Shown: positions 1 through 50,426 of the stretch, one piece after another
Layout: every line of letters starts with the position of its first letter
Numbering within the stretch: the first letter of the stretch is position 1
Assembly: GCA_024278835.1 (NCBI GenBank)
Contig: JAJRSK010000016.1
Coordinates: 1 to 50,426 of the forward strand
Direction: 5' to 3'
DNA from: Campylobacterales bacterium
Lineage (GTDB): Bacteria > Campylobacterota > Campylobacteria > Campylobacterales > QNZT01
DNA length: 50,426 bases
Position numbers and translations under genes: made by a program
The notes under the pieces: generated by a model
Seen by the model: the letters and a program-made list of their open reading frames with translations, nothing else
Database searches by the model: none
What the model was told of the DNA's origin: nothing

Positions 1-225
1 AAAGAAGTTAAACCTTTAAATGATTATCTCTTATTGTTAAAATTTGAAAACCAAGAAGAGAGAATATTTGATGTTAAACCGTACCTTGAAATAGGAAAGT
101 TTCAAGAACTAAAAGATGAAAATTTATTTAAAAGTGTAAAGATTTGTTTTGACAGTATAGAGTGGGATAATCAATTAGATTTAGACCCAGAACTTTTATA
201 CCGAAAATCACACAACAAAACCTAG
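1..225 (+). CDS. DUF2442 domain protein, 5' end outside window
   Basis: The reading frame is open from base 1, so the start codon lies upstream of the window. The visible 74 residues begin KEVKPLNDYLLLLKFEN and contain the pattern EERIFDVKPYL...F.ELKDENLFKSVKICFDSIEWDN..DLDPE.LY, which is the hallmark of the small DUF2442 family. These proteins are often found near toxin-antitoxin or mobile genes, but no biochemical role is established. It ends with TAG directly before a stem-loop and converges on nrdB. Family assignment is from remembered motif, not a search. Confidence 0.8.
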   Translation, partial: KEVKPLNDYLLLLKFENQEERIFDVKPYLEIGKFQELKDENLFKSVKICFDSIEWDNQLDLDPELLYRKSHNKT

Positions 226-250
226 CACCGAACAGGTAAGCCTGTCGGTG
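226..250 (+). terminator. Stem-loop after the DUF2442 gene
   Basis: CACCGA(A)CAGG pairs with CCTGTCGGTG across a TAAG loop, with one bulged A. The stem begins at the base after the stop codon. There is no T-run, so it may be a weak terminator or an mRNA-stabilising hairpin lying between converging genes. Confidence 0.45.
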
Positions 251-291
251 AAGTCAACCGTTATCAAACAAACACCTCTAAACCTATCTAC

Positions 292-1305
292 CTAAAAATC
301 ATCCAGTTCCAAACTAGACTTGGCATAGTTTGAGACATTGCTCTCAAAGAAGTTACTTTTGATGTCGTTGATGTTGAGATGCTTGGTGACAAGTTGTTGT
401 AGATAGGTCGTGCTACTTTGGGTAAAGATAGGATTTAGCCCTATTTTTTTGAGTCTGTCGTTAGCGTAGTTGTGTACTGTCTGTTCCATTAGCTCTTCAG
501 TGAGACCCATGATAGGATAATTTTTGAGTAGGTATTTTCCATACTCTAGCTCGATTTCCACGGCATCTTGCATCATCTCGTATGATTTATCGATAGTGGC
601 TGTGGCGATTTTATTCTCTTTTTGGATGGTTTTGAAGATATTGGCAAAGAGTGGTAGATGTGTGTTGAGTTCATCGCGCGCGATGAACTGTATCATATCC
701 CTAGCCCCCGGAACTTTATCGCCTAGGGTATATATATACGAAAACCCTAGTAAAAAATAGACACCCTCCAAATTCACAGAAGCCATGGCAGAGAGCAACA
801 TCTCATCCACCGAAGTTCCCCCTATATATGAGGCAAACTGTTCGGCGATTTTCATATTTTTTAGGTTGAGTGCTTCATCATGCTTGTAGAGGTTAAAGAC
901 CTCTTCGGAGTTTCCACAGGCATCTAGTAAAACCGCATAACTTTTGGAGTGATTGACCTATTGCATGATTTGAAGAGAGAGCGTGGCTTTTACGAGGCGA
1001 TTTGTCGCAAGTCGTCTAAAATCACTCAGATACTCTTCCTGCGCACTATCATTAAAAGAGAGTTGTGCAAAAGTGAGTTTGTAGATAGCTTGTTCATTGG
1101 CAGTTAAGTTGGCAAAGTGTTTCTTCTCTGTAGAAGTGTTGACTTCTGAGGGAAACCATGTGTTGGCATTCATCAAGTCATAGATATTGCTATCCCACTG
1201 GTACTTTGAACGGTTAAAGTCCACAAATCCTGTTGGGCTTCCACCAAATATCTTCTCATCTAAAATATCTTCACCGTTTGGATTATAATAATGTGTTGAC
1301 TTCAT
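292..1305 (-). pseudogene. nrdB: Ribonucleotide reductase beta subunit, interrupted by TAG
   Basis: The frame from 1305 down to 292 would give 337 residues, the usual R2 length, and is open except for TAG at 960-958. The upstream part (115 aa) starts with the Campylobacterota-type NrdB N-terminus and includes the Asp metal ligand in FNDSAQ. After the stop the frame continues VNHSKSYAVLL, then IFARDE-like helices, ending NYAKSSLELDDF. R2 proteins carry E-x-x-H for the di-iron site (Glu115/His118 in E. coli); aligned on HSKSYAV, the TAG takes the place of that Glu, so a single GAG to TAG change explains it. A second ligand pair reads E-L-N-T-H instead of E-x-x-H. nrdB normally makes deoxynucleotides and is essential, so another RNR, suppression or sequence error is implied. 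Confidence 0.88.
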
Positions 1306-1435
1306 CTATCCCCCTCAAAGTTGATAGACTATTATAACCAATAATCCCTTTTTTGCTAAAACAAAATCCCTCTTCTGACAAAATAGTATTGCATCCATCT
1401 TTTTTATGATGTACAATATTGCAAAAGGATTTATC

Positions 1436-2674
1436 ATGAACAATATCGCCAAAATCATCCTAAGTGCCATCGCTATCGTCATCATATTTTACGGATTTTT
1501 ACTGCTCTTACCAAAACCCAAAATCACCTATTTCAAAGATAATGCCTTAAGAGAGTACGCCCTCAATCACAACCTAACCCCTGTACCCACTGACTACAAA
1601 TCACTCCTAAAAATAGTAGACAACCCAAACAATCCCATGACACCTGCCAAAATAGCCTTAGGCAAACAACTCTTTTTTGACCCTATCCTCTCACTCGATA
1701 AAACCATCGCTTGTGCCTCTTGTCATATCTTGGAGGAGGGAGGCGATGACAATATCCCTACGGCTATTGGCTATCATGATAGAGCAAATCCCAAGCATCT
1801 AAACTCCCCAACCGTCCTCAACGCTGCCCTCGCCAAAAGACAATTTTGGAATGGAAGTGCTCCCGATGTAGAAGCCCAAGCAGCAGGACTCATGCAAGCA
1901 CCCTTCGAGATGAATATCACACCCAAAGAGGCAGTCAAAAGGCTAAAAGAAGATGAAGGCTATGTAGCAGCATTTGCCAAGGTATTTGACGGGAACATCA
2001 GCTTTTTAAATATCCAAAACGCTATCGGTGCCTATGAGCGTACACTACTGACAAGGGGAGATTATGATAGATTTTTAGAGGGAGATAACAACGCTATCTC
2101 AGCAAGTGCTAAACGCGGACTCAATCTCTTTATCCAAAAAGGGTGCAAAGGCTGCCATACGGGCATGAGTCTAGGCGGGCAAAGTATGCAACTCTTTCCA
2201 CTTCGCCGTTCACTTATGGATATCTTTGAGACAGAGCCTTTCCCTTTTCCAAATAAAGGTGGATTTTTAGGCGAAAATGATAAAAAACGATTTCGTGTTC
2301 CTATCCTGCGAAATATCACCAAAACAGCCCCTTATTTTCACAATGGTGGCGTCAAAGAGTTAGAAGAAGCGGTACGCATCATGAGTAAGTATCAAGTAGG
2401 AGATGAATTTACACCAAAAGAGATAAAAGATGTTGTCGAATTTTTTAAAACATTAGAGGGTGAACTTGTGCCTTACGATATCAATCTAAGTGCAAACTCC
2501 AACTTTGAGGGTATCAATCTCACCGGCATGGATTTAAGCCACAAAGACTTACACGCCATCAATCTCAAAAATGCCAACCTCACAAACTACAATCTCTTTG
2601 GCACAAACCTCAGCGCTATCTGGCGTGATGGAAAACCCTGCCTCAAAGGCTCCATCGGAAAATGCAATCAATAA
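1436..2674 (+). CDS. Di-haem cytochrome c peroxidase with pentapeptide-like tail
   Basis: This is a 412-residue CcpA/MauG-type peroxidase, which reduces hydrogen peroxide in the periplasm with electrons from cytochrome c. An uncleaved N-terminal membrane anchor lies at about residues 7-25. Haem motifs are CASCH (93-97) and CKGCH (237-241). The start at 1436 is preferred over 1406 because AAAGGA lies just before it. Past the peroxidase fold, the last 60 residues read F-E-G-I-N-L, M-D-L-S-H, K-D-L-H-A, I-N-L-K-N, A-N-L-T-N, a pentapeptide-repeat-like pattern that is unusual for this family. The gene ends 7 bp inside the oppositely oriented DUF420 gene. Confidence 0.9.
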   Translation: MNNIAKIILSAIAIVIIFYGFLLLLPKPKITYFKDNALREYALNHNLTPVPTDYKSLLKIVDNPNNPMTPAKIALGKQLFFDPILSLDKTIACASCHILEEGGDDNIPTAIGYHDRANPKHLNSPTVLNAALAKRQFWNGSAPDVEAQAAGLMQAPFEMNITPKEAVKRLKEDEGYVAAFAKVFDGNISFLNIQNAIGAYERTLLTRGDYDRFLEGDNNAISASAKRGLNLFIQKGCKGCHTGMSLGGQSMQLFPLRRSLMDIFETEPFPFPNKGGFLGENDKKRFRVPILRNITKTAPYFHNGGVKELEEAVRIMSKYQVGDEFTPKEIKDVVEFFKTLEGELVPYDINLSANSNFEGINLTGMDLSHKDLHAINLKNANLTNYNLFGTNLSAIWRDGKPCLKGSIGKCNQ

Positions 2675-3126
2675 GCAAAAACCATCAAGTACATCATCCA
2701 GCCAGTTATCACCGTCAAGACGATATCCACAAAAAGTATTTTCCCCCACTTTTTATGGTTAAATGTTCCAAATTTTTTAGGATAAATCTTGGATGACTTT
2801 ATCACAAGCCATATCCAACCCACAAAAGTACTCGTAGCAAAAACAAGATGGATGATAAACAGCACCCTCAAAATCATCGTATCATGATAGGCACTCAATG
2901 CCCCTGCTGCTTGCAAGTCACCAGAACGCACATCGACCTCAAGCGCCACCACCAATATAGTCACGATTAACAAGAGTGCTAATTGCATATTTTTATGCAG
3001 TTGATACTTCCCTTTTGCAGCCAGATAAAATGTAAACATCATCAATGCCGGCAAAAATCCAGACACCGTCATCACCACATCGATGATGATATTCGCGCGT
3101 GTACCCAAAAACCCCTCAGCTATCAT
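2668..3126 (-). CDS. DUF420 family membrane protein
   Basis: This is a 152-residue protein with four hydrophobic segments (roughly residues 12-32, 48-64, 86-108, 128-150). Conserved histidines occur in QLHKN, IIHLVFA and FNHKKWGKI, which matches the DUF420 family, membrane proteins often linked to cytochrome oxidase or haem metabolism (CtaM-like). The exact role here is unknown. Its ATG start is embedded in the palindrome TATCATGATA (3121-3130), and a second copy inside the gene encodes Tyr-His-Asp. The 3' end overlaps the peroxidase gene tail to tail by 7 bp. Confidence 0.7.
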   Translation of the reverse strand: MIAEGFLGTRANIIIDVVMTVSGFLPALMMFTFYLAAKGKYQLHKNMQLALLLIVTILVVALEVDVRSGDLQAAGALSAYHDTMILRVLFIIHLVFATSTFVGWIWLVIKSSKIYPKKFGTFNHKKWGKILFVDIVLTVITGWMMYLMVFAY

Positions 3127-3230
3127 GATACTTCCCTCTTCATATAAATTTTAAAAAATTATAACCAAATAGCCCTATGTTTACCAAAACATGTTACAAT
3201 CCTCTCACAAATCAAATATAAGGAAATTTT

Positions 3231-3749
3231 ATGGCAACAGTAACATTTAAGAATGACACAACATGTAATTTAGCAGGAACAGAAGTAAACGTAGGTGACG
3301 TAGCACCAAAGGTAACAGTAGTAAACTGTAACCCAATGCTTCAAGATGAGCAAATCGGTGGATCTGATAAAGTACAGATGGTCGTAGTAGTACCTTCACT
3401 AGACACACCAGTATGTGACGCAGAGACAAGAAGATTTAACACAGAAGCTTCATCTATCGATGGTGTAGAAGTACTTACAGTATCTATGGATCTTCCTTTT
3501 GCAGCAGCAAAGTTTTGTTCAACTGCAGGAATTGATAACTTAAAAGTATGTTCAGACTTTAGAAACAAAGATTTTGCAAACGCTTATGGTATGCTTTTGG
3601 CTGATGGTCCTTTAGCTGGTGTAACAGCAAGAGCTATCTTCGTTATCGGTAAAGATGGAAAAGTAGCGTACAAGCAACTCGTTCCTGAAATCACACAAGA
3701 GCCAGATTATGCAGAAGCTATCGCTGCTGCTAAAACTGCCGCTGCGTAG
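3231..3749 (+). CDS. tpx: Thiol peroxidase (atypical 2-Cys peroxiredoxin)
   Basis: The 172 residues match Tpx over the full length. The peroxidatic Cys62 sits in PSLDTPVCDAETRRFN and the resolving Cys96 in AAAKFCSTAGI, the same spacing as E. coli Cys61/Cys95. It reduces hydrogen and alkyl peroxides in the cytoplasm or periplasm using thioredoxin. AAGGA lies 6-7 nt before the ATG and a TACAAT -10-like box lies at about 3195. The gene is monocistronic, ending TAG and followed by a hairpin at 3759. The codon choice looks like that of a highly expressed gene. Confidence 0.95.
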   Translation: MATVTFKNDTTCNLAGTEVNVGDVAPKVTVVNCNPMLQDEQIGGSDKVQMVVVVPSLDTPVCDAETRRFNTEASSIDGVEVLTVSMDLPFAAAKFCSTAGIDNLKVCSDFRNKDFANAYGMLLADGPLAGVTARAIFVIGKDGKVAYKQLVPEITQEPDYAEAIAAAKTAAA

Positions 3750-3758
3750 AGTATCATG

Positions 3759-3779
3759 ATAGTCCCATTGCGGGACTAT
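3759..3779 (+). terminator. Hairpin after tpx
   Basis: ATAGTCCC (3759-3766) and GGGACTAT (3772-3779) form a perfect 8-bp stem with loop ATTGC. The left arm overlaps the end of a TATCATGATA palindrome (3752-3761). There is no strong T-run. Confidence 0.55.
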
Positions 3780-3970
3780 CTCCTCGCCTATTGAAGGTGC
3801 CCCTCAAAAACCTCGATGCTGCAAATTAACGTTGCTAACAAATGTAACGAAAATCAACAATAGTAAAAAAATATTTCCTTTTTTAAGTTTTATTTAACAT
3901 TATTTTTTATATTCTAAACATATCAACTTTTATTAAGTTAAAAGAAAAAGTTATATCAAAAGGAAAATAT

Positions 3971-5578
3971 ATGTTGATTAATAAGTTTTTTACACACTCT
4001 GTTCTATCTCTTTCAGTTGCTTTGTTGCTAAGCGCCTGTGGTGATGATGACAAGATGTCTACACAGACAGCACTTACACCACCCACCTCTTCTACAAACG
4101 ATAACCCAACCATTACACTCAATGGCGATGCAAATGTCTCTCTCATCGTAGGAGATACCTTCAGAGACCTCAATGCAACAGCATCAGACCCTATAACAGT
4201 AGAATCAGACCTTGATACTTCTAAGGCTGGTATCTATACCATCACCTATACCACAACAGATAGCAATGGACAAAAAGCTAGTGTCAAAAGAGTCATTACT
4301 GTCTCTCCTGCACCTTCTGTTGAAGGGACTATTCCTATCGACTCCAATATTGAACTTGGTGGAGAGTCTGGTATTCTTTATTATGCCGATCCTCGTCCAG
4401 AAGAGAATGGTCAAAATCGTGCTTTGCGTATAGATTACAACAATATGACTTTTACTGACATTTCAGTAAATGGTATCAACCCACACTCTATCGATAGGGC
4501 TGGTGAGACAGACAAGTTTTATATCCGTACACAGAACTCTTACTCATTTGATGTTGTAAATTTTAAAACAGGCGAGGTAAGAACCATTGACCTAGACGAT
4601 CACAAACCAAGAGCCATCGGTGCTTACAACAAAAAATACAATCTCCAACTCCTCTCTGCAAAAGATATGCCCATTGTAGATGTTATCGATGTGAACAATG
4701 ACCGTGTCATCGCAACACTAGGCGATAGAAACACCTACGATAAAAGCCAACTCACATCAAATGCAGGTGCGGGCTCTGCAACAGGTCACGCGATGTGGCT
4801 AGATGAAGACCATTTTATCCTCATTGATAGGGTTCACTATGATGTACTTGTCTATAAAGTGATAGAAAATAGTGATGGTAGCAGAGGTTTTGAAAGAACA
4901 TCTATGGTGCATGCAGGAACAGCGCTTCATGCTATCAAAAGAGTAGCACAGCCACAAACGAGAAAAGATTTGACTACTTTTTATGCGCTAGGAGAAGGGG
5001 ACCTTACTAAAGGGTATGCCCCTTTTGTTTTAGAATTGAGTTTTGACCCTAAAACAGGCGTTTTATCCCGTACTAAAAGAGCCGATGGTAAAGATCGTAT
5101 CGCCTACCTATCTGAAAGCATGGAAAAAATTGACAATGTCAATCCAACGACACATCATGCTGGTATCACACCTGATGGCAAATATTTCGTAGCCCCTGTC
5201 TTTGATGGAAAAGTCTATTTTATCAATAGAGAAACAATGGAGACAGAGAAGATAGTACAAGCAAAACTAGGTGCAGCACATATCGAGTTTTCAAAACCAC
5301 TTGACCTTGCAATCGTCACAAATCACTTTGCACAAGAGTTAACGATTATAGATTTAAAAACGCTCAGTGTCAAAAAGCAACTATTTATCTCTGAACATAG
5401 CTTTGATCCAAACAACAATCACCTTTTACAACCGCACTTCTCATACTTGAGTCCCGATGGAAAATATTTTTATACCTTTGCCACACAAGATGGTGATTTC
5501 TTAAAAATTAACCTAGAAACGCTAGAGATAGAGGATAGACTCCATACTGGTGGCGCACCAGAGCAAGCACACTCTTAA
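3971..5578 (+). CDS. Lipoprotein with Ig-like domain and beta-propeller
   Basis: This 535-residue protein begins with a lipoprotein signal peptide (lipobox LLSAC, lipidated Cys23), so it is probably attached to the outer or inner membrane facing the periplasm. Residues of about 45-112 (PTITLNGDANVSLIVGDTF...TDSNGQKASVKRVITV) look like a DUF5011/bacterial Ig-like domain. The remainder carries repeated TPDGKYFVAPVFDGKVYFIN / SPDGKYFYTFA patterns typical of YVTN or cytochrome-d1-like beta-propellers, ending GGAPEQAHS. No catalytic residues were recognised. It could bind metal, haem or another protein; the function is unknown. AAAAGGA precedes the ATG, and the gene appears to stand alone. Confidence 0.75.
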   Translation: MLINKFFTHSVLSLSVALLLSACGDDDKMSTQTALTPPTSSTNDNPTITLNGDANVSLIVGDTFRDLNATASDPITVESDLDTSKAGIYTITYTTTDSNGQKASVKRVITVSPAPSVEGTIPIDSNIELGGESGILYYADPRPEENGQNRALRIDYNNMTFTDISVNGINPHSIDRAGETDKFYIRTQNSYSFDVVNFKTGEVRTIDLDDHKPRAIGAYNKKYNLQLLSAKDMPIVDVIDVNNDRVIATLGDRNTYDKSQLTSNAGAGSATGHAMWLDEDHFILIDRVHYDVLVYKVIENSDGSRGFERTSMVHAGTALHAIKRVAQPQTRKDLTTFYALGEGDLTKGYAPFVLELSFDPKTGVLSRTKRADGKDRIAYLSESMEKIDNVNPTTHHAGITPDGKYFVAPVFDGKVYFINRETMETEKIVQAKLGAAHIEFSKPLDLAIVTNHFAQELTIIDLKTLSVKKQLFISEHSFDPNNNHLLQPHFSYLSPDGKYFYTFATQDGDFLKINLETLEIEDRLHTGGAPEQAHS

Positions 5579-5595
5579 ACATACTCACTGGGGTT

Positions 5596-7140
5596 TTACA
5601 ATCCCGGTGCTTTCCACATCGAAGTCGTTACGCCTTCATCGACTAATTTTAGTTGCGATTCATACGCTTTTTTCCACTTTTTTCGTATCTCTTTATAGCT
5701 ATCATGATACGCCATATTTGGCAGATACTCACTCTCCCAAGCAACCAAAGCTTTAGAAGCTGCTTTCATATCATGATAGACTCCTGCACCAACCCCTGCT
5801 GCCATCGCACAACCCAATGCTGTAGCCTCTTTCACCACAGGCACTTTTACTTTTTTACCTGTCACATCTGCGAGAGTTTGCGACCATAACGCCCCCTTAC
5901 TAGCCCCACCAGCAAAGACGATGGTATCTGGATTGACCCCCGTAAAAGAGAAGATATTTTCCAAGTTCTCCGCCGAGACGATACACGCATTCTCTTCTAA
6001 GGATTTAAACATCGAAGCTTTATTGTAGATAGTAGGGTCGATGCCTAGATTTAAAAATGATGGACTTGCATGATACCATTTACCATACTTCATCACATCT
6101 GAAAATATAGGCAGTATGCCATAAGAACCAACAGGCACTTTACGCGCTTTCTCTTCTAAAAGCGCGTAGGTATCTATCCCTCTCTTTTTCGCTTCTTTTT
6201 TCTCACTCTCACAAAAAGCATCCCGAAACCAACGCATCACCAAACCAGAAAAGAAGGTAATCCCCTCTGCTTGGGTTTGTCCTACGACAACATGGGGATT
6301 GATTCTAATGCCCATATCATCAGGTGTCACAGCTGAGGGCATATTGACCACTTGTTGCCAAAATGTCCCGCCAAGCACCGCCACATCACCCACTTCTACC
6401 ACACCTAGTCCCGCTGCACCAAGCTGCACATCGCCACCACCCATCACAACAAGCGTATCATGATGAAGTCCACTCTCGTTATCTCTCACCTTACCCAACA
6501 CTTCACCCGTCTCTACACAAGGTGGAAAAATATCTGTTTTTATCCCCACCTTTGCAGCCATCATCGTAGCATACTGACGCTCTTTGAGTGAAAAGAGTCC
6601 TGAAGTGCCAGCATTTGATGGGTCACTTGCTATCACCCCACTTAGTCTCGCCAAAACCCAATCGCTAATCATCGACATCTTGGCAACTTTTGCATAGATA
6701 TCAGGATGATGCTTCTTTAGCCACAAGATACGAGGCAATGCCCCAAGCGCAAAAGTCTGTCCACTTAGCTTATAAAATTCCTCTTCCAAACCAGAAAATG
6801 CAGACTTTAACTCTTTAACTTCCGCGGCTGCTCTAGCATCAACATTGGCAACAGCCCAAAGCTCCTTACCCTCTGCATCATAAAGCACAATCCCCTCTCG
6901 CATACTCGTAGCAGAAACGGCCAATATATCCTTAGTATCGATATCTTTAGTCGCCTTTTGGATACAACGAACAAGCAGTTTCCAATTTGCCTCACAATCA
7001 AAACCCATCGAGTTTTCTACACCCGCCTCAGCGATATGCGTCCACTCTTCTTGTCCCACGGCTATTTGATTTCCTTTGGTATCAAAAAGTACAGCGCGTC
7101 CACTTCCTGTTCCTGCATCTATGGCTAAGAGATATTTCAT
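5596..7140 (-). CDS. lsrK: Autoinducer-2 kinase (FGGY family)
   Basis: The 514 residues follow E. coli LsrK (about 530) from AIDAGTGSGRAVLFD at the N-terminus through VSATSMREGIVLYDAEG, VVMGGGDVQLGAAGLGVV, LGGTFWQQVVNMP, MRWFRDAFCE and FAGGASKGALWSQ, to the C-terminal TTSMWKAPGL. LsrK phosphorylates the quorum-sensing signal AI-2 (DPD) after uptake. The start at 7140 (or the adjacent ATG at 7143) is chosen because AAGGA lies just upstream; the longer frame to 7176 would run through a TATCATGATA palindrome. No lsrA/B/C/D/F/G/R genes are present here. The nearest regulator is the broken AraC gene running divergently. Confidence 0.92.
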   Translation of the reverse strand: MKYLLAIDAGTGSGRAVLFDTKGNQIAVGQEEWTHIAEAGVENSMGFDCEANWKLLVRCIQKATKDIDTKDILAVSATSMREGIVLYDAEGKELWAVANVDARAAAEVKELKSAFSGLEEEFYKLSGQTFALGALPRILWLKKHHPDIYAKVAKMSMISDWVLARLSGVIASDPSNAGTSGLFSLKERQYATMMAAKVGIKTDIFPPCVETGEVLGKVRDNESGLHHDTLVVMGGGDVQLGAAGLGVVEVGDVAVLGGTFWQQVVNMPSAVTPDDMGIRINPHVVVGQTQAEGITFFSGLVMRWFRDAFCESEKKEAKKRGIDTYALLEEKARKVPVGSYGILPIFSDVMKYGKWYHASPSFLNLGIDPTIYNKASMFKSLEENACIVSAENLENIFSFTGVNPDTIVFAGGASKGALWSQTLADVTGKKVKVPVVKEATALGCAMAAGVGAGVYHDMKAASKALVAWESEYLPNMAYHDSYKEIRKKWKKAYESQLKLVDEGVTTSMWKAPGL

Positions 7141-7243
7141 CATTTTCCTTGTGTGATTATATCTATCATGATACAAAAATAGTGGTTTAAAATCCCATTA
7201 AGTTTAACTAAGTAAATTAACACTTATTTATCAAAGGAAAGAT

Positions 7244-7312
7244 ATGACAACAGCAGGCAGCATAACAAACTATCCCAACGAAACTGTTTCTTTATACAAA
7301 AAGAAACGATAG
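7244..7312 (+). CDS. Possible 22-residue leader peptide
   Basis: A short ORF (MTTAGSITNYPNE... ending YKKKR) has AAGGAAAG spaced 4-5 nt before its ATG and stops with TAG 4 nt before the AraC start at 7317. The good ribosome site and tight spacing suggest translation, perhaps coupled to the regulator. It may equally be the remnant of a lost gene. No homology was recognised. Confidence 0.3.
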   Translation: MTTAGSITNYPNETVSLYKKKR

Positions 7313-7316
7313 TCTT

Positions 7317-8171
7317 ATGGATTTTTATACCCTTCCCCAAGCCCTCTACACCTACCAAGGTATCACGCAGATACTTTCTCATGGTAACAACTGTATCTTA
7401 CACAAGAAACTAGATCACGATATCATTGATGCTGAGGCTCTCATCATCTCTCATTCTGTCGTCTATATTGTCAACGGAAAAGTCAAAATCAACACCTATG
7501 AAGGCGAAGAAATCATCATCGGCAATGGCGAAATGCTCTTTATGCCCCGCGATAGTTATGTCATCTCAGATTATCTACGGGATGGGGATAATATGGAAGT
7601 ATTTTTACTTTTTTTTGACCATGATATCGTCATGAAGTTTATAGGTTCTTTGGTAAATAATACGCATGAATCATCCACTCTTTGCAAACTCAATACACCT
7701 AAAAATGTTACACTATTTTTAGAAAATATCCATCAGATGAACTTTCATAACTATCATGATAAGTCACTACTAGAACTCAAACTTTTGGAGTTCTTGCACC
7801 TCATTAGTGAGGAAAACAAAGAAGAGTTTATAGCTTCTCTCACCCTCTCAGAAAGTAACAAAAAAAAACGAGACATCACCTCTATCATGATAGAACATTG
7901 TGATAAAAATCTCACCGTGGCTGACTTTGCAGCTCTCAGCGGTAAAAGCCTTTCTACGTTCAATCGTGAGTTTAAACAAAAGTTTAACAAAACTCCTAAG
8001 CAATGGCTAATAAAATAGAAAATGAAAAAAGCACATTTACGCTTATCCAAAGGTGAAAGTGTGACAGATTGTGCCTTTGCCCTAGGATATAGCAATGTTT
8101 CTCATTTTATCAAAGCCTATAAGTCCATCTATAAAGAGACACCTAAAGCGATGCAAAAAAACACTATTTGA
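7317..8171 (+). pseudogene. AraC-family regulator, interrupted by TAG
   Basis: The first 233 residues contain a cupin-like/ExsA-type N-terminal sensor domain (about 1-130) and the first helix-turn-helix of an AraC DNA-binding domain (FAALSGKSLSTFNREFKQKF). TAG at 8016-8018 falls after TPKQWLIK. Beyond it the same frame continues KMKKAHLRLSKGESVTDCAFALGYSNVSHFIKAYK..., the second half of the same domain, ending at TGA 8169-8171 (284 residues in all). Many AraC proteins have Q or R at this point, so one substitution is enough. Without readthrough the product lacks its second HTH. It runs divergently from lsrK, with two TATCATGATA copies inside. Confidence 0.85.
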
Positions 8172-8258
8172 CCGTAATTGACTAGTTATGACGATTTATA
8201 GGTAGTTTTACTTTTATATATCCCCTATCATGATAAATATCATTTAAGGAGATATATC

Positions 8259-8735
8259 ATGATAAAAAAAATAACAACACTGACACTATTAGGATGCTTA
8301 TCATTTGCACATGCTTCTGAGACGAAAGTAGAACAAGTCTTAGACGGATATATGCATGCATGGGCGGAACACAACGTCACAAAGATAGACAGTTTTTACG
8401 CCCAAGATGTTATCTGGTATGACTTGCCATCAGATAGTACAACAAAAGGAAAAACAAAAGTTACCAAAGCCATCACAGATGCTTTTATGGGATATGTGCC
8501 TGATATGTTTTGGGTAAAAATTGGTGACACTTTTGTGAGTGATGATACTGTGACTTATGAATGGACTTATGGCGGTACTTTTCACGGTGCTTGGGGTGAT
8601 GCGAAAATTGTCGATAAAAAGTTTTCCATCAAAGGGATAAGTACGACAACTATCAATAAAAAAGGCGAGATAATCTCTCAAAAAGATTATTATGATATGC
8701 TTGGATTTCAAAAACAGTTGGGACTTATCAAATGA
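8259..8735 (+). CDS. Secreted SnoaL-like / NTF2-fold protein
   Basis: This 158-residue protein has a signal peptide (MIKKITTLTLLGCLSFAHA) followed by a SnoaL-type NTF2-like domain: LDGYMHAWAEHNVTKIDSFYAQDVIWYD at its start, then VTYEWTYGGTFHG and a C-terminal strand GEIISQKDYYDM. The fold forms a small ligand-binding cone, but no substrate can be named. It is probably periplasmic. Its ATG lies inside a TATCATGATA palindrome (8255-8264), with another copy 29 bp upstream (8226-8235) and AAGGAG in between. Confidence 0.75.
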   Translation: MIKKITTLTLLGCLSFAHASETKVEQVLDGYMHAWAEHNVTKIDSFYAQDVIWYDLPSDSTTKGKTKVTKAITDAFMGYVPDMFWVKIGDTFVSDDTVTYEWTYGGTFHGAWGDAKIVDKKFSIKGISTTTINKKGEIISQKDYYDMLGFQKQLGLIK

Positions 8736-8738
8736 GTG

Positions 8739-9395
8739 TCAAGGGTGGTGGGTTTTAGAAACGGAGCACTTTGCTTTTATTAAAATCCAATCTCTTATCA
8801 TGATAAGCTCTTCTTCTACGATAGTATGCACTTTAGGATAACTTTTAAAGGTGATTTCAAAACCACCTTTTTGAAGTATCTCCACCTGGGATTTTGAAAC
8901 GTCAAAAGGCAGGACATCATCATGCGTGCCATGTGTGCAGAGCCAATTTCCTTTTTTAAGCGCAGGGTTCATCTCCTTTAAAAGCAACTTCGCATCATAG
9001 ATATAACCACTTACCGCGATATATCCCGCCAAAACCTTCTCATACCTCGCCCCAAACTCAAAGGTCAAAAGTGACCCCTGAGAAAAACCAAAGAGAAAGC
9101 TTTTGTCTGCATCAAATTTACTTTCAAAAAGCATGTCAAGTGTTTTTGTTAAAAGCTTTGAAAAGTCCTTGATACCTTCAAGCTGATTGGGTGGCAACTC
9201 ATACCATGACTTGCCCGTAAAATAATCATACGGCGCATCCAAAAGTAGATAATTCACATCATCCAAAGCCAACTGTTCAGGCATCCAAGTAAACCCCTGC
9301 GAAGAGTCCCCTCGACCATGCAATACAATCATCACTTTTTTAGAGGGAATTTTTGAGGCTATAAATATATGTTTAAGAGGTAAATCAACTAACAT
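8739..9395 (-). CDS. Alpha/beta-hydrolase, carboxylesterase family
   Basis: This is a 218-residue phospholipase/carboxylesterase-like hydrolase (YpfH-type). The oxyanion-side motif HGRGDSSQGF is near residue 26, the nucleophile Ser is in GFSQGS, the acid is likely Asp in HDDVLPF, and the His is in PKVHT. It probably hydrolyses small esters in the cytoplasm. Its ATG at 9395 overlaps the TAG stop of the BFD-like gene upstream by a few bases, so the two are probably co-translated. One TATCATGATA copy encodes Ile-Met-Ile near the C-terminus. Confidence 0.85.
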   Translation of the reverse strand: MLVDLPLKHIFIASKIPSKKVMIVLHGRGDSSQGFTWMPEQLALDDVNYLLLDAPYDYFTGKSWYELPPNQLEGIKDFSKLLTKTLDMLFESKFDADKSFLFGFSQGSLLTFEFGARYEKVLAGYIAVSGYIYDAKLLLKEMNPALKKGNWLCTHGTHDDVLPFDVSKSQVEILQKGGFEITFKSYPKVHTIVEEELIMIRDWILIKAKCSVSKTHHP

Positions 9396-9634
9396 AAACC
9401 TTCTTTTTTCGCATACTCTAAAATCTCATCTAGATGCACTTCTCGTTCATTGTCTTCGTCTATTTTTCGTGTTTGACAAAGCTCACAGGATGTACCCGCA
9501 GTCGTCTCATCCATCAACTTTTCTACACTATTGTGCCCTGCTTTTATCGCTACCAATATATCCCCCATCAACACACCATTGCATAAACAGACCTCATAAT
9601 CCTCTGGTAATTTTCCGATTTCTTCTAATGTCAT
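9389..9634 (-). CDS. BFD-like [2Fe-2S]-binding protein
   Basis: These 81 residues carry a bacterioferritin-associated-ferredoxin-like cluster site: C-L-C-N-G-V near residue 17 and C-E-L-C near residue 51, giving the C-x-C...C-x2-C spacing of the family. It probably carries electrons or senses redox or iron state. The start is placed at the ATG at 9634 with AAGGA upstream; the track start at 9637 is a GTG. The stop overlaps the esterase start, which suggests a two-gene operon. The partner protein is unknown. Confidence 0.8.
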   Translation of the reverse strand: MTLEEIGKLPEDYEVCLCNGVLMGDILVAIKAGHNSVEKLMDETTAGTSCELCQTRKIDEDNEREVHLDEILEYAKKEGLC

Positions 9635-9705
9635 CACTTATCCTTTCATATTATGATATAAGATAAAATTATACCACAAAGAAAGCAAATAACACGTTAA
9701 TCACT

Positions 9706-10203
9706 TTATAGCACCTCTATCATGATAGTGACTTCATCCCCTACTGCGATACCACCCGCTTCTGCCAACTTACCAAATCTCAGTCCAAATGCTTTGCGAC
9801 TGATTTTTCCATACAATACAAGTCCCTCTTTGATAGCAAACCATACCTCTTGACTCACTTCTTTAATAGTCAATTTCACCAATGCCTTTTTACCCTCAAC
9901 CTTCAGTAATTTTAGTGTCATTTTTGGGTATTTTTCTACATCAAAAAAGACTTCTGACCGTAAATACGCGTCACGCTTGGCATCTTTTGTATCGATAGAC
10001 GCTGTCTCCACTTCACCATACAAAGAGAGAAGTTTTTTTGTCCCTTCATCGATTTCATAGTGCCCAGAAAACTTTTCAAACGTCCCTTTTGTCTTCGTAA
10101 ACAACATATGCCGTACTTTAAACTCAACTACAGAATTGGCAACATCCACACTCTTTGAAAACAACAAACTAACCTGTAACAACAAAACAAATAACACTCT
10201 CAT
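9706..10203 (-). CDS. YceI family periplasmic protein
   Basis: This 165-residue protein has a signal peptide (MRVLFVLLLQVSLLFS) and the YceI lipocalin-like barrel: VEFKVRHMLFTKTKGTFEKFSGHY, DAKRDAYLRSEVFFDVEKYPKMTLKL, and the C-terminal GGIAVGDEVTIMIEVL. YceI proteins bind amphiphilic or isoprenoid molecules in the periplasm. It is shorter than the second YceI protein at 21908 and lacks its central insertion. It stands alone, divergent from the porin, with TATCATGATA at its 3' end encoding Ile-Met-Ile. Confidence 0.85.
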   Translation of the reverse strand: MRVLFVLLLQVSLLFSKSVDVANSVVEFKVRHMLFTKTKGTFEKFSGHYEIDEGTKKLLSLYGEVETASIDTKDAKRDAYLRSEVFFDVEKYPKMTLKLLKVEGKKALVKLTIKEVSQEVWFAIKEGLVLYGKISRKAFGLRFGKLAEAGGIAVGDEVTIMIEVL

Positions 10204-10251
10204 AAAATTTTTACCTCACTTTCCGCTATCATCATGATACAACAATTTAAA

Positions 10252-10270
10252 TGTAATCGTTTTGTAATCA
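10252..10270 (+). promoter_or_regulatory. Pho box of the porin gene
   Basis: TGTAATCG and TGTAATCA start 11 bp apart. Eight bases after the repeat comes the -10-like TACTAT (10279-10284), and the start codon lies 43 bases past the repeat. The same arrangement precedes pstS, pstC and pstB, which implies control by the PhoB-like regulator encoded at 27904. Confidence 0.75.
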
Positions 10271-10313
10271 ATTTGCGATACTATTCTCTTACCAAAACAT
10301 AAGAGAGGAATAA

Positions 10314-11351
10314 ATGAAAAAAGTTTTACTATCTACCCTAGCCATGTCGGTACTTGCATCTGCAATTGTCGCCGATGGTGTGACAGTCAAATCAAAAGCA
10401 GGCACACTAAAATTCAACGGTACACACTACATCGGATTTGTACACAAGTCCCCTGATGTAGGCAACGATGATGACTACTTTGAAACCAGAAGAAACTACT
10501 TTCAAGTAAAAGCATATATGAAAGATAACACAAAAGATTACCTACGAATTACCATGGACACACACAATGGTAGCGATGGTGAAGTCAATGTCAGACTCAA
10601 ATATGCTTACCTTTACCTTGACAATGTGCTTTTAAATACAGGTGTTGAGATGGGTCAAGTTCACCGACCATGGATTGATTTTGAAGAGCACCATGGCTGG
10701 TTATATAGAAGTATCGCCAAGACTTTTGTGGAAGAGCATTCTGGCGCACACTTTACCAATTCTGCGGACAAAGGTATCAACTTTAAGACAAAAACAGACA
10801 ACTTCACAAGTGAAATCGGTGTTTTCAACGGCGAGGGGTACCACGGCAAAGACAATGACGGTGAAAATGGTCTCTCTTATGAGTGGAGACTCACTTCCAA
10901 CCTACTAGGTACTGGCAAAAAACATGTGCATGCCACACACGATAGTTATGCTGATTTCTCATTTTTAGGGCAGTACAACACAAAGACACTCAAAAATGAT
11001 GAAGATTTCGTATGGTATGGTCTGCATGCAGTTTATAACCAACCAGAGTTCTTAGTCGCAGCTATGTATGTCACCGCAGATGAACAAGGCACAGCAAACA
11101 ATAGCAAAACAGGTACAGGATATACATTTAACGGTGAATACAGACCAACACATGACTGGGCACTCATCGGACGATATGACGCTTTTGAAGCAGATGATGG
11201 TGCCGATAGAGAAGAGTATATCGCAGGCGCTGCATACACCTACTCTAAAAATGTAAAATTCATTGGAAACATCTTCCATATCGACAAAGACAGCAACAAA
11301 AATGACCAAGCCACTGACAAGTTCATGCTCACAGCAGAAGTGAAGTGGTAA
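10314..11351 (+). CDS. Outer-membrane porin, probably phosphate-regulated
   Basis: These 345 residues consist of a signal peptide (MKKVLLSTLAMSVLASAIVA) and a beta-barrel with alternating polar and aromatic strands, ending KFMLTAEVKW. The C-terminal aromatic residue is the usual outer-membrane assembly signal. The weak similarity is to porin families such as OprP/O or short-chain porins of Campylobacterota. The Pho box upstream suggests it admits phosphate or phosphorylated compounds under phosphate limitation, by analogy with OprP. The ribosome site is GAGAGGAA. A strong hairpin follows at 11386. Confidence 0.8.
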   Translation: MKKVLLSTLAMSVLASAIVADGVTVKSKAGTLKFNGTHYIGFVHKSPDVGNDDDYFETRRNYFQVKAYMKDNTKDYLRITMDTHNGSDGEVNVRLKYAYLYLDNVLLNTGVEMGQVHRPWIDFEEHHGWLYRSIAKTFVEEHSGAHFTNSADKGINFKTKTDNFTSEIGVFNGEGYHGKDNDGENGLSYEWRLTSNLLGTGKKHVHATHDSYADFSFLGQYNTKTLKNDEDFVWYGLHAVYNQPEFLVAAMYVTADEQGTANNSKTGTGYTFNGEYRPTHDWALIGRYDAFEADDGADREEYIAGAAYTYSKNVKFIGNIFHIDKDSNKNDQATDKFMLTAEVKW

Positions 11352-11385
11352 TCAGTCAATTCTATATTTCAACTCCTCCTCAAGA

Positions 11386-11411
11386 ACTATCTAGGAAAAC
11401 TCCTAGATAGT
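11386..11411 (+). terminator. Terminator-like hairpin after the porin
   Basis: ACTATCTAGGA (11386-11396) and TCCTAGATAGT (11401-11411) form a perfect 11-bp stem with an AAAC loop. No long T-run follows. Confidence 0.7.
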
Positions 11412-11471
11412 CTCTATACACGATATCACCTCTTCTTTGCTATCATGATACGCTGATATACTATTTTATGA

Positions 11472-11506
11472 TATAATAAAAACAAATAGTAACAAAACAA
11501 AAGGAG
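11472..11506 (+). promoter_or_regulatory. Promoter -10 and ribosome site of the AhpD-like gene
   Basis: TATAAT at 11472-11477 is a consensus -10 box. AAGGAG at 11501-11506 sits 7 nt before the ATG at 11514. No clear -35 is present. Confidence 0.5.
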
Positions 11507-11513
11507 CGTATAT

Positions 11514-12044
11514 ATGGCACATATAAAACTACCAGAATTTGAAGAGATGGCTCCAGCCATTCAAGATAAAGCAAGACCGATATTAGAAAAGACAGGTCAG
11601 CTTGGTGAGATCTTTAAACTCTTGGCGATAGATGAAAAAATCTATTTTGCGACTGATGGTATGATACAAAAGTATCTTCTTGATGAAACCACCCTCTCTT
11701 ATGATATCAAAGAAGCCATCGCCCTTTTAATCTCCAAAGAAAATGGCTGCAAAATGTGTGTCGATGTACACAAAAGCATCGCCAAAATGCTTGGCTTGAG
11801 TGAGGAGCGCATAGAACAAATCTTAGAAGGAATTGAGGCTATCGATACAGATGACAAAGAGAAAGCACTCCTACATTTTTGTATCAAAGCATCTCAAAAA
11901 GAAAATTACAAGATAGAAAAAAAAGAGATAGATGCCTTAAAAGAGATGGGTTGGAGCGATGTACAAATCATCGAAGCCGTCGCTATTACTGGGTACTTCA
12001 ACTATATCAACACCCTATCAAATGTCTTTGGTCTTGGGCAGTAA
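11514..12044 (+). CDS. AhpD-like / carboxymuconolactone decarboxylase family protein
   Basis: This 176-residue all-helical protein has the AhpD active-site pattern C-K-M-C-V-D-V-H (about residues 80-87), with the two Cys and the His of the alkylhydroperoxidase core. It probably acts as a thiol peroxidase or in disposal of reactive small molecules. No signal peptide is present, so it is cytoplasmic. It has its own promoter and a consensus ribosome site. It converges on the EamA gene, whose TGA stop lies in a TATCATGATA palindrome 8 bp beyond. Confidence 0.85.
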   Translation: MAHIKLPEFEEMAPAIQDKARPILEKTGQLGEIFKLLAIDEKIYFATDGMIQKYLLDETTLSYDIKEAIALLISKENGCKMCVDVHKSIAKMLGLSEERIEQILEGIEAIDTDDKEKALLHFCIKASQKENYKIEKKEIDALKEMGWSDVQIIEAVAITGYFNYINTLSNVFGLGQ

Positions 12045-12053
12045 TCACGCCTA

Positions 12054-12920
12054 TCATGATACCCTACGGGTCAATATATACCCGCCCAAAAGCACCGGTA
12101 TCACCCCAAGCATTTGCCGAAATTCCGGTACTTCACCAAGATAAAAATATGCAAAAAACATCGTAATCATCGGGATGATAGCCAAAAGCGCAGAAAGCTT
12201 GGTGATATCGATACGATGTAGTGCTTCCATCCGTAATATCTTTGACACGCCAAATATCAAAAATCCTATCAAAAACAGATAAGGCAAGGCTTTTAACAGG
12301 CTCTTCATATCCACAGCCGGTTCAAACATCCAAGCCATTATCATGATAACAGGAAAAGCAATCATCGAACGAAAGCCTAGTATCGTTTCAGAAGAGCAAA
12401 AGGTACGCGTCTTTTTTGAATAATAATTGGCAATAGGCGCGATAGCAGCCCCTATCATGATAAGCACATCCCCTTTGTTAAACACCATATCATCAGGCAC
12501 AAGGATAACAAGCGCCCCAATCCCCATAATCACAGCACCAAATGTATGCAAAAGATGCATCTTTTCATCCCCAAAAACATTAAAGTAAAGATAGGAAAAA
12601 AGCACTTGCATAAAGATGATGACAGACATATTGCCAGCACTCGTGTACTGCATCCCCCAAAATACAAGGACAAATAGTATGCTTATCCAAAAACTTGTCA
12701 ACAATAGATACTTATGTGCTGCACGGTTTTTTAACTCAGAAAAGAGATTTTTTCGTATCATGATAGCCACAAAAAAGAAGATGGAAACAAAAAGAGAAAA
12801 GGCATACGTATGCAAGGCACCTATCTGTTTGATAGCGACGATAGAAAGGATAGGAAACCAACTCTCCAAGAGTGCCAATCCCAACATATAGAGTTCACCT
12901 TTTCTTTGTTCAGTCATCAT
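12054..12920 (-). CDS. EamA/DMT-family transporter
   Basis: This 288-residue protein has about ten hydrophobic helices in two related halves, the EamA (DMT) layout of small-metabolite exporters. Examples are LGLALLESWFPILSIVAI in the first half and IPMITMFFAYFYLGEVPEF near the end, where the glutamate-containing YLGE motif is typical. Substrate unknown. It is divergent from a TetR regulator, with two operator-like sites between them, so it is probably repressed by that protein. Three TATCATGATA copies inside the gene each encode Ile-Met-Ile in membrane segments, and a fourth forms the TGA stop. Confidence 0.85.
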   Translation of the reverse strand: MMTEQRKGELYMLGLALLESWFPILSIVAIKQIGALHTYAFSLFVSIFFFVAIMIRKNLFSELKNRAAHKYLLLTSFWISILFVLVFWGMQYTSAGNMSVIIFMQVLFSYLYFNVFGDEKMHLLHTFGAVIMGIGALVILVPDDMVFNKGDVLIMIGAAIAPIANYYSKKTRTFCSSETILGFRSMIAFPVIMIMAWMFEPAVDMKSLLKALPYLFLIGFLIFGVSKILRMEALHRIDITKLSALLAIIPMITMFFAYFYLGEVPEFRQMLGVIPVLLGGYILTRRVS

Positions 12921-12953
12921 CTTCCTTTAAAATTTGGCGTAGTCTACTATTTT

Positions 12954-13001
12954 TGAACTAAATAGTACATAAAGCCTTGATATTTTGTACCATTTAGTCT
13001 A
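12954..13001. promoter_or_regulatory. Two operator-like sites between EamA and TetR genes
   Basis: TGAACTAAATAGTACA (12954-12969) and TGTACCATTTAGTCTA (12986-13001) match the consensus TGTAC-N6-GTACA seen more perfectly at 13644 and 13709. The second overlaps the TetR gene's -10 (TATAAT, 13000-13005), a layout suited to autorepression and control of the divergent exporter. Confidence 0.6.
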
Positions 13002-13012
13002 TAATACTTTTT

Positions 13013-13603
13013 ATGAAACAAACACGCGGACGACCAAAAGCCTGTGACGAGGATGAAGCACTAGCATTGGCGATGAATTATTTTTGGGAGCATGGCTATG
13101 ATAATGCCTCATTAGATAAGCTTTTACCTGCTATGGGTATCAAAAAAAGTAGTTTTTATCATACTTTTAAAAGCAAAGAGGAACTGTTTTCACGGGCATT
13201 GCATCTCTATCGTGAAGAGACACAAAAAGAGTTTATCGCACTACGAGATGAAATGGGCGCTAAAAATGCCCTTATCATGATAGTGGAATTTACTATGCAA
13301 GAACTCCAAGATACAGGTAAAGTAAAAGGGTGCCTGCTTGTCAGTTCTGGACAAGAGTGCTACAACAAATACCCACACTTAAGCCAACAAGTCGGGCAAG
13401 AATTTCTCTACTTTTTAAAGCTCTTTGAAGAAACAATACAGATGGCACAAACAAAGGGAGAGATAAAAAACACTTTAGTCGCCAAGCGTTTAGCAGGACG
13501 CTATATCAGTGCATTAAACGGTCTTTTAGTCACCATCCAAGCTGGAGCACCCAAAGAAGTTTTGGATGACTTGATGGAAAATATAAAAGAGATATTGGAG
13601 TAG
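13013..13603 (+). CDS. TetR-family regulator, possibly leaderless
   Basis: These 196 residues start RGRPKACDEDEALALAMNYFWEHGYDNASLDKLLPAMGIKKSSFYHTFKSKEELF, a TetR helix-turn-helix, followed by a variable ligand domain. Four palindromic sites (12954, 12986, 13644, 13709) surround it, so it probably represses itself, the divergent exporter and the downstream gene. The -10 TATAAT ends at 13005, only 7 nt before the ATG, and no Shine-Dalgarno sequence is visible; the transcript may begin at the AUG. One TATCATGATA copy encodes Ile-Met-Ile. It ends TAG. Confidence 0.88.
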   Translation: MKQTRGRPKACDEDEALALAMNYFWEHGYDNASLDKLLPAMGIKKSSFYHTFKSKEELFSRALHLYREETQKEFIALRDEMGAKNALIMIVEFTMQELQDTGKVKGCLLVSSGQECYNKYPHLSQQVGQEFLYFLKLFEETIQMAQTKGEIKNTLVAKRLAGRYISALNGLLVTIQAGAPKEVLDDLMENIKEILE

Positions 13604-13643
13604 TTTTCATAACTATTGCACTATCTTTTTTTTAGTCTATTTT

Positions 13644-13724
13644 TGTACTTATTAGTACAATTTTAGCTACAACAAAGATTATGAGTCAACAAAAGCTATG
13701 TACATTTTTGTACCAATCAGTACA
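13644..13724. promoter_or_regulatory. Two 16-bp TetR operator-like palindromes
   Basis: TGTACTTATTAGTACA (13644-13659) and TGTACCAATCAGTACA (13709-13724) share perfect TGTAC/GTACA arms around a 6-bp centre. They precede the small secreted ORF at 13741, suggesting that its promoter is controlled by the TetR protein just upstream. Confidence 0.65.
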
Positions 13725-13740
13725 CATACAAGGAAACATT

Positions 13741-13833
13741 ATGAAAAAATTAACAACAGCTACACTTGTAGCACTTAGCCTCACAGCCAATGCAAACCTT
13801 GGATGTCTACCTCAACACCAGGATGAAAAGTAA
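13741..13833 (+). CDS. Short secreted peptide or truncated exported protein
   Basis: The 30-residue frame begins with a convincing signal peptide (MKKLTTATLVALSLTANA) and then only NLGCLPQHQDEK before TAA. AAGGAA precedes the ATG. The operators upstream suggest a real regulated promoter. The very short mature part (12 residues, one Cys) looks like the remains of a larger periplasmic protein whose rest was deleted, but a genuine micropeptide is possible. Confidence 0.4.
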   Translation: MKKLTTATLVALSLTANANLGCLPQHQDEK

Positions 13834-13844
13834 TTGGCTTCATC

Positions 13845-14066
13845 TTAGCCTAAGATATTTTGCTTCATATCTTCCCACGTAACAGACTTAACTGCTCCAG
13901 ATTCTAAAGATGCATATCTGTCTTTAGCAAGGTTTACCCATTTTTCCATACTATTTGCATCTTCTCTATCATCTAAAGAAGCTATAAGGTACTGAGCAAT
14001 CATCCCCTTTTCAGATGCACTCAATGTCTCCAACTCACTCATCACTTGGTTCATTTTTGCAGTCAT
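13845..14066 (-). CDS. Addiction-module antitoxin-like protein, no toxin partner
   Basis: The 73 residues contain LSASEKGMIAQYLIASLDD near the middle, then W-x4-DRYASLESGAVKSVTWEDMKQ, the layout of the unstable RelB-like 'addiction module' antitoxins (PF09720 type). Those usually overlap a RelE/ParE toxin gene; none is present on either side. It may be an orphan antitoxin or a stand-alone regulator. An AAGGA-like ribosome site (AAAAGGAT in gene sense) precedes the start. Confidence 0.65.
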   Translation of the reverse strand: MTAKMNQVMSELETLSASEKGMIAQYLIASLDDREDANSMEKWVNLAKDRYASLESGAVKSVTWEDMKQNILG

Positions 14067-14184
14067 GAAAATCCTTTTATTCTATATGATTTGAGTATAT
14101 CAAAATCCATACCAAAAATCAACTATAATATATTGTAGAACAAGGCGATATATGCGAGCCCTGTAAATGAACTTTTCTTTTACT

Positions 14185-14394
14185 TTAGTCATTCTTCTGC
14201 ACCATTTTCTTTATCTTCACAGCCTTTTCAAAATGGTCTAACTTGTGTGTAAGTATCCACCATGTAGCCACCTCCATCAACGGCTCTGGGTAATCATTTT
14301 TGTTAGCATAAAATGACAAGCCTACATTAGTTCCTTTGGCTTCTACCTTTTTATCACATACTTCTATGATTTTCTTTTTTATGGATGCTCTCAT
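14185..14394 (-). CDS. Small conserved protein (DUF6500-like)
   Basis: This 69-residue protein has MRASIKKKIIEVCDKKVEAKG, VGLSFYANKND and LMEVATWWILTHKLDHFEKA. From memory this matches DUF6500, a small family of unknown function. It has no signal peptide. Its ATG overlaps the TGA of the GNAT gene upstream (ATGA), so the two are translationally coupled. Confidence 0.6.
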   Translation of the reverse strand: MRASIKKKIIEVCDKKVEAKGTNVGLSFYANKNDYPEPLMEVATWWILTHKLDHFEKAVKIKKMVQKND

Positions 14395-14825
14395 AGTGTT
14401 AAAAACCCCTTCTCTATCATGATATCTTGATGTTTAAATATCGCCATCGCTGTGGTCATCTTGGCAAACCCAAGCTTTTCATAAAACCCATCTTTACCGA
14501 TGTTGGCAAAAAGAATAATTTTATTGTACCCCTTCACACAGTCAAGTAACTTTTGTGTTATCTCTTTTCCAAGTCCCTCTCCTTGATAGTCTGGATGCAA
14601 AGCGATATCACAGAGATAGGCACTATCCACACCATCTGCTAGCGCTCTTCCCACACCGATAAGAGTGCTATCATGATAGATAAAATAGACAAATCGACTA
14701 CCTTCAAATGCCGTCTTTAACATCTGGGCTGGTTTATCCCCTAAAGGTGCTATTTTATACAAATTGGAGAGTTCTTGCCAGTCGATGTTATCACAGGTGT
14801 CTAGCCACTTAAAGTTTTTTTCCAT
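14391..14825 (-). CDS. GNAT family N-acetyltransferase
   Basis: This 144-residue single-domain acetyltransferase has the acetyl-CoA-binding motif A region LCDIALHPDYQGEGLGKEITQKLL (Q-x-x-G-x-G/A) and a following strand IILFANIGKDGFYEKLGF typical of GNAT. Substrate unknown. It is co-translated with the DUF6500-like gene downstream. Two TATCATGATA copies lie inside, one read as Tyr-His-Asp and one as Ile-Met-Ile, only 254 bp apart. Confidence 0.88.
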   Translation of the reverse strand: MEKNFKWLDTCDNIDWQELSNLYKIAPLGDKPAQMLKTAFEGSRFVYFIYHDSTLIGVGRALADGVDSAYLCDIALHPDYQGEGLGKEITQKLLDCVKGYNKIILFANIGKDGFYEKLGFAKMTTAMAIFKHQDIMIEKGFLTL

Positions 14826-14842
14826 AAAACAGAACCTTTCTA

Positions 14843-15637
14843 TTATTTTCTTTCTAAAAATTCAATAACTTTATCTGCAACTTTAGATGCAGATTGTGAG
14901 TTTTGTCCAGTGATAAGACGACCATCAACTATAACTTTTTCCTTCCAAGCTTTTCCATAAGTATACTTGCTTCCACGCTCTTTTAATTTATCTTGCAATA
15001 AAAATGGGAGAATATTTTTCATTTCTATTATCTTACCTTTCTTATCTTCAAAATTTAAATCTTTTTCTTCTTCATTTGTGAATGAAGTTATTTTTTTACC
15101 ATAAATCAAATATTTTCCACTTGATAATTTCACATTGATAAGTGCTGATGGACCATGACAAACAGCAGACACAATCCCATTGTTTTCATATATTTCACTT
15201 GTGATTTTTTTAACATATTCGTTATCTGGAAAATCCCACATTGTTCCTGAACCACCTGCATATAGTATCGCTTTGTATTGTTTAGCATCAATTTGTGAAA
15301 GAGGAATTGTTTGAAAAACTTTTGACATTAGTTCTGCATTTTTCAAAAACATTTCGTTAGACTTGTCTTCCTCTTTAGATTTAAATATTTTTTGATCAAC
15401 TGGTGCTATACCACCTTTAATGCTGGCTACATCTACTATATATCCCGCTTCTTTAAATTTATAATAAGGCAGTGTTAATTCTGGTAGCCAAAACCCTGTC
15501 TTTTTTTCAGTGTTACCTAACTCTGAATGGCTGGTCAATACTATCAGTACTTTATCTTTACTCTCTGCATAAGTTGCAGTTAATGTTATAATAAAAACTA
15601 TAACAATCCTTACTATATTTTTACTTATTCTTTTCAT
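14843..15637 (-). CDS. Exported DJ-1/PfpI-family protein
   Basis: These 264 residues comprise an N-terminal hydrophobic signal (IVRIVIVFIITLTATYA) and a DJ-1/PfpI (HchA-like) domain. The nucleophile elbow is A-V-C-H-G-P, with the acidic/His environment in KTGFWLPELTLPYYKF and ILYAGGSGTMWDFPD. Such proteins act as glyoxalase III/chaperones or hydrolases; a periplasmic location is unusual. It lies downstream of a Crp/Fnr gene in the same direction, a pairing seen often for this family. The gene is more A+T-rich than its neighbours and contains no TATCATGATA, so it may be transferred. Confidence 0.82.
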   Translation of the reverse strand: MKRISKNIVRIVIVFIITLTATYAESKDKVLIVLTSHSELGNTEKKTGFWLPELTLPYYKFKEAGYIVDVASIKGGIAPVDQKIFKSKEEDKSNEMFLKNAELMSKVFQTIPLSQIDAKQYKAILYAGGSGTMWDFPDNEYVKKITSEIYENNGIVSAVCHGPSALINVKLSSGKYLIYGKKITSFTNEEEKDLNFEDKKGKIIEMKNILPFLLQDKLKERGSKYTYGKAWKEKVIVDGRLITGQNSQSASKVADKVIEFLERK

Positions 15638-15690
15638 GACTATCCTTTGATGTGTTGAATAAGAAATAGTACTAGATTAAATAACTTTTG

Positions 15691-16313
15691 TCATTTACAT
15701 ATGTTGATATCAGCTTTTCGTATTCGACTTAATTGTGTTGGTGTAATCCCTAAGTGTGAAGCAATAAGATATTGAGGAACGCGAGACTCAAGGGTAGGAA
15801 ATTTTTCTAAAAACTCTGCATATCGCTCAGCTGCACTTTTTTGTACAAATGCAACTTCTCGTGACTCTTTTTCTATAAGCCAATTTTTTTCAAGATAATA
15901 TATTTGAAATAGCTTCAAATCATCTTTTTTGACTAGTAACTGTCTAAATTTTTCATAATCAATAAAAATAACTTTTGAATCTTCTAACGCTTCTATCTCA
16001 AAACAGGAAGGATCTTTTGTAAGAAGAGAGACCATCGAACCAGCAAAAGTATTTTCTAAAAAAAGTTTTTATTGTATTCATGTCCCTGCTCATCGAGGAT
16101 ATATGCTCTTAATAATCCTTTAACTACAAACATAAGGTCTCTTGCAGTATCCCCAAAACGACAAGGACAATCATTTTTTTTAATCATTTTTATCTTTGAA
16201 ATTTGAACAAGTGACTCCCATGTATCATCTGAAATATATGTATAATTTTCCATAGTTCTACGAAGATACTTTAGGATTTCATCGATTTTAATATCGCTAT
16301 TTTTTCTTTTCAT
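15691..16313 (-). pseudogene. Crp/Fnr-family regulator with a one-base frameshift
   Basis: The N-terminal frame (16313-16056, 85 aa) gives a cyclic-nucleotide-binding-like domain ending YNKNFF and then TAG. A different frame continues LENTFAGSMVSLLTKDPSCFEIEALEDSKVIFIDYEKF and the C-terminal winged helix (YLIASHLGITPTQLSRIRKA) to TGA at 15691. The two join at a run of seven A (16058-16064; T in gene sense); eight would restore one frame of about 207 residues, a normal Crp/Fnr length. The gap could be mutation, slippage (phase variation) or sequence error. Its start overlaps the 3' end of the AlkX-like gene. Confidence 0.82.
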
Positions 16314-17475
16314 GTTTTTTTAACCACACAACCTCATCAATCCCCACAAGCAAAGCAAAACTAGCTAATGCCTCATCGAGTTTTACTTGTTTGATATCAT
16401 CCCAAACCACACCCTCTTCCATCCAAAGATGTAACACATTTAGCTGTTTGGCTTTTCTGTCCGCTTGCACTTCGATACGAGCGATAAATGTATTGCCTTG
16501 TAACAGCGGATAGACATAGTATCCCCACTTTCTTTTTTCTTTGGGAACAAATATCTCTATCTTATATGCAAAACCAAATATCTTTTGAAGTCGAATTCTA
16601 TCCCGTATAGTAGGATCAAAAGGATTAATTATCTCTATCGTACCATCCGTATATGTAAGATTTTTCAATCTCTTTTCGATATCTAAAGATGCAAAACTTT
16701 TGACTAACTTACCCATACTATCTTCCCATAAAACCTCTGTCATTTTTTCGGGATTATCCGCAATCCACTGCTTCACTTCTTTCACACTCAAAGAACCCCA
16801 AAAGTCTTTTATCTCCTTCACACTAGCCACACTCATCACATCAAGCGCTTTAGTACAAAGCCAATCAACCTGTGCATCTTCAGATAGATGTTGTTGCAAG
16901 ATATCCAAAGGGATGATATTTTCACGCAAGTCATAGTACTTTCTAAAACTTTTTCGATACGCCGTAGCAAGCTCACCACAGTGCCACATATAATCCAGCG
17001 TCGTCTTATGCATATACCTAGACCACCTTCCCTTTTCACCAAGTACTTCACCCTTAAAGTCTTTAGCATGAAGCGCGCCCTCCGCTTTCATCCTCTCTTT
17101 TATGGCTTGTTTTCCTTCTTCATCCAAAAGATCTTTATAGTATTTTGATTTATCCAGTTTATCTTTGAGACGCGTAAAGTGCCCTCGCCACATCGGGTAA
17201 AACGCAACAGGCAACACAGAAGCATCATGTGTAAAGTGTTCAAATACCTTGCCTTTTTCTAAAAGCAAAGCATCCAACATCTCTTCTTCATACCGCTTAT
17301 CGCGCGACCAGAGTATATGATGATGCGCCCTAGTAACATTTTGGATGCTATCTACCTGCACAAACCCTAACGCTTTTATCGTCTCTAACACATCAAGTTT
17401 TTTAGCACATTCACCCAATAACCCATGCGACTTTAACCATAACGTTTTTATATCATGATTAGATATCTTTAGCAT
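16297..17475 (-). CDS. AlkX/YcaQ-like DNA glycosylase (HTH_42 family)
   Basis: The 392 residues match the winged-helix HTH_42 family that includes E. coli YcaQ (AlkX), which unhooks DNA interstrand crosslinks. The catalytic Q-phi-D motif appears as F-V-Q-V-D-S-I-Q near residue 38, followed by RAHHHILWSRDKRYEE and FEHFTHDASVLPVAFYPMW. The C-terminal domain has NPFDPTIRDRIRLQKIFGFAYKIEIFVP and YYVYPLLQG. It acts on DNA in the cytoplasm. The stop lies 17 bp inside the Crp/Fnr frame. No TATCATGATA is present except a one-mismatch copy near its start (17451). Confidence 0.85.
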   Translation of the reverse strand: MLKISNHDIKTLWLKSHGLLGECAKKLDVLETIKALGFVQVDSIQNVTRAHHHILWSRDKRYEEEMLDALLLEKGKVFEHFTHDASVLPVAFYPMWRGHFTRLKDKLDKSKYYKDLLDEEGKQAIKERMKAEGALHAKDFKGEVLGEKGRWSRYMHKTTLDYMWHCGELATAYRKSFRKYYDLRENIIPLDILQQHLSEDAQVDWLCTKALDVMSVASVKEIKDFWGSLSVKEVKQWIADNPEKMTEVLWEDSMGKLVKSFASLDIEKRLKNLTYTDGTIEIINPFDPTIRDRIRLQKIFGFAYKIEIFVPKEKRKWGYYVYPLLQGNTFIARIEVQADRKAKQLNVLHLWMEEGVVWDDIKQVKLDEALASFALLVGIDEVVWLKKHEKKK

Positions 17476-17524
17476 GTTCTACCACTACAGCAAATGCTTT
17501 TTTAGCATACGCTTTTTCTTTCAC

Positions 17525-17995
17525 TTACAATCCCATCTCACTAAGCCCTGCATACTCCTCAGGTCTCACATTCCCAGCCCAAATGAGTTTTCTCTCACTC
17601 TCTTCAATCGCCAAATCATTGATGCTTGCAAATCTTACTTTCATCAAACCATTTTCATCAAATTCCCAGTTTTCGTTACCGTAGCTTCTATACCATTGAC
17701 CACTTTCATCATGCCATTCATAGGCAAAGCGTACTGCAATTTTGTTTTCAGTAAATGCCCATAGCTCTTTGCATAGTCTATAATATTGCTCTTTTGCATA
17801 CTTCTTTTTTAGAAACCCTTCTATCTCTTCACGACCATTGATGAACAAGTCTCTATTTCTCCATCGACTGTCTGGGCTATAAGCTAAGGCTATTTTGCTT
17901 GGGTCTTTGATATTCCATGCATTTTCTGCCATGCGTACTTTTTGTTTGGCACTCTCTTTGGTAAATGGTGGCAATGGTAATTTTTTCTCTTGCAT
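17525..17995 (-). CDS. DUF1348 / NTF2-like protein
   Basis: The 156 residues fit DUF1348: [20 protein letters not shown] at the start, then [57 protein letters not shown] and a terminal RRASIND-like segment ([11 protein letters not shown]). The fold is SnoaL/NTF2-like and the ligand is unknown. It starts 3 bp after the TetR stop, so the two form an operon, and it is probably the target or partner of that regulator. Confidence 0.85.
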
Positions 17996-17997
17996 AT

Positions 17998-18558
17998 CTA
18001 ATCCTTTATAAGTGATAGTATTTTTTCTCCAACACGAAAATAATCTTTACTATCATGATAAAGATTCATCATCATGATAGCCCCTTGGGTCAGTGCGACA
18101 TACTCTTTTGCCAACACTAAGGCTTCTTCTTTGTTATACTTATCTTGCAACATAAACCTTAGAGAATCCACCCAAGCATTAAAATCTTCACGAATGACAT
18201 CTTTAAACAAAACACTCTCTACAGACAACTCTAAAGCAAAGTTTCCAAAGATACAACCACCTTTACTTTGTAGAAAATAATCATCAATCTTCTTGATGTA
18301 AAGTTCTATCCTCTCTTTGAGTGGTATCTCTTCTTTGTAAGCTATGCTATAAACTTCTCGCACAAAATAGTCATGGATATACTTCAAAGATTCTAATCCA
18401 ACATCATCTTTACTCTTAAAGTGATGATACAAACTACCTTTTAGTAAGCCACAAGACTCAGCGATATCTGCCATTGAGGTATCATGATAGCCTTGGAGCT
18501 TAAAGAGTTTGACGGCTTCTTTTAGTATCTCTTCTTTACTTGTTTTTTTGAGTGCCAT
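17998..18558 (-). CDS. TetR/AcrR-family regulator
   Basis: This 186-residue protein has the N-terminal helix-turn-helix [43 protein letters not shown] and a C-terminal effector domain. It likely represses its own operon with the DUF1348 gene through the palindrome at 18568-18583, ten bases upstream of the start. Two TATCATGATA copies encode Tyr-His-Asp, one of them in the HTH itself (QGYHDTSM), where related proteins also tolerate variation. It ends TAG, followed closely by the next ATG. Confidence 0.9.
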
Positions 18559-18567
18559 ATTTCTTAT

Positions 18568-18583
18568 CCAAACGATTGTTTGG
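18568..18583. promoter_or_regulatory. TetR operator palindrome
   Basis: CCAAACGATTGTTTGG is a 16-bp inverted repeat (CCAAAC/GTTTGG arms) ending 10 bp before the TetR start. It overlaps the likely promoter (TATAAT-like sequence in the reverse sense beyond it), consistent with autorepression. Confidence 0.65.
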
Positions 18584-18625
18584 TAAAAGTATAGTATAAT
18601 TTTTTCTTATTGTCAACTACGGGTA

Positions 18626-19562
18626 TTATTCAAAAAATGTTGGGATAATTGATAGAACTAGCAATAGTGCCATCATGATATTAAACCGTTTTATACTCAC
18701 TTTACTTTTTATGAACTTTCGCAAAACTGATCCACCAATAGCCCAGGAGTTTGCAGATATAGAGATGATTTTATCCTCTTCTCGTAAAGCCCCTTTGTTA
18801 TGCATGGCGAGATTGATAACTACATCAAGCCACTCTTGTTGTTGACAATAGTAGACAACATACTCATCGGTTGATGCCAAAGCAAGTGAGATGTCATTTT
18901 TCACATCTCCTATCGATGTATTGTTTGTTGTATTAAACTCCTGGAAATTCTCATCTTCCGGATAGTTCACTACCATATGTCCAACACTAACATCATCTTT
19001 CCAGTTTTCTCTATCAAGGGCAGGTATAACCCACTGATAACTAGAATCCAATGCTTCACCATACATAGCTTTGGTCTTTGCCATGTTATACTTTCTCCAT
19101 GCATAAGTTCTTGCAAACTGTACATCCGTTCTAAACCTATACATATCTCCCATGTCATGCACAGCCGCACCGCTTGCACCTACCCCCTCTTTTAAGTCCT
19201 ACAAAGAGCACCCCATAAACTCATAAAATCGTTTGTTAGAGCTACTAAGCCTATGTCCTTTATGATTATTTTTATCATATGTTCCAGCGTGTGCCGCCAT
19301 AGGACCATGATACACAAGTACATCTATATCAGGATACTCGGCAACCATCGCATCCATGACACCTTGATATCGTTCTTAAGTCACGTACTTTTTCAGGGTA
19401 ACCGTCCAATGTTTCATCCATGATATAATCATAAGTAAGTGCTTCTGTGCTCATCACATCACGCGTAAAACGATTTCCCACTATCTCATAGCCATCAATA
19501 GGGATATTGAGTGCCAAAAGCAAAACAGGAGCTGTAATCAGTAGTGATATGTACTTTAACAT
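18626..19562 (-). pseudogene. Hypothetical membrane-associated protein, frameshifted and amber-interrupted
   Basis: Three pieces form one protein of about 310 residues. Piece one (19562 to about 19380) has a signal-like segment (ISLLITAPVLLLALNI) and ends EKVRDL. After a one-base loss near 19376-19380 a second frame continues ERYQGVMDAMVAEYPDIDVLVYHGPMAAHAG...FYEFMGCSL, then TAG (19201-19199), then DLKEGVGASGAAVHDMGDMYRFRTDVQFA... to TGA-type end at 18626 with a C-terminal hydrophobic segment (FNIMMALLLVLSIIPTFF). I do not recognise the family. Cys/Gly/His-rich 'VYHGPMAAHAG' may be functional. Two independent lesions make true decay likely here. Confidence 0.6.
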
Positions 19563-19713
19563 AGTAGCCTCCTTTGTTAAACTGCATCATACTTAATTAT
19601 ATCTAATATTTATCAAATATATTATTAAACTTATATTTATTTTATACATACTATTTTTGGGTCGCTCTAGTCTGATAATTGTATAATACACATAAAAAAG
19701 ATGATAAAAAACA

Positions 19714-20511
19714 ATGAAGATACTTATCGTAGGAAGTGGAAATATAGGTACCGCTGTCGCTTATGCTTTATCTAAAAAAGGTGATGATGTCACGATACTT
19801 AAAAGAAGCCCAGCTGGCTATCATGATATCAAGTATATACAAGCAGATACCACAAAACAAAAAAGTTTTAAAATGCTAAATAGCGATTTTGAGTATGTGT
19901 TGTTTATCGCTGCACCGGATACGCGTAGTGAAGAGACCTATAAAGATTTGTATGAGATAGGATTAACAAATGCTTTATCATTCTTTCATACATCCACTTT
20001 TATCTTCGTATCTTCTACCGCTGTCTATGGTCAATCTCAAGGGGAACTAGTCGATGAAAACTCTCATGCAAGACCAAATAATTTTAGAGCAGAAATACTA
20101 CTAAACGCTGAGCAAAAAGTATTAAGCGTGCATGAAAAAAACATCGTCATCCGTTTCTCAGGCATCTATGGCAGAGGTGAAAGTCATCTACTGCCCAAAC
20201 TAAAAAACTCTCAAGAAATTCAGTTTGAACCACCCTACTATACCAACAGAATTCATCGTGAAGATTGCATTGGGATTATAGTGTTTTTACTGGAAAAGCT
20301 CTATCATGATAGCTTGGATGATAACATATACCTTGCTACTGATAAAAGCAATTTAACCCTATATGCATTGGCTACAAAGATAGCAGAACAACACGGTGTA
20401 CCTCATCCCAAAAAGCTAATTTTAGATAAAAAAGCAAACCAAAATAAACGCTTAAGTAGCAAAAAACTAGAAAAGCTAGGATACCGATTTAAATACCCTA
20501 CTTATCACTAA
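19714..20511 (+). CDS. NAD(P)-binding SDR-type epimerase/reductase (YeeZ-like)
   Basis: These 265 residues begin with a Rossmann motif (KILIVGSGNIGTAVAYALSKKG, G-x-G-x-x-G) and contain FVSSTAVYGQSQG, the extended-SDR Ser/Tyr region, and RFSGIYGRG. It is probably an NAD(P)-dependent sugar-nucleotide epimerase-like protein similar to YeeZ; the substrate is unknown. A -10-like TATAAT lies at 19682-19687, 26 bp before the ATG. Two TATCATGATA copies both encode Tyr-His-Asp. It converges on the methyltransferase gene. Confidence 0.82.
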   Translation: MKILIVGSGNIGTAVAYALSKKGDDVTILKRSPAGYHDIKYIQADTTKQKSFKMLNSDFEYVLFIAAPDTRSEETYKDLYEIGLTNALSFFHTSTFIFVSSTAVYGQSQGELVDENSHARPNNFRAEILLNAEQKVLSVHEKNIVIRFSGIYGRGESHLLPKLKNSQEIQFEPPYYTNRIHREDCIGIIVFLLEKLYHDSLDDNIYLATDKSNLTLYALATKIAEQHGVPHPKKLILDKKANQNKRLSSKKLEKLGYRFKYPTYH

Positions 20512-20516
20512 GTAAG

Positions 20517-21122
20517 CTACTTCTCATATAACACACAAAATCGACTATTTGAGACAGGTGACGCTTCGGTATGCACTTGATGAGATAACTCTTTTAAACC
20601 AGCATCTTTAAAGAGTGCTACATCTTCTCCAATCAAAGGCCACGGAGGTCCTTCAAACATCCTCTCTCTTTTGTGTGCCACTACCAATAACTTTCCATTT
20701 TTTGTCACAGTATTTGCCACCGCTTGAATCATCTTTTCGCGAAATTCCACGGGCAACGACTGTATCGTAAAGGCTTCAAAGACAAAATCAAAATATTCAT
20801 GATATTTATCTGGCATATCAAAGATATCTTGCTTTTCAAATACTATATTAGAATCAGAAAAATGCTTCTTTGCCAAATCAAGTGCCGTTTGAGAAACATC
20901 TATCGCTAACACATCATAGCCAGCAACTTCCAAAGCATAAGCATCATCTCCCAAACCACATCCGATAACTAATGCTTTTCCTTTGTGTTCTAGCTTTTCA
21001 TCCAAATAACTTTGCAAAAGAGGATTGACCGCTTGTCTCGCCCAAGGTATCTTCTCTTGGCTTTGAGAATTTTCTTTATATAAATCATCAAACCATGCTG
21101 AGGCTTTATTGTGTGATTTCAT
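20517..21122 (-). CDS. Class I SAM-dependent methyltransferase
   Basis: This 201-residue protein has the SAM-binding motif LVIGCGLGDDAYALEVAGYDVLAIDVS and later motifs FDFVFEAFTIQSLP and GKLLVVAHKRER. The opening WFDDLYKENSQSQEKIPWARQAVNP is like the thiopurine/TehB methyltransferase group, which detoxifies small toxic anions or thiols; that is inference. Its ATG overlaps the TGA of the TetR gene (ATGA), so they are co-translated and co-regulated. Confidence 0.85.
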   Translation of the reverse strand: MKSHNKASAWFDDLYKENSQSQEKIPWARQAVNPLLQSYLDEKLEHKGKALVIGCGLGDDAYALEVAGYDVLAIDVSQTALDLAKKHFSDSNIVFEKQDIFDMPDKYHEYFDFVFEAFTIQSLPVEFREKMIQAVANTVTKNGKLLVVAHKRERMFEGPPWPLIGEDVALFKDAGLKELSHQVHTEASPVSNSRFCVLYEK

Positions 21123-21694
21123 ATTTTTTCCTTTATAAATGGTTTCATCACATCGCTCGTATATCGCACTGCTTCTTGGGCACTCTTTTCACTCAAAGGT
21201 TTTCCAAGTGTTTGCATATAGGAGGTATAAAACTGCCACGATATCAATATAGAATCCACCACATACTCCAAAAGTTCAGCACTCTCTATCTCTAACTCAC
21301 CATTTTCAATAAAATTTTCCATCGTCATCTTGATACGCGCACGATGGGCTTTGTTATCTTCTATATACTGTGCTTGTAAAATGGCGTCTCGAGAAAACAA
21401 AAACAAAATCTCACGAAAAAAGAAACGATACTCCCATTGAATCCCTATCAATATCTTTTGGTGCTCTTTTAACGCTGCCAAGCTTTTTGGTAATTCATCT
21501 ATAGAAAGTGTCATCTTTTCTCTCATCTGCAAATAAAGTAAACGAATAATCTCTTCTCTATTTTTATAGTGATAGTGCAAATTCCCCGGACTAATACCCA
21601 TCGCTTTTGCGATGTGATTGGTAGTAACTGCTTGGGTATTTTGTTCATTAAAAAGCTTCCTAGCTGTCTCCAATATATCTAGTTTTCTTGACAT
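21119..21694 (-). CDS. TetR/AcrR-family regulator
   Basis: These 191 residues start ILETARKLFNEQNTQAVTTNHIAKAMGISPGNLHYHYKNREEIIRLLY, a clear TetR helix-turn-helix. The C-terminal domain probably binds an unknown ligand. Three near-identical palindromes (21719, 21818, 21864) between it and the divergent YceI gene suggest it represses both directions. The methyltransferase gene overlaps its end by 4 bp. Confidence 0.9.
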   Translation of the reverse strand: MSRKLDILETARKLFNEQNTQAVTTNHIAKAMGISPGNLHYHYKNREEIIRLLYLQMREKMTLSIDELPKSLAALKEHQKILIGIQWEYRFFFREILFLFSRDAILQAQYIEDNKAHRARIKMTMENFIENGELEIESAELLEYVVDSILISWQFYTSYMQTLGKPLSEKSAQEAVRYTSDVMKPFIKEKI

Positions 21695-21718
21695 TTTCTT
21701 CCTTTATTTCAGAAGTAT

Positions 21719-21732
21719 AGTGTAAATACTCT
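21719..21732. promoter_or_regulatory. TetR operator site 1
   Basis: AGTGTAAATACTCT is 25 bp upstream of the TetR start and differs at two positions from the perfect palindrome AGAGTAATTACTCT at 21818. It is probably the autoregulatory site. Confidence 0.65.
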
Positions 21733-21817
21733 AAAATGTCAAATTTTTTAAATATGCATAAAAGCACCATTATATAGGAATTAAAGGATGTTTTACATCA
21801 CTATCATGACGATAATT

Positions 21818-21877
21818 AGAGTAATTACTCTTGACAAACAGAATAAATCCATGCTATACTTATAGAGTAATTACACT
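21818..21877 (+). promoter_or_regulatory. Promoter of the YceI/dioxygenase genes flanked by two operators
   Basis: The perfect palindrome AGAGTAATTACTCT (21818-21831) touches a consensus -35 TTGACA (21831-21836). The -10 TATACT (21855-21860) follows after 18 bp, and a second site AGAGTAATTACACT (21864-21877) covers the transcription start. This is a classic repressor-controlled sigma-70 promoter. Confidence 0.8.
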
Positions 21878-21907
21878 AAAAAATGTAAAATAAAAAAAGG
21901 ATTTACA

Positions 21908-22492
21908 ATGAAAACGATTAACACTTTGGCTTTAACAGCTCTTTTAGGATTCAACTCTCTTTATGCAACACCCACTACCTACACAGTAGATAGTGATCAC
22001 TCTACGATAGGATTTAAGATACGACATATGATGGTGGCTTCGGTTAGAGGTGTATTTAAAGAGTACGATGGTGACTATACGTATGACCCAGAAACAAAAC
22101 AGATAAGCAAACTGGAAGGCACAGTCAAAATAGCCTCTATTTTTACAGATAACCAAAAAAGAGATGAGCATTTACGAAGTGGTGACTTCTTTGATGCCCA
22201 AAAGTATCCAGATATGAGATTAAAACTTATCCATCATGAAGGTGACAAAGCGCTAGTGGAACTCACTATCAAAGGCATCACCAAGCAGATAGAGTTCGAA
22301 GTAGAATATCTGAGCGGAGAGAGTAAAGACCCTTGGGGTGCAGTCAAAACGGGTTTTGAACTACACGGTAAAATCAGTAGAAAAGTATACAATATCCTCT
22401 TTAACAAGATATTGGAAACTGGTGGCGTAGCCGTAGGTGATGAAGTTAAAATCAATCTTGAATTAGAAGGGATAAAAGTCTCAAAAAAATAG
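21908..22492 (+). CDS. YceI family periplasmic protein
   Basis: This 194-residue protein has a signal peptide (MKTINTLALTALLGFNSLYA) and the full YceI barrel: YTVDSDHSTIGFKIRHMMVASVRGVFKEYDG, RDEHLRSGDFFDAQKYPDMRLKL, and GGVAVGDEVKINLELEG. YceI proteins bind polyisoprenoid or other amphiphiles in the periplasm and are often base- or stress-induced. AAAAAAGG precedes the ATG. It is the first gene of a two-gene unit with the dioxygenase and is probably under the TetR regulator. Confidence 0.9.
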   Translation: MKTINTLALTALLGFNSLYATPTTYTVDSDHSTIGFKIRHMMVASVRGVFKEYDGDYTYDPETKQISKLEGTVKIASIFTDNQKRDEHLRSGDFFDAQKYPDMRLKLIHHEGDKALVELTIKGITKQIEFEVEYLSGESKDPWGAVKTGFELHGKISRKVYNILFNKILETGGVAVGDEVKINLELEGIKVSKK

Positions 22493-22511
22493 TATCAACA
22501 AGGAGTCTATC

Positions 22512-23342
22512 ATGACACGACATGCATTTCTAAAAGTATGCTCTATGGCAGTAGCAAGCACGCTACTGCCAAAAGAGTCAAAAGCTTCAAGACAGAGGAT
22601 GCCAGCACTTTTTTTTAGTCATGGTTCCCCGATGAATATTATTTTGGATAATGACTTTACAAAGATGCTCAAAAAAACAGCAGCTGATATCCCCACACCA
22701 GCTGCGATATTGGTTATTTCTGCCCATTGGGTTGATGATGGAAGTTTGTTATCTAGCACCGATAAAACAGAGACTATTTATGATTTTGGAGGATTTCCTG
22801 ATGTACTTTATGACGTCTCTTATCCTAGTAAAGGAAGCCCATTTTTGGTAGATAAGCTCAAACTTCCTACAACAAACAGAGGACTAGACCATGGTGCATG
22901 GAGTATCTTGCATCATCTTTATCCTGATGCCAATATACCAACGATGCAACTTAGTATCGATAAAAATCTCTCACTAGAAGAGCATTTTGCACTAGGAAAA
23001 AGCTTGGATATTTTGCGTGAATATGCTGTGCTTATCATCGGAAGTGGTGGTGTCACACATAATCTGAGATATTTTGATTTTGAACACTTGCATCCTACTC
23101 CTGAAGCATCCGCCAAAAGATTTGATAACTATGTCAAAAATGTGATAGAAAAAAGAGACTACAAGATGTTGCTAAACCCAAGTTTATCTGGGGTAGATAT
23201 GCCCATTGTACATCCCACTTTGGAACACTACATCCCCTTGCTCTATATCGCTGGCTTAGCTTCCAAGGATGAAGAGAGTACATTTTTACATGAAGGATTT
23301 CAAAACAAAGCTTTTTCGATGCGTTCTTGGAAAGTTGGATGA
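22512..23342 (+). CDS. LigB/DODA-type extradiol dioxygenase-like protein (YgiD family)
   Basis: This 276-residue protein belongs to the class III extradiol ring-cleavage family (4,5-DOPA dioxygenase/YgiD). Metal and catalytic His lie in FFSHGSPMNI, VISAHWV and GLDHGAWSILHHLYP, with GSGGVTHNLR and a C-terminal SFQNKAFSMRSW-like end. An N-terminal leader (HAFLKVCSMAVASTLLPKESKA) suggests export, which is unusual for the family. The start lies in a TATCATGACA variant of the window-wide palindrome, 20 bp after the YceI stop, so it is likely the same operon. The substrate is unknown; it could remove catechol-type compounds. Confidence 0.85.
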   Translation: MTRHAFLKVCSMAVASTLLPKESKASRQRMPALFFSHGSPMNIILDNDFTKMLKKTAADIPTPAAILVISAHWVDDGSLLSSTDKTETIYDFGGFPDVLYDVSYPSKGSPFLVDKLKLPTTNRGLDHGAWSILHHLYPDANIPTMQLSIDKNLSLEEHFALGKSLDILREYAVLIIGSGGVTHNLRYFDFEHLHPTPEASAKRFDNYVKNVIEKRDYKMLLNPSLSGVDMPIVHPTLEHYIPLLYIAGLASKDEESTFLHEGFQNKAFSMRSWKVG

Positions 23343-23421
23343 TAGTCCTATTTTATCAGCAAATAGTGTTAGCATAATAGCGCTATCTTAGCTATCATGA
23401 TAGCTATAAAAAGGAAAAGAT

Positions 23422-23730
23422 ATGTTATATAAAATAGAAGCAAAATACGACAATGCTTCACTAAAAGCATTGTTTAACAAACTCACAGATGGCACCATAG
23501 AAGGACAAGAGCCCGATGGAAAAGAGATTATCAAAGCGATGAAAAGTGCGAAGATAGTCTCCAAAAATAGTATCGCTTGGTATGAAACATGCTTTTGTGC
23601 TACACCACTCAAGCATGAAAGAGCTACTATTTATGATGATTATTTTTACGACTTCAGACCTGTTTTGGTTGAAAAGCCTGAAGATGATATCGTAGGAAAG
23701 TCATTTTGGGAGTATATGCAAGCGCTATGA
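23422..23730 (+). CDS. Hypothetical protein coupled to an AraC regulator
   Basis: This is a 102-residue protein of unknown family, acidic and Lys-rich (LYKIEAKYDNASLKALFNKLTDGTIEGQEPDGKEI...), with WYETCFCATPLKHERATIYDDYF in the second half. It has no signal or membrane segment. AAGGAAAAG precedes the ATG. Its TGA overlaps the ATG of the following AraC gene (ATGA), so it may feed information to, or be co-regulated with, that regulator. TATCATGATA lies 20 bp upstream (23393-23402). Confidence 0.65.
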   Translation: MLYKIEAKYDNASLKALFNKLTDGTIEGQEPDGKEIIKAMKSAKIVSKNSIAWYETCFCATPLKHERATIYDDYFYDFRPVLVEKPEDDIVGKSFWEYMQAL

Positions 23731-24584
23731 GCCAAGAAATTCCCCACTTTGACTTACCAGACGATGCGCAAATCAGAGTATCCAGGCTGGAAGAGAAGCA
23801 TACATCCAAGTACTTTCCAACACACCGCCATAAGTACTATGAATTGGTGATCATCACTTCTACGGTTGCAGGAGATTTTTCTCATGATATCGACTTTAAA
23901 ACCTATCCCCTTGTGGGCGGTCGGGTCTATTTTATCGCCCCTTCTCAAGCACATACATGGAATATCAAAAGCTATAACAAAGAGTATAAAGGGCTACTTG
24001 TCACGTTCAATGATGCCTTTATCCACACAGGAAACCAAACTTTAGAAAACCAACTATTAAAACTTTTCGATCCACTAGATACCAAACCTTATATAGAGTT
24101 TGACCAACAACTTTTTCATAAAACATTTCCCACGCTCTCTATCTTAGAAGAAGAGTACAACAAAAAGCATCCAGACTTTTTTGTGCTTCGCGCATTACTT
24201 GAAACCCTTATCCACTACATGGCAAAGCGAAAGTCTCCTCGTACACCGCGCAACAATAAAGACTGTCATCGTATCGTGGACTTACGCATCGCCATCGAGA
24301 AATATTTTAGAGAAGAAAAACATGTAGAGTTTTATGCAAGGCATCTAGATCTCTCCACTAAGCGACTCAACGAGATATGCAAAGAACTTACAGGAGAGAC
24401 AGTCACAAAGATACTACACCAAAGACTCCTACTAGAAGCAAAACGAGAGATGATTTCAGGTGTTAAAAACATCCAAACTATTTCAGATGAACTTGGTTTT
24501 GAAAACCCCTCTTATTTTGCAAGATTCTTCAAAAAACTAGAGGGCAAAAGCCCCTCAGAGTTTTCTAACTCAATGTTCAAATAG
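23727..24584 (+). CDS. AraC-family transcriptional regulator
   Basis: The ATG at 23727 overlapping the previous stop is preferred over the longer frame at 23706. The 285 residues have an N-terminal cupin (HRHKYYELVIITSTVAGDFSHDIDFKTYPLVGGRVYFIAPSQAHTW) and a C-terminal double HTH (HLDLSTKRLNEICKELTGETVTKILHQRLLLEAKREM...IQTISDELGFENPSYFARFFKKLEGKSPSEF). It probably controls the AhpD/DoxX/azoreductase genes that follow on the same strand after an 83-bp gap with its own promoter. Confidence 0.88.
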   Translation: MSQEIPHFDLPDDAQIRVSRLEEKHTSKYFPTHRHKYYELVIITSTVAGDFSHDIDFKTYPLVGGRVYFIAPSQAHTWNIKSYNKEYKGLLVTFNDAFIHTGNQTLENQLLKLFDPLDTKPYIEFDQQLFHKTFPTLSILEEEYNKKHPDFFVLRALLETLIHYMAKRKSPRTPRNNKDCHRIVDLRIAIEKYFREEKHVEFYARHLDLSTKRLNEICKELTGETVTKILHQRLLLEAKREMISGVKNIQTISDELGFENPSYFARFFKKLEGKSPSEFSNSMFK

Positions 24585-24667
24585 TATCAGACATTGTTCA
24601 GTTAATCTCTTCACATTTGTTTAAATAACCTCTATACTGTAATCATAACTCATAAAAAGGATACAGT

Positions 24668-25306
24668 ATGAAAATACTACAAAAATCAACGATACTATTT
24701 GCTCTTACATTTGGTATCTCTGTTCATAGTTCTGTACATAGCTTTACGCCAGAGTCACTTATACCTTATGTAAAAGAGAAGGATGCCCAAGGCGAAATAA
24801 AAGAGATTTACGATGAAGTCAAAAAAACTTTTGGCATGGTTCCAGCACCCATCATGCAACATAGCGTAAGTCCAGAGCTACTTAAAAACCATTGGGATTT
24901 ATTTAAAGTGACGGGAAAAAACAAAAACTTTTCACAAAAATTCCTTGCCATCATGCGGATGAGTATCGCCACTTCAGATACATTTTCTTATTGTGCGTAC
25001 TGTGTTGAAGGCAATGCTATGATGCTAAAACAAGCATTTAAGCTGTCTGATAAAGAGATACAAGATATACAAAAAAACCCCTCAAAAGCGAAGCTAAATC
25101 CTAAAGAAAAAAAGATGTTATCATTTTTACTCACAGCGACCAAAACACCCCAAACATTGACAAAAAAATCTTTTGATGAACTAAGAGAGTTGGGTTGGAA
25201 TGACAAAGACATTTTTGAAGGACTAAAAATGGCAACACAGATGGTGGCAGCCATCTATATGGTCAATAGTTTAAAAATTTCCGTCGATTTTGGAGAAAAA
25301 AAATGA
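24668..25306 (+). CDS. Exported AhpD-like protein
   Basis: The 212 residues begin with a signal peptide (MKILQKSTILFALTFGISVHSSVHS) and contain the carboxymuconolactone decarboxylase/AhpD fold: a C-A-Y-C pair in TFSYCAYCVEGNAMM and the helix KKSFDELRELGWNDKDIFEGL. Most AhpD-like proteins are cytoplasmic; an exported one is unusual. It probably disposes of peroxides or reactive electrophiles. A -10-like TATACT lies about 25-30 bp upstream. Its TGA overlaps the DoxX start (ATGA), so it begins a three-gene operon. Confidence 0.82.
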   Translation: MKILQKSTILFALTFGISVHSSVHSFTPESLIPYVKEKDAQGEIKEIYDEVKKTFGMVPAPIMQHSVSPELLKNHWDLFKVTGKNKNFSQKFLAIMRMSIATSDTFSYCAYCVEGNAMMLKQAFKLSDKEIQDIQKNPSKAKLNPKEKKMLSFLLTATKTPQTLTKKSFDELRELGWNDKDIFEGLKMATQMVAAIYMVNSLKISVDFGEKK

Positions 25307-25761
25307 AAACACTTTTTAAAAAATTGATGCTAACAGATGAAAACAAAGCTTCCATATTTTTACGCCTAAGCTTTGCTATCATGATGATACCTCATGGTGC
25401 GGGAAAACTCTTTGGGATTTGGGGCGGTCATGGATTTACCAATACCATGCATCACTTTACTGAAAATATGGGTATTCCTTATCTCTTTGCTTTTATAGCG
25501 ATACTTATCGAGTTTTTCTCAGCCATTTTTATACTCATAGGATTTCAAACACGCATCAATGCACTTCTTTTAGCTTCGCTTATGAGTGTAGCGGGAGCAT
25601 TTCATCTTAAAAATGGTTTTTTCATGAATTGGTTTGGACAAAAGTCTGGTGAAGGATTTGAGTTTCATATCTTAGCCATAGGGATGATGCTAGCCCTTGC
25701 CATCTTAGGTGGAGGGAAATACTCTCTTGACAATAAAATAAACACAAAGGATAACAGATGA
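25303..25761 (+). CDS. DoxX-family membrane protein
   Basis: This 152-residue protein has four membrane helices with the DoxX signature LRLSFAIMMIPHGAGKLFG near the N-terminus, GIPYLFAFIAILIEFFSAIFILIGF in the middle, and HLKNGFFMNWFGQKSGEGFEFHIL. DoxX proteins are linked to quinone or thiosulfate redox reactions. It overlaps both neighbours by 4 bp (ATGA), so translation is tightly coupled within the AhpD-DoxX-azoreductase unit. Confidence 0.9.
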   Translation: MKTLFKKLMLTDENKASIFLRLSFAIMMIPHGAGKLFGIWGGHGFTNTMHHFTENMGIPYLFAFIAILIEFFSAIFILIGFQTRINALLLASLMSVAGAFHLKNGFFMNWFGQKSGEGFEFHILAIGMMLALAILGGGKYSLDNKINTKDNR

Positions 25762-26345
25762 GAAAATTACTTAGAATTGACACAAGCCCAAGAAAAGAAG
25801 ATTCACACTCAAGAGACTTAGCCAACAGAGTAGAAGAAAAATGCAAAGCAACACATCCTGATATGGACATCACATATCTTGATTTAAGCCAGATAAAATT
25901 GCCCCATATCACCCAAGCTTACATCGAAGCAACCTTCATTCCTAAAGAAGAAAGAAGCTCTGAGATGCATAGTACCCTTGCCTTGGCTGATAAATTTATT
26001 GCTGATATACAAAGTGCGGATACGGTACTTATCAGTGTTCCTATGTATAATTTCAACATCCCTTCCGCGCTCAAAGCCTACATCGACTATATCTCTAGAA
26101 TGGGGGAGACATTTCTCATGGATGAACATGGTGCGAGTGGTTTACTTACAGGGAAAAAGCTCATCATCACCGCAGCATATGGAGCAGATTTTTCACAGAT
26201 GAAGGCAATGGACTTTGTGGAGCCTTATCTAAAAAGTATGTTTGGGTTTTTAGGATTTGAGGATATCACTTACAAAGTTATCCAAGGAACTTCTATGTTG
26301 GCACCAGCAGTACTGCAGGCTAAGAAAGAAGCATTATTTGACTAG
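25758..26345 (+). CDS. FMN-dependent NADH azoreductase
   Basis: These 195 residues match AzoR-type flavoproteins: RIDTSPRKEDSHSRDLANRVEE at the N-terminus (phosphate loop of FMN), VLISVPMYNFNIPSALKAYIDYISRMGETF (AzoR signature MYNFNIPSALK) and LIITAAYGADF. It reduces quinones or azo compounds with NADH in the cytoplasm and is commonly part of electrophile-stress responses. It is the third gene of the overlapping operon and the likely endpoint of the regulation by the AraC protein. Confidence 0.9.
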   Translation: MRKLLRIDTSPRKEDSHSRDLANRVEEKCKATHPDMDITYLDLSQIKLPHITQAYIEATFIPKEERSSEMHSTLALADKFIADIQSADTVLISVPMYNFNIPSALKAYIDYISRMGETFLMDEHGASGLLTGKKLIITAAYGADFSQMKAMDFVEPYLKSMFGFLGFEDITYKVIQGTSMLAPAVLQAKKEALFD

Positions 26346-26436
26346 TCATGGGAGTTTAGTTTAACTTTTTTACACAAAAGTTAAACTTTATTGCACTTGT
26401 GCCGATATAGAAGTAACCCTAAATCAAAAGGCTTAT

Positions 26437-26547
26437 CATGACACGACACACAAGCGCAGAATATAAAGTCCTCTTCCAAAAAAAATATATCGTTGCAGAA
26501 TTAGCAGGTCTTATCCTTTTTATCGGTGCTATCATCAAGCAAATGTG
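26437..26547 (+). CDS. Possible small ORF opposite the kinase gene end
   Basis: A 36-residue frame (MTRHTSAEYKVLFQKKYIVAELAGLILFIGAIIKQM) with AAAAGG before its ATG has a plausible C-terminal hydrophobic segment. Its start lies in TATCATGACA, a variant of the window palindrome. Its last 47 bases run antisense to the 3' end of the kinase gene, so it may be the head of a truncated gene. No homologue is known to me. Confidence 0.25.
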
Positions 26548-27910
26548 AAATATCAAAACCAAATGTCGAGCCAACATTGGGTTCGCTTTGTATATCTAAA
26601 GTAGCATTGTGAAGTTTGAGTATATACTTCACGATATAAAGCCCCACGCCAATAGAGTTATCCCAAGAGAGAGAATCAACACGGAAGAAGCGCTTGGTGA
26701 TATTTTGCATATCCTCTACTGATATACCAATACCCTGATCTATTACTTCTAACTTTCCATCTTTCATTCTCACCGTCACCGCATCTTCAGAGTATTTGAG
26801 CGCATTTTCTATAAGGTTTGTGAGAAGATTGTCAAACATCCCTCTATCTGCCTTTATCATGATAGGCTCTACCTCCAAGATAATTTCACGATTTGCATAC
26901 TTTTGCAAGATTGTCTCTCTCACCTCTTCAAGCAAAGTCACGAGATTAAAAGTAGAGAACTCTGGCACAAAACTATCATTGTCCAACTTTATCGCTAGAG
27001 AGAGTCTATCTATCATGATAGTAATCTTTTGTGCATTTTTAGTCACTTTATCCAAGAACCTATCTCGTACCTGAGGGCTCAAATCTCTATCTTCTTTGAC
27101 CGTCTGTGTATAGCCCATGATAGCCGCGACAGGGTTTTTAAACTCATGTGATATAGCAGAGATAATGTCACCCTGTTTTTTACTCAGGAGTTTGAGATTT
27201 TTGGTATATTTTGCCTTTTGGCGATCTCTTTTTTCTAGCTTTTTAGAAACCTTATCTATCTGCTTGGAGATAGTTTCAAACTCCTTACAACAACTCACCC
27301 CATCAAAATCTACATCATAATTTTTATTGAGCAAGTTTTCTAAAGAGACTTTTATCCGTTTTAAATCATTTGTAATCTTCTGATTTATCCGTAAAGCCAA
27401 CCAAAATGCAACCGCCATCGCCAAAGCAAACAATACCATCGCTTTAAGCCAAAACTTGAAAAACTTTGCCTGTATACTATCAAGCGCATACGCCATACGC
27501 ACAAATCCCTTTTTTGTACGCTTTGCCACATACAAAAAGTCTCTCTCCACACTCTCAGAGTAGCGCACACTTGAGCCGATACTACCCATCAGAGCTTGTG
27601 CAATTTCGGGACGATTGAGGTGATTTTCCATCCCCTCTACATCACGATTGCTCTCATACTCCACGACACCCTCGCTATTGATGATGGTGACACGAACTCC
27701 CGTCTTCTCTTTTATCTGCTGTACGATGTCATTGATATTTTCATCTGTGCCTTCAATACTAAAGAGATCTATCATATTGATAAGCATCGTTTTATGATTG
27801 TTTATCTCTATCTTTTTTAGTAAAAAATAACCAGAAAAAGCTGTCACCAACAGTGTTAAAAAAAAGAGGACAAAAAAATTACGAAAATAGAGTTGATCGA
27901 GTCTTAGCAT
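26501..27910 (-). CDS. phoR: Sensor histidine kinase of the phosphate system
   Basis: This 469-residue kinase has TM1 (about 12-32), an extracytoplasmic loop of about 120 residues, TM2 (about 154-174), a HAMP-like linker and coiled coil (about 175-245), and a HisKA domain with the phosphorylated His255 in SHEFKNP. The HATPase_c domain follows: N-box NLIENALKYSEDA, G1 DQGIGIS, and G2 VGLGLYIV-like GVGLYIVKYI. The sensing of phosphate is inferred from the adjacent pstB-phoU-response regulator genes; Campylobacter calls this pair PhosS/PhosR. The gene overlaps the regulator by 7 bp. Confidence 0.88.
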   Translation of the reverse strand: MLRLDQLYFRNFFVLFFLTLLVTAFSGYFLLKKIEINNHKTMLINMIDLFSIEGTDENINDIVQQIKEKTGVRVTIINSEGVVEYESNRDVEGMENHLNRPEIAQALMGSIGSSVRYSESVERDFLYVAKRTKKGFVRMAYALDSIQAKFFKFWLKAMVLFALAMAVAFWLALRINQKITNDLKRIKVSLENLLNKNYDVDFDGVSCCKEFETISKQIDKVSKKLEKRDRQKAKYTKNLKLLSKKQGDIISAISHEFKNPVAAIMGYTQTVKEDRDLSPQVRDRFLDKVTKNAQKITIMIDRLSLAIKLDNDSFVPEFSTFNLVTLLEEVRETILQKYANREIILEVEPIMIKADRGMFDNLLTNLIENALKYSEDAVTVRMKDGKLEVIDQGIGISVEDMQNITKRFFRVDSLSWDNSIGVGLYIVKYILKLHNATLDIQSEPNVGSTFGFDISHLLDDSTDKKDKTC

Positions 27911-28575
27911 AGCTTGTATCCTATACCTCTTATGGCTTGGATGTACTCTTTATCTTTGTTGGGGTCTATCTTTTTTTTGAGGCGATTTATCGTGACATTG
28001 ACTGTCTTTTCTTGCTTAAACTCTTCATCTTTCCAGACCTCTTCAAGAAGTTGGTCACGGTTTAGTACGATATGCTTATTTTCCATAAAAAAGCTAAGTA
28101 AGTCAAACTCTAGTTTACTCAGTGATACTTCCTCACCAGCGACATAAGCACGTCTCTCATCCAAATCTATCATGATGTCTTTATAGATACATTTTCCCTC
28201 ATCAACTTTTTGAGTACGACGAAGCATGGATTTGACACGTAAAACGAGTTCATTCATATTGAAAGGTTTAGTCAGATAGTCATCTCCTCCTCGTAAAAAT
28301 CCCTCTTCTATATCAGAATCTTGATTCTTAGCACTCACAAAAATCACAGGAATCTTATATCCATCTGAGCGTAACTTCTTGACAAATTCACTCCCCTCCA
28401 CACCCGGAAGATTTCTATCCACGATGAGTAAATCCACATCCTCTTCTAGTAGTAACTCTTCTACATGTTTCGTTGAGAGAAATCCTGTCACTTCATACCC
28501 CTCTTTTCCCAAGCGGTATTCACTAAGTTCTAGCAAATCCTCTTCATCTTCGATGAGTACGATGTGTGCATTCAC
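27904..28575 (-). CDS. phoB: OmpR/PhoB-type response regulator
   Basis: These 223 residues form a receiver domain (acidic pair in IEDEEDL, phospho-acceptor Asp53 in IVDRNLPG, Lys in TKPF) and a winged-helix DNA-binding domain (LSKLEFDLLSFFMENKHIVLNRDQLLEEVW...TVNVTINRLKKKIDP...IRGIGYKLC). By position it is the phosphate regulator (PhoB/PhosR) and probably binds the TGTAAYCR direct repeats before pstS, pstC, pstB and the porin gene. It overlaps phoU by 4 bp and the kinase by 7 bp. Confidence 0.88.
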   Translation of the reverse strand: MNAHIVLIEDEEDLLELSEYRLGKEGYEVTGFLSTKHVEELLLEEDVDLLIVDRNLPGVEGSEFVKKLRSDGYKIPVIFVSAKNQDSDIEEGFLRGGDDYLTKPFNMNELVLRVKSMLRRTQKVDEGKCIYKDIMIDLDERRAYVAGEEVSLSKLEFDLLSFFMENKHIVLNRDQLLEEVWKDEEFKQEKTVNVTINRLKKKIDPNKDKEYIQAIRGIGYKLC

Positions 28576-29237
28576 AGCTTTAACTTTCCACCTTTTTGGG
28601 CAAAGTAGGCAAGCTTTACGATGTTGAGACTTCTATCAGAGATACGTTCTACCTTTCTCATCGTTTTATGAAAGTAGATAAAATCCCTCGCACTCTCAGG
28701 CGTGATACAAATCTCTTGGACGATATTTTGCTCAAGAATCGAGTAGATATCATCACACTTACTCACCTCAACATTGACCACCCTATAGATATTTTCCAAG
28801 CTCTCTTCACTCTCAGCTTCTATAGCATCTACCGCCGCTTTAAGTGACTTGTAGGTACTTTGGTTAAATGAAAGCGTATCCTCTTTAAGTCCTTCTATCT
28901 CAAAATCCCCTGAGATACTCATCTTCACATTTTTAGCATAGGTACGCACATAGTCTGATATACGTGTCAACTCACTAGCAATCTTCAGATGCGCGATAAC
29001 CACGCGTAAGTCTTTAGCTTCTGGTGAGAAAAGTGCTAACGTTTTGATGATTTCATTATCTATCTTGTTATTTCGATCATGCGCGTCTTTGAGCATTGCC
29101 CTAGCTTTTGTTGCTTTTTCAACATCCGAATTTTCAAATGCTTCTATACTCACACCATACGCCGTTAATATATCATCAGCAAGGTCAAAAACCCGTTTTC
29201 TCGACTTCTCTAATATCTCTTTATAGTTTTGTAGCAT
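28572..29237 (-). CDS. phoU: Phosphate signalling protein PhoU
   Basis: The 221 residues form two three-helix bundles with the conserved acidic/metal-binding helices of PhoU: ALFSPEAKDLRVVIAHLKIASELTRISDYVRTYAK in the first and VVNVEVSKCDDIYSIL...IYFHKTMRKVERISDRSLNI in the second. It links Pst transporter state to the kinase. It sits directly between pstB (1-bp overlap of stop and start) and the response regulator. Confidence 0.92.
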   Translation of the reverse strand: MLQNYKEILEKSRKRVFDLADDILTAYGVSIEAFENSDVEKATKARAMLKDAHDRNNKIDNEIIKTLALFSPEAKDLRVVIAHLKIASELTRISDYVRTYAKNVKMSISGDFEIEGLKEDTLSFNQSTYKSLKAAVDAIEAESEESLENIYRVVNVEVSKCDDIYSILEQNIVQEICITPESARDFIYFHKTMRKVERISDRSLNIVKLAYFAQKGGKLKL

Positions 29238-30028
29238 TATCTAAATCTCCCTGTGACATAATCTTCTGTTAGTTTCTCTGAAGGGTTTAAAAAAATTCTA
29301 TCTGTTTTATTATACTCTATCAACTCACCCAAGTACATAAAAGCCGTATAATCACTCAAACGACTCGCTTGTTGCATATTGTGCGTAACAATGACGATAG
29401 AGAGCTCTTTTTTCAGTTCACTCACCAACTCTTCAATCGCCCCAGTAGAGATGGGATCCAGCGCAGAAGTCGGCTCATCAAGTAGCAATACCTCCGGACG
29501 AAGTGCCACCGCTCTAGCGATACACAGACGCTGTTGCTGTCCACCTGAGAGTCCCATCGCCGAATCTTTGAGTCTATCCTTGGCTTCATCCCAGATAGCT
29601 GCACCTTTTAAGGCATCGGTCACTTTCTCTTCTAGTATCGTCTTGTCCTTTATCCCTGCTAGTTTCAAGCCATACGCGACATTGTCAAAGATACTCATCG
29701 GAAAAGGTGTCGGCTTTTGAAAAATCATCCCTACACGCTGACGAAGCTTGATAAATTCATTCTCTTTTTTGAGTGTGAGGATATCATGATAGCTCTCATC
29801 CTCTAAATCTAAAAGATTGACTTCTCCTTTATACTCATTACCCGGATACAAATCATGCATACGATTAAGCGCACGAAGAAGCGTTGATTTACCACAGCCA
29901 GAAGGTCCTATCATCGCGGTAATTTTGTTTTTATATATCGGTAGATTCACAGATTTTATCGTCGCACTCGGCGCGCCCTTGTACTTAAATGAAAAATCTT
30001 TGATATCCATGATGATTTCTTTTGCCAT
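29237..30028 (-). CDS. pstB: Phosphate ABC transporter ATPase PstB
   Basis: The 263 residues have the Walker [10 protein letters not shown] at 41-49, [15 protein letters not shown] (PstB-specific), the LSGGQQQR signature at 160-167 and Walker B LLLDEP at 181-186. It powers phosphate uptake. Between 73 and 95 it carries a longer loop than E. coli PstB ([18 protein letters not shown]), which includes a TATCATGATA copy read as Tyr-His-Asp. It is the first gene of its own Pho-box promoter and is separated from pstSCA by the opposite-strand hrpB gene. Confidence 0.95.
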
Positions 30029-30072
30029 AAAATCCTATCCCTTTGAGATGTTTGGGATATCATAACTTTTTT

Positions 30073-30091
30073 CGATTACAATATGATTACA
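30073..30091 (-). promoter_or_regulatory. Pho box of the pstB-phoU-regulator-kinase operon
   Basis: In pstB sense the repeat reads TGTAATCA and TGTAATCG, 11 bp apart, then 8 nt to a -10-like TATGAT, then the pstB start 44 bases past the box. It also lies upstream of the divergent hrpB gene. Confidence 0.75.
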
Positions 30092-30141
30092 ACTTGATAT
30101 TTTGCATTACAAATTTTACAAAAAATAGCTATACTCCTATC

Positions 30142-32643
30142 ATGATAACCCTACCCATCACCCACATCCTACCCCAACTAAAAGAGAAGCTTCAAACCCA
30201 CAATCAACTCATCCTACAAGCCCCACCAGGAGCAGGAAAAACAACAGCTTTACCCCTATCCTTACTAGATGAACCTTGGCTAAGGGATAAGAAAATCATC
30301 ATCCTAGAACCACGGCGTTTGGCGGTGCGTGCTTCGGCTTATCGTATGGCAGAGATGTTGGGTGAAAAAGTAGGAGAGCGTATAGGCTATCAGGTCAAGA
30401 TGGATTCTAAACAGAGCAAAAAAACCCAGCTGCTCATCGTCACAGAAGGGATACTCACGCGAAAACTCCAACATGACCCTAGCCTAGAAGATGTAGCACT
30501 CATCATCTTTGATGAGTTTCATGAGCGCTCCTTACACGCTGATCTCTCTTTGGCATTAGCCTTAGAATCACAATCGGTTTTGCGTGAGGATTTAAAACTG
30601 CTCATCATGTCTGCCACACTCAACACCTCCGCCTTACACGCACTTTTGCCTGATGCACCATTACTTACTAGTGAGGGGAGAAGCTTCCCTATAGAGCGTA
30701 TCTATCTTGATAGCAAGAGCAAAGAACCTAGTAAAAAAGAGCTACCTTTTTACCTGCATCAACGCCTTCTAAAGATTCTTGAAACAAGCACTGCTAACAT
30801 ACTAGTATTTCTCTCAGGCGTTAGGGAGATAAAAACCGTAGAGCGCCTACTCAAAGAGAGTAATCTCAAAGGGCAGGCTGGCGCGCTCATCATAAGCCCA
30901 CTCTATGGAAACCTCAGCAAAGAGCAACAAGACCGCGCCATACAATCCCCCAAAGATGGACAAAGAAAAGTAGTCCTAAGCACCAACATCGCACAGACCT
31001 CTTTGACCATCGAGGGCATCGGCATCGTAGTAGATTCAGGCATACACAATGTCTCACTATTCAATCCTTTTACGGGCATGAATAGGCTAGAGCGCCGTTT
31101 TATCTCACAAGATGCTTCCACCCAAAGAGCGGGGCGTGCTGGACGACTTTTTGCTGGAACCTGTTACCATCTTTGGCACAAATCAAAAATCTTACAAGAG
31201 CACGACACTCCAGAGATCCTACAAGCCGACCTCACCCAACTACTCCTAGATCTAGCACTCTGGGGCGATAGCAATCCCGACAACTACGCATGGATAGACA
31301 CCCCACCAATCACCGCCATCAGCCATGCCAAAAAGCTACTTTTTCAGCTAGGCGCACTAGATGAAGAGGATAAAGCCACCCCACATGCCACAGCGATGAG
31401 TCACTTTGGGATGCACCCGCGCTTGGCACATATGATGATAAAAGCCAAAGAGTTAGACCTTGGCTATGAAGCCTCTCTCTTGGCAGTACTGATAAATGAA
31501 AAAGATATCTTTCAAAACAGCTATGCCTCTAGCGATATCAAAGAGCGCGTCCTCACCCTGCACGACGTAGCACAAAAAAAAGCTATCAATCAAAAATTTG
31601 TCGATATCAAACAGTGTCACTATCTGCTTAAAAATGCCAAACACATCGAACCTCTCACCAAAAAGCAGATAGAGTCCAATGCCCTTGGTTTTCTACTAGC
31701 CTTTGCCTATCCAGAACGCATCGCTAAAATCCGTCAAGCCCGTGCTGGAACCTACCTCCTAGCCAATGGCAAAGGTGCAGCACTCAACACCCAAGATACA
31801 CTCTTTGGCTCACCCTTTTTAATTCTTTGTGATGTAGACGCAAACAAAACAAATGCCACGATTTACAAAGCCATCGCCATCAACAAACAGGAGATAAAAG
31901 AGCATCTCCCCCACCTCATCACAAAGGGAGAAACGGCAATTTGGAATGATGAAGCACAAAGAGTAGAACTAAGATATAGTGAAAAGATAGGCAGTATCAC
32001 CCTCACCCAAAAGCAACTCACACAAAGCAATAATCCAGAGATAAGCGAAGTACTCTTAGAGGAGCTAGAAGAGGCAGGGCTAGAGGTACTCAACTGGGAC
32101 AAAGAGACAGCCCAACTTCGCCAAAGGGTCAACTTCCTAAACCACCATGGCTTTGCCTTTCCCAACTTATCAGATACCTATTTGAGAGAAAATCTACAAG
32201 AGTGGTTAAGCCCTTATATCACAGGAATGAGCTCTTTTAGAGAGTTAAAAAGTCTCAAACTCCACCCTATCATGATAGGACAACTCAGCTACCAACAGAT
32301 CCAAATCCTAGACAAACAAGCCCCTAGCAAACTCAAAGTCGCCTCAGACTCTCTTATCACCATAGACTACAAAGACCCCAAGCAACCCATCTTGGCTGTA
32401 CGCCTTCAAGAGATGTTTGGCACAGCACAATCACCAAGTATCCTAGAGGGAAAAGTCCCTCTCATGTTACACCTGCTCTCCCCTGCTTCACGCCCTATGC
32501 AAATGACAAAAGATTTAAAAAGCTTTTGGGAAAACACCTATGCAGATGTCAGAAAAGAGCTAAGAGGAAAATACAAAAAACACTATTGGCCCGAAAATCC
32601 GCTAGAGGCAGAGGCGACATCAAGGACGAAGAAGAGGATGTAA
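30142..32643 (+). CDS. hrpB: ATP-dependent RNA helicase HrpB
   Basis: This 833-residue DEAH-type helicase has Walker A APPGAGKTTALP (about 27-38), LEPRRLAVRASAYRMAEMLGE (motif Ia), DEFHERSLHADL (motif II, 124-135), MSATLNT (motif III), STNIAQTSLTIEGI and QRAGRAGRL (motif VI), then the HrpB C-terminal domain ending in the ALQLMRPAQMT-like region. The start is put at 30142 because the sequence upstream is a Pho box and promoter; the ATG lies inside TATCATGATA. A -10-like TATACT ends 6 nt before it, and no ribosome site is visible, so the transcript may be leaderless. The cellular role of HrpB is not settled. Confidence 0.92.
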   Translation: MITLPITHILPQLKEKLQTHNQLILQAPPGAGKTTALPLSLLDEPWLRDKKIIILEPRRLAVRASAYRMAEMLGEKVGERIGYQVKMDSKQSKKTQLLIVTEGILTRKLQHDPSLEDVALIIFDEFHERSLHADLSLALALESQSVLREDLKLLIMSATLNTSALHALLPDAPLLTSEGRSFPIERIYLDSKSKEPSKKELPFYLHQRLLKILETSTANILVFLSGVREIKTVERLLKESNLKGQAGALIISPLYGNLSKEQQDRAIQSPKDGQRKVVLSTNIAQTSLTIEGIGIVVDSGIHNVSLFNPFTGMNRLERRFISQDASTQRAGRAGRLFAGTCYHLWHKSKILQEHDTPEILQADLTQLLLDLALWGDSNPDNYAWIDTPPITAISHAKKLLFQLGALDEEDKATPHATAMSHFGMHPRLAHMMIKAKELDLGYEASLLAVLINEKDIFQNSYASSDIKERVLTLHDVAQKKAINQKFVDIKQCHYLLKNAKHIEPLTKKQIESNALGFLLAFAYPERIAKIRQARAGTYLLANGKGAALNTQDTLFGSPFLILCDVDANKTNATIYKAIAINKQEIKEHLPHLITKGETAIWNDEAQRVELRYSEKIGSITLTQKQLTQSNNPEISEVLLEELEEAGLEVLNWDKETAQLRQRVNFLNHHGFAFPNLSDTYLRENLQEWLSPYITGMSSFRELKSLKLHPIMIGQLSYQQIQILDKQAPSKLKVASDSLITIDYKDPKQPILAVRLQEMFGTAQSPSILEGKVPLMLHLLSPASRPMQMTKDLKSFWENTYADVRKELRGKYKKHYWPENPLEAEATSRTKKRM

Positions 32644-32652
32644 TTAAAAATC

Positions 32653-33462
32653 CTACCCCTTATCCCGTGTCATAAATCTTCCCATCAAGTTTATAAAAAG
32701 CACAATCATAGTCAGCACAAATGCCGCAGCCCAAGCCAAGTCTCTACTCTCTGCATCGGGATAGTTTGCCAGATTGTAGATACTCACGGTGAGTGAAGGA
32801 AACTGGTCATTCATATTCATCGTAAAGTAGGCATTGTTTGCCGAAGTAAAAAGCAGTGGTGCTGTCTCACCGATGATTCTAGCAAAGGCGAGTAAGATAC
32901 CTGTCGTGATACCTACCTTGGCTGCTTTTAAGACTATTTGCAAGATGATTTTGTGTTTACTGCCCCCTAGTGCAATGCCAGCTTCTCGAAGCTCTTGAGG
33001 CACTAGTGAGAGCATATTGTCCGTTGTGGAGATGATGATAGGAATCATCATGATAGAGAGTGCCACCGACCCTGCCCAGCCACTATAGTGATTGAATGGG
33101 TCTACAAAAAGTGCATAGACAAATACCCCGATAACGATAGAGGGAGCGCTCATCATGATATCACTGAGATTTCTGATGATAGTTGCAAGTGTGCTATCAT
33201 TGCTGTACTCGCGCAGGTATATACCTGCCATCATCCCTAGAGGTACACCAATTGCTGTTGCGATGAGAGCCATCGTAAACTGCCCGACTAAAAGGTTTCG
33301 TATCCCACCCTCAACCATATCATGAACAAACATCGAAAAGTGAAAACTACTCAAGCCCTTCATCGTCAAAGTAGCCAATATCCAAAATAAAAAAGTCATA
33401 CCCAATACTGCAGAGAGTGTAGCTAGTATCATGATGACTTTATTTAAAATAAGTCTATTCAT
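32653..33462 (-). CDS. pstA: Phosphate ABC transporter permease PstA
   Basis: These 269 residues have six membrane helices and the ABC permease (EAA) loop ELREAGIALGGSKHKIILQIVL. Typical PstA sequences include IYLREYS, PSIVIGVFVYALFV and RIIGETAPLLFTSANN. With PstC it forms the inner-membrane phosphate channel. It starts 4 bp inside the pstC end (33459-33462) and ends 10 bp from the converging hrpB gene. Confidence 0.95.
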   Translation of the reverse strand: MNRLILNKVIMILATLSAVLGMTFLFWILATLTMKGLSSFHFSMFVHDMVEGGIRNLLVGQFTMALIATAIGVPLGMMAGIYLREYSNDSTLATIIRNLSDIMMSAPSIVIGVFVYALFVDPFNHYSGWAGSVALSIMMIPIIISTTDNMLSLVPQELREAGIALGGSKHKIILQIVLKAAKVGITTGILLAFARIIGETAPLLFTSANNAYFTMNMNDQFPSLTVSIYNLANYPDAESRDLAWAAAFVLTMIVLFINLMGRFMTRDKG

Positions 33463-34310
33463 CTTTTCTTTCCTAAAAAGTAAAATTTGGCTATAGAAAT
33501 GATGATAAAACTCACAATAAACAACACCAATGCCAAGTAGAACATGGAACTCAGCTCCAAATCCTCAGCCTCTGCAAAGTTATTTGCCAACAGTACCGGT
33601 ATCGAAGTGGTTGCATCGGTAATTTTAGAAGGGATTTGCATCACAGAACCTATCAAAAATGCCACCGCCATCGTCTCACCAAGAGCCCGTCCAAGGGCAA
33701 GAATGATAGAACCGATGATACCCGTCTTAGCATAAGGCATCACGATATCCTTCACCACCTCAAACTTTGTCGCACCCATCGTATAGGCACTCTCTTTTAA
33801 AATATCAGGGGTGGTATTCATACTATCTTTAGTGATAGCAGACATAAAAGGGATTATCATGATAGCAAGCACCAAACCAGCGGTGAGTAACCCCATCCCA
33901 CTGCCTCCTGCAAACTGCTGAACAATAGGGGCAAAGTAAAAAAGCCCCCACATCCCATAGATGATACTAGGAATCGCAGCTAAAAGTTCGATAGAGATAG
34001 AGACAGGTTTGACCATAAAATCAGGAGCAACCTCTGTCAAAAAGATAGCAATCCCCATCGCGATAGGTGTCGCCACTAGCATCGCTATAAGTGTCGCATA
34101 GAGTGTCCCTACTATCGGCACTAAAGCACCAAAAACACCCCCTTCATCATCTTCTCCCACTTCCCAGACATTTTCTACCAAAAACCCCAAACCAAACTCT
34201 GATATAGAATACTTAGAGTAGAGAAAAAGGGTGATAAAAATACCTAAAAGAAGGAAGAACGAGAGTGTCGCTGAGAAAAAGGAGAAATTTCTAAACAGCC
34301 TTGCACCCAT
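33459..34310 (-). CDS. pstC: Phosphate ABC transporter permease PstC
   Basis: These 283 residues have six membrane helices, LGIFITLFLYSKYSISEFG in the first, PSIIYGMWGLFYFAPIV, and the EAA loop LKESAYTMGATKFEVVKDIVMPYAKTGIIGSIILALGRALGETMAV. It is the PstA partner. Its own Pho box lies 42 bases upstream of the start, in addition to the one before pstS. One TATCATGATA copy encodes Ile-Met-Ile in a membrane helix. Confidence 0.95.
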   Translation of the reverse strand: MGARLFRNFSFFSATLSFFLLLGIFITLFLYSKYSISEFGLGFLVENVWEVGEDDEGGVFGALVPIVGTLYATLIAMLVATPIAMGIAIFLTEVAPDFMVKPVSISIELLAAIPSIIYGMWGLFYFAPIVQQFAGGSGMGLLTAGLVLAIMIIPFMSAITKDSMNTTPDILKESAYTMGATKFEVVKDIVMPYAKTGIIGSIILALGRALGETMAVAFLIGSVMQIPSKITDATTSIPVLLANNFAEAEDLELSSMFYLALVLFIVSFIIISIAKFYFLGKKR

Positions 34311-34352
34311 CTTTATAACCTTGTTTTTTATTTATTGGATAATAACTTATTT

Positions 34353-34371
34353 CGGTTACAAAATGGTTACA
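34353..34371 (-). promoter_or_regulatory. Pho box of pstC-pstA
   Basis: In pstC sense, TGTAACCA and TGTAACCG start 11 bp apart, 8 nt before a -10-like TATTAT. It lies between pstS and pstC, so the permease genes have their own phosphate-controlled promoter. Confidence 0.72.
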
Positions 34372-34389
34372 AGCAAGTCTCACTTGAGA

Positions 34390-35391
34390 TTATTTAATCC
34401 CTTTATCCGCCCAATACTTTCGAATCATTTCTTTAGTCTCTTTTGGAAGTGGTACATATCCCAAATCTGTTGCGATTTTATCACCGTTATTGTAGGCAAA
34501 ATCCATAAACTTCGTCACTTGCTTGTTTGTCTCTGCTTTCTCTTGCGGCAATAGTATAAATGTCGCCGCTACGATAGGATAAGAAGTCGCACCATCTGGA
34601 TAAGCGATGAGTGCATAAAAGTCATTATCTGGTGTCCATGTTGCATACTTGGCAGCATCTTGAAATGAGCTGAGTGTAGGCAAGATATATTTACCCTCTT
34701 TATTTTCTACTTGTGCCGCTGAAAGCCCAAGCTTTTGCTTGTATGAATATTCCACATACCCGATAGAGTATTTTGTCTGCTCAATATTTGCCGAAACACC
34801 TGAATTTGACTTGCCTGCGACGACATTGCCTTGCCAGTTTGGTTTTTTACTCGCTTTAAACGCTTTATCATCTAGTTTTGATAGATAGTAGGTAAAGTTA
34901 TATGTTGTTCCTGATTTATCCGCTCTGACGGTAACAGTTATCTTTTCGTGTGGAAGTTTCACATCTGGATTGACACTTGTGATTGCTTTATTATCCCAAT
35001 GCGTAATCTTTCCAGAAAAGATACCTGCAACAGCTTTTTCACTTAGCTTTAACTCTCCATCTTTCACGCCGGGGATATTATAAGCAAGCACGATACTACC
35101 AACGACTGATGGAAACATTAAAAGTTTATTTTTTGCTAATTTTTTTGCTTTTAGGGGCTTGTCACTTCCTGCAAAATCTACCATTCTCTTTTTGATAGAT
35201 TTGATACCATCACCTGAACCCGTTGGTGTGTAGTTTACTTTCTCACCCGTCTTTGCATTGTATTGTGCGATCCATGCTTTATAAACTGGTCCAGGAAAAG
35301 ATGCACCCCTACCTTGTAGTTCACTTGCTAACAAAGAAGTTGTTGCCAATGTTGCAGCGATTGATAATGTTACTAATGTTTTAAATGTCAT
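34390..35391 (-). CDS. pstS: Phosphate-binding protein PstS
   Basis: The 333 residues have a signal peptide (MTFKTLVTLSIAATLATTSLLA) and a PstS fold: GRGASFPGPVYKAWIAQYNAKTG, TPTGSGDGIKSI, DFAGSDKPL (phosphate loops), RADKSGTTYNFTYYLSK, and SNSGVSANIEQTKYSIGYVEYSY. The ATG at 35391 is chosen because GGAG lies 6 nt upstream; the longer frame to 35403 would start at TTG within that ribosome site. The Pho box lies 42 bases upstream. It delivers periplasmic phosphate to PstCA. Confidence 0.95.
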   Translation of the reverse strand: MTFKTLVTLSIAATLATTSLLASELQGRGASFPGPVYKAWIAQYNAKTGEKVNYTPTGSGDGIKSIKKRMVDFAGSDKPLKAKKLAKNKLLMFPSVVGSIVLAYNIPGVKDGELKLSEKAVAGIFSGKITHWDNKAITSVNPDVKLPHEKITVTVRADKSGTTYNFTYYLSKLDDKAFKASKKPNWQGNVVAGKSNSGVSANIEQTKYSIGYVEYSYKQKLGLSAAQVENKEGKYILPTLSSFQDAAKYATWTPDNDFYALIAYPDGATSYPIVAATFILLPQEKAETNKQVTKFMDFAYNNGDKIATDLGYVPLPKETKEMIRKYWADKGIK

Positions 35392-35433
35392 TTTACTCTC
35401 CAATTTTGATTTCAGGAGAAGTATAAACTATGA

Positions 35434-35452
35434 CGATTACAAAACGATTACA
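35434..35452 (-). promoter_or_regulatory. Pho box of pstS
   Basis: In pstS sense, TGTAATCG occurs twice 11 bp apart. Eight bases on is -10-like TATACT, and the pstS ATG lies 42 bases past the repeat. Confidence 0.78.
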
Positions 35453-35525
35453 ACTTTATCCCTGTTATCAACTTGTTATCATGATGATATATAGTGTCAC
35501 CGTATCACAATAAAAAGGAGTTGAT

Positions 35526-35630
35526 ATGAAAAAAGAAGAGAAAAAAGAAGTGCTCACATTTGCTGAGCGTTTAGTAAGAATAAGATTGAAGAAAACGAAA
35601 GAGGGAAAATATCTCTTAAATGAAAGTTAG
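35526..35630 (+). CDS. Small basic protein, 34 residues
   Basis: A short ORF (MKKEEKKEVLTFAERLVRIR... ending LLNES) has an excellent ribosome site AAAAAGGAG 5-6 nt before its ATG, is Lys/Glu-rich and probably helical, and is followed by a clear terminator hairpin at 35638. It is divergent from pstS, so it might belong to the phosphate response, though no Pho box faces it. A real gene is likely; function unknown. Confidence 0.6.
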   Translation: MKKEEKKEVLTFAERLVRIRLKKTKEGKYLLNES

Positions 35631-35637
35631 AGCGTCT

Positions 35638-35661
35638 GCTCCATACCTAAAAGTATGGAGC
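35638..35661 (+). terminator. Hairpin between the small ORF and DUF302 gene
   Basis: GCTCCATAC (35638-35646) pairs with GTATGGAGC (35653-35661) around a short CTAAAA loop. It lies between converging genes and may serve both. Confidence 0.65.
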
Positions 35662-35669
35662 AATGTGAT

Positions 35670-36251
35670 TTAGAAGTCACCCTTAGCCGCTGCGTACATC
35701 GCACCGTATACAGTATCTCTCACTTGTTCAGCCATTTTTAACATGTCAGGCTCAAGTGTTTTTCCACCATGAATCATAAGACCCATATCCATAGTATTTA
35801 ACCATCTATCGCCATTGTCATCTTCTTGCAGCATGATACGACAGGGCATAAAAGCACCAAACGCCATAGAAAAATCTAAAAACTTTTGCGCAATTGGACG
35901 AGAACACAAAGAAAACGTTCTTGCATATTTCGTTGGTTTACCACTAGCATCTATAGGAGAACCATCAAAGATAGTGACATCACCAACTAGTGCCATATTT
36001 CCATCACTTGCAACACTCTCGATGATATCTTTGATATCTTCATTTGTAACCTCTGGATCAACTTTAACTTTAATTGACATAGCATCAGCAGTTTTTCCAG
36101 TTTCTAAAACACCGCCAAACATATTCATATAAAGACTTAGTGCCTTAGAATCAAGTGACATAACTGGACCACCAAACTTAACAAATGCAAAAATCAATGC
36201 ACCTACAACCACTAACCCAATAAACGTAAAAATACCTTTAATAAAACCCAT
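35670..36251 (-). CDS. DUF302 domain membrane-anchored protein
   Basis: This 193-residue protein has one N-terminal membrane helix (about 7-25) and a DUF302 domain that contains FDGSPID, YARTFSLCSRPIAQKFLDFSMAFGAFMPCRIMLQEDDNG. DUF302 proteins are small periplasmic or membrane proteins of unknown function, often near copper or redox genes. The start is taken as the second ATG (36251), with AAGGA placed correctly before it; the first ATG (36257) would overlap that site. Confidence 0.75.
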   Translation of the reverse strand: MGFIKGIFTFIGLVVVGALIFAFVKFGGPVMSLDSKALSLYMNMFGGVLETGKTADAMSIKVKVDPEVTNEDIKDIIESVASDGNMALVGDVTIFDGSPIDASGKPTKYARTFSLCSRPIAQKFLDFSMAFGAFMPCRIMLQEDDNGDRWLNTMDMGLMIHGGKTLEPDMLKMAEQVRDTVYGAMYAAAKGDF

Positions 36252-36416
36252 ATACATCCTTCTTAAATATTTTATTTTTAAACAATGCTACACATATCTA
36301 AACTAAAGATATGACAACTATTATTTTTTAAGTAGGGATATTATAGATAAGTTTTTCTTATTTTAAGATTAAAGAGAGCACTATCATGATAATTCGCTTA
36401 TCATGATAGCGTATGT

Positions 36417-37292
36417 TTACGCGTAAAGCTTTGGTGCACCTAACTGCTCATGGATATTGTTTGCCATCGCAGGTTGGATACCAAGACCTTTTGCCAGTTG
36501 TGAAAGGTAGTGTGCTTCTTTGTTTGTATCAAGATCAATCGCCATGAGTGATACTGCATACACTTGTTGTTCCATACCACGGGGGATACTTCTCACAAAA
36601 GCATTGACATCTAGTGGCGCATTGAATTCCGCACGCACAAAATCAGCTTCAGCTTGAGAGATATCACCTAGTTTTGCAATGATTTTCTCTTGCTCATCTT
36701 TATCGATGTGCCCATCTGACTTTGCTGCATTTATCATCGCTCTGATCATAAGTTCAGCTTGCGTAGCGGCTTCTCTTTGATCTACACCGATTGGCAAGTG
36801 CTCACAACGGTCATGTGAAGGATTTGGAACATCAGCATTTTGCGCCTGTGCATACTTTGCAAGTGCACCACCCAAAAGACCACCAAGACCACCGCCACTA
36901 CTATTGTTAGTACCAGCACCACCACCAAGAAGGTTACCTAGTAAGTCACCCATACCTCCACCTTGTGGGGCTCTTTGCTGCTGCTGCTGTTGCTGTCCGC
37001 CACCAAGTAATGAACCGAGTAAATCACCCATACCACCACCTTGACTAGCGCCACCAAGTAAACCACCTAACAAATCTCCCATGCTACCACCCGAAGTAGT
37101 TTTGGCAGCACCTCCACCAAGCAAAGAACCCAAGATATCGCCTAGTGCACCACCACCTTGTGTTTGTTGACTAGCACCACCTTGTAAAGCACTTCCTAGT
37201 AAATTACCCAAGACATTTCCACCACTTCCTTTTGATAAACCACCACTTCCTAGCAAACTTCCTAATATCTTTATCGTATCAATAGCATCCAT
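36417..37292 (-). CDS. DUF533/TerB-like protein with glycine-rich repeats
   Basis: These 291 residues have two parts. Residues 1-150 are a low-complexity array of GGLLGG / GDLLGSLLGG blocks with a run of six or seven Gln from CAG-type triplets (about 36979-37000). Residues of about 165-291 form a DUF533 (YebE-like, TerB fold) domain: QAELMIRAMINAAKSDGHIDKDEQEKII, AQLGDIS, FVRSIPRGMEQQVYAVSLMAIDLDTNKEAHYLSQLAKGLGI. The function is unknown. The repeats may mediate self-association and could vary in length between strains. Two TATCATGATA copies lie just downstream (36382, 36399). Confidence 0.82.
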   Translation of the reverse strand: MDAIDTIKILGSLLGSGGLSKGSGGNVLGNLLGSALQGGASQQTQGGGALGDILGSLLGGGAAKTTSGGSMGDLLGGLLGGASQGGGMGDLLGSLLGGGQQQQQQQRAPQGGGMGDLLGNLLGGGAGTNNSSGGGLGGLLGGALAKYAQAQNADVPNPSHDRCEHLPIGVDQREAATQAELMIRAMINAAKSDGHIDKDEQEKIIAKLGDISQAEADFVRAEFNAPLDVNAFVRSIPRGMEQQVYAVSLMAIDLDTNKEAHYLSQLAKGLGIQPAMANNIHEQLGAPKLYA

Positions 37293-37462
37293 TATAATCT
37301 TCCTTTATTTATTTTATCGTTAGGTCAAATGACCAGTAGCAAACTCATATTCATTCATTATACTAGAATCATATATAATTTTTATGAAATTTGTCTTTTT
37401 AAGAGATAAAGTAAACTATTTTATAACCTATGAACATCTCCAAAATAAATTTTACATACTAA

Positions 37463-37514
37463 AGGGCATCTCTAAAAACCCATTATGAATGACTAGGGTT
37501 TTTAGAGGTGCCCT
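37463..37514. repeat. 52-bp inverted-repeat (MITE-like) element
   Basis: The 19-bp arms AGGGCATCTCTAAAAACCC (37463-37481) and its reverse complement with one mismatch (37496-37514) flank a 14-bp centre. It sits between two divergent genes, so it is not a terminator for either. The outer 13 bases AGGGCACCTCTAA and 20 inner bases recur at 48218 and 48365, so it is a member of a dispersed family. Confidence 0.7.
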
Positions 37515-37586
37515 AAATTTCTTTATCATGATACAAGTCAAATCCTAGTACACTACTATCATGATAATTACGAAAGAAGAGAAACT

Positions 37587-38162
37587 ATGAGCGAAAAAAA
37601 ACTATTTGAAGATTCTGTGAAAAATATGCTCACCATCATCGGTGAAGACCCTAGTCGTGAAGGACTTGTAAAGACCCCTGAACGTGTGTTTAAAGCCTTT
37701 GAATTCATGACAAAAGGCTACAAACAAGACCCCAAAGAGATACTCAACGAAGCCCTTTTTGAAAGCTCAAACGATGAGATGGTACTCATCAAAGATATCG
37801 AGTTTTACTCCATGTGTGAACACCACCTACTCCCTATCATCGGTCGTGCGCATGTCGCTTATATCCCCGACGGCAAAGTGGTCGGACTCTCAAAGATTCC
37901 ACGCATGGTAGAAGTGTTTGCCAGAAGACTGCAAATCCAAGAGCAGATGACTGAACAGATAGCAGACGCCATCATCGAGACGATTCAACCCAAAGGCGTC
38001 GGTGTCGTCATACAGGCAAGACACATGTGTATGGAGATGAGAGGGGTAGAAAAAGTCAACTCCACCACCACCTCTTCCGCCCTTCGAGGAATGTTTCACA
38101 AGGGCAAAACACGCAGTGAATTTTTAAACTTTATCAATTCACCAACAAGCATTAGATTTTAA
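37587..38162 (+). CDS. folE: GTP cyclohydrolase I
   Basis: The 191 residues match FolE along their whole length. Zn ligands are Cys77 and His80 in MCEHHLLP and Cys148 in [13 protein letters not shown]-binding residues are in [38 protein letters not shown]. It makes 7,8-dihydroneopterin triphosphate for folate and, in many bacteria, queuosine. It lies 4 bp upstream of fliI with which it is probably co-transcribed. Two TATCATGATA copies lie in the leader (37524, 37557). Confidence 0.95.
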
Positions 38163-38165
38163 ATC

Positions 38166-39473
38166 ATGCCTCTCTCTTCTATCAAAGCAAAACTCTCCGA
38201 CTCCCTAGAAGTACGCTTTGGAAGAGTTGAAAATATCACCGCAACCAACATCGAAATCACAGGACTCAACCCCAGCATCGGTGATATCATCAAGATAGTC
38301 TCTCATCATGATAAGAGCAGAGAAGAACTCTCTATGGTCACAGAACTTAAAAAGCACTCCTTTTTGGTCTCTCCTTTTCGTTATGTCGAAGGATTAAAAA
38401 TAGGCGACGCTGCCTATATCAACGAAGAAGGGCTTAGTATCGGTCTTTCTGATGATATCCTTGGGCGTGTAGTGGATCCCTTTATGCATGCCAAAGATGG
38501 GGGAAAACCTATAAAAGTATCCAAAAAGATGCCTATCATCAAAGCCCCTATCGATGCGATGAAGCGAGGAATGATAGAGAAGCCATTTTCTGTTGGTGTC
38601 AAAAGCATCGACGGACTGCTCACTTGTGGTGTAGGTCAAAAACTCGGTATCTTTGCAGGAAGTGGTGTCGGTAAATCAACACTCATGGGGATGATAGTAC
38701 GCGGAGCCGAAGCCCCTATCAAGATTGTCGCTCTCATCGGGGAGCGTGGGCGTGAGATACCTGAATTTATCGAAAAAAACTTGGGAGGGGATTTGACCAA
38801 TACGGTGCTTATCGTCGCCACATCAGATGACTCACCACTCATGAGAAAATATGGTGCATTTTCTGCCATGTCAGTCGCAGAATACTTTAAAGAACAGGGG
38901 CGCGATGTAGTCTTTATGATGGATTCTATCACCCGTTTTGCCATGGCGCAGCGTGAAATCGGACTAGCCCTAGGCGAACCTCCTACTTCCAAGGGTTATC
39001 CACCCTCTTCACTCACCCTTCTAGCCCAACTGATGGAACGCGCAGGAAAAGAGGAAGGAAAAGGCTCTATCACCGCATTTTTTACGGTACTCATCGAGGG
39101 GGATGATATGTCTGATCCCATCGCTGACCAATCACGAAGTATCCTAGATGGACATATCGTGCTGAGTCGTGAACTCACCGACTATGGTATCTATCCGCCT
39201 ATCAATATCCTCAACTCCGCTTCAAGGGTCATGGGAGATGTCGCCACCAAGGAGCATATCCAAGCCACTATCGAGTTCAAAAAGATGTATGCCCTACTCA
39301 AAGAAAACGAAGTCCTCATCCGAATCGGTGCTTATCAAAAAGGAAATGATGAAGAGCTAGACCGTGCCATTGAGAAAAAAAGTGCCATGGATGACTTTTT
39401 AAAGCAAGATTCTGCCACTAATTTTACTTTTTCAAACACTATAAATGAACTTATGGCTATAATCACCCTTTAA
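38166..39473 (+). CDS. fliI: Flagellar export ATPase FliI
   Basis: The 435 residues match FliI: FGRVENITATNIEITG N-terminal barrel, Walker A in AGSGVGKST (164-172), ALIGERGREIPEFIEKNL, Walker B region DVVFMMDSITRFAMAQREIGLALGEPPTSKGYPPS, and the C-terminal helical domain. It energises the flagellar type III export apparatus in the cytoplasm. It follows folE by 4 bp and has no other flagellar gene in the window, as flagellar genes are scattered in Campylobacterota. Confidence 0.95.
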   Translation: MPLSSIKAKLSDSLEVRFGRVENITATNIEITGLNPSIGDIIKIVSHHDKSREELSMVTELKKHSFLVSPFRYVEGLKIGDAAYINEEGLSIGLSDDILGRVVDPFMHAKDGGKPIKVSKKMPIIKAPIDAMKRGMIEKPFSVGVKSIDGLLTCGVGQKLGIFAGSGVGKSTLMGMIVRGAEAPIKIVALIGERGREIPEFIEKNLGGDLTNTVLIVATSDDSPLMRKYGAFSAMSVAEYFKEQGRDVVFMMDSITRFAMAQREIGLALGEPPTSKGYPPSSLTLLAQLMERAGKEEGKGSITAFFTVLIEGDDMSDPIADQSRSILDGHIVLSRELTDYGIYPPINILNSASRVMGDVATKEHIQATIEFKKMYALLKENEVLIRIGAYQKGNDEELDRAIEKKSAMDDFLKQDSATNFTFSNTINELMAIITL

Positions 39474-39553
39474 TTGTCTTGTTTTAAGCTGTAATTAATA
39501 AATCAGGGTGTATCATTTGGAATGAGACAAAAATTGTCCTTTTTAAAAACTAA

Positions 39554-40759
<1,206 letters not shown>

Positions 40760-40770
40760 AAGGATAAAAG

Positions 40771-41754
40771 ATGGGATTTGATAGTTTAATTGGCGGAAGC
40801 ATCTGGGATGAATATAGCCAAAAAGTACAAGATAGAATGAACAGTCCATTATATATGGGTGAATTCACAGAAGAAGATGCAGCAGCAAAAAATGCGAAAC
40901 TTATTGTAGCAGACTTTGGTGCTGAGAGTTGTGGTGATGCGGTGAGACTTTACTGGTTAGTAGATGAAAAAACCGACACTATTATCGATGCAAAGTTTAA
41001 ATCATTTGGTTGTGGTACAGCTATCGCTTCTTCAGATGTGATGGCGGAACTGACGATAAACAAAACCGTACAAGAAGCCGTAAAGATAACTAACATCGAT
41101 GTGGAATTTGCGATGCGTGACAATCCAGACACGCCAGCAGTACCACCTCAAAAGATGCACTGTTCAGTCATGGCATATGATGTTATCAAAAAAGCCGCTT
41201 CTGAGTATATGGGTGTCGATATGGAGAGTTTTGAAGATGAAATCATCGTCTGCGAATGTGCCCGTATCTCACTAGGTACGATAAAAGAGGTGATTAAACT
41301 CAACGACTTGACTACTGTTGAGCAAATCACAGACTACACCAAAGCCGGTGCATTTTGTAAATCATGTATCAAGCCTGGTGGACACGAAGATAGAGAGTGG
41401 TATCTAGTCGATATCCTCAAAGATGTAAGAAACGAGATGGCAGCAGAAAGTGTGAAAGCTTCAGCTGACTCAGCAGCAACTGGTGGTGATGTAGCATTTG
41501 CACAAATGACATTGGTTCAAAAACTAAAAGCGGTTGAAGCCACGCTTGATGAAAACATCAGACAGATGCTCATCATGGATGGTGGAAACATGGAAGTCCT
41601 TGACATCAAAGAAAACGGTGCAAACATCGATATCTATATTAGATACTTAGGTGCGTGTTCAGGATGTGCAAGTTCTGCAACTGGTACACTTTATGCTATT
41701 GAAGCGACTCTTAAAGAAAAACTTGACGAGAGTATCCGCGTTTTACCTATCTAA
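40771..41754 (+). CDS. nifU: Fe-S cluster scaffold NifU (three-domain)
   Basis: This 327-residue protein has the three NifU domains. The IscU-like scaffold carries Cys in GAESCGDAVRLYW, FKSFGCGTAIASSDV and KMHCSVMAYD. The central BFD-like [2Fe-2S] domain carries V-C-E-C-A and F-C-K-S-C. The C-terminal Nfu domain carries GACSGCASSATG. It assembles and passes on Fe-S clusters in the cytoplasm. A short gap from nifS and a strong terminator at 41762 delimit a two-gene operon. Confidence 0.95.
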   Translation: MGFDSLIGGSIWDEYSQKVQDRMNSPLYMGEFTEEDAAAKNAKLIVADFGAESCGDAVRLYWLVDEKTDTIIDAKFKSFGCGTAIASSDVMAELTINKTVQEAVKITNIDVEFAMRDNPDTPAVPPQKMHCSVMAYDVIKKAASEYMGVDMESFEDEIIVCECARISLGTIKEVIKLNDLTTVEQITDYTKAGAFCKSCIKPGGHEDREWYLVDILKDVRNEMAAESVKASADSAATGGDVAFAQMTLVQKLKAVEATLDENIRQMLIMDGGNMEVLDIKENGANIDIYIRYLGACSGCASSATGTLYAIEATLKEKLDESIRVLPI

Positions 41755-41761
41755 TATTCTC

Positions 41762-41794
41762 AAAAGGGACTTACGTTAAAAAGTCCCTTTTTTT
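41762..41794 (+). terminator. Rho-independent terminator after nifU
   Basis: AAAAGGGACTT (41762-41772) pairs perfectly with AAGTCCCTTTT (41781-41791), with an 8-nt loop and a T-run through 41794. Confidence 0.9.
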
Positions 41795-41861
41795 CATTTT
41801 CCTAAAACAATTTTAATATTTACCGATGTAATAGACAGAATTTATTACAAAGGGGTTCCTT

Positions 41862-43013
41862 ATGCTACATTTCATCATGCCAAAGTCACTTTTCCTGAGA
41901 ATGCGCACCGTACACTATGTAGGTATCGCACTACTCATCATCAATGCACTTTTCTTCACAGATAACCTCATAGGCTCCATCATCCAATACACCGTTGCTG
42001 CTGTTATCTTCATACACGACTTGGATGAAAAGAAAAATGGTGTCGATGCTGCAAATAAGATGCATGATTATCTTGCGGACATGAAGATTAACAAACCCTT
42101 AGATTTAGATTTAAAGTATTCATCTGAGTACAATGAAATGGCGAGACTTATCAATGATTTTACCACGAAACTCTCTTCTTCCCTTGATATCACAGAAGAT
42201 ACTTCAAGCACAAAAGCACTCTCTCTAGAGATGCTAGCATTTTCAAAAAATATCGAAACACAATCACTTAAGATTCAAAACGATTTAGAAAAAAGCTATG
42301 TAGAGATAGAAAACTCACTAAAAAGTAGTCAAGAAAATGAACTCTACGCCAAGGAAACAGGAGAGAGCATTCAAGAAGCTAACAAGATGATTTTACAAGC
42401 CCAAAAAGATATCCATGATTTAAGTGAAAATATCAACGAAAGAAATATACAAGAATCTGAAATCAACGATAGACTTCTAGAATTATCAAGTCAATCACAA
42501 GAGGTCAAAGGGGTACTAAACATCATCTCTGATATCGCTGATCAAACCAATCTTCTCGCACTCAATGCCGCCATCGAAGCAGCAAGAGCAGGAGAGCATG
42601 GTAGAGGATTTGCCGTGGTAGCCGATGAAGTACGTCAGCTCGCTGAACGAACCCAAAAAAGCTTAGCAGATATCAACACCACTATCAACATCATCGTCCA
42701 AGGCATCAACAATGTCTCTGCACAGATGAGTGAAGGTGTAGAAGCATTTGAGACTATCGTCACGATATCAGACAATGTCACATCACAGATACGAGAGAGT
42801 GTCTCATTTATAGAGTTAGCCACAAATAGAAGTACGGAAAGCTCTAAAGAGTCACAGCATATAGAAAATATACTCCAACATACAGGTGAAAGTATCAAAA
42901 AAGCCAAAGAAGCCTCTGCAAAAAATGTAGAAGATATCACACAAGTTAACCACCTCAGTCAACAAGTTTCAGATAAGATAGTCACATTGCAAGAAAAAAT
43001 AACAACTATCTAA
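41862..43013 (+). CDS. Methyl-accepting chemotaxis-type protein without a large sensor domain
   Basis: The 383 residues have two closely spaced hydrophobic helices (about 18-33 and 36-54), no periplasmic domain, a HAMP-like/coiled-coil segment and an MCP signalling domain with the hairpin [43 protein letters not shown]. Two nearly adjacent membrane helices suggest it senses something in the membrane or cytoplasm, as aerotaxis receptors do. AAAGGGG precedes the ATG. It abuts the following opposite-strand gene with no spacing. Confidence 0.88.
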
Positions 43014-43337
43014 TCAATAACAAAAGTTCTTAGAGACATACCATTTGGCGATTTCAAGAGAGGAAAAAGACCTCTCTCGTTGGTCATGTGGCAGGGACTC
43101 TAAGCGCAATTTACTCCCTACAATCGTACTCACCATATACGCAAATAACAACGCACCTACGGCAATCATCCAATCATACTCAAACCATACAAATAGCGCT
43201 ATCATGATAGGAAGTATTGCCAAAGCAAAAAAGATACTATACGCCAGAAACTTACAACGCGTCCCTATCATGATAGGAGTATTTTCAATAGCTGGGTACT
43301 CTTTTATGAGGTCATCATCACGCTTAGAAAACTGCAC
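43014..43337 (-). CDS. Small two-helix membrane protein of unknown function
   Basis: This 107-residue protein has two hydrophobic helices (about 34-52 and 56-75) and a basic, Arg-rich C-terminal region (QRERSFSSLEIAKWYVSK). I do not recognise a family. Two TATCATGATA copies 66 bp apart (43200, 43266) both encode Ile-Met-Ile, one in a helix, the only copies between 38.3 and 46.2 kb. It is 4 bp downstream of yajQ's stop, so it is probably in that operon. Confidence 0.65.
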   Translation of the reverse strand: MQFSKRDDDLIKEYPAIENTPIMIGTRCKFLAYSIFFALAILPIMIALFVWFEYDWMIAVGALLFAYMVSTIVGSKLRLESLPHDQRERSFSSLEIAKWYVSKNFCY

Positions 43338-43341
43338 AGGA

Positions 43342-43839
43342 TTACTTTAGGTTGGTAAAGTTGAGTGGCGCGTCGATATCAAGTTCCTTCACCAATGCCA
43401 TCACTGCACGCAAATCATCTATCGACTTTCCTATCACGCGTATCTCTTCACCACGCACTTGGGATTGTACTTTTAGCTTAGATTCTTTGATAGCTTTATT
43501 GACTTTTTTTGCGTCGTCTTTGGAGATGACATCGACGATTTGAAGTACTATCTTCGTATTGCCCCCACCGACTTGATCGCGGCTGTTTTCGTTGATAGCT
43601 TTGGCAGGAATACCGCGCTTTATCGCTTTTGAAAGTACGATATCCACCATCGCTTCTGCCTTTGAGTCACTTGTTGAAACCAAAGTGATACTTTTGCCCT
43701 CTTCATTGTAGGTAATTTCCGCCTTTAAGCCTTTAAAGTCATAACGTGTACTTACCTCTTTTTTTGCTTGTTCGATAGCATTTTTCATCTCTTGTGCATC
43801 GAGCTCTGCTGTGATATCAAAACTGTGTTCTTTTGCCAT
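43342..43839 (-). CDS. yajQ: YajQ-family nucleotide-binding protein
   Basis: The 165 residues match YajQ (DUF520): EHSFDITAELDAQEMKNAIEQAKKEVSTRYDFKG at the start, GGGNTKIVLQIVDVISKDDAKKVNKAIKESKLKVQSQVRGEEIRVIGKS in the middle and DAPLNFTNLK at the end. Some members bind cyclic di-GMP and affect transcription; others are only known to bind RNA or nucleotides. The gene has its own start and is followed by the small membrane protein gene. Confidence 0.93.
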   Translation of the reverse strand: MAKEHSFDITAELDAQEMKNAIEQAKKEVSTRYDFKGLKAEITYNEEGKSITLVSTSDSKAEAMVDIVLSKAIKRGIPAKAINENSRDQVGGGNTKIVLQIVDVISKDDAKKVNKAIKESKLKVQSQVRGEEIRVIGKSIDDLRAVMALVKELDIDAPLNFTNLK

Positions 43840-43920
43840 TATCCATCCTTTTTATAGAGTATAACAAATTCTCCACTAAGCCTATATAAAATAGCTATCT
43901 TCTTTTAGTGAATAATTAAA

Positions 43921-45810
43921 TTAAAGCTCTATAAAAGAGAGTGCGAAGAGAGGATTTTTATAGCCATCTTCCCTCTTATATTCACGATATCCTAGAGAAG
44001 GAGCAACACAAAGAAGATAAGATTTCTCTTCATATCTGATAAAGTCATACATCACTCCCTTCATTTTTTCAGAAAAATACTTATCTGGCAGATCTATCTT
44101 ATCTAGAGGACTAAGCGTATCATGTGTTGAAGAGAGTACCGTTTTAGATATATCACAAAAAAGAGAAAAGCCTTTCTCCTCTTCAAGAAAACTATCTTCT
44201 AAAATCTGCTTAAACTCAGGCTCACTGTCAAAAACAACAGCAATACCGCCCAAGGTAGTATTCAGATGATTGATTGAAGCGTTATATATATACGTTGGTT
44301 TATTCTCATAAAACGCACTCTTCTCAAATTTACTGACAACATAGTACTGAGAATTTTGATTATGCAAGACATTTGACAGATAAGAAGCATCAAAATGTTG
44401 ATTTATAATGGATTTATCTTTTGAAGAAGCGACGATTTTTCCACTTGCCTCATAAATAAACATATTCGTATAAACCGTGTATAAATCATTGATAGTATGC
44501 AAAATATTATTGAGTCTATCGCTATCTACCTCATCTTTGAGTAACTCTTCAGAAAATACTGGTGTCAATGCCCACCATCTGCAATCATTAGCACGCTCAT
44601 AGAGATTTCTATCCATCACATCTATACTAAATTTTGTCGCTATTTCGACTTTACTTATCAATGTTTGCGTTGTTAAATCTGATAACTTTTCTGCTGATTT
44701 ATCGATATCAGAAAGCAACGAATTACTAATATTTCTCAAATTATCCAGTATGGGTGTCAAGGTATAAACTCTATTTCTAGAGGCGATTAATTCACCATTG
44801 ATGATAACATCACCTAAGTCTTCAACAACTTCATGCGCTTCATCAATAATCTCTTTTAATTTTGGAGATAAGACTTGTTTTTTAGGAGCACCATTGCTCG
44901 CACAATCGATCGCGCTATTTTCTCTCTTCTTTGAGATAGCACGCATCTTCCAATCGAGACCAAAATACCCTTGATAGCCATTTGTTTTTGCTGCGATTGA
45001 AATATATCTTTTACGATAGACATCAAATCCTTCTACCGCTTCAACAAACAATTTTGCCTCTTGTGGTGCAAAACTAGTATCACTTGTAGCAATAACACCA
45101 CTTGCATCTTCTAAAACCAATACTTGACTATCAAAACATATCGCATCAAATATCTGCTTTAACTCATCTTGAAACTTAAAAGAGAGTGCCAAGATACCAA
45201 GCACTTCAGATTTATAAGTAATTTTCTGCAGATACATCAAGCATTTATCTTCTCTGCCAAAGATATCTGTTTTTGAAAATCTCTCCACATATGTATCACT
45301 TTCTAGCGCTTCATTGATGATACTATCATATGATTGTCGCGTCTTATTATCTGGATTGATGGTAGCTTTTATATCACCATTTATATCTAAAAGTACCACA
45401 TCATCATAGACACTATACTTTGTGACATACTCCTGCAAATGCGCTTTAATGATATCTTTTAATAAAGTACCTTTCAAAAATGATATAATTTTTGTGTCGG
45501 TTGCTAAAAACCCTACATCAGCCGTACGTTCAAATAAATTACGTTTTAAGATATCGATGCCAAAGGTAGCATTCAGCCCAAGCTCCCCTCTATATTTTTT
45601 GATATTCTCTTCGACAAGCGCCACAATGAGTTTATCTTTTAGCTGCTCAAACTTCTCTATCGTTTTATCAGTATAAGTAAATAAATTGACCGTATCATCC
45701 AAAGCATTTATCTTACCTGTCAAAGATATTTTTCGTAAAAATCTATTTTGGTTTTCAATACTTCTCTTTGTTTGTGCAACAAACGGGAAAAAGTCTATAA
45801 GTGCATTCAA
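43921..45810 (-). CDS. Cytoplasmic protein with tandem Cache-like domains
   Basis: This 629-residue protein contains two copies of a Cache-like unit: first FGIDILKRNLFERTADVGFLATD...YSVYDDVVLLDINGDIKATIN...ERFSKTDIF, second FSIDVMDRNLYERANDCRWWALTPVF...NMFIYEASGKIVASSKD. No signal peptide, no membrane helix and no recognised output domain is visible, although Cache domains are normally extracytoplasmic sensors. The N-terminal 60 residues and a hydrophilic middle (about 295-335) may dock on a chemotaxis or kinase partner. Function unknown; the nearest signal gene is the MCP at 41862. Confidence 0.6.
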   Translation of the reverse strand: MNALIDFFPFVAQTKRSIENQNRFLRKISLTGKINALDDTVNLFTYTDKTIEKFEQLKDKLIVALVEENIKKYRGELGLNATFGIDILKRNLFERTADVGFLATDTKIISFLKGTLLKDIIKAHLQEYVTKYSVYDDVVLLDINGDIKATINPDNKTRQSYDSIINEALESDTYVERFSKTDIFGREDKCLMYLQKITYKSEVLGILALSFKFQDELKQIFDAICFDSQVLVLEDASGVIATSDTSFAPQEAKLFVEAVEGFDVYRKRYISIAAKTNGYQGYFGLDWKMRAISKKRENSAIDCASNGAPKKQVLSPKLKEIIDEAHEVVEDLGDVIINGELIASRNRVYTLTPILDNLRNISNSLLSDIDKSAEKLSDLTTQTLISKVEIATKFSIDVMDRNLYERANDCRWWALTPVFSEELLKDEVDSDRLNNILHTINDLYTVYTNMFIYEASGKIVASSKDKSIINQHFDASYLSNVLHNQNSQYYVVSKFEKSAFYENKPTYIYNASINHLNTTLGGIAVVFDSEPEFKQILEDSFLEEEKGFSLFCDISKTVLSSTHDTLSPLDKIDLPDKYFSEKMKGVMYDFIRYEEKSYLLCVAPSLGYREYKREDGYKNPLFALSFIEL

Positions 45811-45901
45811 AATTCATCCCCCCTAATTTTAAGCGACGCAATTGTGTCTCAATTGTGTCCAACATATAAACTAGTATCGGTAAAAATTAAATTAAATGAA
45901 C

Positions 45902-46630
45902 TTAAAAATTAGGATTAAAACCCCCACTTAGAAAGTCATCCCCTCCACTTGCAAAACTAGGGTCACTATACCCTTGCTGTACTGACTTGGCACGAAGCAT
46001 CATGATATCCATCTTTGGGTCGATTCCCTGCGGACAAGCGATAGTACACTCACCACAAAGTGTACAGTCCCACACTCCTTTCTCCTGCACCGCATCGATT
46101 ATCTCTTTTTCACCATCATAGCGACTGTCATTGGTATAACGATACGCCCGTGTCAATGCAAATGGTCCCAAAAAGTTCTCATCCACTTCAAGCACAGGAC
46201 ATGAAGAGAAACAAGAAGAACAGAGGATACAATCGGTCTGTTTTTCGATAGCTTTTTCATCCTCTTTTGACTGTATCATGATAGCACTAGGCTCGGCATA
46301 CCAGCTCTTCACCCGCGAAAGTGTCTCTTGTGCCTTTTGATAATCTACGACTAAATCTTTGATGATTTTCATCTTTGAAAGTGGTGTTACCACATCACCC
46401 TCTTGCAGACGATATCCACAAGCTAAGACCTCTTTATCATTTACCCGCATCGCACAGCTTCCACAGACTTCAGAGCGACATCCATGGTTAAATGTCAAAG
46501 TGGGGTCTTTTTTCGTTTTGATAAATTGCAATGCCTCTAGCAGGGTCATCCCCTCAGGCACCTCATACTCTATCATGATAGAGTTCTCTGGCTGACGATT
46601 TTCGCAGTATCTTTGTATCTCTATTATCAT
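45902..46630 (-). CDS. Succinate dehydrogenase/fumarate reductase iron-sulfur subunit
   Basis: The 242 residues have the [2Fe-2S] cysteines 51, 56, 59 and 71 (CRSEVCGSCAMRVN, LAC) and two ferredoxin-type motifs, C134-x2-C137-x2-C140-x3-C144 and C189-x2-C192-x2-C195-x3-C199-P. It transfers electrons between the flavoprotein and the quinone site. The ATG lies in TATCATGATA, and overlaps the flavoprotein stop (ATGA). The usual third gene of this kind (CCG-domain SdhE or a cytochrome b subunit) is missing; the next gene encodes the double-Cache protein. Confidence 0.9.
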   Translation of the reverse strand: MIIEIQRYCENRQPENSIMIEYEVPEGMTLLEALQFIKTKKDPTLTFNHGCRSEVCGSCAMRVNDKEVLACGYRLQEGDVVTPLSKMKIIKDLVVDYQKAQETLSRVKSWYAEPSAIMIQSKEDEKAIEKQTDCILCSSCFSSCPVLEVDENFLGPFALTRAYRYTNDSRYDGEKEIIDAVQEKGVWDCTLCGECTIACPQGIDPKMDIMMLRAKSVQQGYSDPSFASGGDDFLSGGFNPNF

Positions 46631-48180
46631 GATAACCCCTCCTTCTTCACAATAGTATCCTTCTCAAAAACCGCATCCATATCGGGAAAATCCTCACGAT
46701 AGTGCGCCCCCCGACTCTCTTTTCGCTTCAATGCACTCTCTGCTATCATGATACCAAGCAAGAGGCTATTTCTAAACTTGATAAATTCCACTAGATTGGT
46801 GTTATAGACTCGACTATGGTCTGTGATACCCATCATCGAAAGTTTGTCTTTTAACTCTTCAAGCGTTGATAATAGACTTTTAAGCGCGCTTTCATTTCGT
46901 ACGATGCCCGCATTTTTATAAAAAAGTTTTCCTAAATCATCTCTTTGTTCATAAAAATCTACGCTATTTTCAGCGTTATAGATATCTTCGATGAAGCTAT
47001 CATGATGTTCTCTCTCTATCATGATACGCGCACTTTGTGCAAATTTCGCTGCATTTTCTCCTGCTAGTCTACCAAAGGCTACTATCTCTAGGAGGGAATT
47101 TCCACCAAGCCGATTTGCCCCATGCACACGGGCATTGGAGCACTCACCCACAGCGAACAACCCCGAAACTGTACTCATCAAGTTTTCATCGACAGCAATC
47201 CCACCCATACTATAGTGTGCTACAGGAGCTATAGGCATCTTCTCTTTGACAGGATCTACCCCCTCATACATGATGGATAATTTTCGCTCTTGGGGAATAC
47301 TCTCATCGATAAACGCTTCACCCAGATGACGAATATCCAAAAAGACTTCCCCACCCCTCTCTATCTCAGCCCAGATAGCACGACTCACCTCATCGCGTGG
47401 CTTTAACTCATCGACAAAACGCTCACCCCTCTCATTGACCAAATGCCCACCAGCACCCCGTGCACTCTCCGATATCAACACCCCTGACTTTCGTAGTCCC
47501 GTGGGATGAAACTACACAAACTCCATATTTGAGATATCTGCTCCGGCATGATGTGCTATCATGATACCATCACCCGTAGATTGGCTCGTATTGGTCGTAA
47601 AACCATGGTAAATTCCCGCATAGCCACCTGTTGCCATAACGATAGATTTTGCCTCTATCATGATAGTCTCGGTGGTTTTGATATCAAGAAACGATGCACC
47701 CTCTTTGGAGAGTTCTAACAGATAATGCTCATTTAAAAAAGCTATCTCTTCTTTTAAGCACTGGTCATACAGGGTATGCAGGATTTTTAATCCCGTATAA
47801 TCTTGCGAATAACAGGCTCGTTTACTAGCTGTCCCACCTAAACGACGCTGAGCAATCTTTCCCTCATCTGTACGCGAAAAAGGAACACCAATGGCATTTA
47901 ACCATGCTAAAGTATCAGGCGCCTTCTTGCACATCTTCTCTATCATGATAGAAGATGCTAGCCCCTTAGAAGAGCGTAACGTATCTTCTATATGCAAATC
48001 CACGGAATCTTCTTGTTCATTTGCCAAGGCAGCATTTATCCCACCCTGCGCCATACAAGTCTGACTACGGGTTGGAAAGCCTTCTGAAACAACAAGTACA
48101 GAAGCGCCCTCTTTTTTTGCCGACAAAGCCGCCGAAAGTCCAGCCCCTCCACTTCCGATAATCAATACATCATACACCAT
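46627..48180 (-). pseudogene. Succinate dehydrogenase/fumarate reductase flavoprotein, interrupted by TAG
   Basis: One frame of 517 codons runs from 48180 to 46627 with a single TAG at 47514-47512. Before it are the FAD motif LIIGSGGAGLSAALSAKKEGA, RSQTCMAQGGINAAL, ATGGYAGIYHGFTTN and ISNMEFV. After it the frame goes directly on with FHPTGLRKSGVLISESARGAGG, HYSMGGIAVD and RLGGNSLLE. The conserved motif is E-F-V-Q-F-H-P-T, so the stop replaces Gln (CAG to TAG). Family members oxidise succinate or reduce fumarate. Seven TATCATGATA copies are in or at the ends of the gene. AGGGG precedes the ATG; the promoter region touches the repeat element at 48218. Confidence 0.88.
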
Positions 48181-48217
48181 AATTCACCCCTATATCTATC
48201 TTGTATATTCTAACATA

Positions 48218-48384
48218 GGGCACCTCTAATGCCATTAAGTTAACGACTAAAGAAGTAAATTCTTTTGTCTACGCTAACGCTAAGTTCTCTTCAGCAGAGA
48301 GCTCGCGTGCAGATGAACCGCACTTAATCTTTTTTAAAACGCCTAACTTAATGGCATTGATGGACACCTCTAAAAACCCTAGTC
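48218..48384. repeat. Nested inverted-repeat element in the frdA upstream region
   Basis: AATGCCATTAAGTTA (48228-48242) and its exact reverse complement (48344-48358) enclose about 100 bp. The flanks carry AGGGCACCTCTA (48217-48228) on the left and CACCTCTAAAAACCCTAGTC (48365-48384) on the right; the latter matches the 37463 element over 20 bases. The shared CACCTCTA on both sides looks like one element inserted into another. No transposase ORF is inside. Confidence 0.65.
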
Positions 48385-48391
48385 GTTATAA

Positions 48392-48487
48392 CATCACAGA
48401 TAAGTTTTTGTGTGAGGCACTTACTTGCAGGACTAGCCGTAGCTAATTCAAAAGTAAGTAACGAAGCACAAGGACTTATCTGTGATG
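48392..48487 (+). repeat. 96-bp hairpin element
   Basis: CATCACAGATAAGTTTTTGTG (48392-48412) pairs with CACAAGGACTTATCTGTGATG (48467-48487); the only two departures are T:G, which would be G-U pairs in RNA. ACTTACTT (48419-48426) and AAGTAAGT (48452-48459) extend the stem inside. It could be a MITE, a structured RNA or a terminator remnant. Confidence 0.6.
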
Positions 48488-48560
48488 CCCATAAACTAAA
48501 GAAAAATCATTATTGTACGATATAGGCAAAGATACAAAACTCACACAAGAAAGGGTCAAC

Positions 48561-48917
48561 ATGCTTTCCAAATTCTCCATAAAAAAGAAACTATTTTTTG
48601 TAAATAGTGTTATCTTAATCATAGGTGTACTAGGTATCATTACGACAATATCAACAATGCAGTCAAACACTAAAGCGATTATGCAATTTAAACATATGTT
48701 GGTACTTTCTCAAAAACTATCTTTAATGGTACATGAAACACAAAAAGAGAGAGGTGCTAGTGCAGGATTCATTGGTTCAAAAGGGGAAAAATTCATACAA
48801 GAACTCCCCAAACAGCGCTTACTTACAGATAAACGTATAACAGAATACCATGACTATGTAAAGACACTTTCACCTGAGTATAAGGACCAGCATGGAACAA
48901 AAACTACAAACTTATAA
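48561..48917 (+). pseudogene. N-terminal fragment of a NIT-domain chemoreceptor
   Basis: The ATG at 48561 has AAAGGG upstream. The first residues (MLSKFSIKKKLFFVNSVILIIGVLGIITTIST) are a typical chemoreceptor TM1. They are followed by LSQKLSLMVHETQKERGASAGFIGSKG, the start of a nitrate/nitrite-sensing (NIT) domain. After about residue 110 (TLSPEYK, near 48885) the sequence loses similarity and ends at a stop at 48917; HAMP and signalling domains are absent. The base composition also changes at this point, so an insertion most likely cut the gene here. Confidence 0.75.
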
Positions 48918-50316
48918 TAATGATTTGCAAGTTCAAGAAATAAAACTTGATAAGGCTATACAAAAGTTTTTAGAAAGACAAAATTATGAACATTATGATA
49001 TACAAAAAGTAGATATTGAGACAAATGAAGATATAGACTTTATAAAAATATCCCATATTTCTTATGATAGAAATCAATCTCAAGCAGATTTAAATTTAAT
49101 AGATTTCCAACAATTACTTAGTGCAGTAGCTTCAAAATCAAAAAAATTTGTTTATATGATTGAAAGTTCTTCTGATGGAATTGATTTGTATATAGGTACT
49201 ACAAAAGAGCCTGATAATAATACTTTTTTAAAAGATACTTTTGAAGGTATATATTCAGGTTCTACTCTATTGGATGACAAAAAAAGAGAACCTTTTTTAA
49301 ATAATATGAAACACTCTAAAGCAATGCTTGGTATTCCTGCTTTGAAGAGAGATTCTGATAAAGAGTATAAACAGTCCTTGGAAAAGATTTTATTTCCAAT
49401 GCAGGGAAAAACTTTTCGTATAGTTTTAGTTGCCCAAAGTTATGATTTAAGTACGATTCAAGATATAATTTCAAATTATCAAACTCTCGGTAGTGAATTA
49501 CATAGATTTGTCAAACAAAGCAGAAATGAACAAGAAAGTCATGCTGATTCTCAAGGTATTACTTTAACAGAAGGTTCAAGTATTAGTAATACCAAGGGAG
49601 AAAGTCAAAGTCAAACATCTAGTACAAGTACATCATCTTCAGACTCAACAACCCATACTTCAAGTGGATTTAGAGCAATCTTTGAAAAAACACCTTTTAC
49701 TTCAAATAGAACTTCAACAACTTCAACAAGCTCTTCTGAAAGTAACTCTAAAACAACTTCTACTAATCAATCACGAACTAATTCTACAAATGAAAGTACA
49801 AGTTCAAATAAGAATAATACAAAAACAGACACACTTGGAATAACATTCGATGAGATAAACAAATCAGCAGAGTATTGTGAAAATCTTATAGATACATATA
49901 TAGAAAGGTTTCAAAAAGGTTTAAACCATGGTATGTGGAATTCATCTTTGTATATTCAAGCAGAAAATGAATCAGTATTGTCAGAGTTAGAACATACTTT
50001 AAAAAGTGTTTATAGTGGCGATGAATCTTATTATGAATCAATTCGCTTTAGTAAAAATATGATAGAAAATAAAGATATTAAGATAGAAAAATTACCAATG
50101 CTTTATTTTGATAAAGATATAAAGCACCCCGTACATCCATCATTTGTCGGTTTTTCATCAGCACTTAATACAGAAGAACTTTCTATTTTATCAGCATTAC
50201 CAAATAATGATGTGGAGGGATTAAGTGTATCTAAAATTTCTAGTTTTGGATTAACTCAATCAAAAAATATTGATAAGTATAAATCTATAATGTCCCTAGA
50301 AAAAATAACCAAATAA
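48892..50316 (+). pseudogene. Truncated HerA/TraC-like ATPase, N-terminal part only
   Basis: The 474 residues are richer in A+T than neighbours and start within the broken chemoreceptor, with AAGGA 6 nt before the ATG. Residues 1-215 form a mixed domain, 219-312 are a Ser/Thr/Asn-rich linker (SQSQTSSTSTSSS, NQSRTNSTNESTSS), and 313-474 a second domain ending LSVSKISSFGL...KSIMSLEKITK. In related large ATPases of defence or transfer islands, a Ser-rich linker precedes this region and a P-loop (G-x-T-G-S-G-K-S) follows just after a L-x-x-H-like strand. Here the stop comes exactly there, 58 bp before an IS3-type transposase start. That the ATPase domain was lost to this insertion is inference. 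Confidence 0.5.
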
Positions 50317-50374
50317 TAAAAAAATATTATTCCTAAAATGATAAAATCATAGACAGTTAGATTGGAGAAATATA

Positions 50375-50426
50375 ATGAGCAGAAAAAGAACAACATATAC
50401 AGCAGATTTCAAAGCTAAAATAGTAC
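50375..50426 (+). mobile_element. Start of an IS3-type transposase (OrfA), cut by window end
   Basis: ATG at 50375 begins MSRKRTTYTADFKAKIV, the usual N-terminus of IS3-family OrfA (HTH_Tnp_1). GGAG lies 8 nt upstream. The rest lies outside the window. Its left inverted repeat was not identified in the 58 bp before it. Confidence 0.75.

Follow-up and report, generated by a model that had tools for sequence, protein, structure and literature searches.

A truncated HerA-type ATPase gene inside a chemoreceptor gene of a Campylobacterales bacterium, probable remnant of a mobile conflict cassette

ATPases of the HerA/FtsK type are hexameric translocases of DNA or protein. Bacterial dynamins remodel or repair membranes and are often paired in operons. 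Paired dynamin-like GTPases are the common feature of the dynamin defence candidates LeoA/LeoBC (as modelled in PADLOC) and of DLP1/DLP2 of Campylobacter jejuni; to our knowledge, LeoABC was defined without a HerA ATPase, a nuclease or an immunity gene. The C. jejuni dynamin pair studied was cytosolic (PMC6104087). DynA of Bacillus subtilis is cited in PMC13335696 as contributing to phage resistance. Polymorphic toxins typically feature LHH nucleases and immunity proteins of the SUKH type, and FtsK/HerA ATPases drive the export of T7SS toxins (PMC3482391).

We analysed the right end of a window of 50,426 nucleotides (the whole stretch of DNA under study) from a Campylobacterales bacterium. Judged by its homologues, a fragment of a foreign HerA-superfamily ATPase gene is located here within a chemoreceptor gene. 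The features are as follows.

48561 to 48878, plus strand: 5' part of a gene for a NIT-type methyl-accepting chemotaxis protein (MCP), 106 codons covering the first membrane segment and the start of the NIT sensor
48879 to 48891, plus strand: left junction, with the ribosome-binding site AAGGA at 48882-48886, 5 bases before the ATG (from sequence comparison)
48892 to 50285, plus strand: pseudogene stub, the 5' 464 codons of a HerA/DUF87-type ATPase gene, with 67-72% identity to the N-terminal halves of homologues
50286 to 50316, plus strand: tail of the same open reading frame (ORF) encoded by an insertion sequence (IS), non-native coding that is common to other IS copies
50286 to 50426, plus strand: left end of an IS3-family element, with the terminal TATAATGTCCC..., the OrfA start at 50375 and MSRKRTTYTADFKAKIV; contig C28 ends inside it

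To the left of the locus, frdA and frdB (fumarate reductase) occupy the minus strand up to 48180, followed by an intergenic stretch up to the receptor start at 48561. Only the first 46 of the 239 positions of the Pfam NIT model were matched by the receptor part (4.6e-11), whose residues 1-106 aligned (46%) with residues 21-126 of an intact NIT receptor encoded elsewhere in the genome (contig C65). An earlier reading of the DNA alone (the sequence-only reading) had seen receptor similarity lost at about 48885; the NIT-type receptor gene is really cut, and we measured the end of similarity at about 48878, close to that value. The AAGGA before the stub ATG is placed as in the closest homologue (L013). 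The same reading had noticed a change in base composition at the junction, and this was borne out: the stub has 28.1% GC, lower than every sampled 1,394-bp stretch of positions 1-48500 (minimum 30.3, mean 39.0, sd 3.1).

The ORF at 48892-50316 was confirmed and encodes 474 amino acids. Only 464 of its codons are native, because seven IS copies in the genome share their left-end sequence from position 50286 (TATAATGTCCCTAG...) onward, inside the ORF; the IS supplies the last ten residues. The stub, the first 40% of the gene, comprises the N-terminal domain, the Ser/Thr-rich linker and the region up to the P-loop, the P-loop itself excluded. A Pfam search of the stub alone gave no match, DUF87 included. 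It is the full-length homologues, HerA/DUF87 ATPases of ~1,100 amino acids where intact, that place the gene in the HerA superfamily, as the sequence-only reading had supposed for a large foreign gene with a Ser/Thr-rich linker: they contain DUF87 at 454-724 (PF01935, 2e-9, above the cut-off) with Walker A and B. Identity of the stub to the N-terminal halves of the ATPases of L010 (1,093 aa) and L009 (1,103 aa) was 67-72%. With L009 it was 72% over the shared part, and the stub aligned up to residue 463, whereas the Walker A motif GITGSGKS of L009 is at residue 495. The gene therefore stops, as had been proposed, where a P-loop would be expected, ~31 residues short of it. ATPase relatives were found at eight loci in other Campylobacterota; seven extend beyond the cut, with frames of 944-1,184 aa, where the frame of L014 ends at a contig end and those of L012 and L016 are not open from the expected start. 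When the structure of a full-length homologue was predicted from a 7-row alignment, the mean pLDDT was 52.

With a ribosome-binding site, a start and a stop codon, the 474-residue ORF has the signals of a complete, naturally short gene. However, its last ten residues are shared with other IS sites, and in place of homologues ending naturally at 474 residues, which would have spoken for such a gene, we found homologues that run through the P-loop and beyond. There is practically no chance that the ORF is a short gene of this kind, and the IS boundary rules it out.

The sequence-only reading had placed the end of the gene 58 bp before an IS3-type transposase. This figure holds for the start codon of the transposase (50375), but the IS itself begins at 50286, inside the ORF. 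The right end of the IS, TTGACAAATGGG(G/A)ACATTATA, had eight matches in the genome (TTGACAAATGGGGACATTATA), seven leading into unique sequence and the eighth lying within another IS copy; on the left side, seven flanks are known. A related element in L073 starts with TATAATGTCCCC and ends with GGGGACATAATA, with a transposase frame in between, and IS3-type transposase frames are present in L032 and L073. Judged by the criterion of an OrfA/OrfB transposase with terminal inverted repeats, the element belongs to the IS3 family; the genome's own copies show both ends, seen separately. Another copy of the same IS (contigs C67/C64) interrupts a Fic-domain-like gene, with AAA at both flanks.

When the full-length homologue was searched against the 2.5-Mb assembly (77 contigs), the stub alone was found, serving as positive control; a query with the dynamin partner, run without a positive control, found nothing. 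Since no part of the assembly contains the ATPase remainder, the module does not extend further in this genome. The sequence-only reading had suggested that a defence or transfer module may continue past the window and that nuclease genes be sought further right. A nuclease gene does follow the ATPase in relatives, but in this genome the sequence that follows the IS most probably represents the 3' half of the receptor. Behind an IS right end, from base 142, contig C13 carries the TM2-HAMP-signalling part of a receptor, an ORF corresponding at 55% to residues 333-678 of the same C65 receptor to which the window part aligned at residues 21-126. None of the other IS left flanks fetched matched the C65 receptor. 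By this comparison, the C13 sequence is most likely the 3' half of the window's own chemoreceptor gene.

Because one right flank among the seven left and seven right flanks is a chemoreceptor 3' half, the order of the locus is most likely MCP 5' part, ATPase stub, IS, MCP 3' part, resulting from island insertion and IS-linked deletion. The joint between C28, the IS and C13 is one that we infer, because the assembly breaks at IS copies. These breaks would also suit a case without any deletion, in which the IS merely splits an intact gene whose other half lies in an assembly gap; yet seven IS flanks were found on either side and the remainder is in no contig, which makes this improbable. The target-site duplication did not match at the window's presumed IS junctions (ATC left, AAG right). 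The mismatch fits an IS-linked deletion and equally recombination between IS copies. Target-site duplications pair cleanly only the copy in the Fic gene (C67 with C64), so that they leave the partner of the window's IS undecided.

With insertion and deletion as the preferred reading, the cassette would have inserted into the NIT receptor gene and the IS would then have landed in the ATPase gene. The DNA lost by an IS-linked deletion would begin at ATPase codon 465 and reach roughly codon 310 of the receptor, counted from the start codon in the window, and ~207 receptor codons would have gone with the remaining part of the island. Positions 48892-50285 very probably represent the lead gene of a mobile conflict cassette, reduced to a dead 5' stub. 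As the stub is devoid of a P-loop, it can have no ATPase activity, and nothing of the cassette mechanism proposed below can function in this organism. Here the stub is useful mainly as a record of the arrival and removal of an island around an IS.

In the close relatives within the Campylobacterota, the gene order is ATPase, small nuclease, usually an immunity-type gene, and a dynamin-like GTPase (~700-880 aa). A small protein with a hydrophobic stretch, as judged by eye, is usually present too, and a second dynamin-like GTPase is frequent. Nuclease and dynamin genes come after the ATPase in L009, L010, L011, L012, L014, L015, L016, L110, L111, L113 and L114. A divergent branch (L116, L120 and L121) has the dynamin upstream, in the order dynamin, unknown gene, ATPase, nuclease, immunity gene. 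The L011 dynamin pair matched Cj-DLP1 and Cj-DLP2 (5owv) at 1e-45 and 6e-39, and the dynamins of L009 are of another type, closest to the CrfC and DynA models. Neither nuclease nor dynamin was seen alongside the ATPase in a third branch (L117-L119, L122-L124 and L031), which indicates that the ATPase also works in other settings. Neighbours in this third branch are small Gly/Ser/Ala-rich hydrophobic proteins (cluster F7), a protein of ~160-430 aa (F6) and, in some cases, a long protein (F10). A gene of the HP0729 family was found near the ATPase in both branches (L009, L014, L015, L110, L111, L116, L117, L123 and L124). It may mark an insertion hotspot or be a member of the system; we counted these genes as neighbours and not as cassette parts.

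The nucleases are short (173-280 aa) and of different types. Pfam assigned LHH in L009, L011, L113 and L114, WHH/colicin DNase in L010, L012 and L015, and weakly NERD in L110; it assigned no domain to those of L016 and L111, which by our own reading of their sequences appear REase-like. Immunity-type genes encode SUKH proteins in L009 and L010 and DUF6985 in L012, the remaining loci being assigned by clustering; none was seen beside the nuclease in L016/L112, L111 and L011. Over residues 1-65 the nucleases of L014 (LHH) and L110 (NERD-like) shared 77% identity (E 8e-30), and BLAST showed no similarity beyond; those of L014 and L010 (WHH) were 62% identical over the first 61 residues. The ATPases in these comparisons were 78% identical. 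This pattern indicates that the C-terminal nuclease has been exchanged on a constant frame.

How does this cassette compare with described systems? With HerA-NurA and other HerA defence systems (PADLOC HerA models; NF040819 and NF042943) the ATPase shares the central DUF87 domain, the Walker A motif GITGSGKS and the Walker B region IEEAHRLL, but it has in addition a long N-terminal domain and the Ser/Thr-rich linker. In the NCBIfam HerA models (NF040819/NF042943) it scored 26-57 bits against cut-offs of 800-970. No NurA or Sir2 partner was seen by the ATPase loci, where the partners are nuclease, immunity and dynamin genes. Given scores far under the cut-off and the lack of these partners, we found no support for membership of the HerA-NurA/HerA anti-phage group. 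The best NCBIfam match was NF033849 ('serine-rich protein', ser_rich_anae_1), which covers the linker and the ATPase region with 101-165 bits, below its cut-off of 650 bits; this model carries no function. The best PADLOC match of the ATPase was mad8 of MADS (4e-19). MADS is likewise unsupported, since in the neighbours tested the ATPase was accompanied only by a weak mad8 match of one dynamin.

On the whole cassette, PADLOC recognized mainly HerA-like, mad8-like and Leo-like pieces. Its Leo models matched in L011 (LeoBC, 6e-18) and weakly in Lactococcus (LeoA/LeoBC), Treponema and Escherichia coli (LeoA), and gave no match to the larger dynamin of L009. In the C. jejuni dynamin operon, a gene for an HcpA-like beta-lactamase stands in place of the cassette partners (PMC6104087). 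With polymorphic toxin systems (Tox-LHH/WHH with Imm-SUKH) the cassette has in common swapped C-terminal nuclease domains behind a constant N-terminus, as seen from the L014, L110 and L010 comparisons and domain assignments, and neighbouring immunity genes: in most loci SUKH or DUF6985 stands by the LHH or WHH nuclease, as its putative neutralizer. It differs in that the nucleases are short and tied to the ATPase and usually to dynamins, and domain searches recognized no known trafficking domain in them.

At a threshold of 1e-20, the ATPase was present in 19 of 397 sampled genomes of the phylum (the window's own included) and in 13 of 69 genera, a patchy distribution of the kind that mobile genes would show. 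On plasmids of E. coli, Lactococcus and Treponema, the set begins with two dynamins and one or two hypothetical genes, after which come the ATPase, an HNH nuclease and finally an immunity-type gene; in Exiguobacterium the order is ATPase, HNH nuclease, SUKH. The nuclease is of the LHH type in E. coli and of the WHH/colicin type in Lactococcus, Treponema and Exiguobacterium. WYL-type regulators stand beside several cassette loci, often in the plasmid versions. In Rhodococcus, Streptomyces, Ruminococcus, Photobacterium and Planktothrix, plasmid relatives of the ATPase had no annotated nuclease-dynamin neighbours. A near-identity DNA search for the E. coli plasmid cassette in 5,426 E. coli genomes returned only the source plasmid, and phage records gave only two distant, unannotated ATPase matches.

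Several ATPase relatives are on conjugative or mobilisable plasmids. Together with membership of the HerA-FtsK superfamily, this would suit a TraC/VirB4-like function in DNA transfer or plasmid maintenance, with the nuclease and dynamin neighbours as mere passengers, and the sequence-only reading had considered a TraC-like ATPase of a conjugative island. Against this, the same gene set, with nuclease, immunity and dynamin genes as neighbours, occurs in Campylobacterota contigs in which no mating-pair genes were recognized, and no VirB4/TraC family was among the Pfam, PADLOC and NCBIfam matches. We consider a transfer or maintenance function quite improbable and found no support for assignment to conjugative VirB4/TraC.

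From the gene content we infer a role of the intact cassette in conflict or defence. The HerA-like ATPase and the dynamin-like GTPases would form a membrane-associated machine, which would hold or load the small nuclease by docking of its conserved N-terminus on the ATPase. The dynamins would bring the complex to a stressed membrane, where phage DNA enters. Upon invasion or membrane damage the nuclease would act on DNA, and otherwise the neighbouring immunity protein would restrain it. We give this predicted mechanism a little less than even credence. That the intact relatives represent an undescribed anti-invader system across phyla, in which a HerA-like ATPase and dynamins at the membrane deploy an exchangeable nuclease kept in check by its cognate immunity protein, in effect a defence armed with polymorphic toxins, is a possibility that we put forward with more doubt.

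The same genes could serve the delivery of toxins from cell to cell, with the ATPase as export motor, the nuclease as polymorphic cargo and the immunity protein protecting kin. C-terminal swapping with paired immunity genes is a hallmark of polymorphic toxins, among which LHH nucleases and SUKH are listed, and T7SS export is driven by FtsK/HerA ATPases (PMC3482391). However, neither the toxin nor its neighbours showed a recognizable secretion apparatus, WXG/LXG or repeat domain, the C. jejuni dynamin pair is cytosolic (PMC6104087), and the WYL regulators and the location on plasmids are at least as compatible with defence. Delivery appears unlikely to us; we prefer the mechanism above and leave the remaining credence to other roles.

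Every component of the cassette is already known singly. The combination of a HerA-like ATPase, dynamins, a nuclease and an immunity gene is apparently undescribed, as no description was found in the open-access literature (one may exist elsewhere), and there is a fair chance that the cassette is a distinct system. The relatives unite bacterial dynamins, HerA-like ATPases and polymorphic nuclease-immunity pairs, usually studied apart, in one mobile cassette that spans Campylobacterota, E. coli, Lactococcus and Treponema. If it is a system of defence or antagonism, many bacterial dynamin pairs would gain a testable role.

Three minor observations concern the DNA to the left of the receptor. The frdA gene has an in-frame TAG at 47512-47514 on the minus strand (EFV*FHPTGL) where a glutamine codon is expected, either a nonsense mutation or a sequencing error. 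Two adjoining dispersed hairpin elements, at 48226-48362 (137 bases) and 48362-48492 (131 bases), had fold z-scores of -5.2 and -7.1; both have several copies elsewhere in the genome (93-98% identity) and diverged copies in related genomes, and are MITE- or REP-like. The palindrome TATCATGATA occurs at 46 sites in the window, from 1772 to 47941 (0.13 expected), with some sites within coding sequence, none in 48000-50426 and 11 in contig C13, and resembles over-represented genomic palindromes of the HIP1 type.
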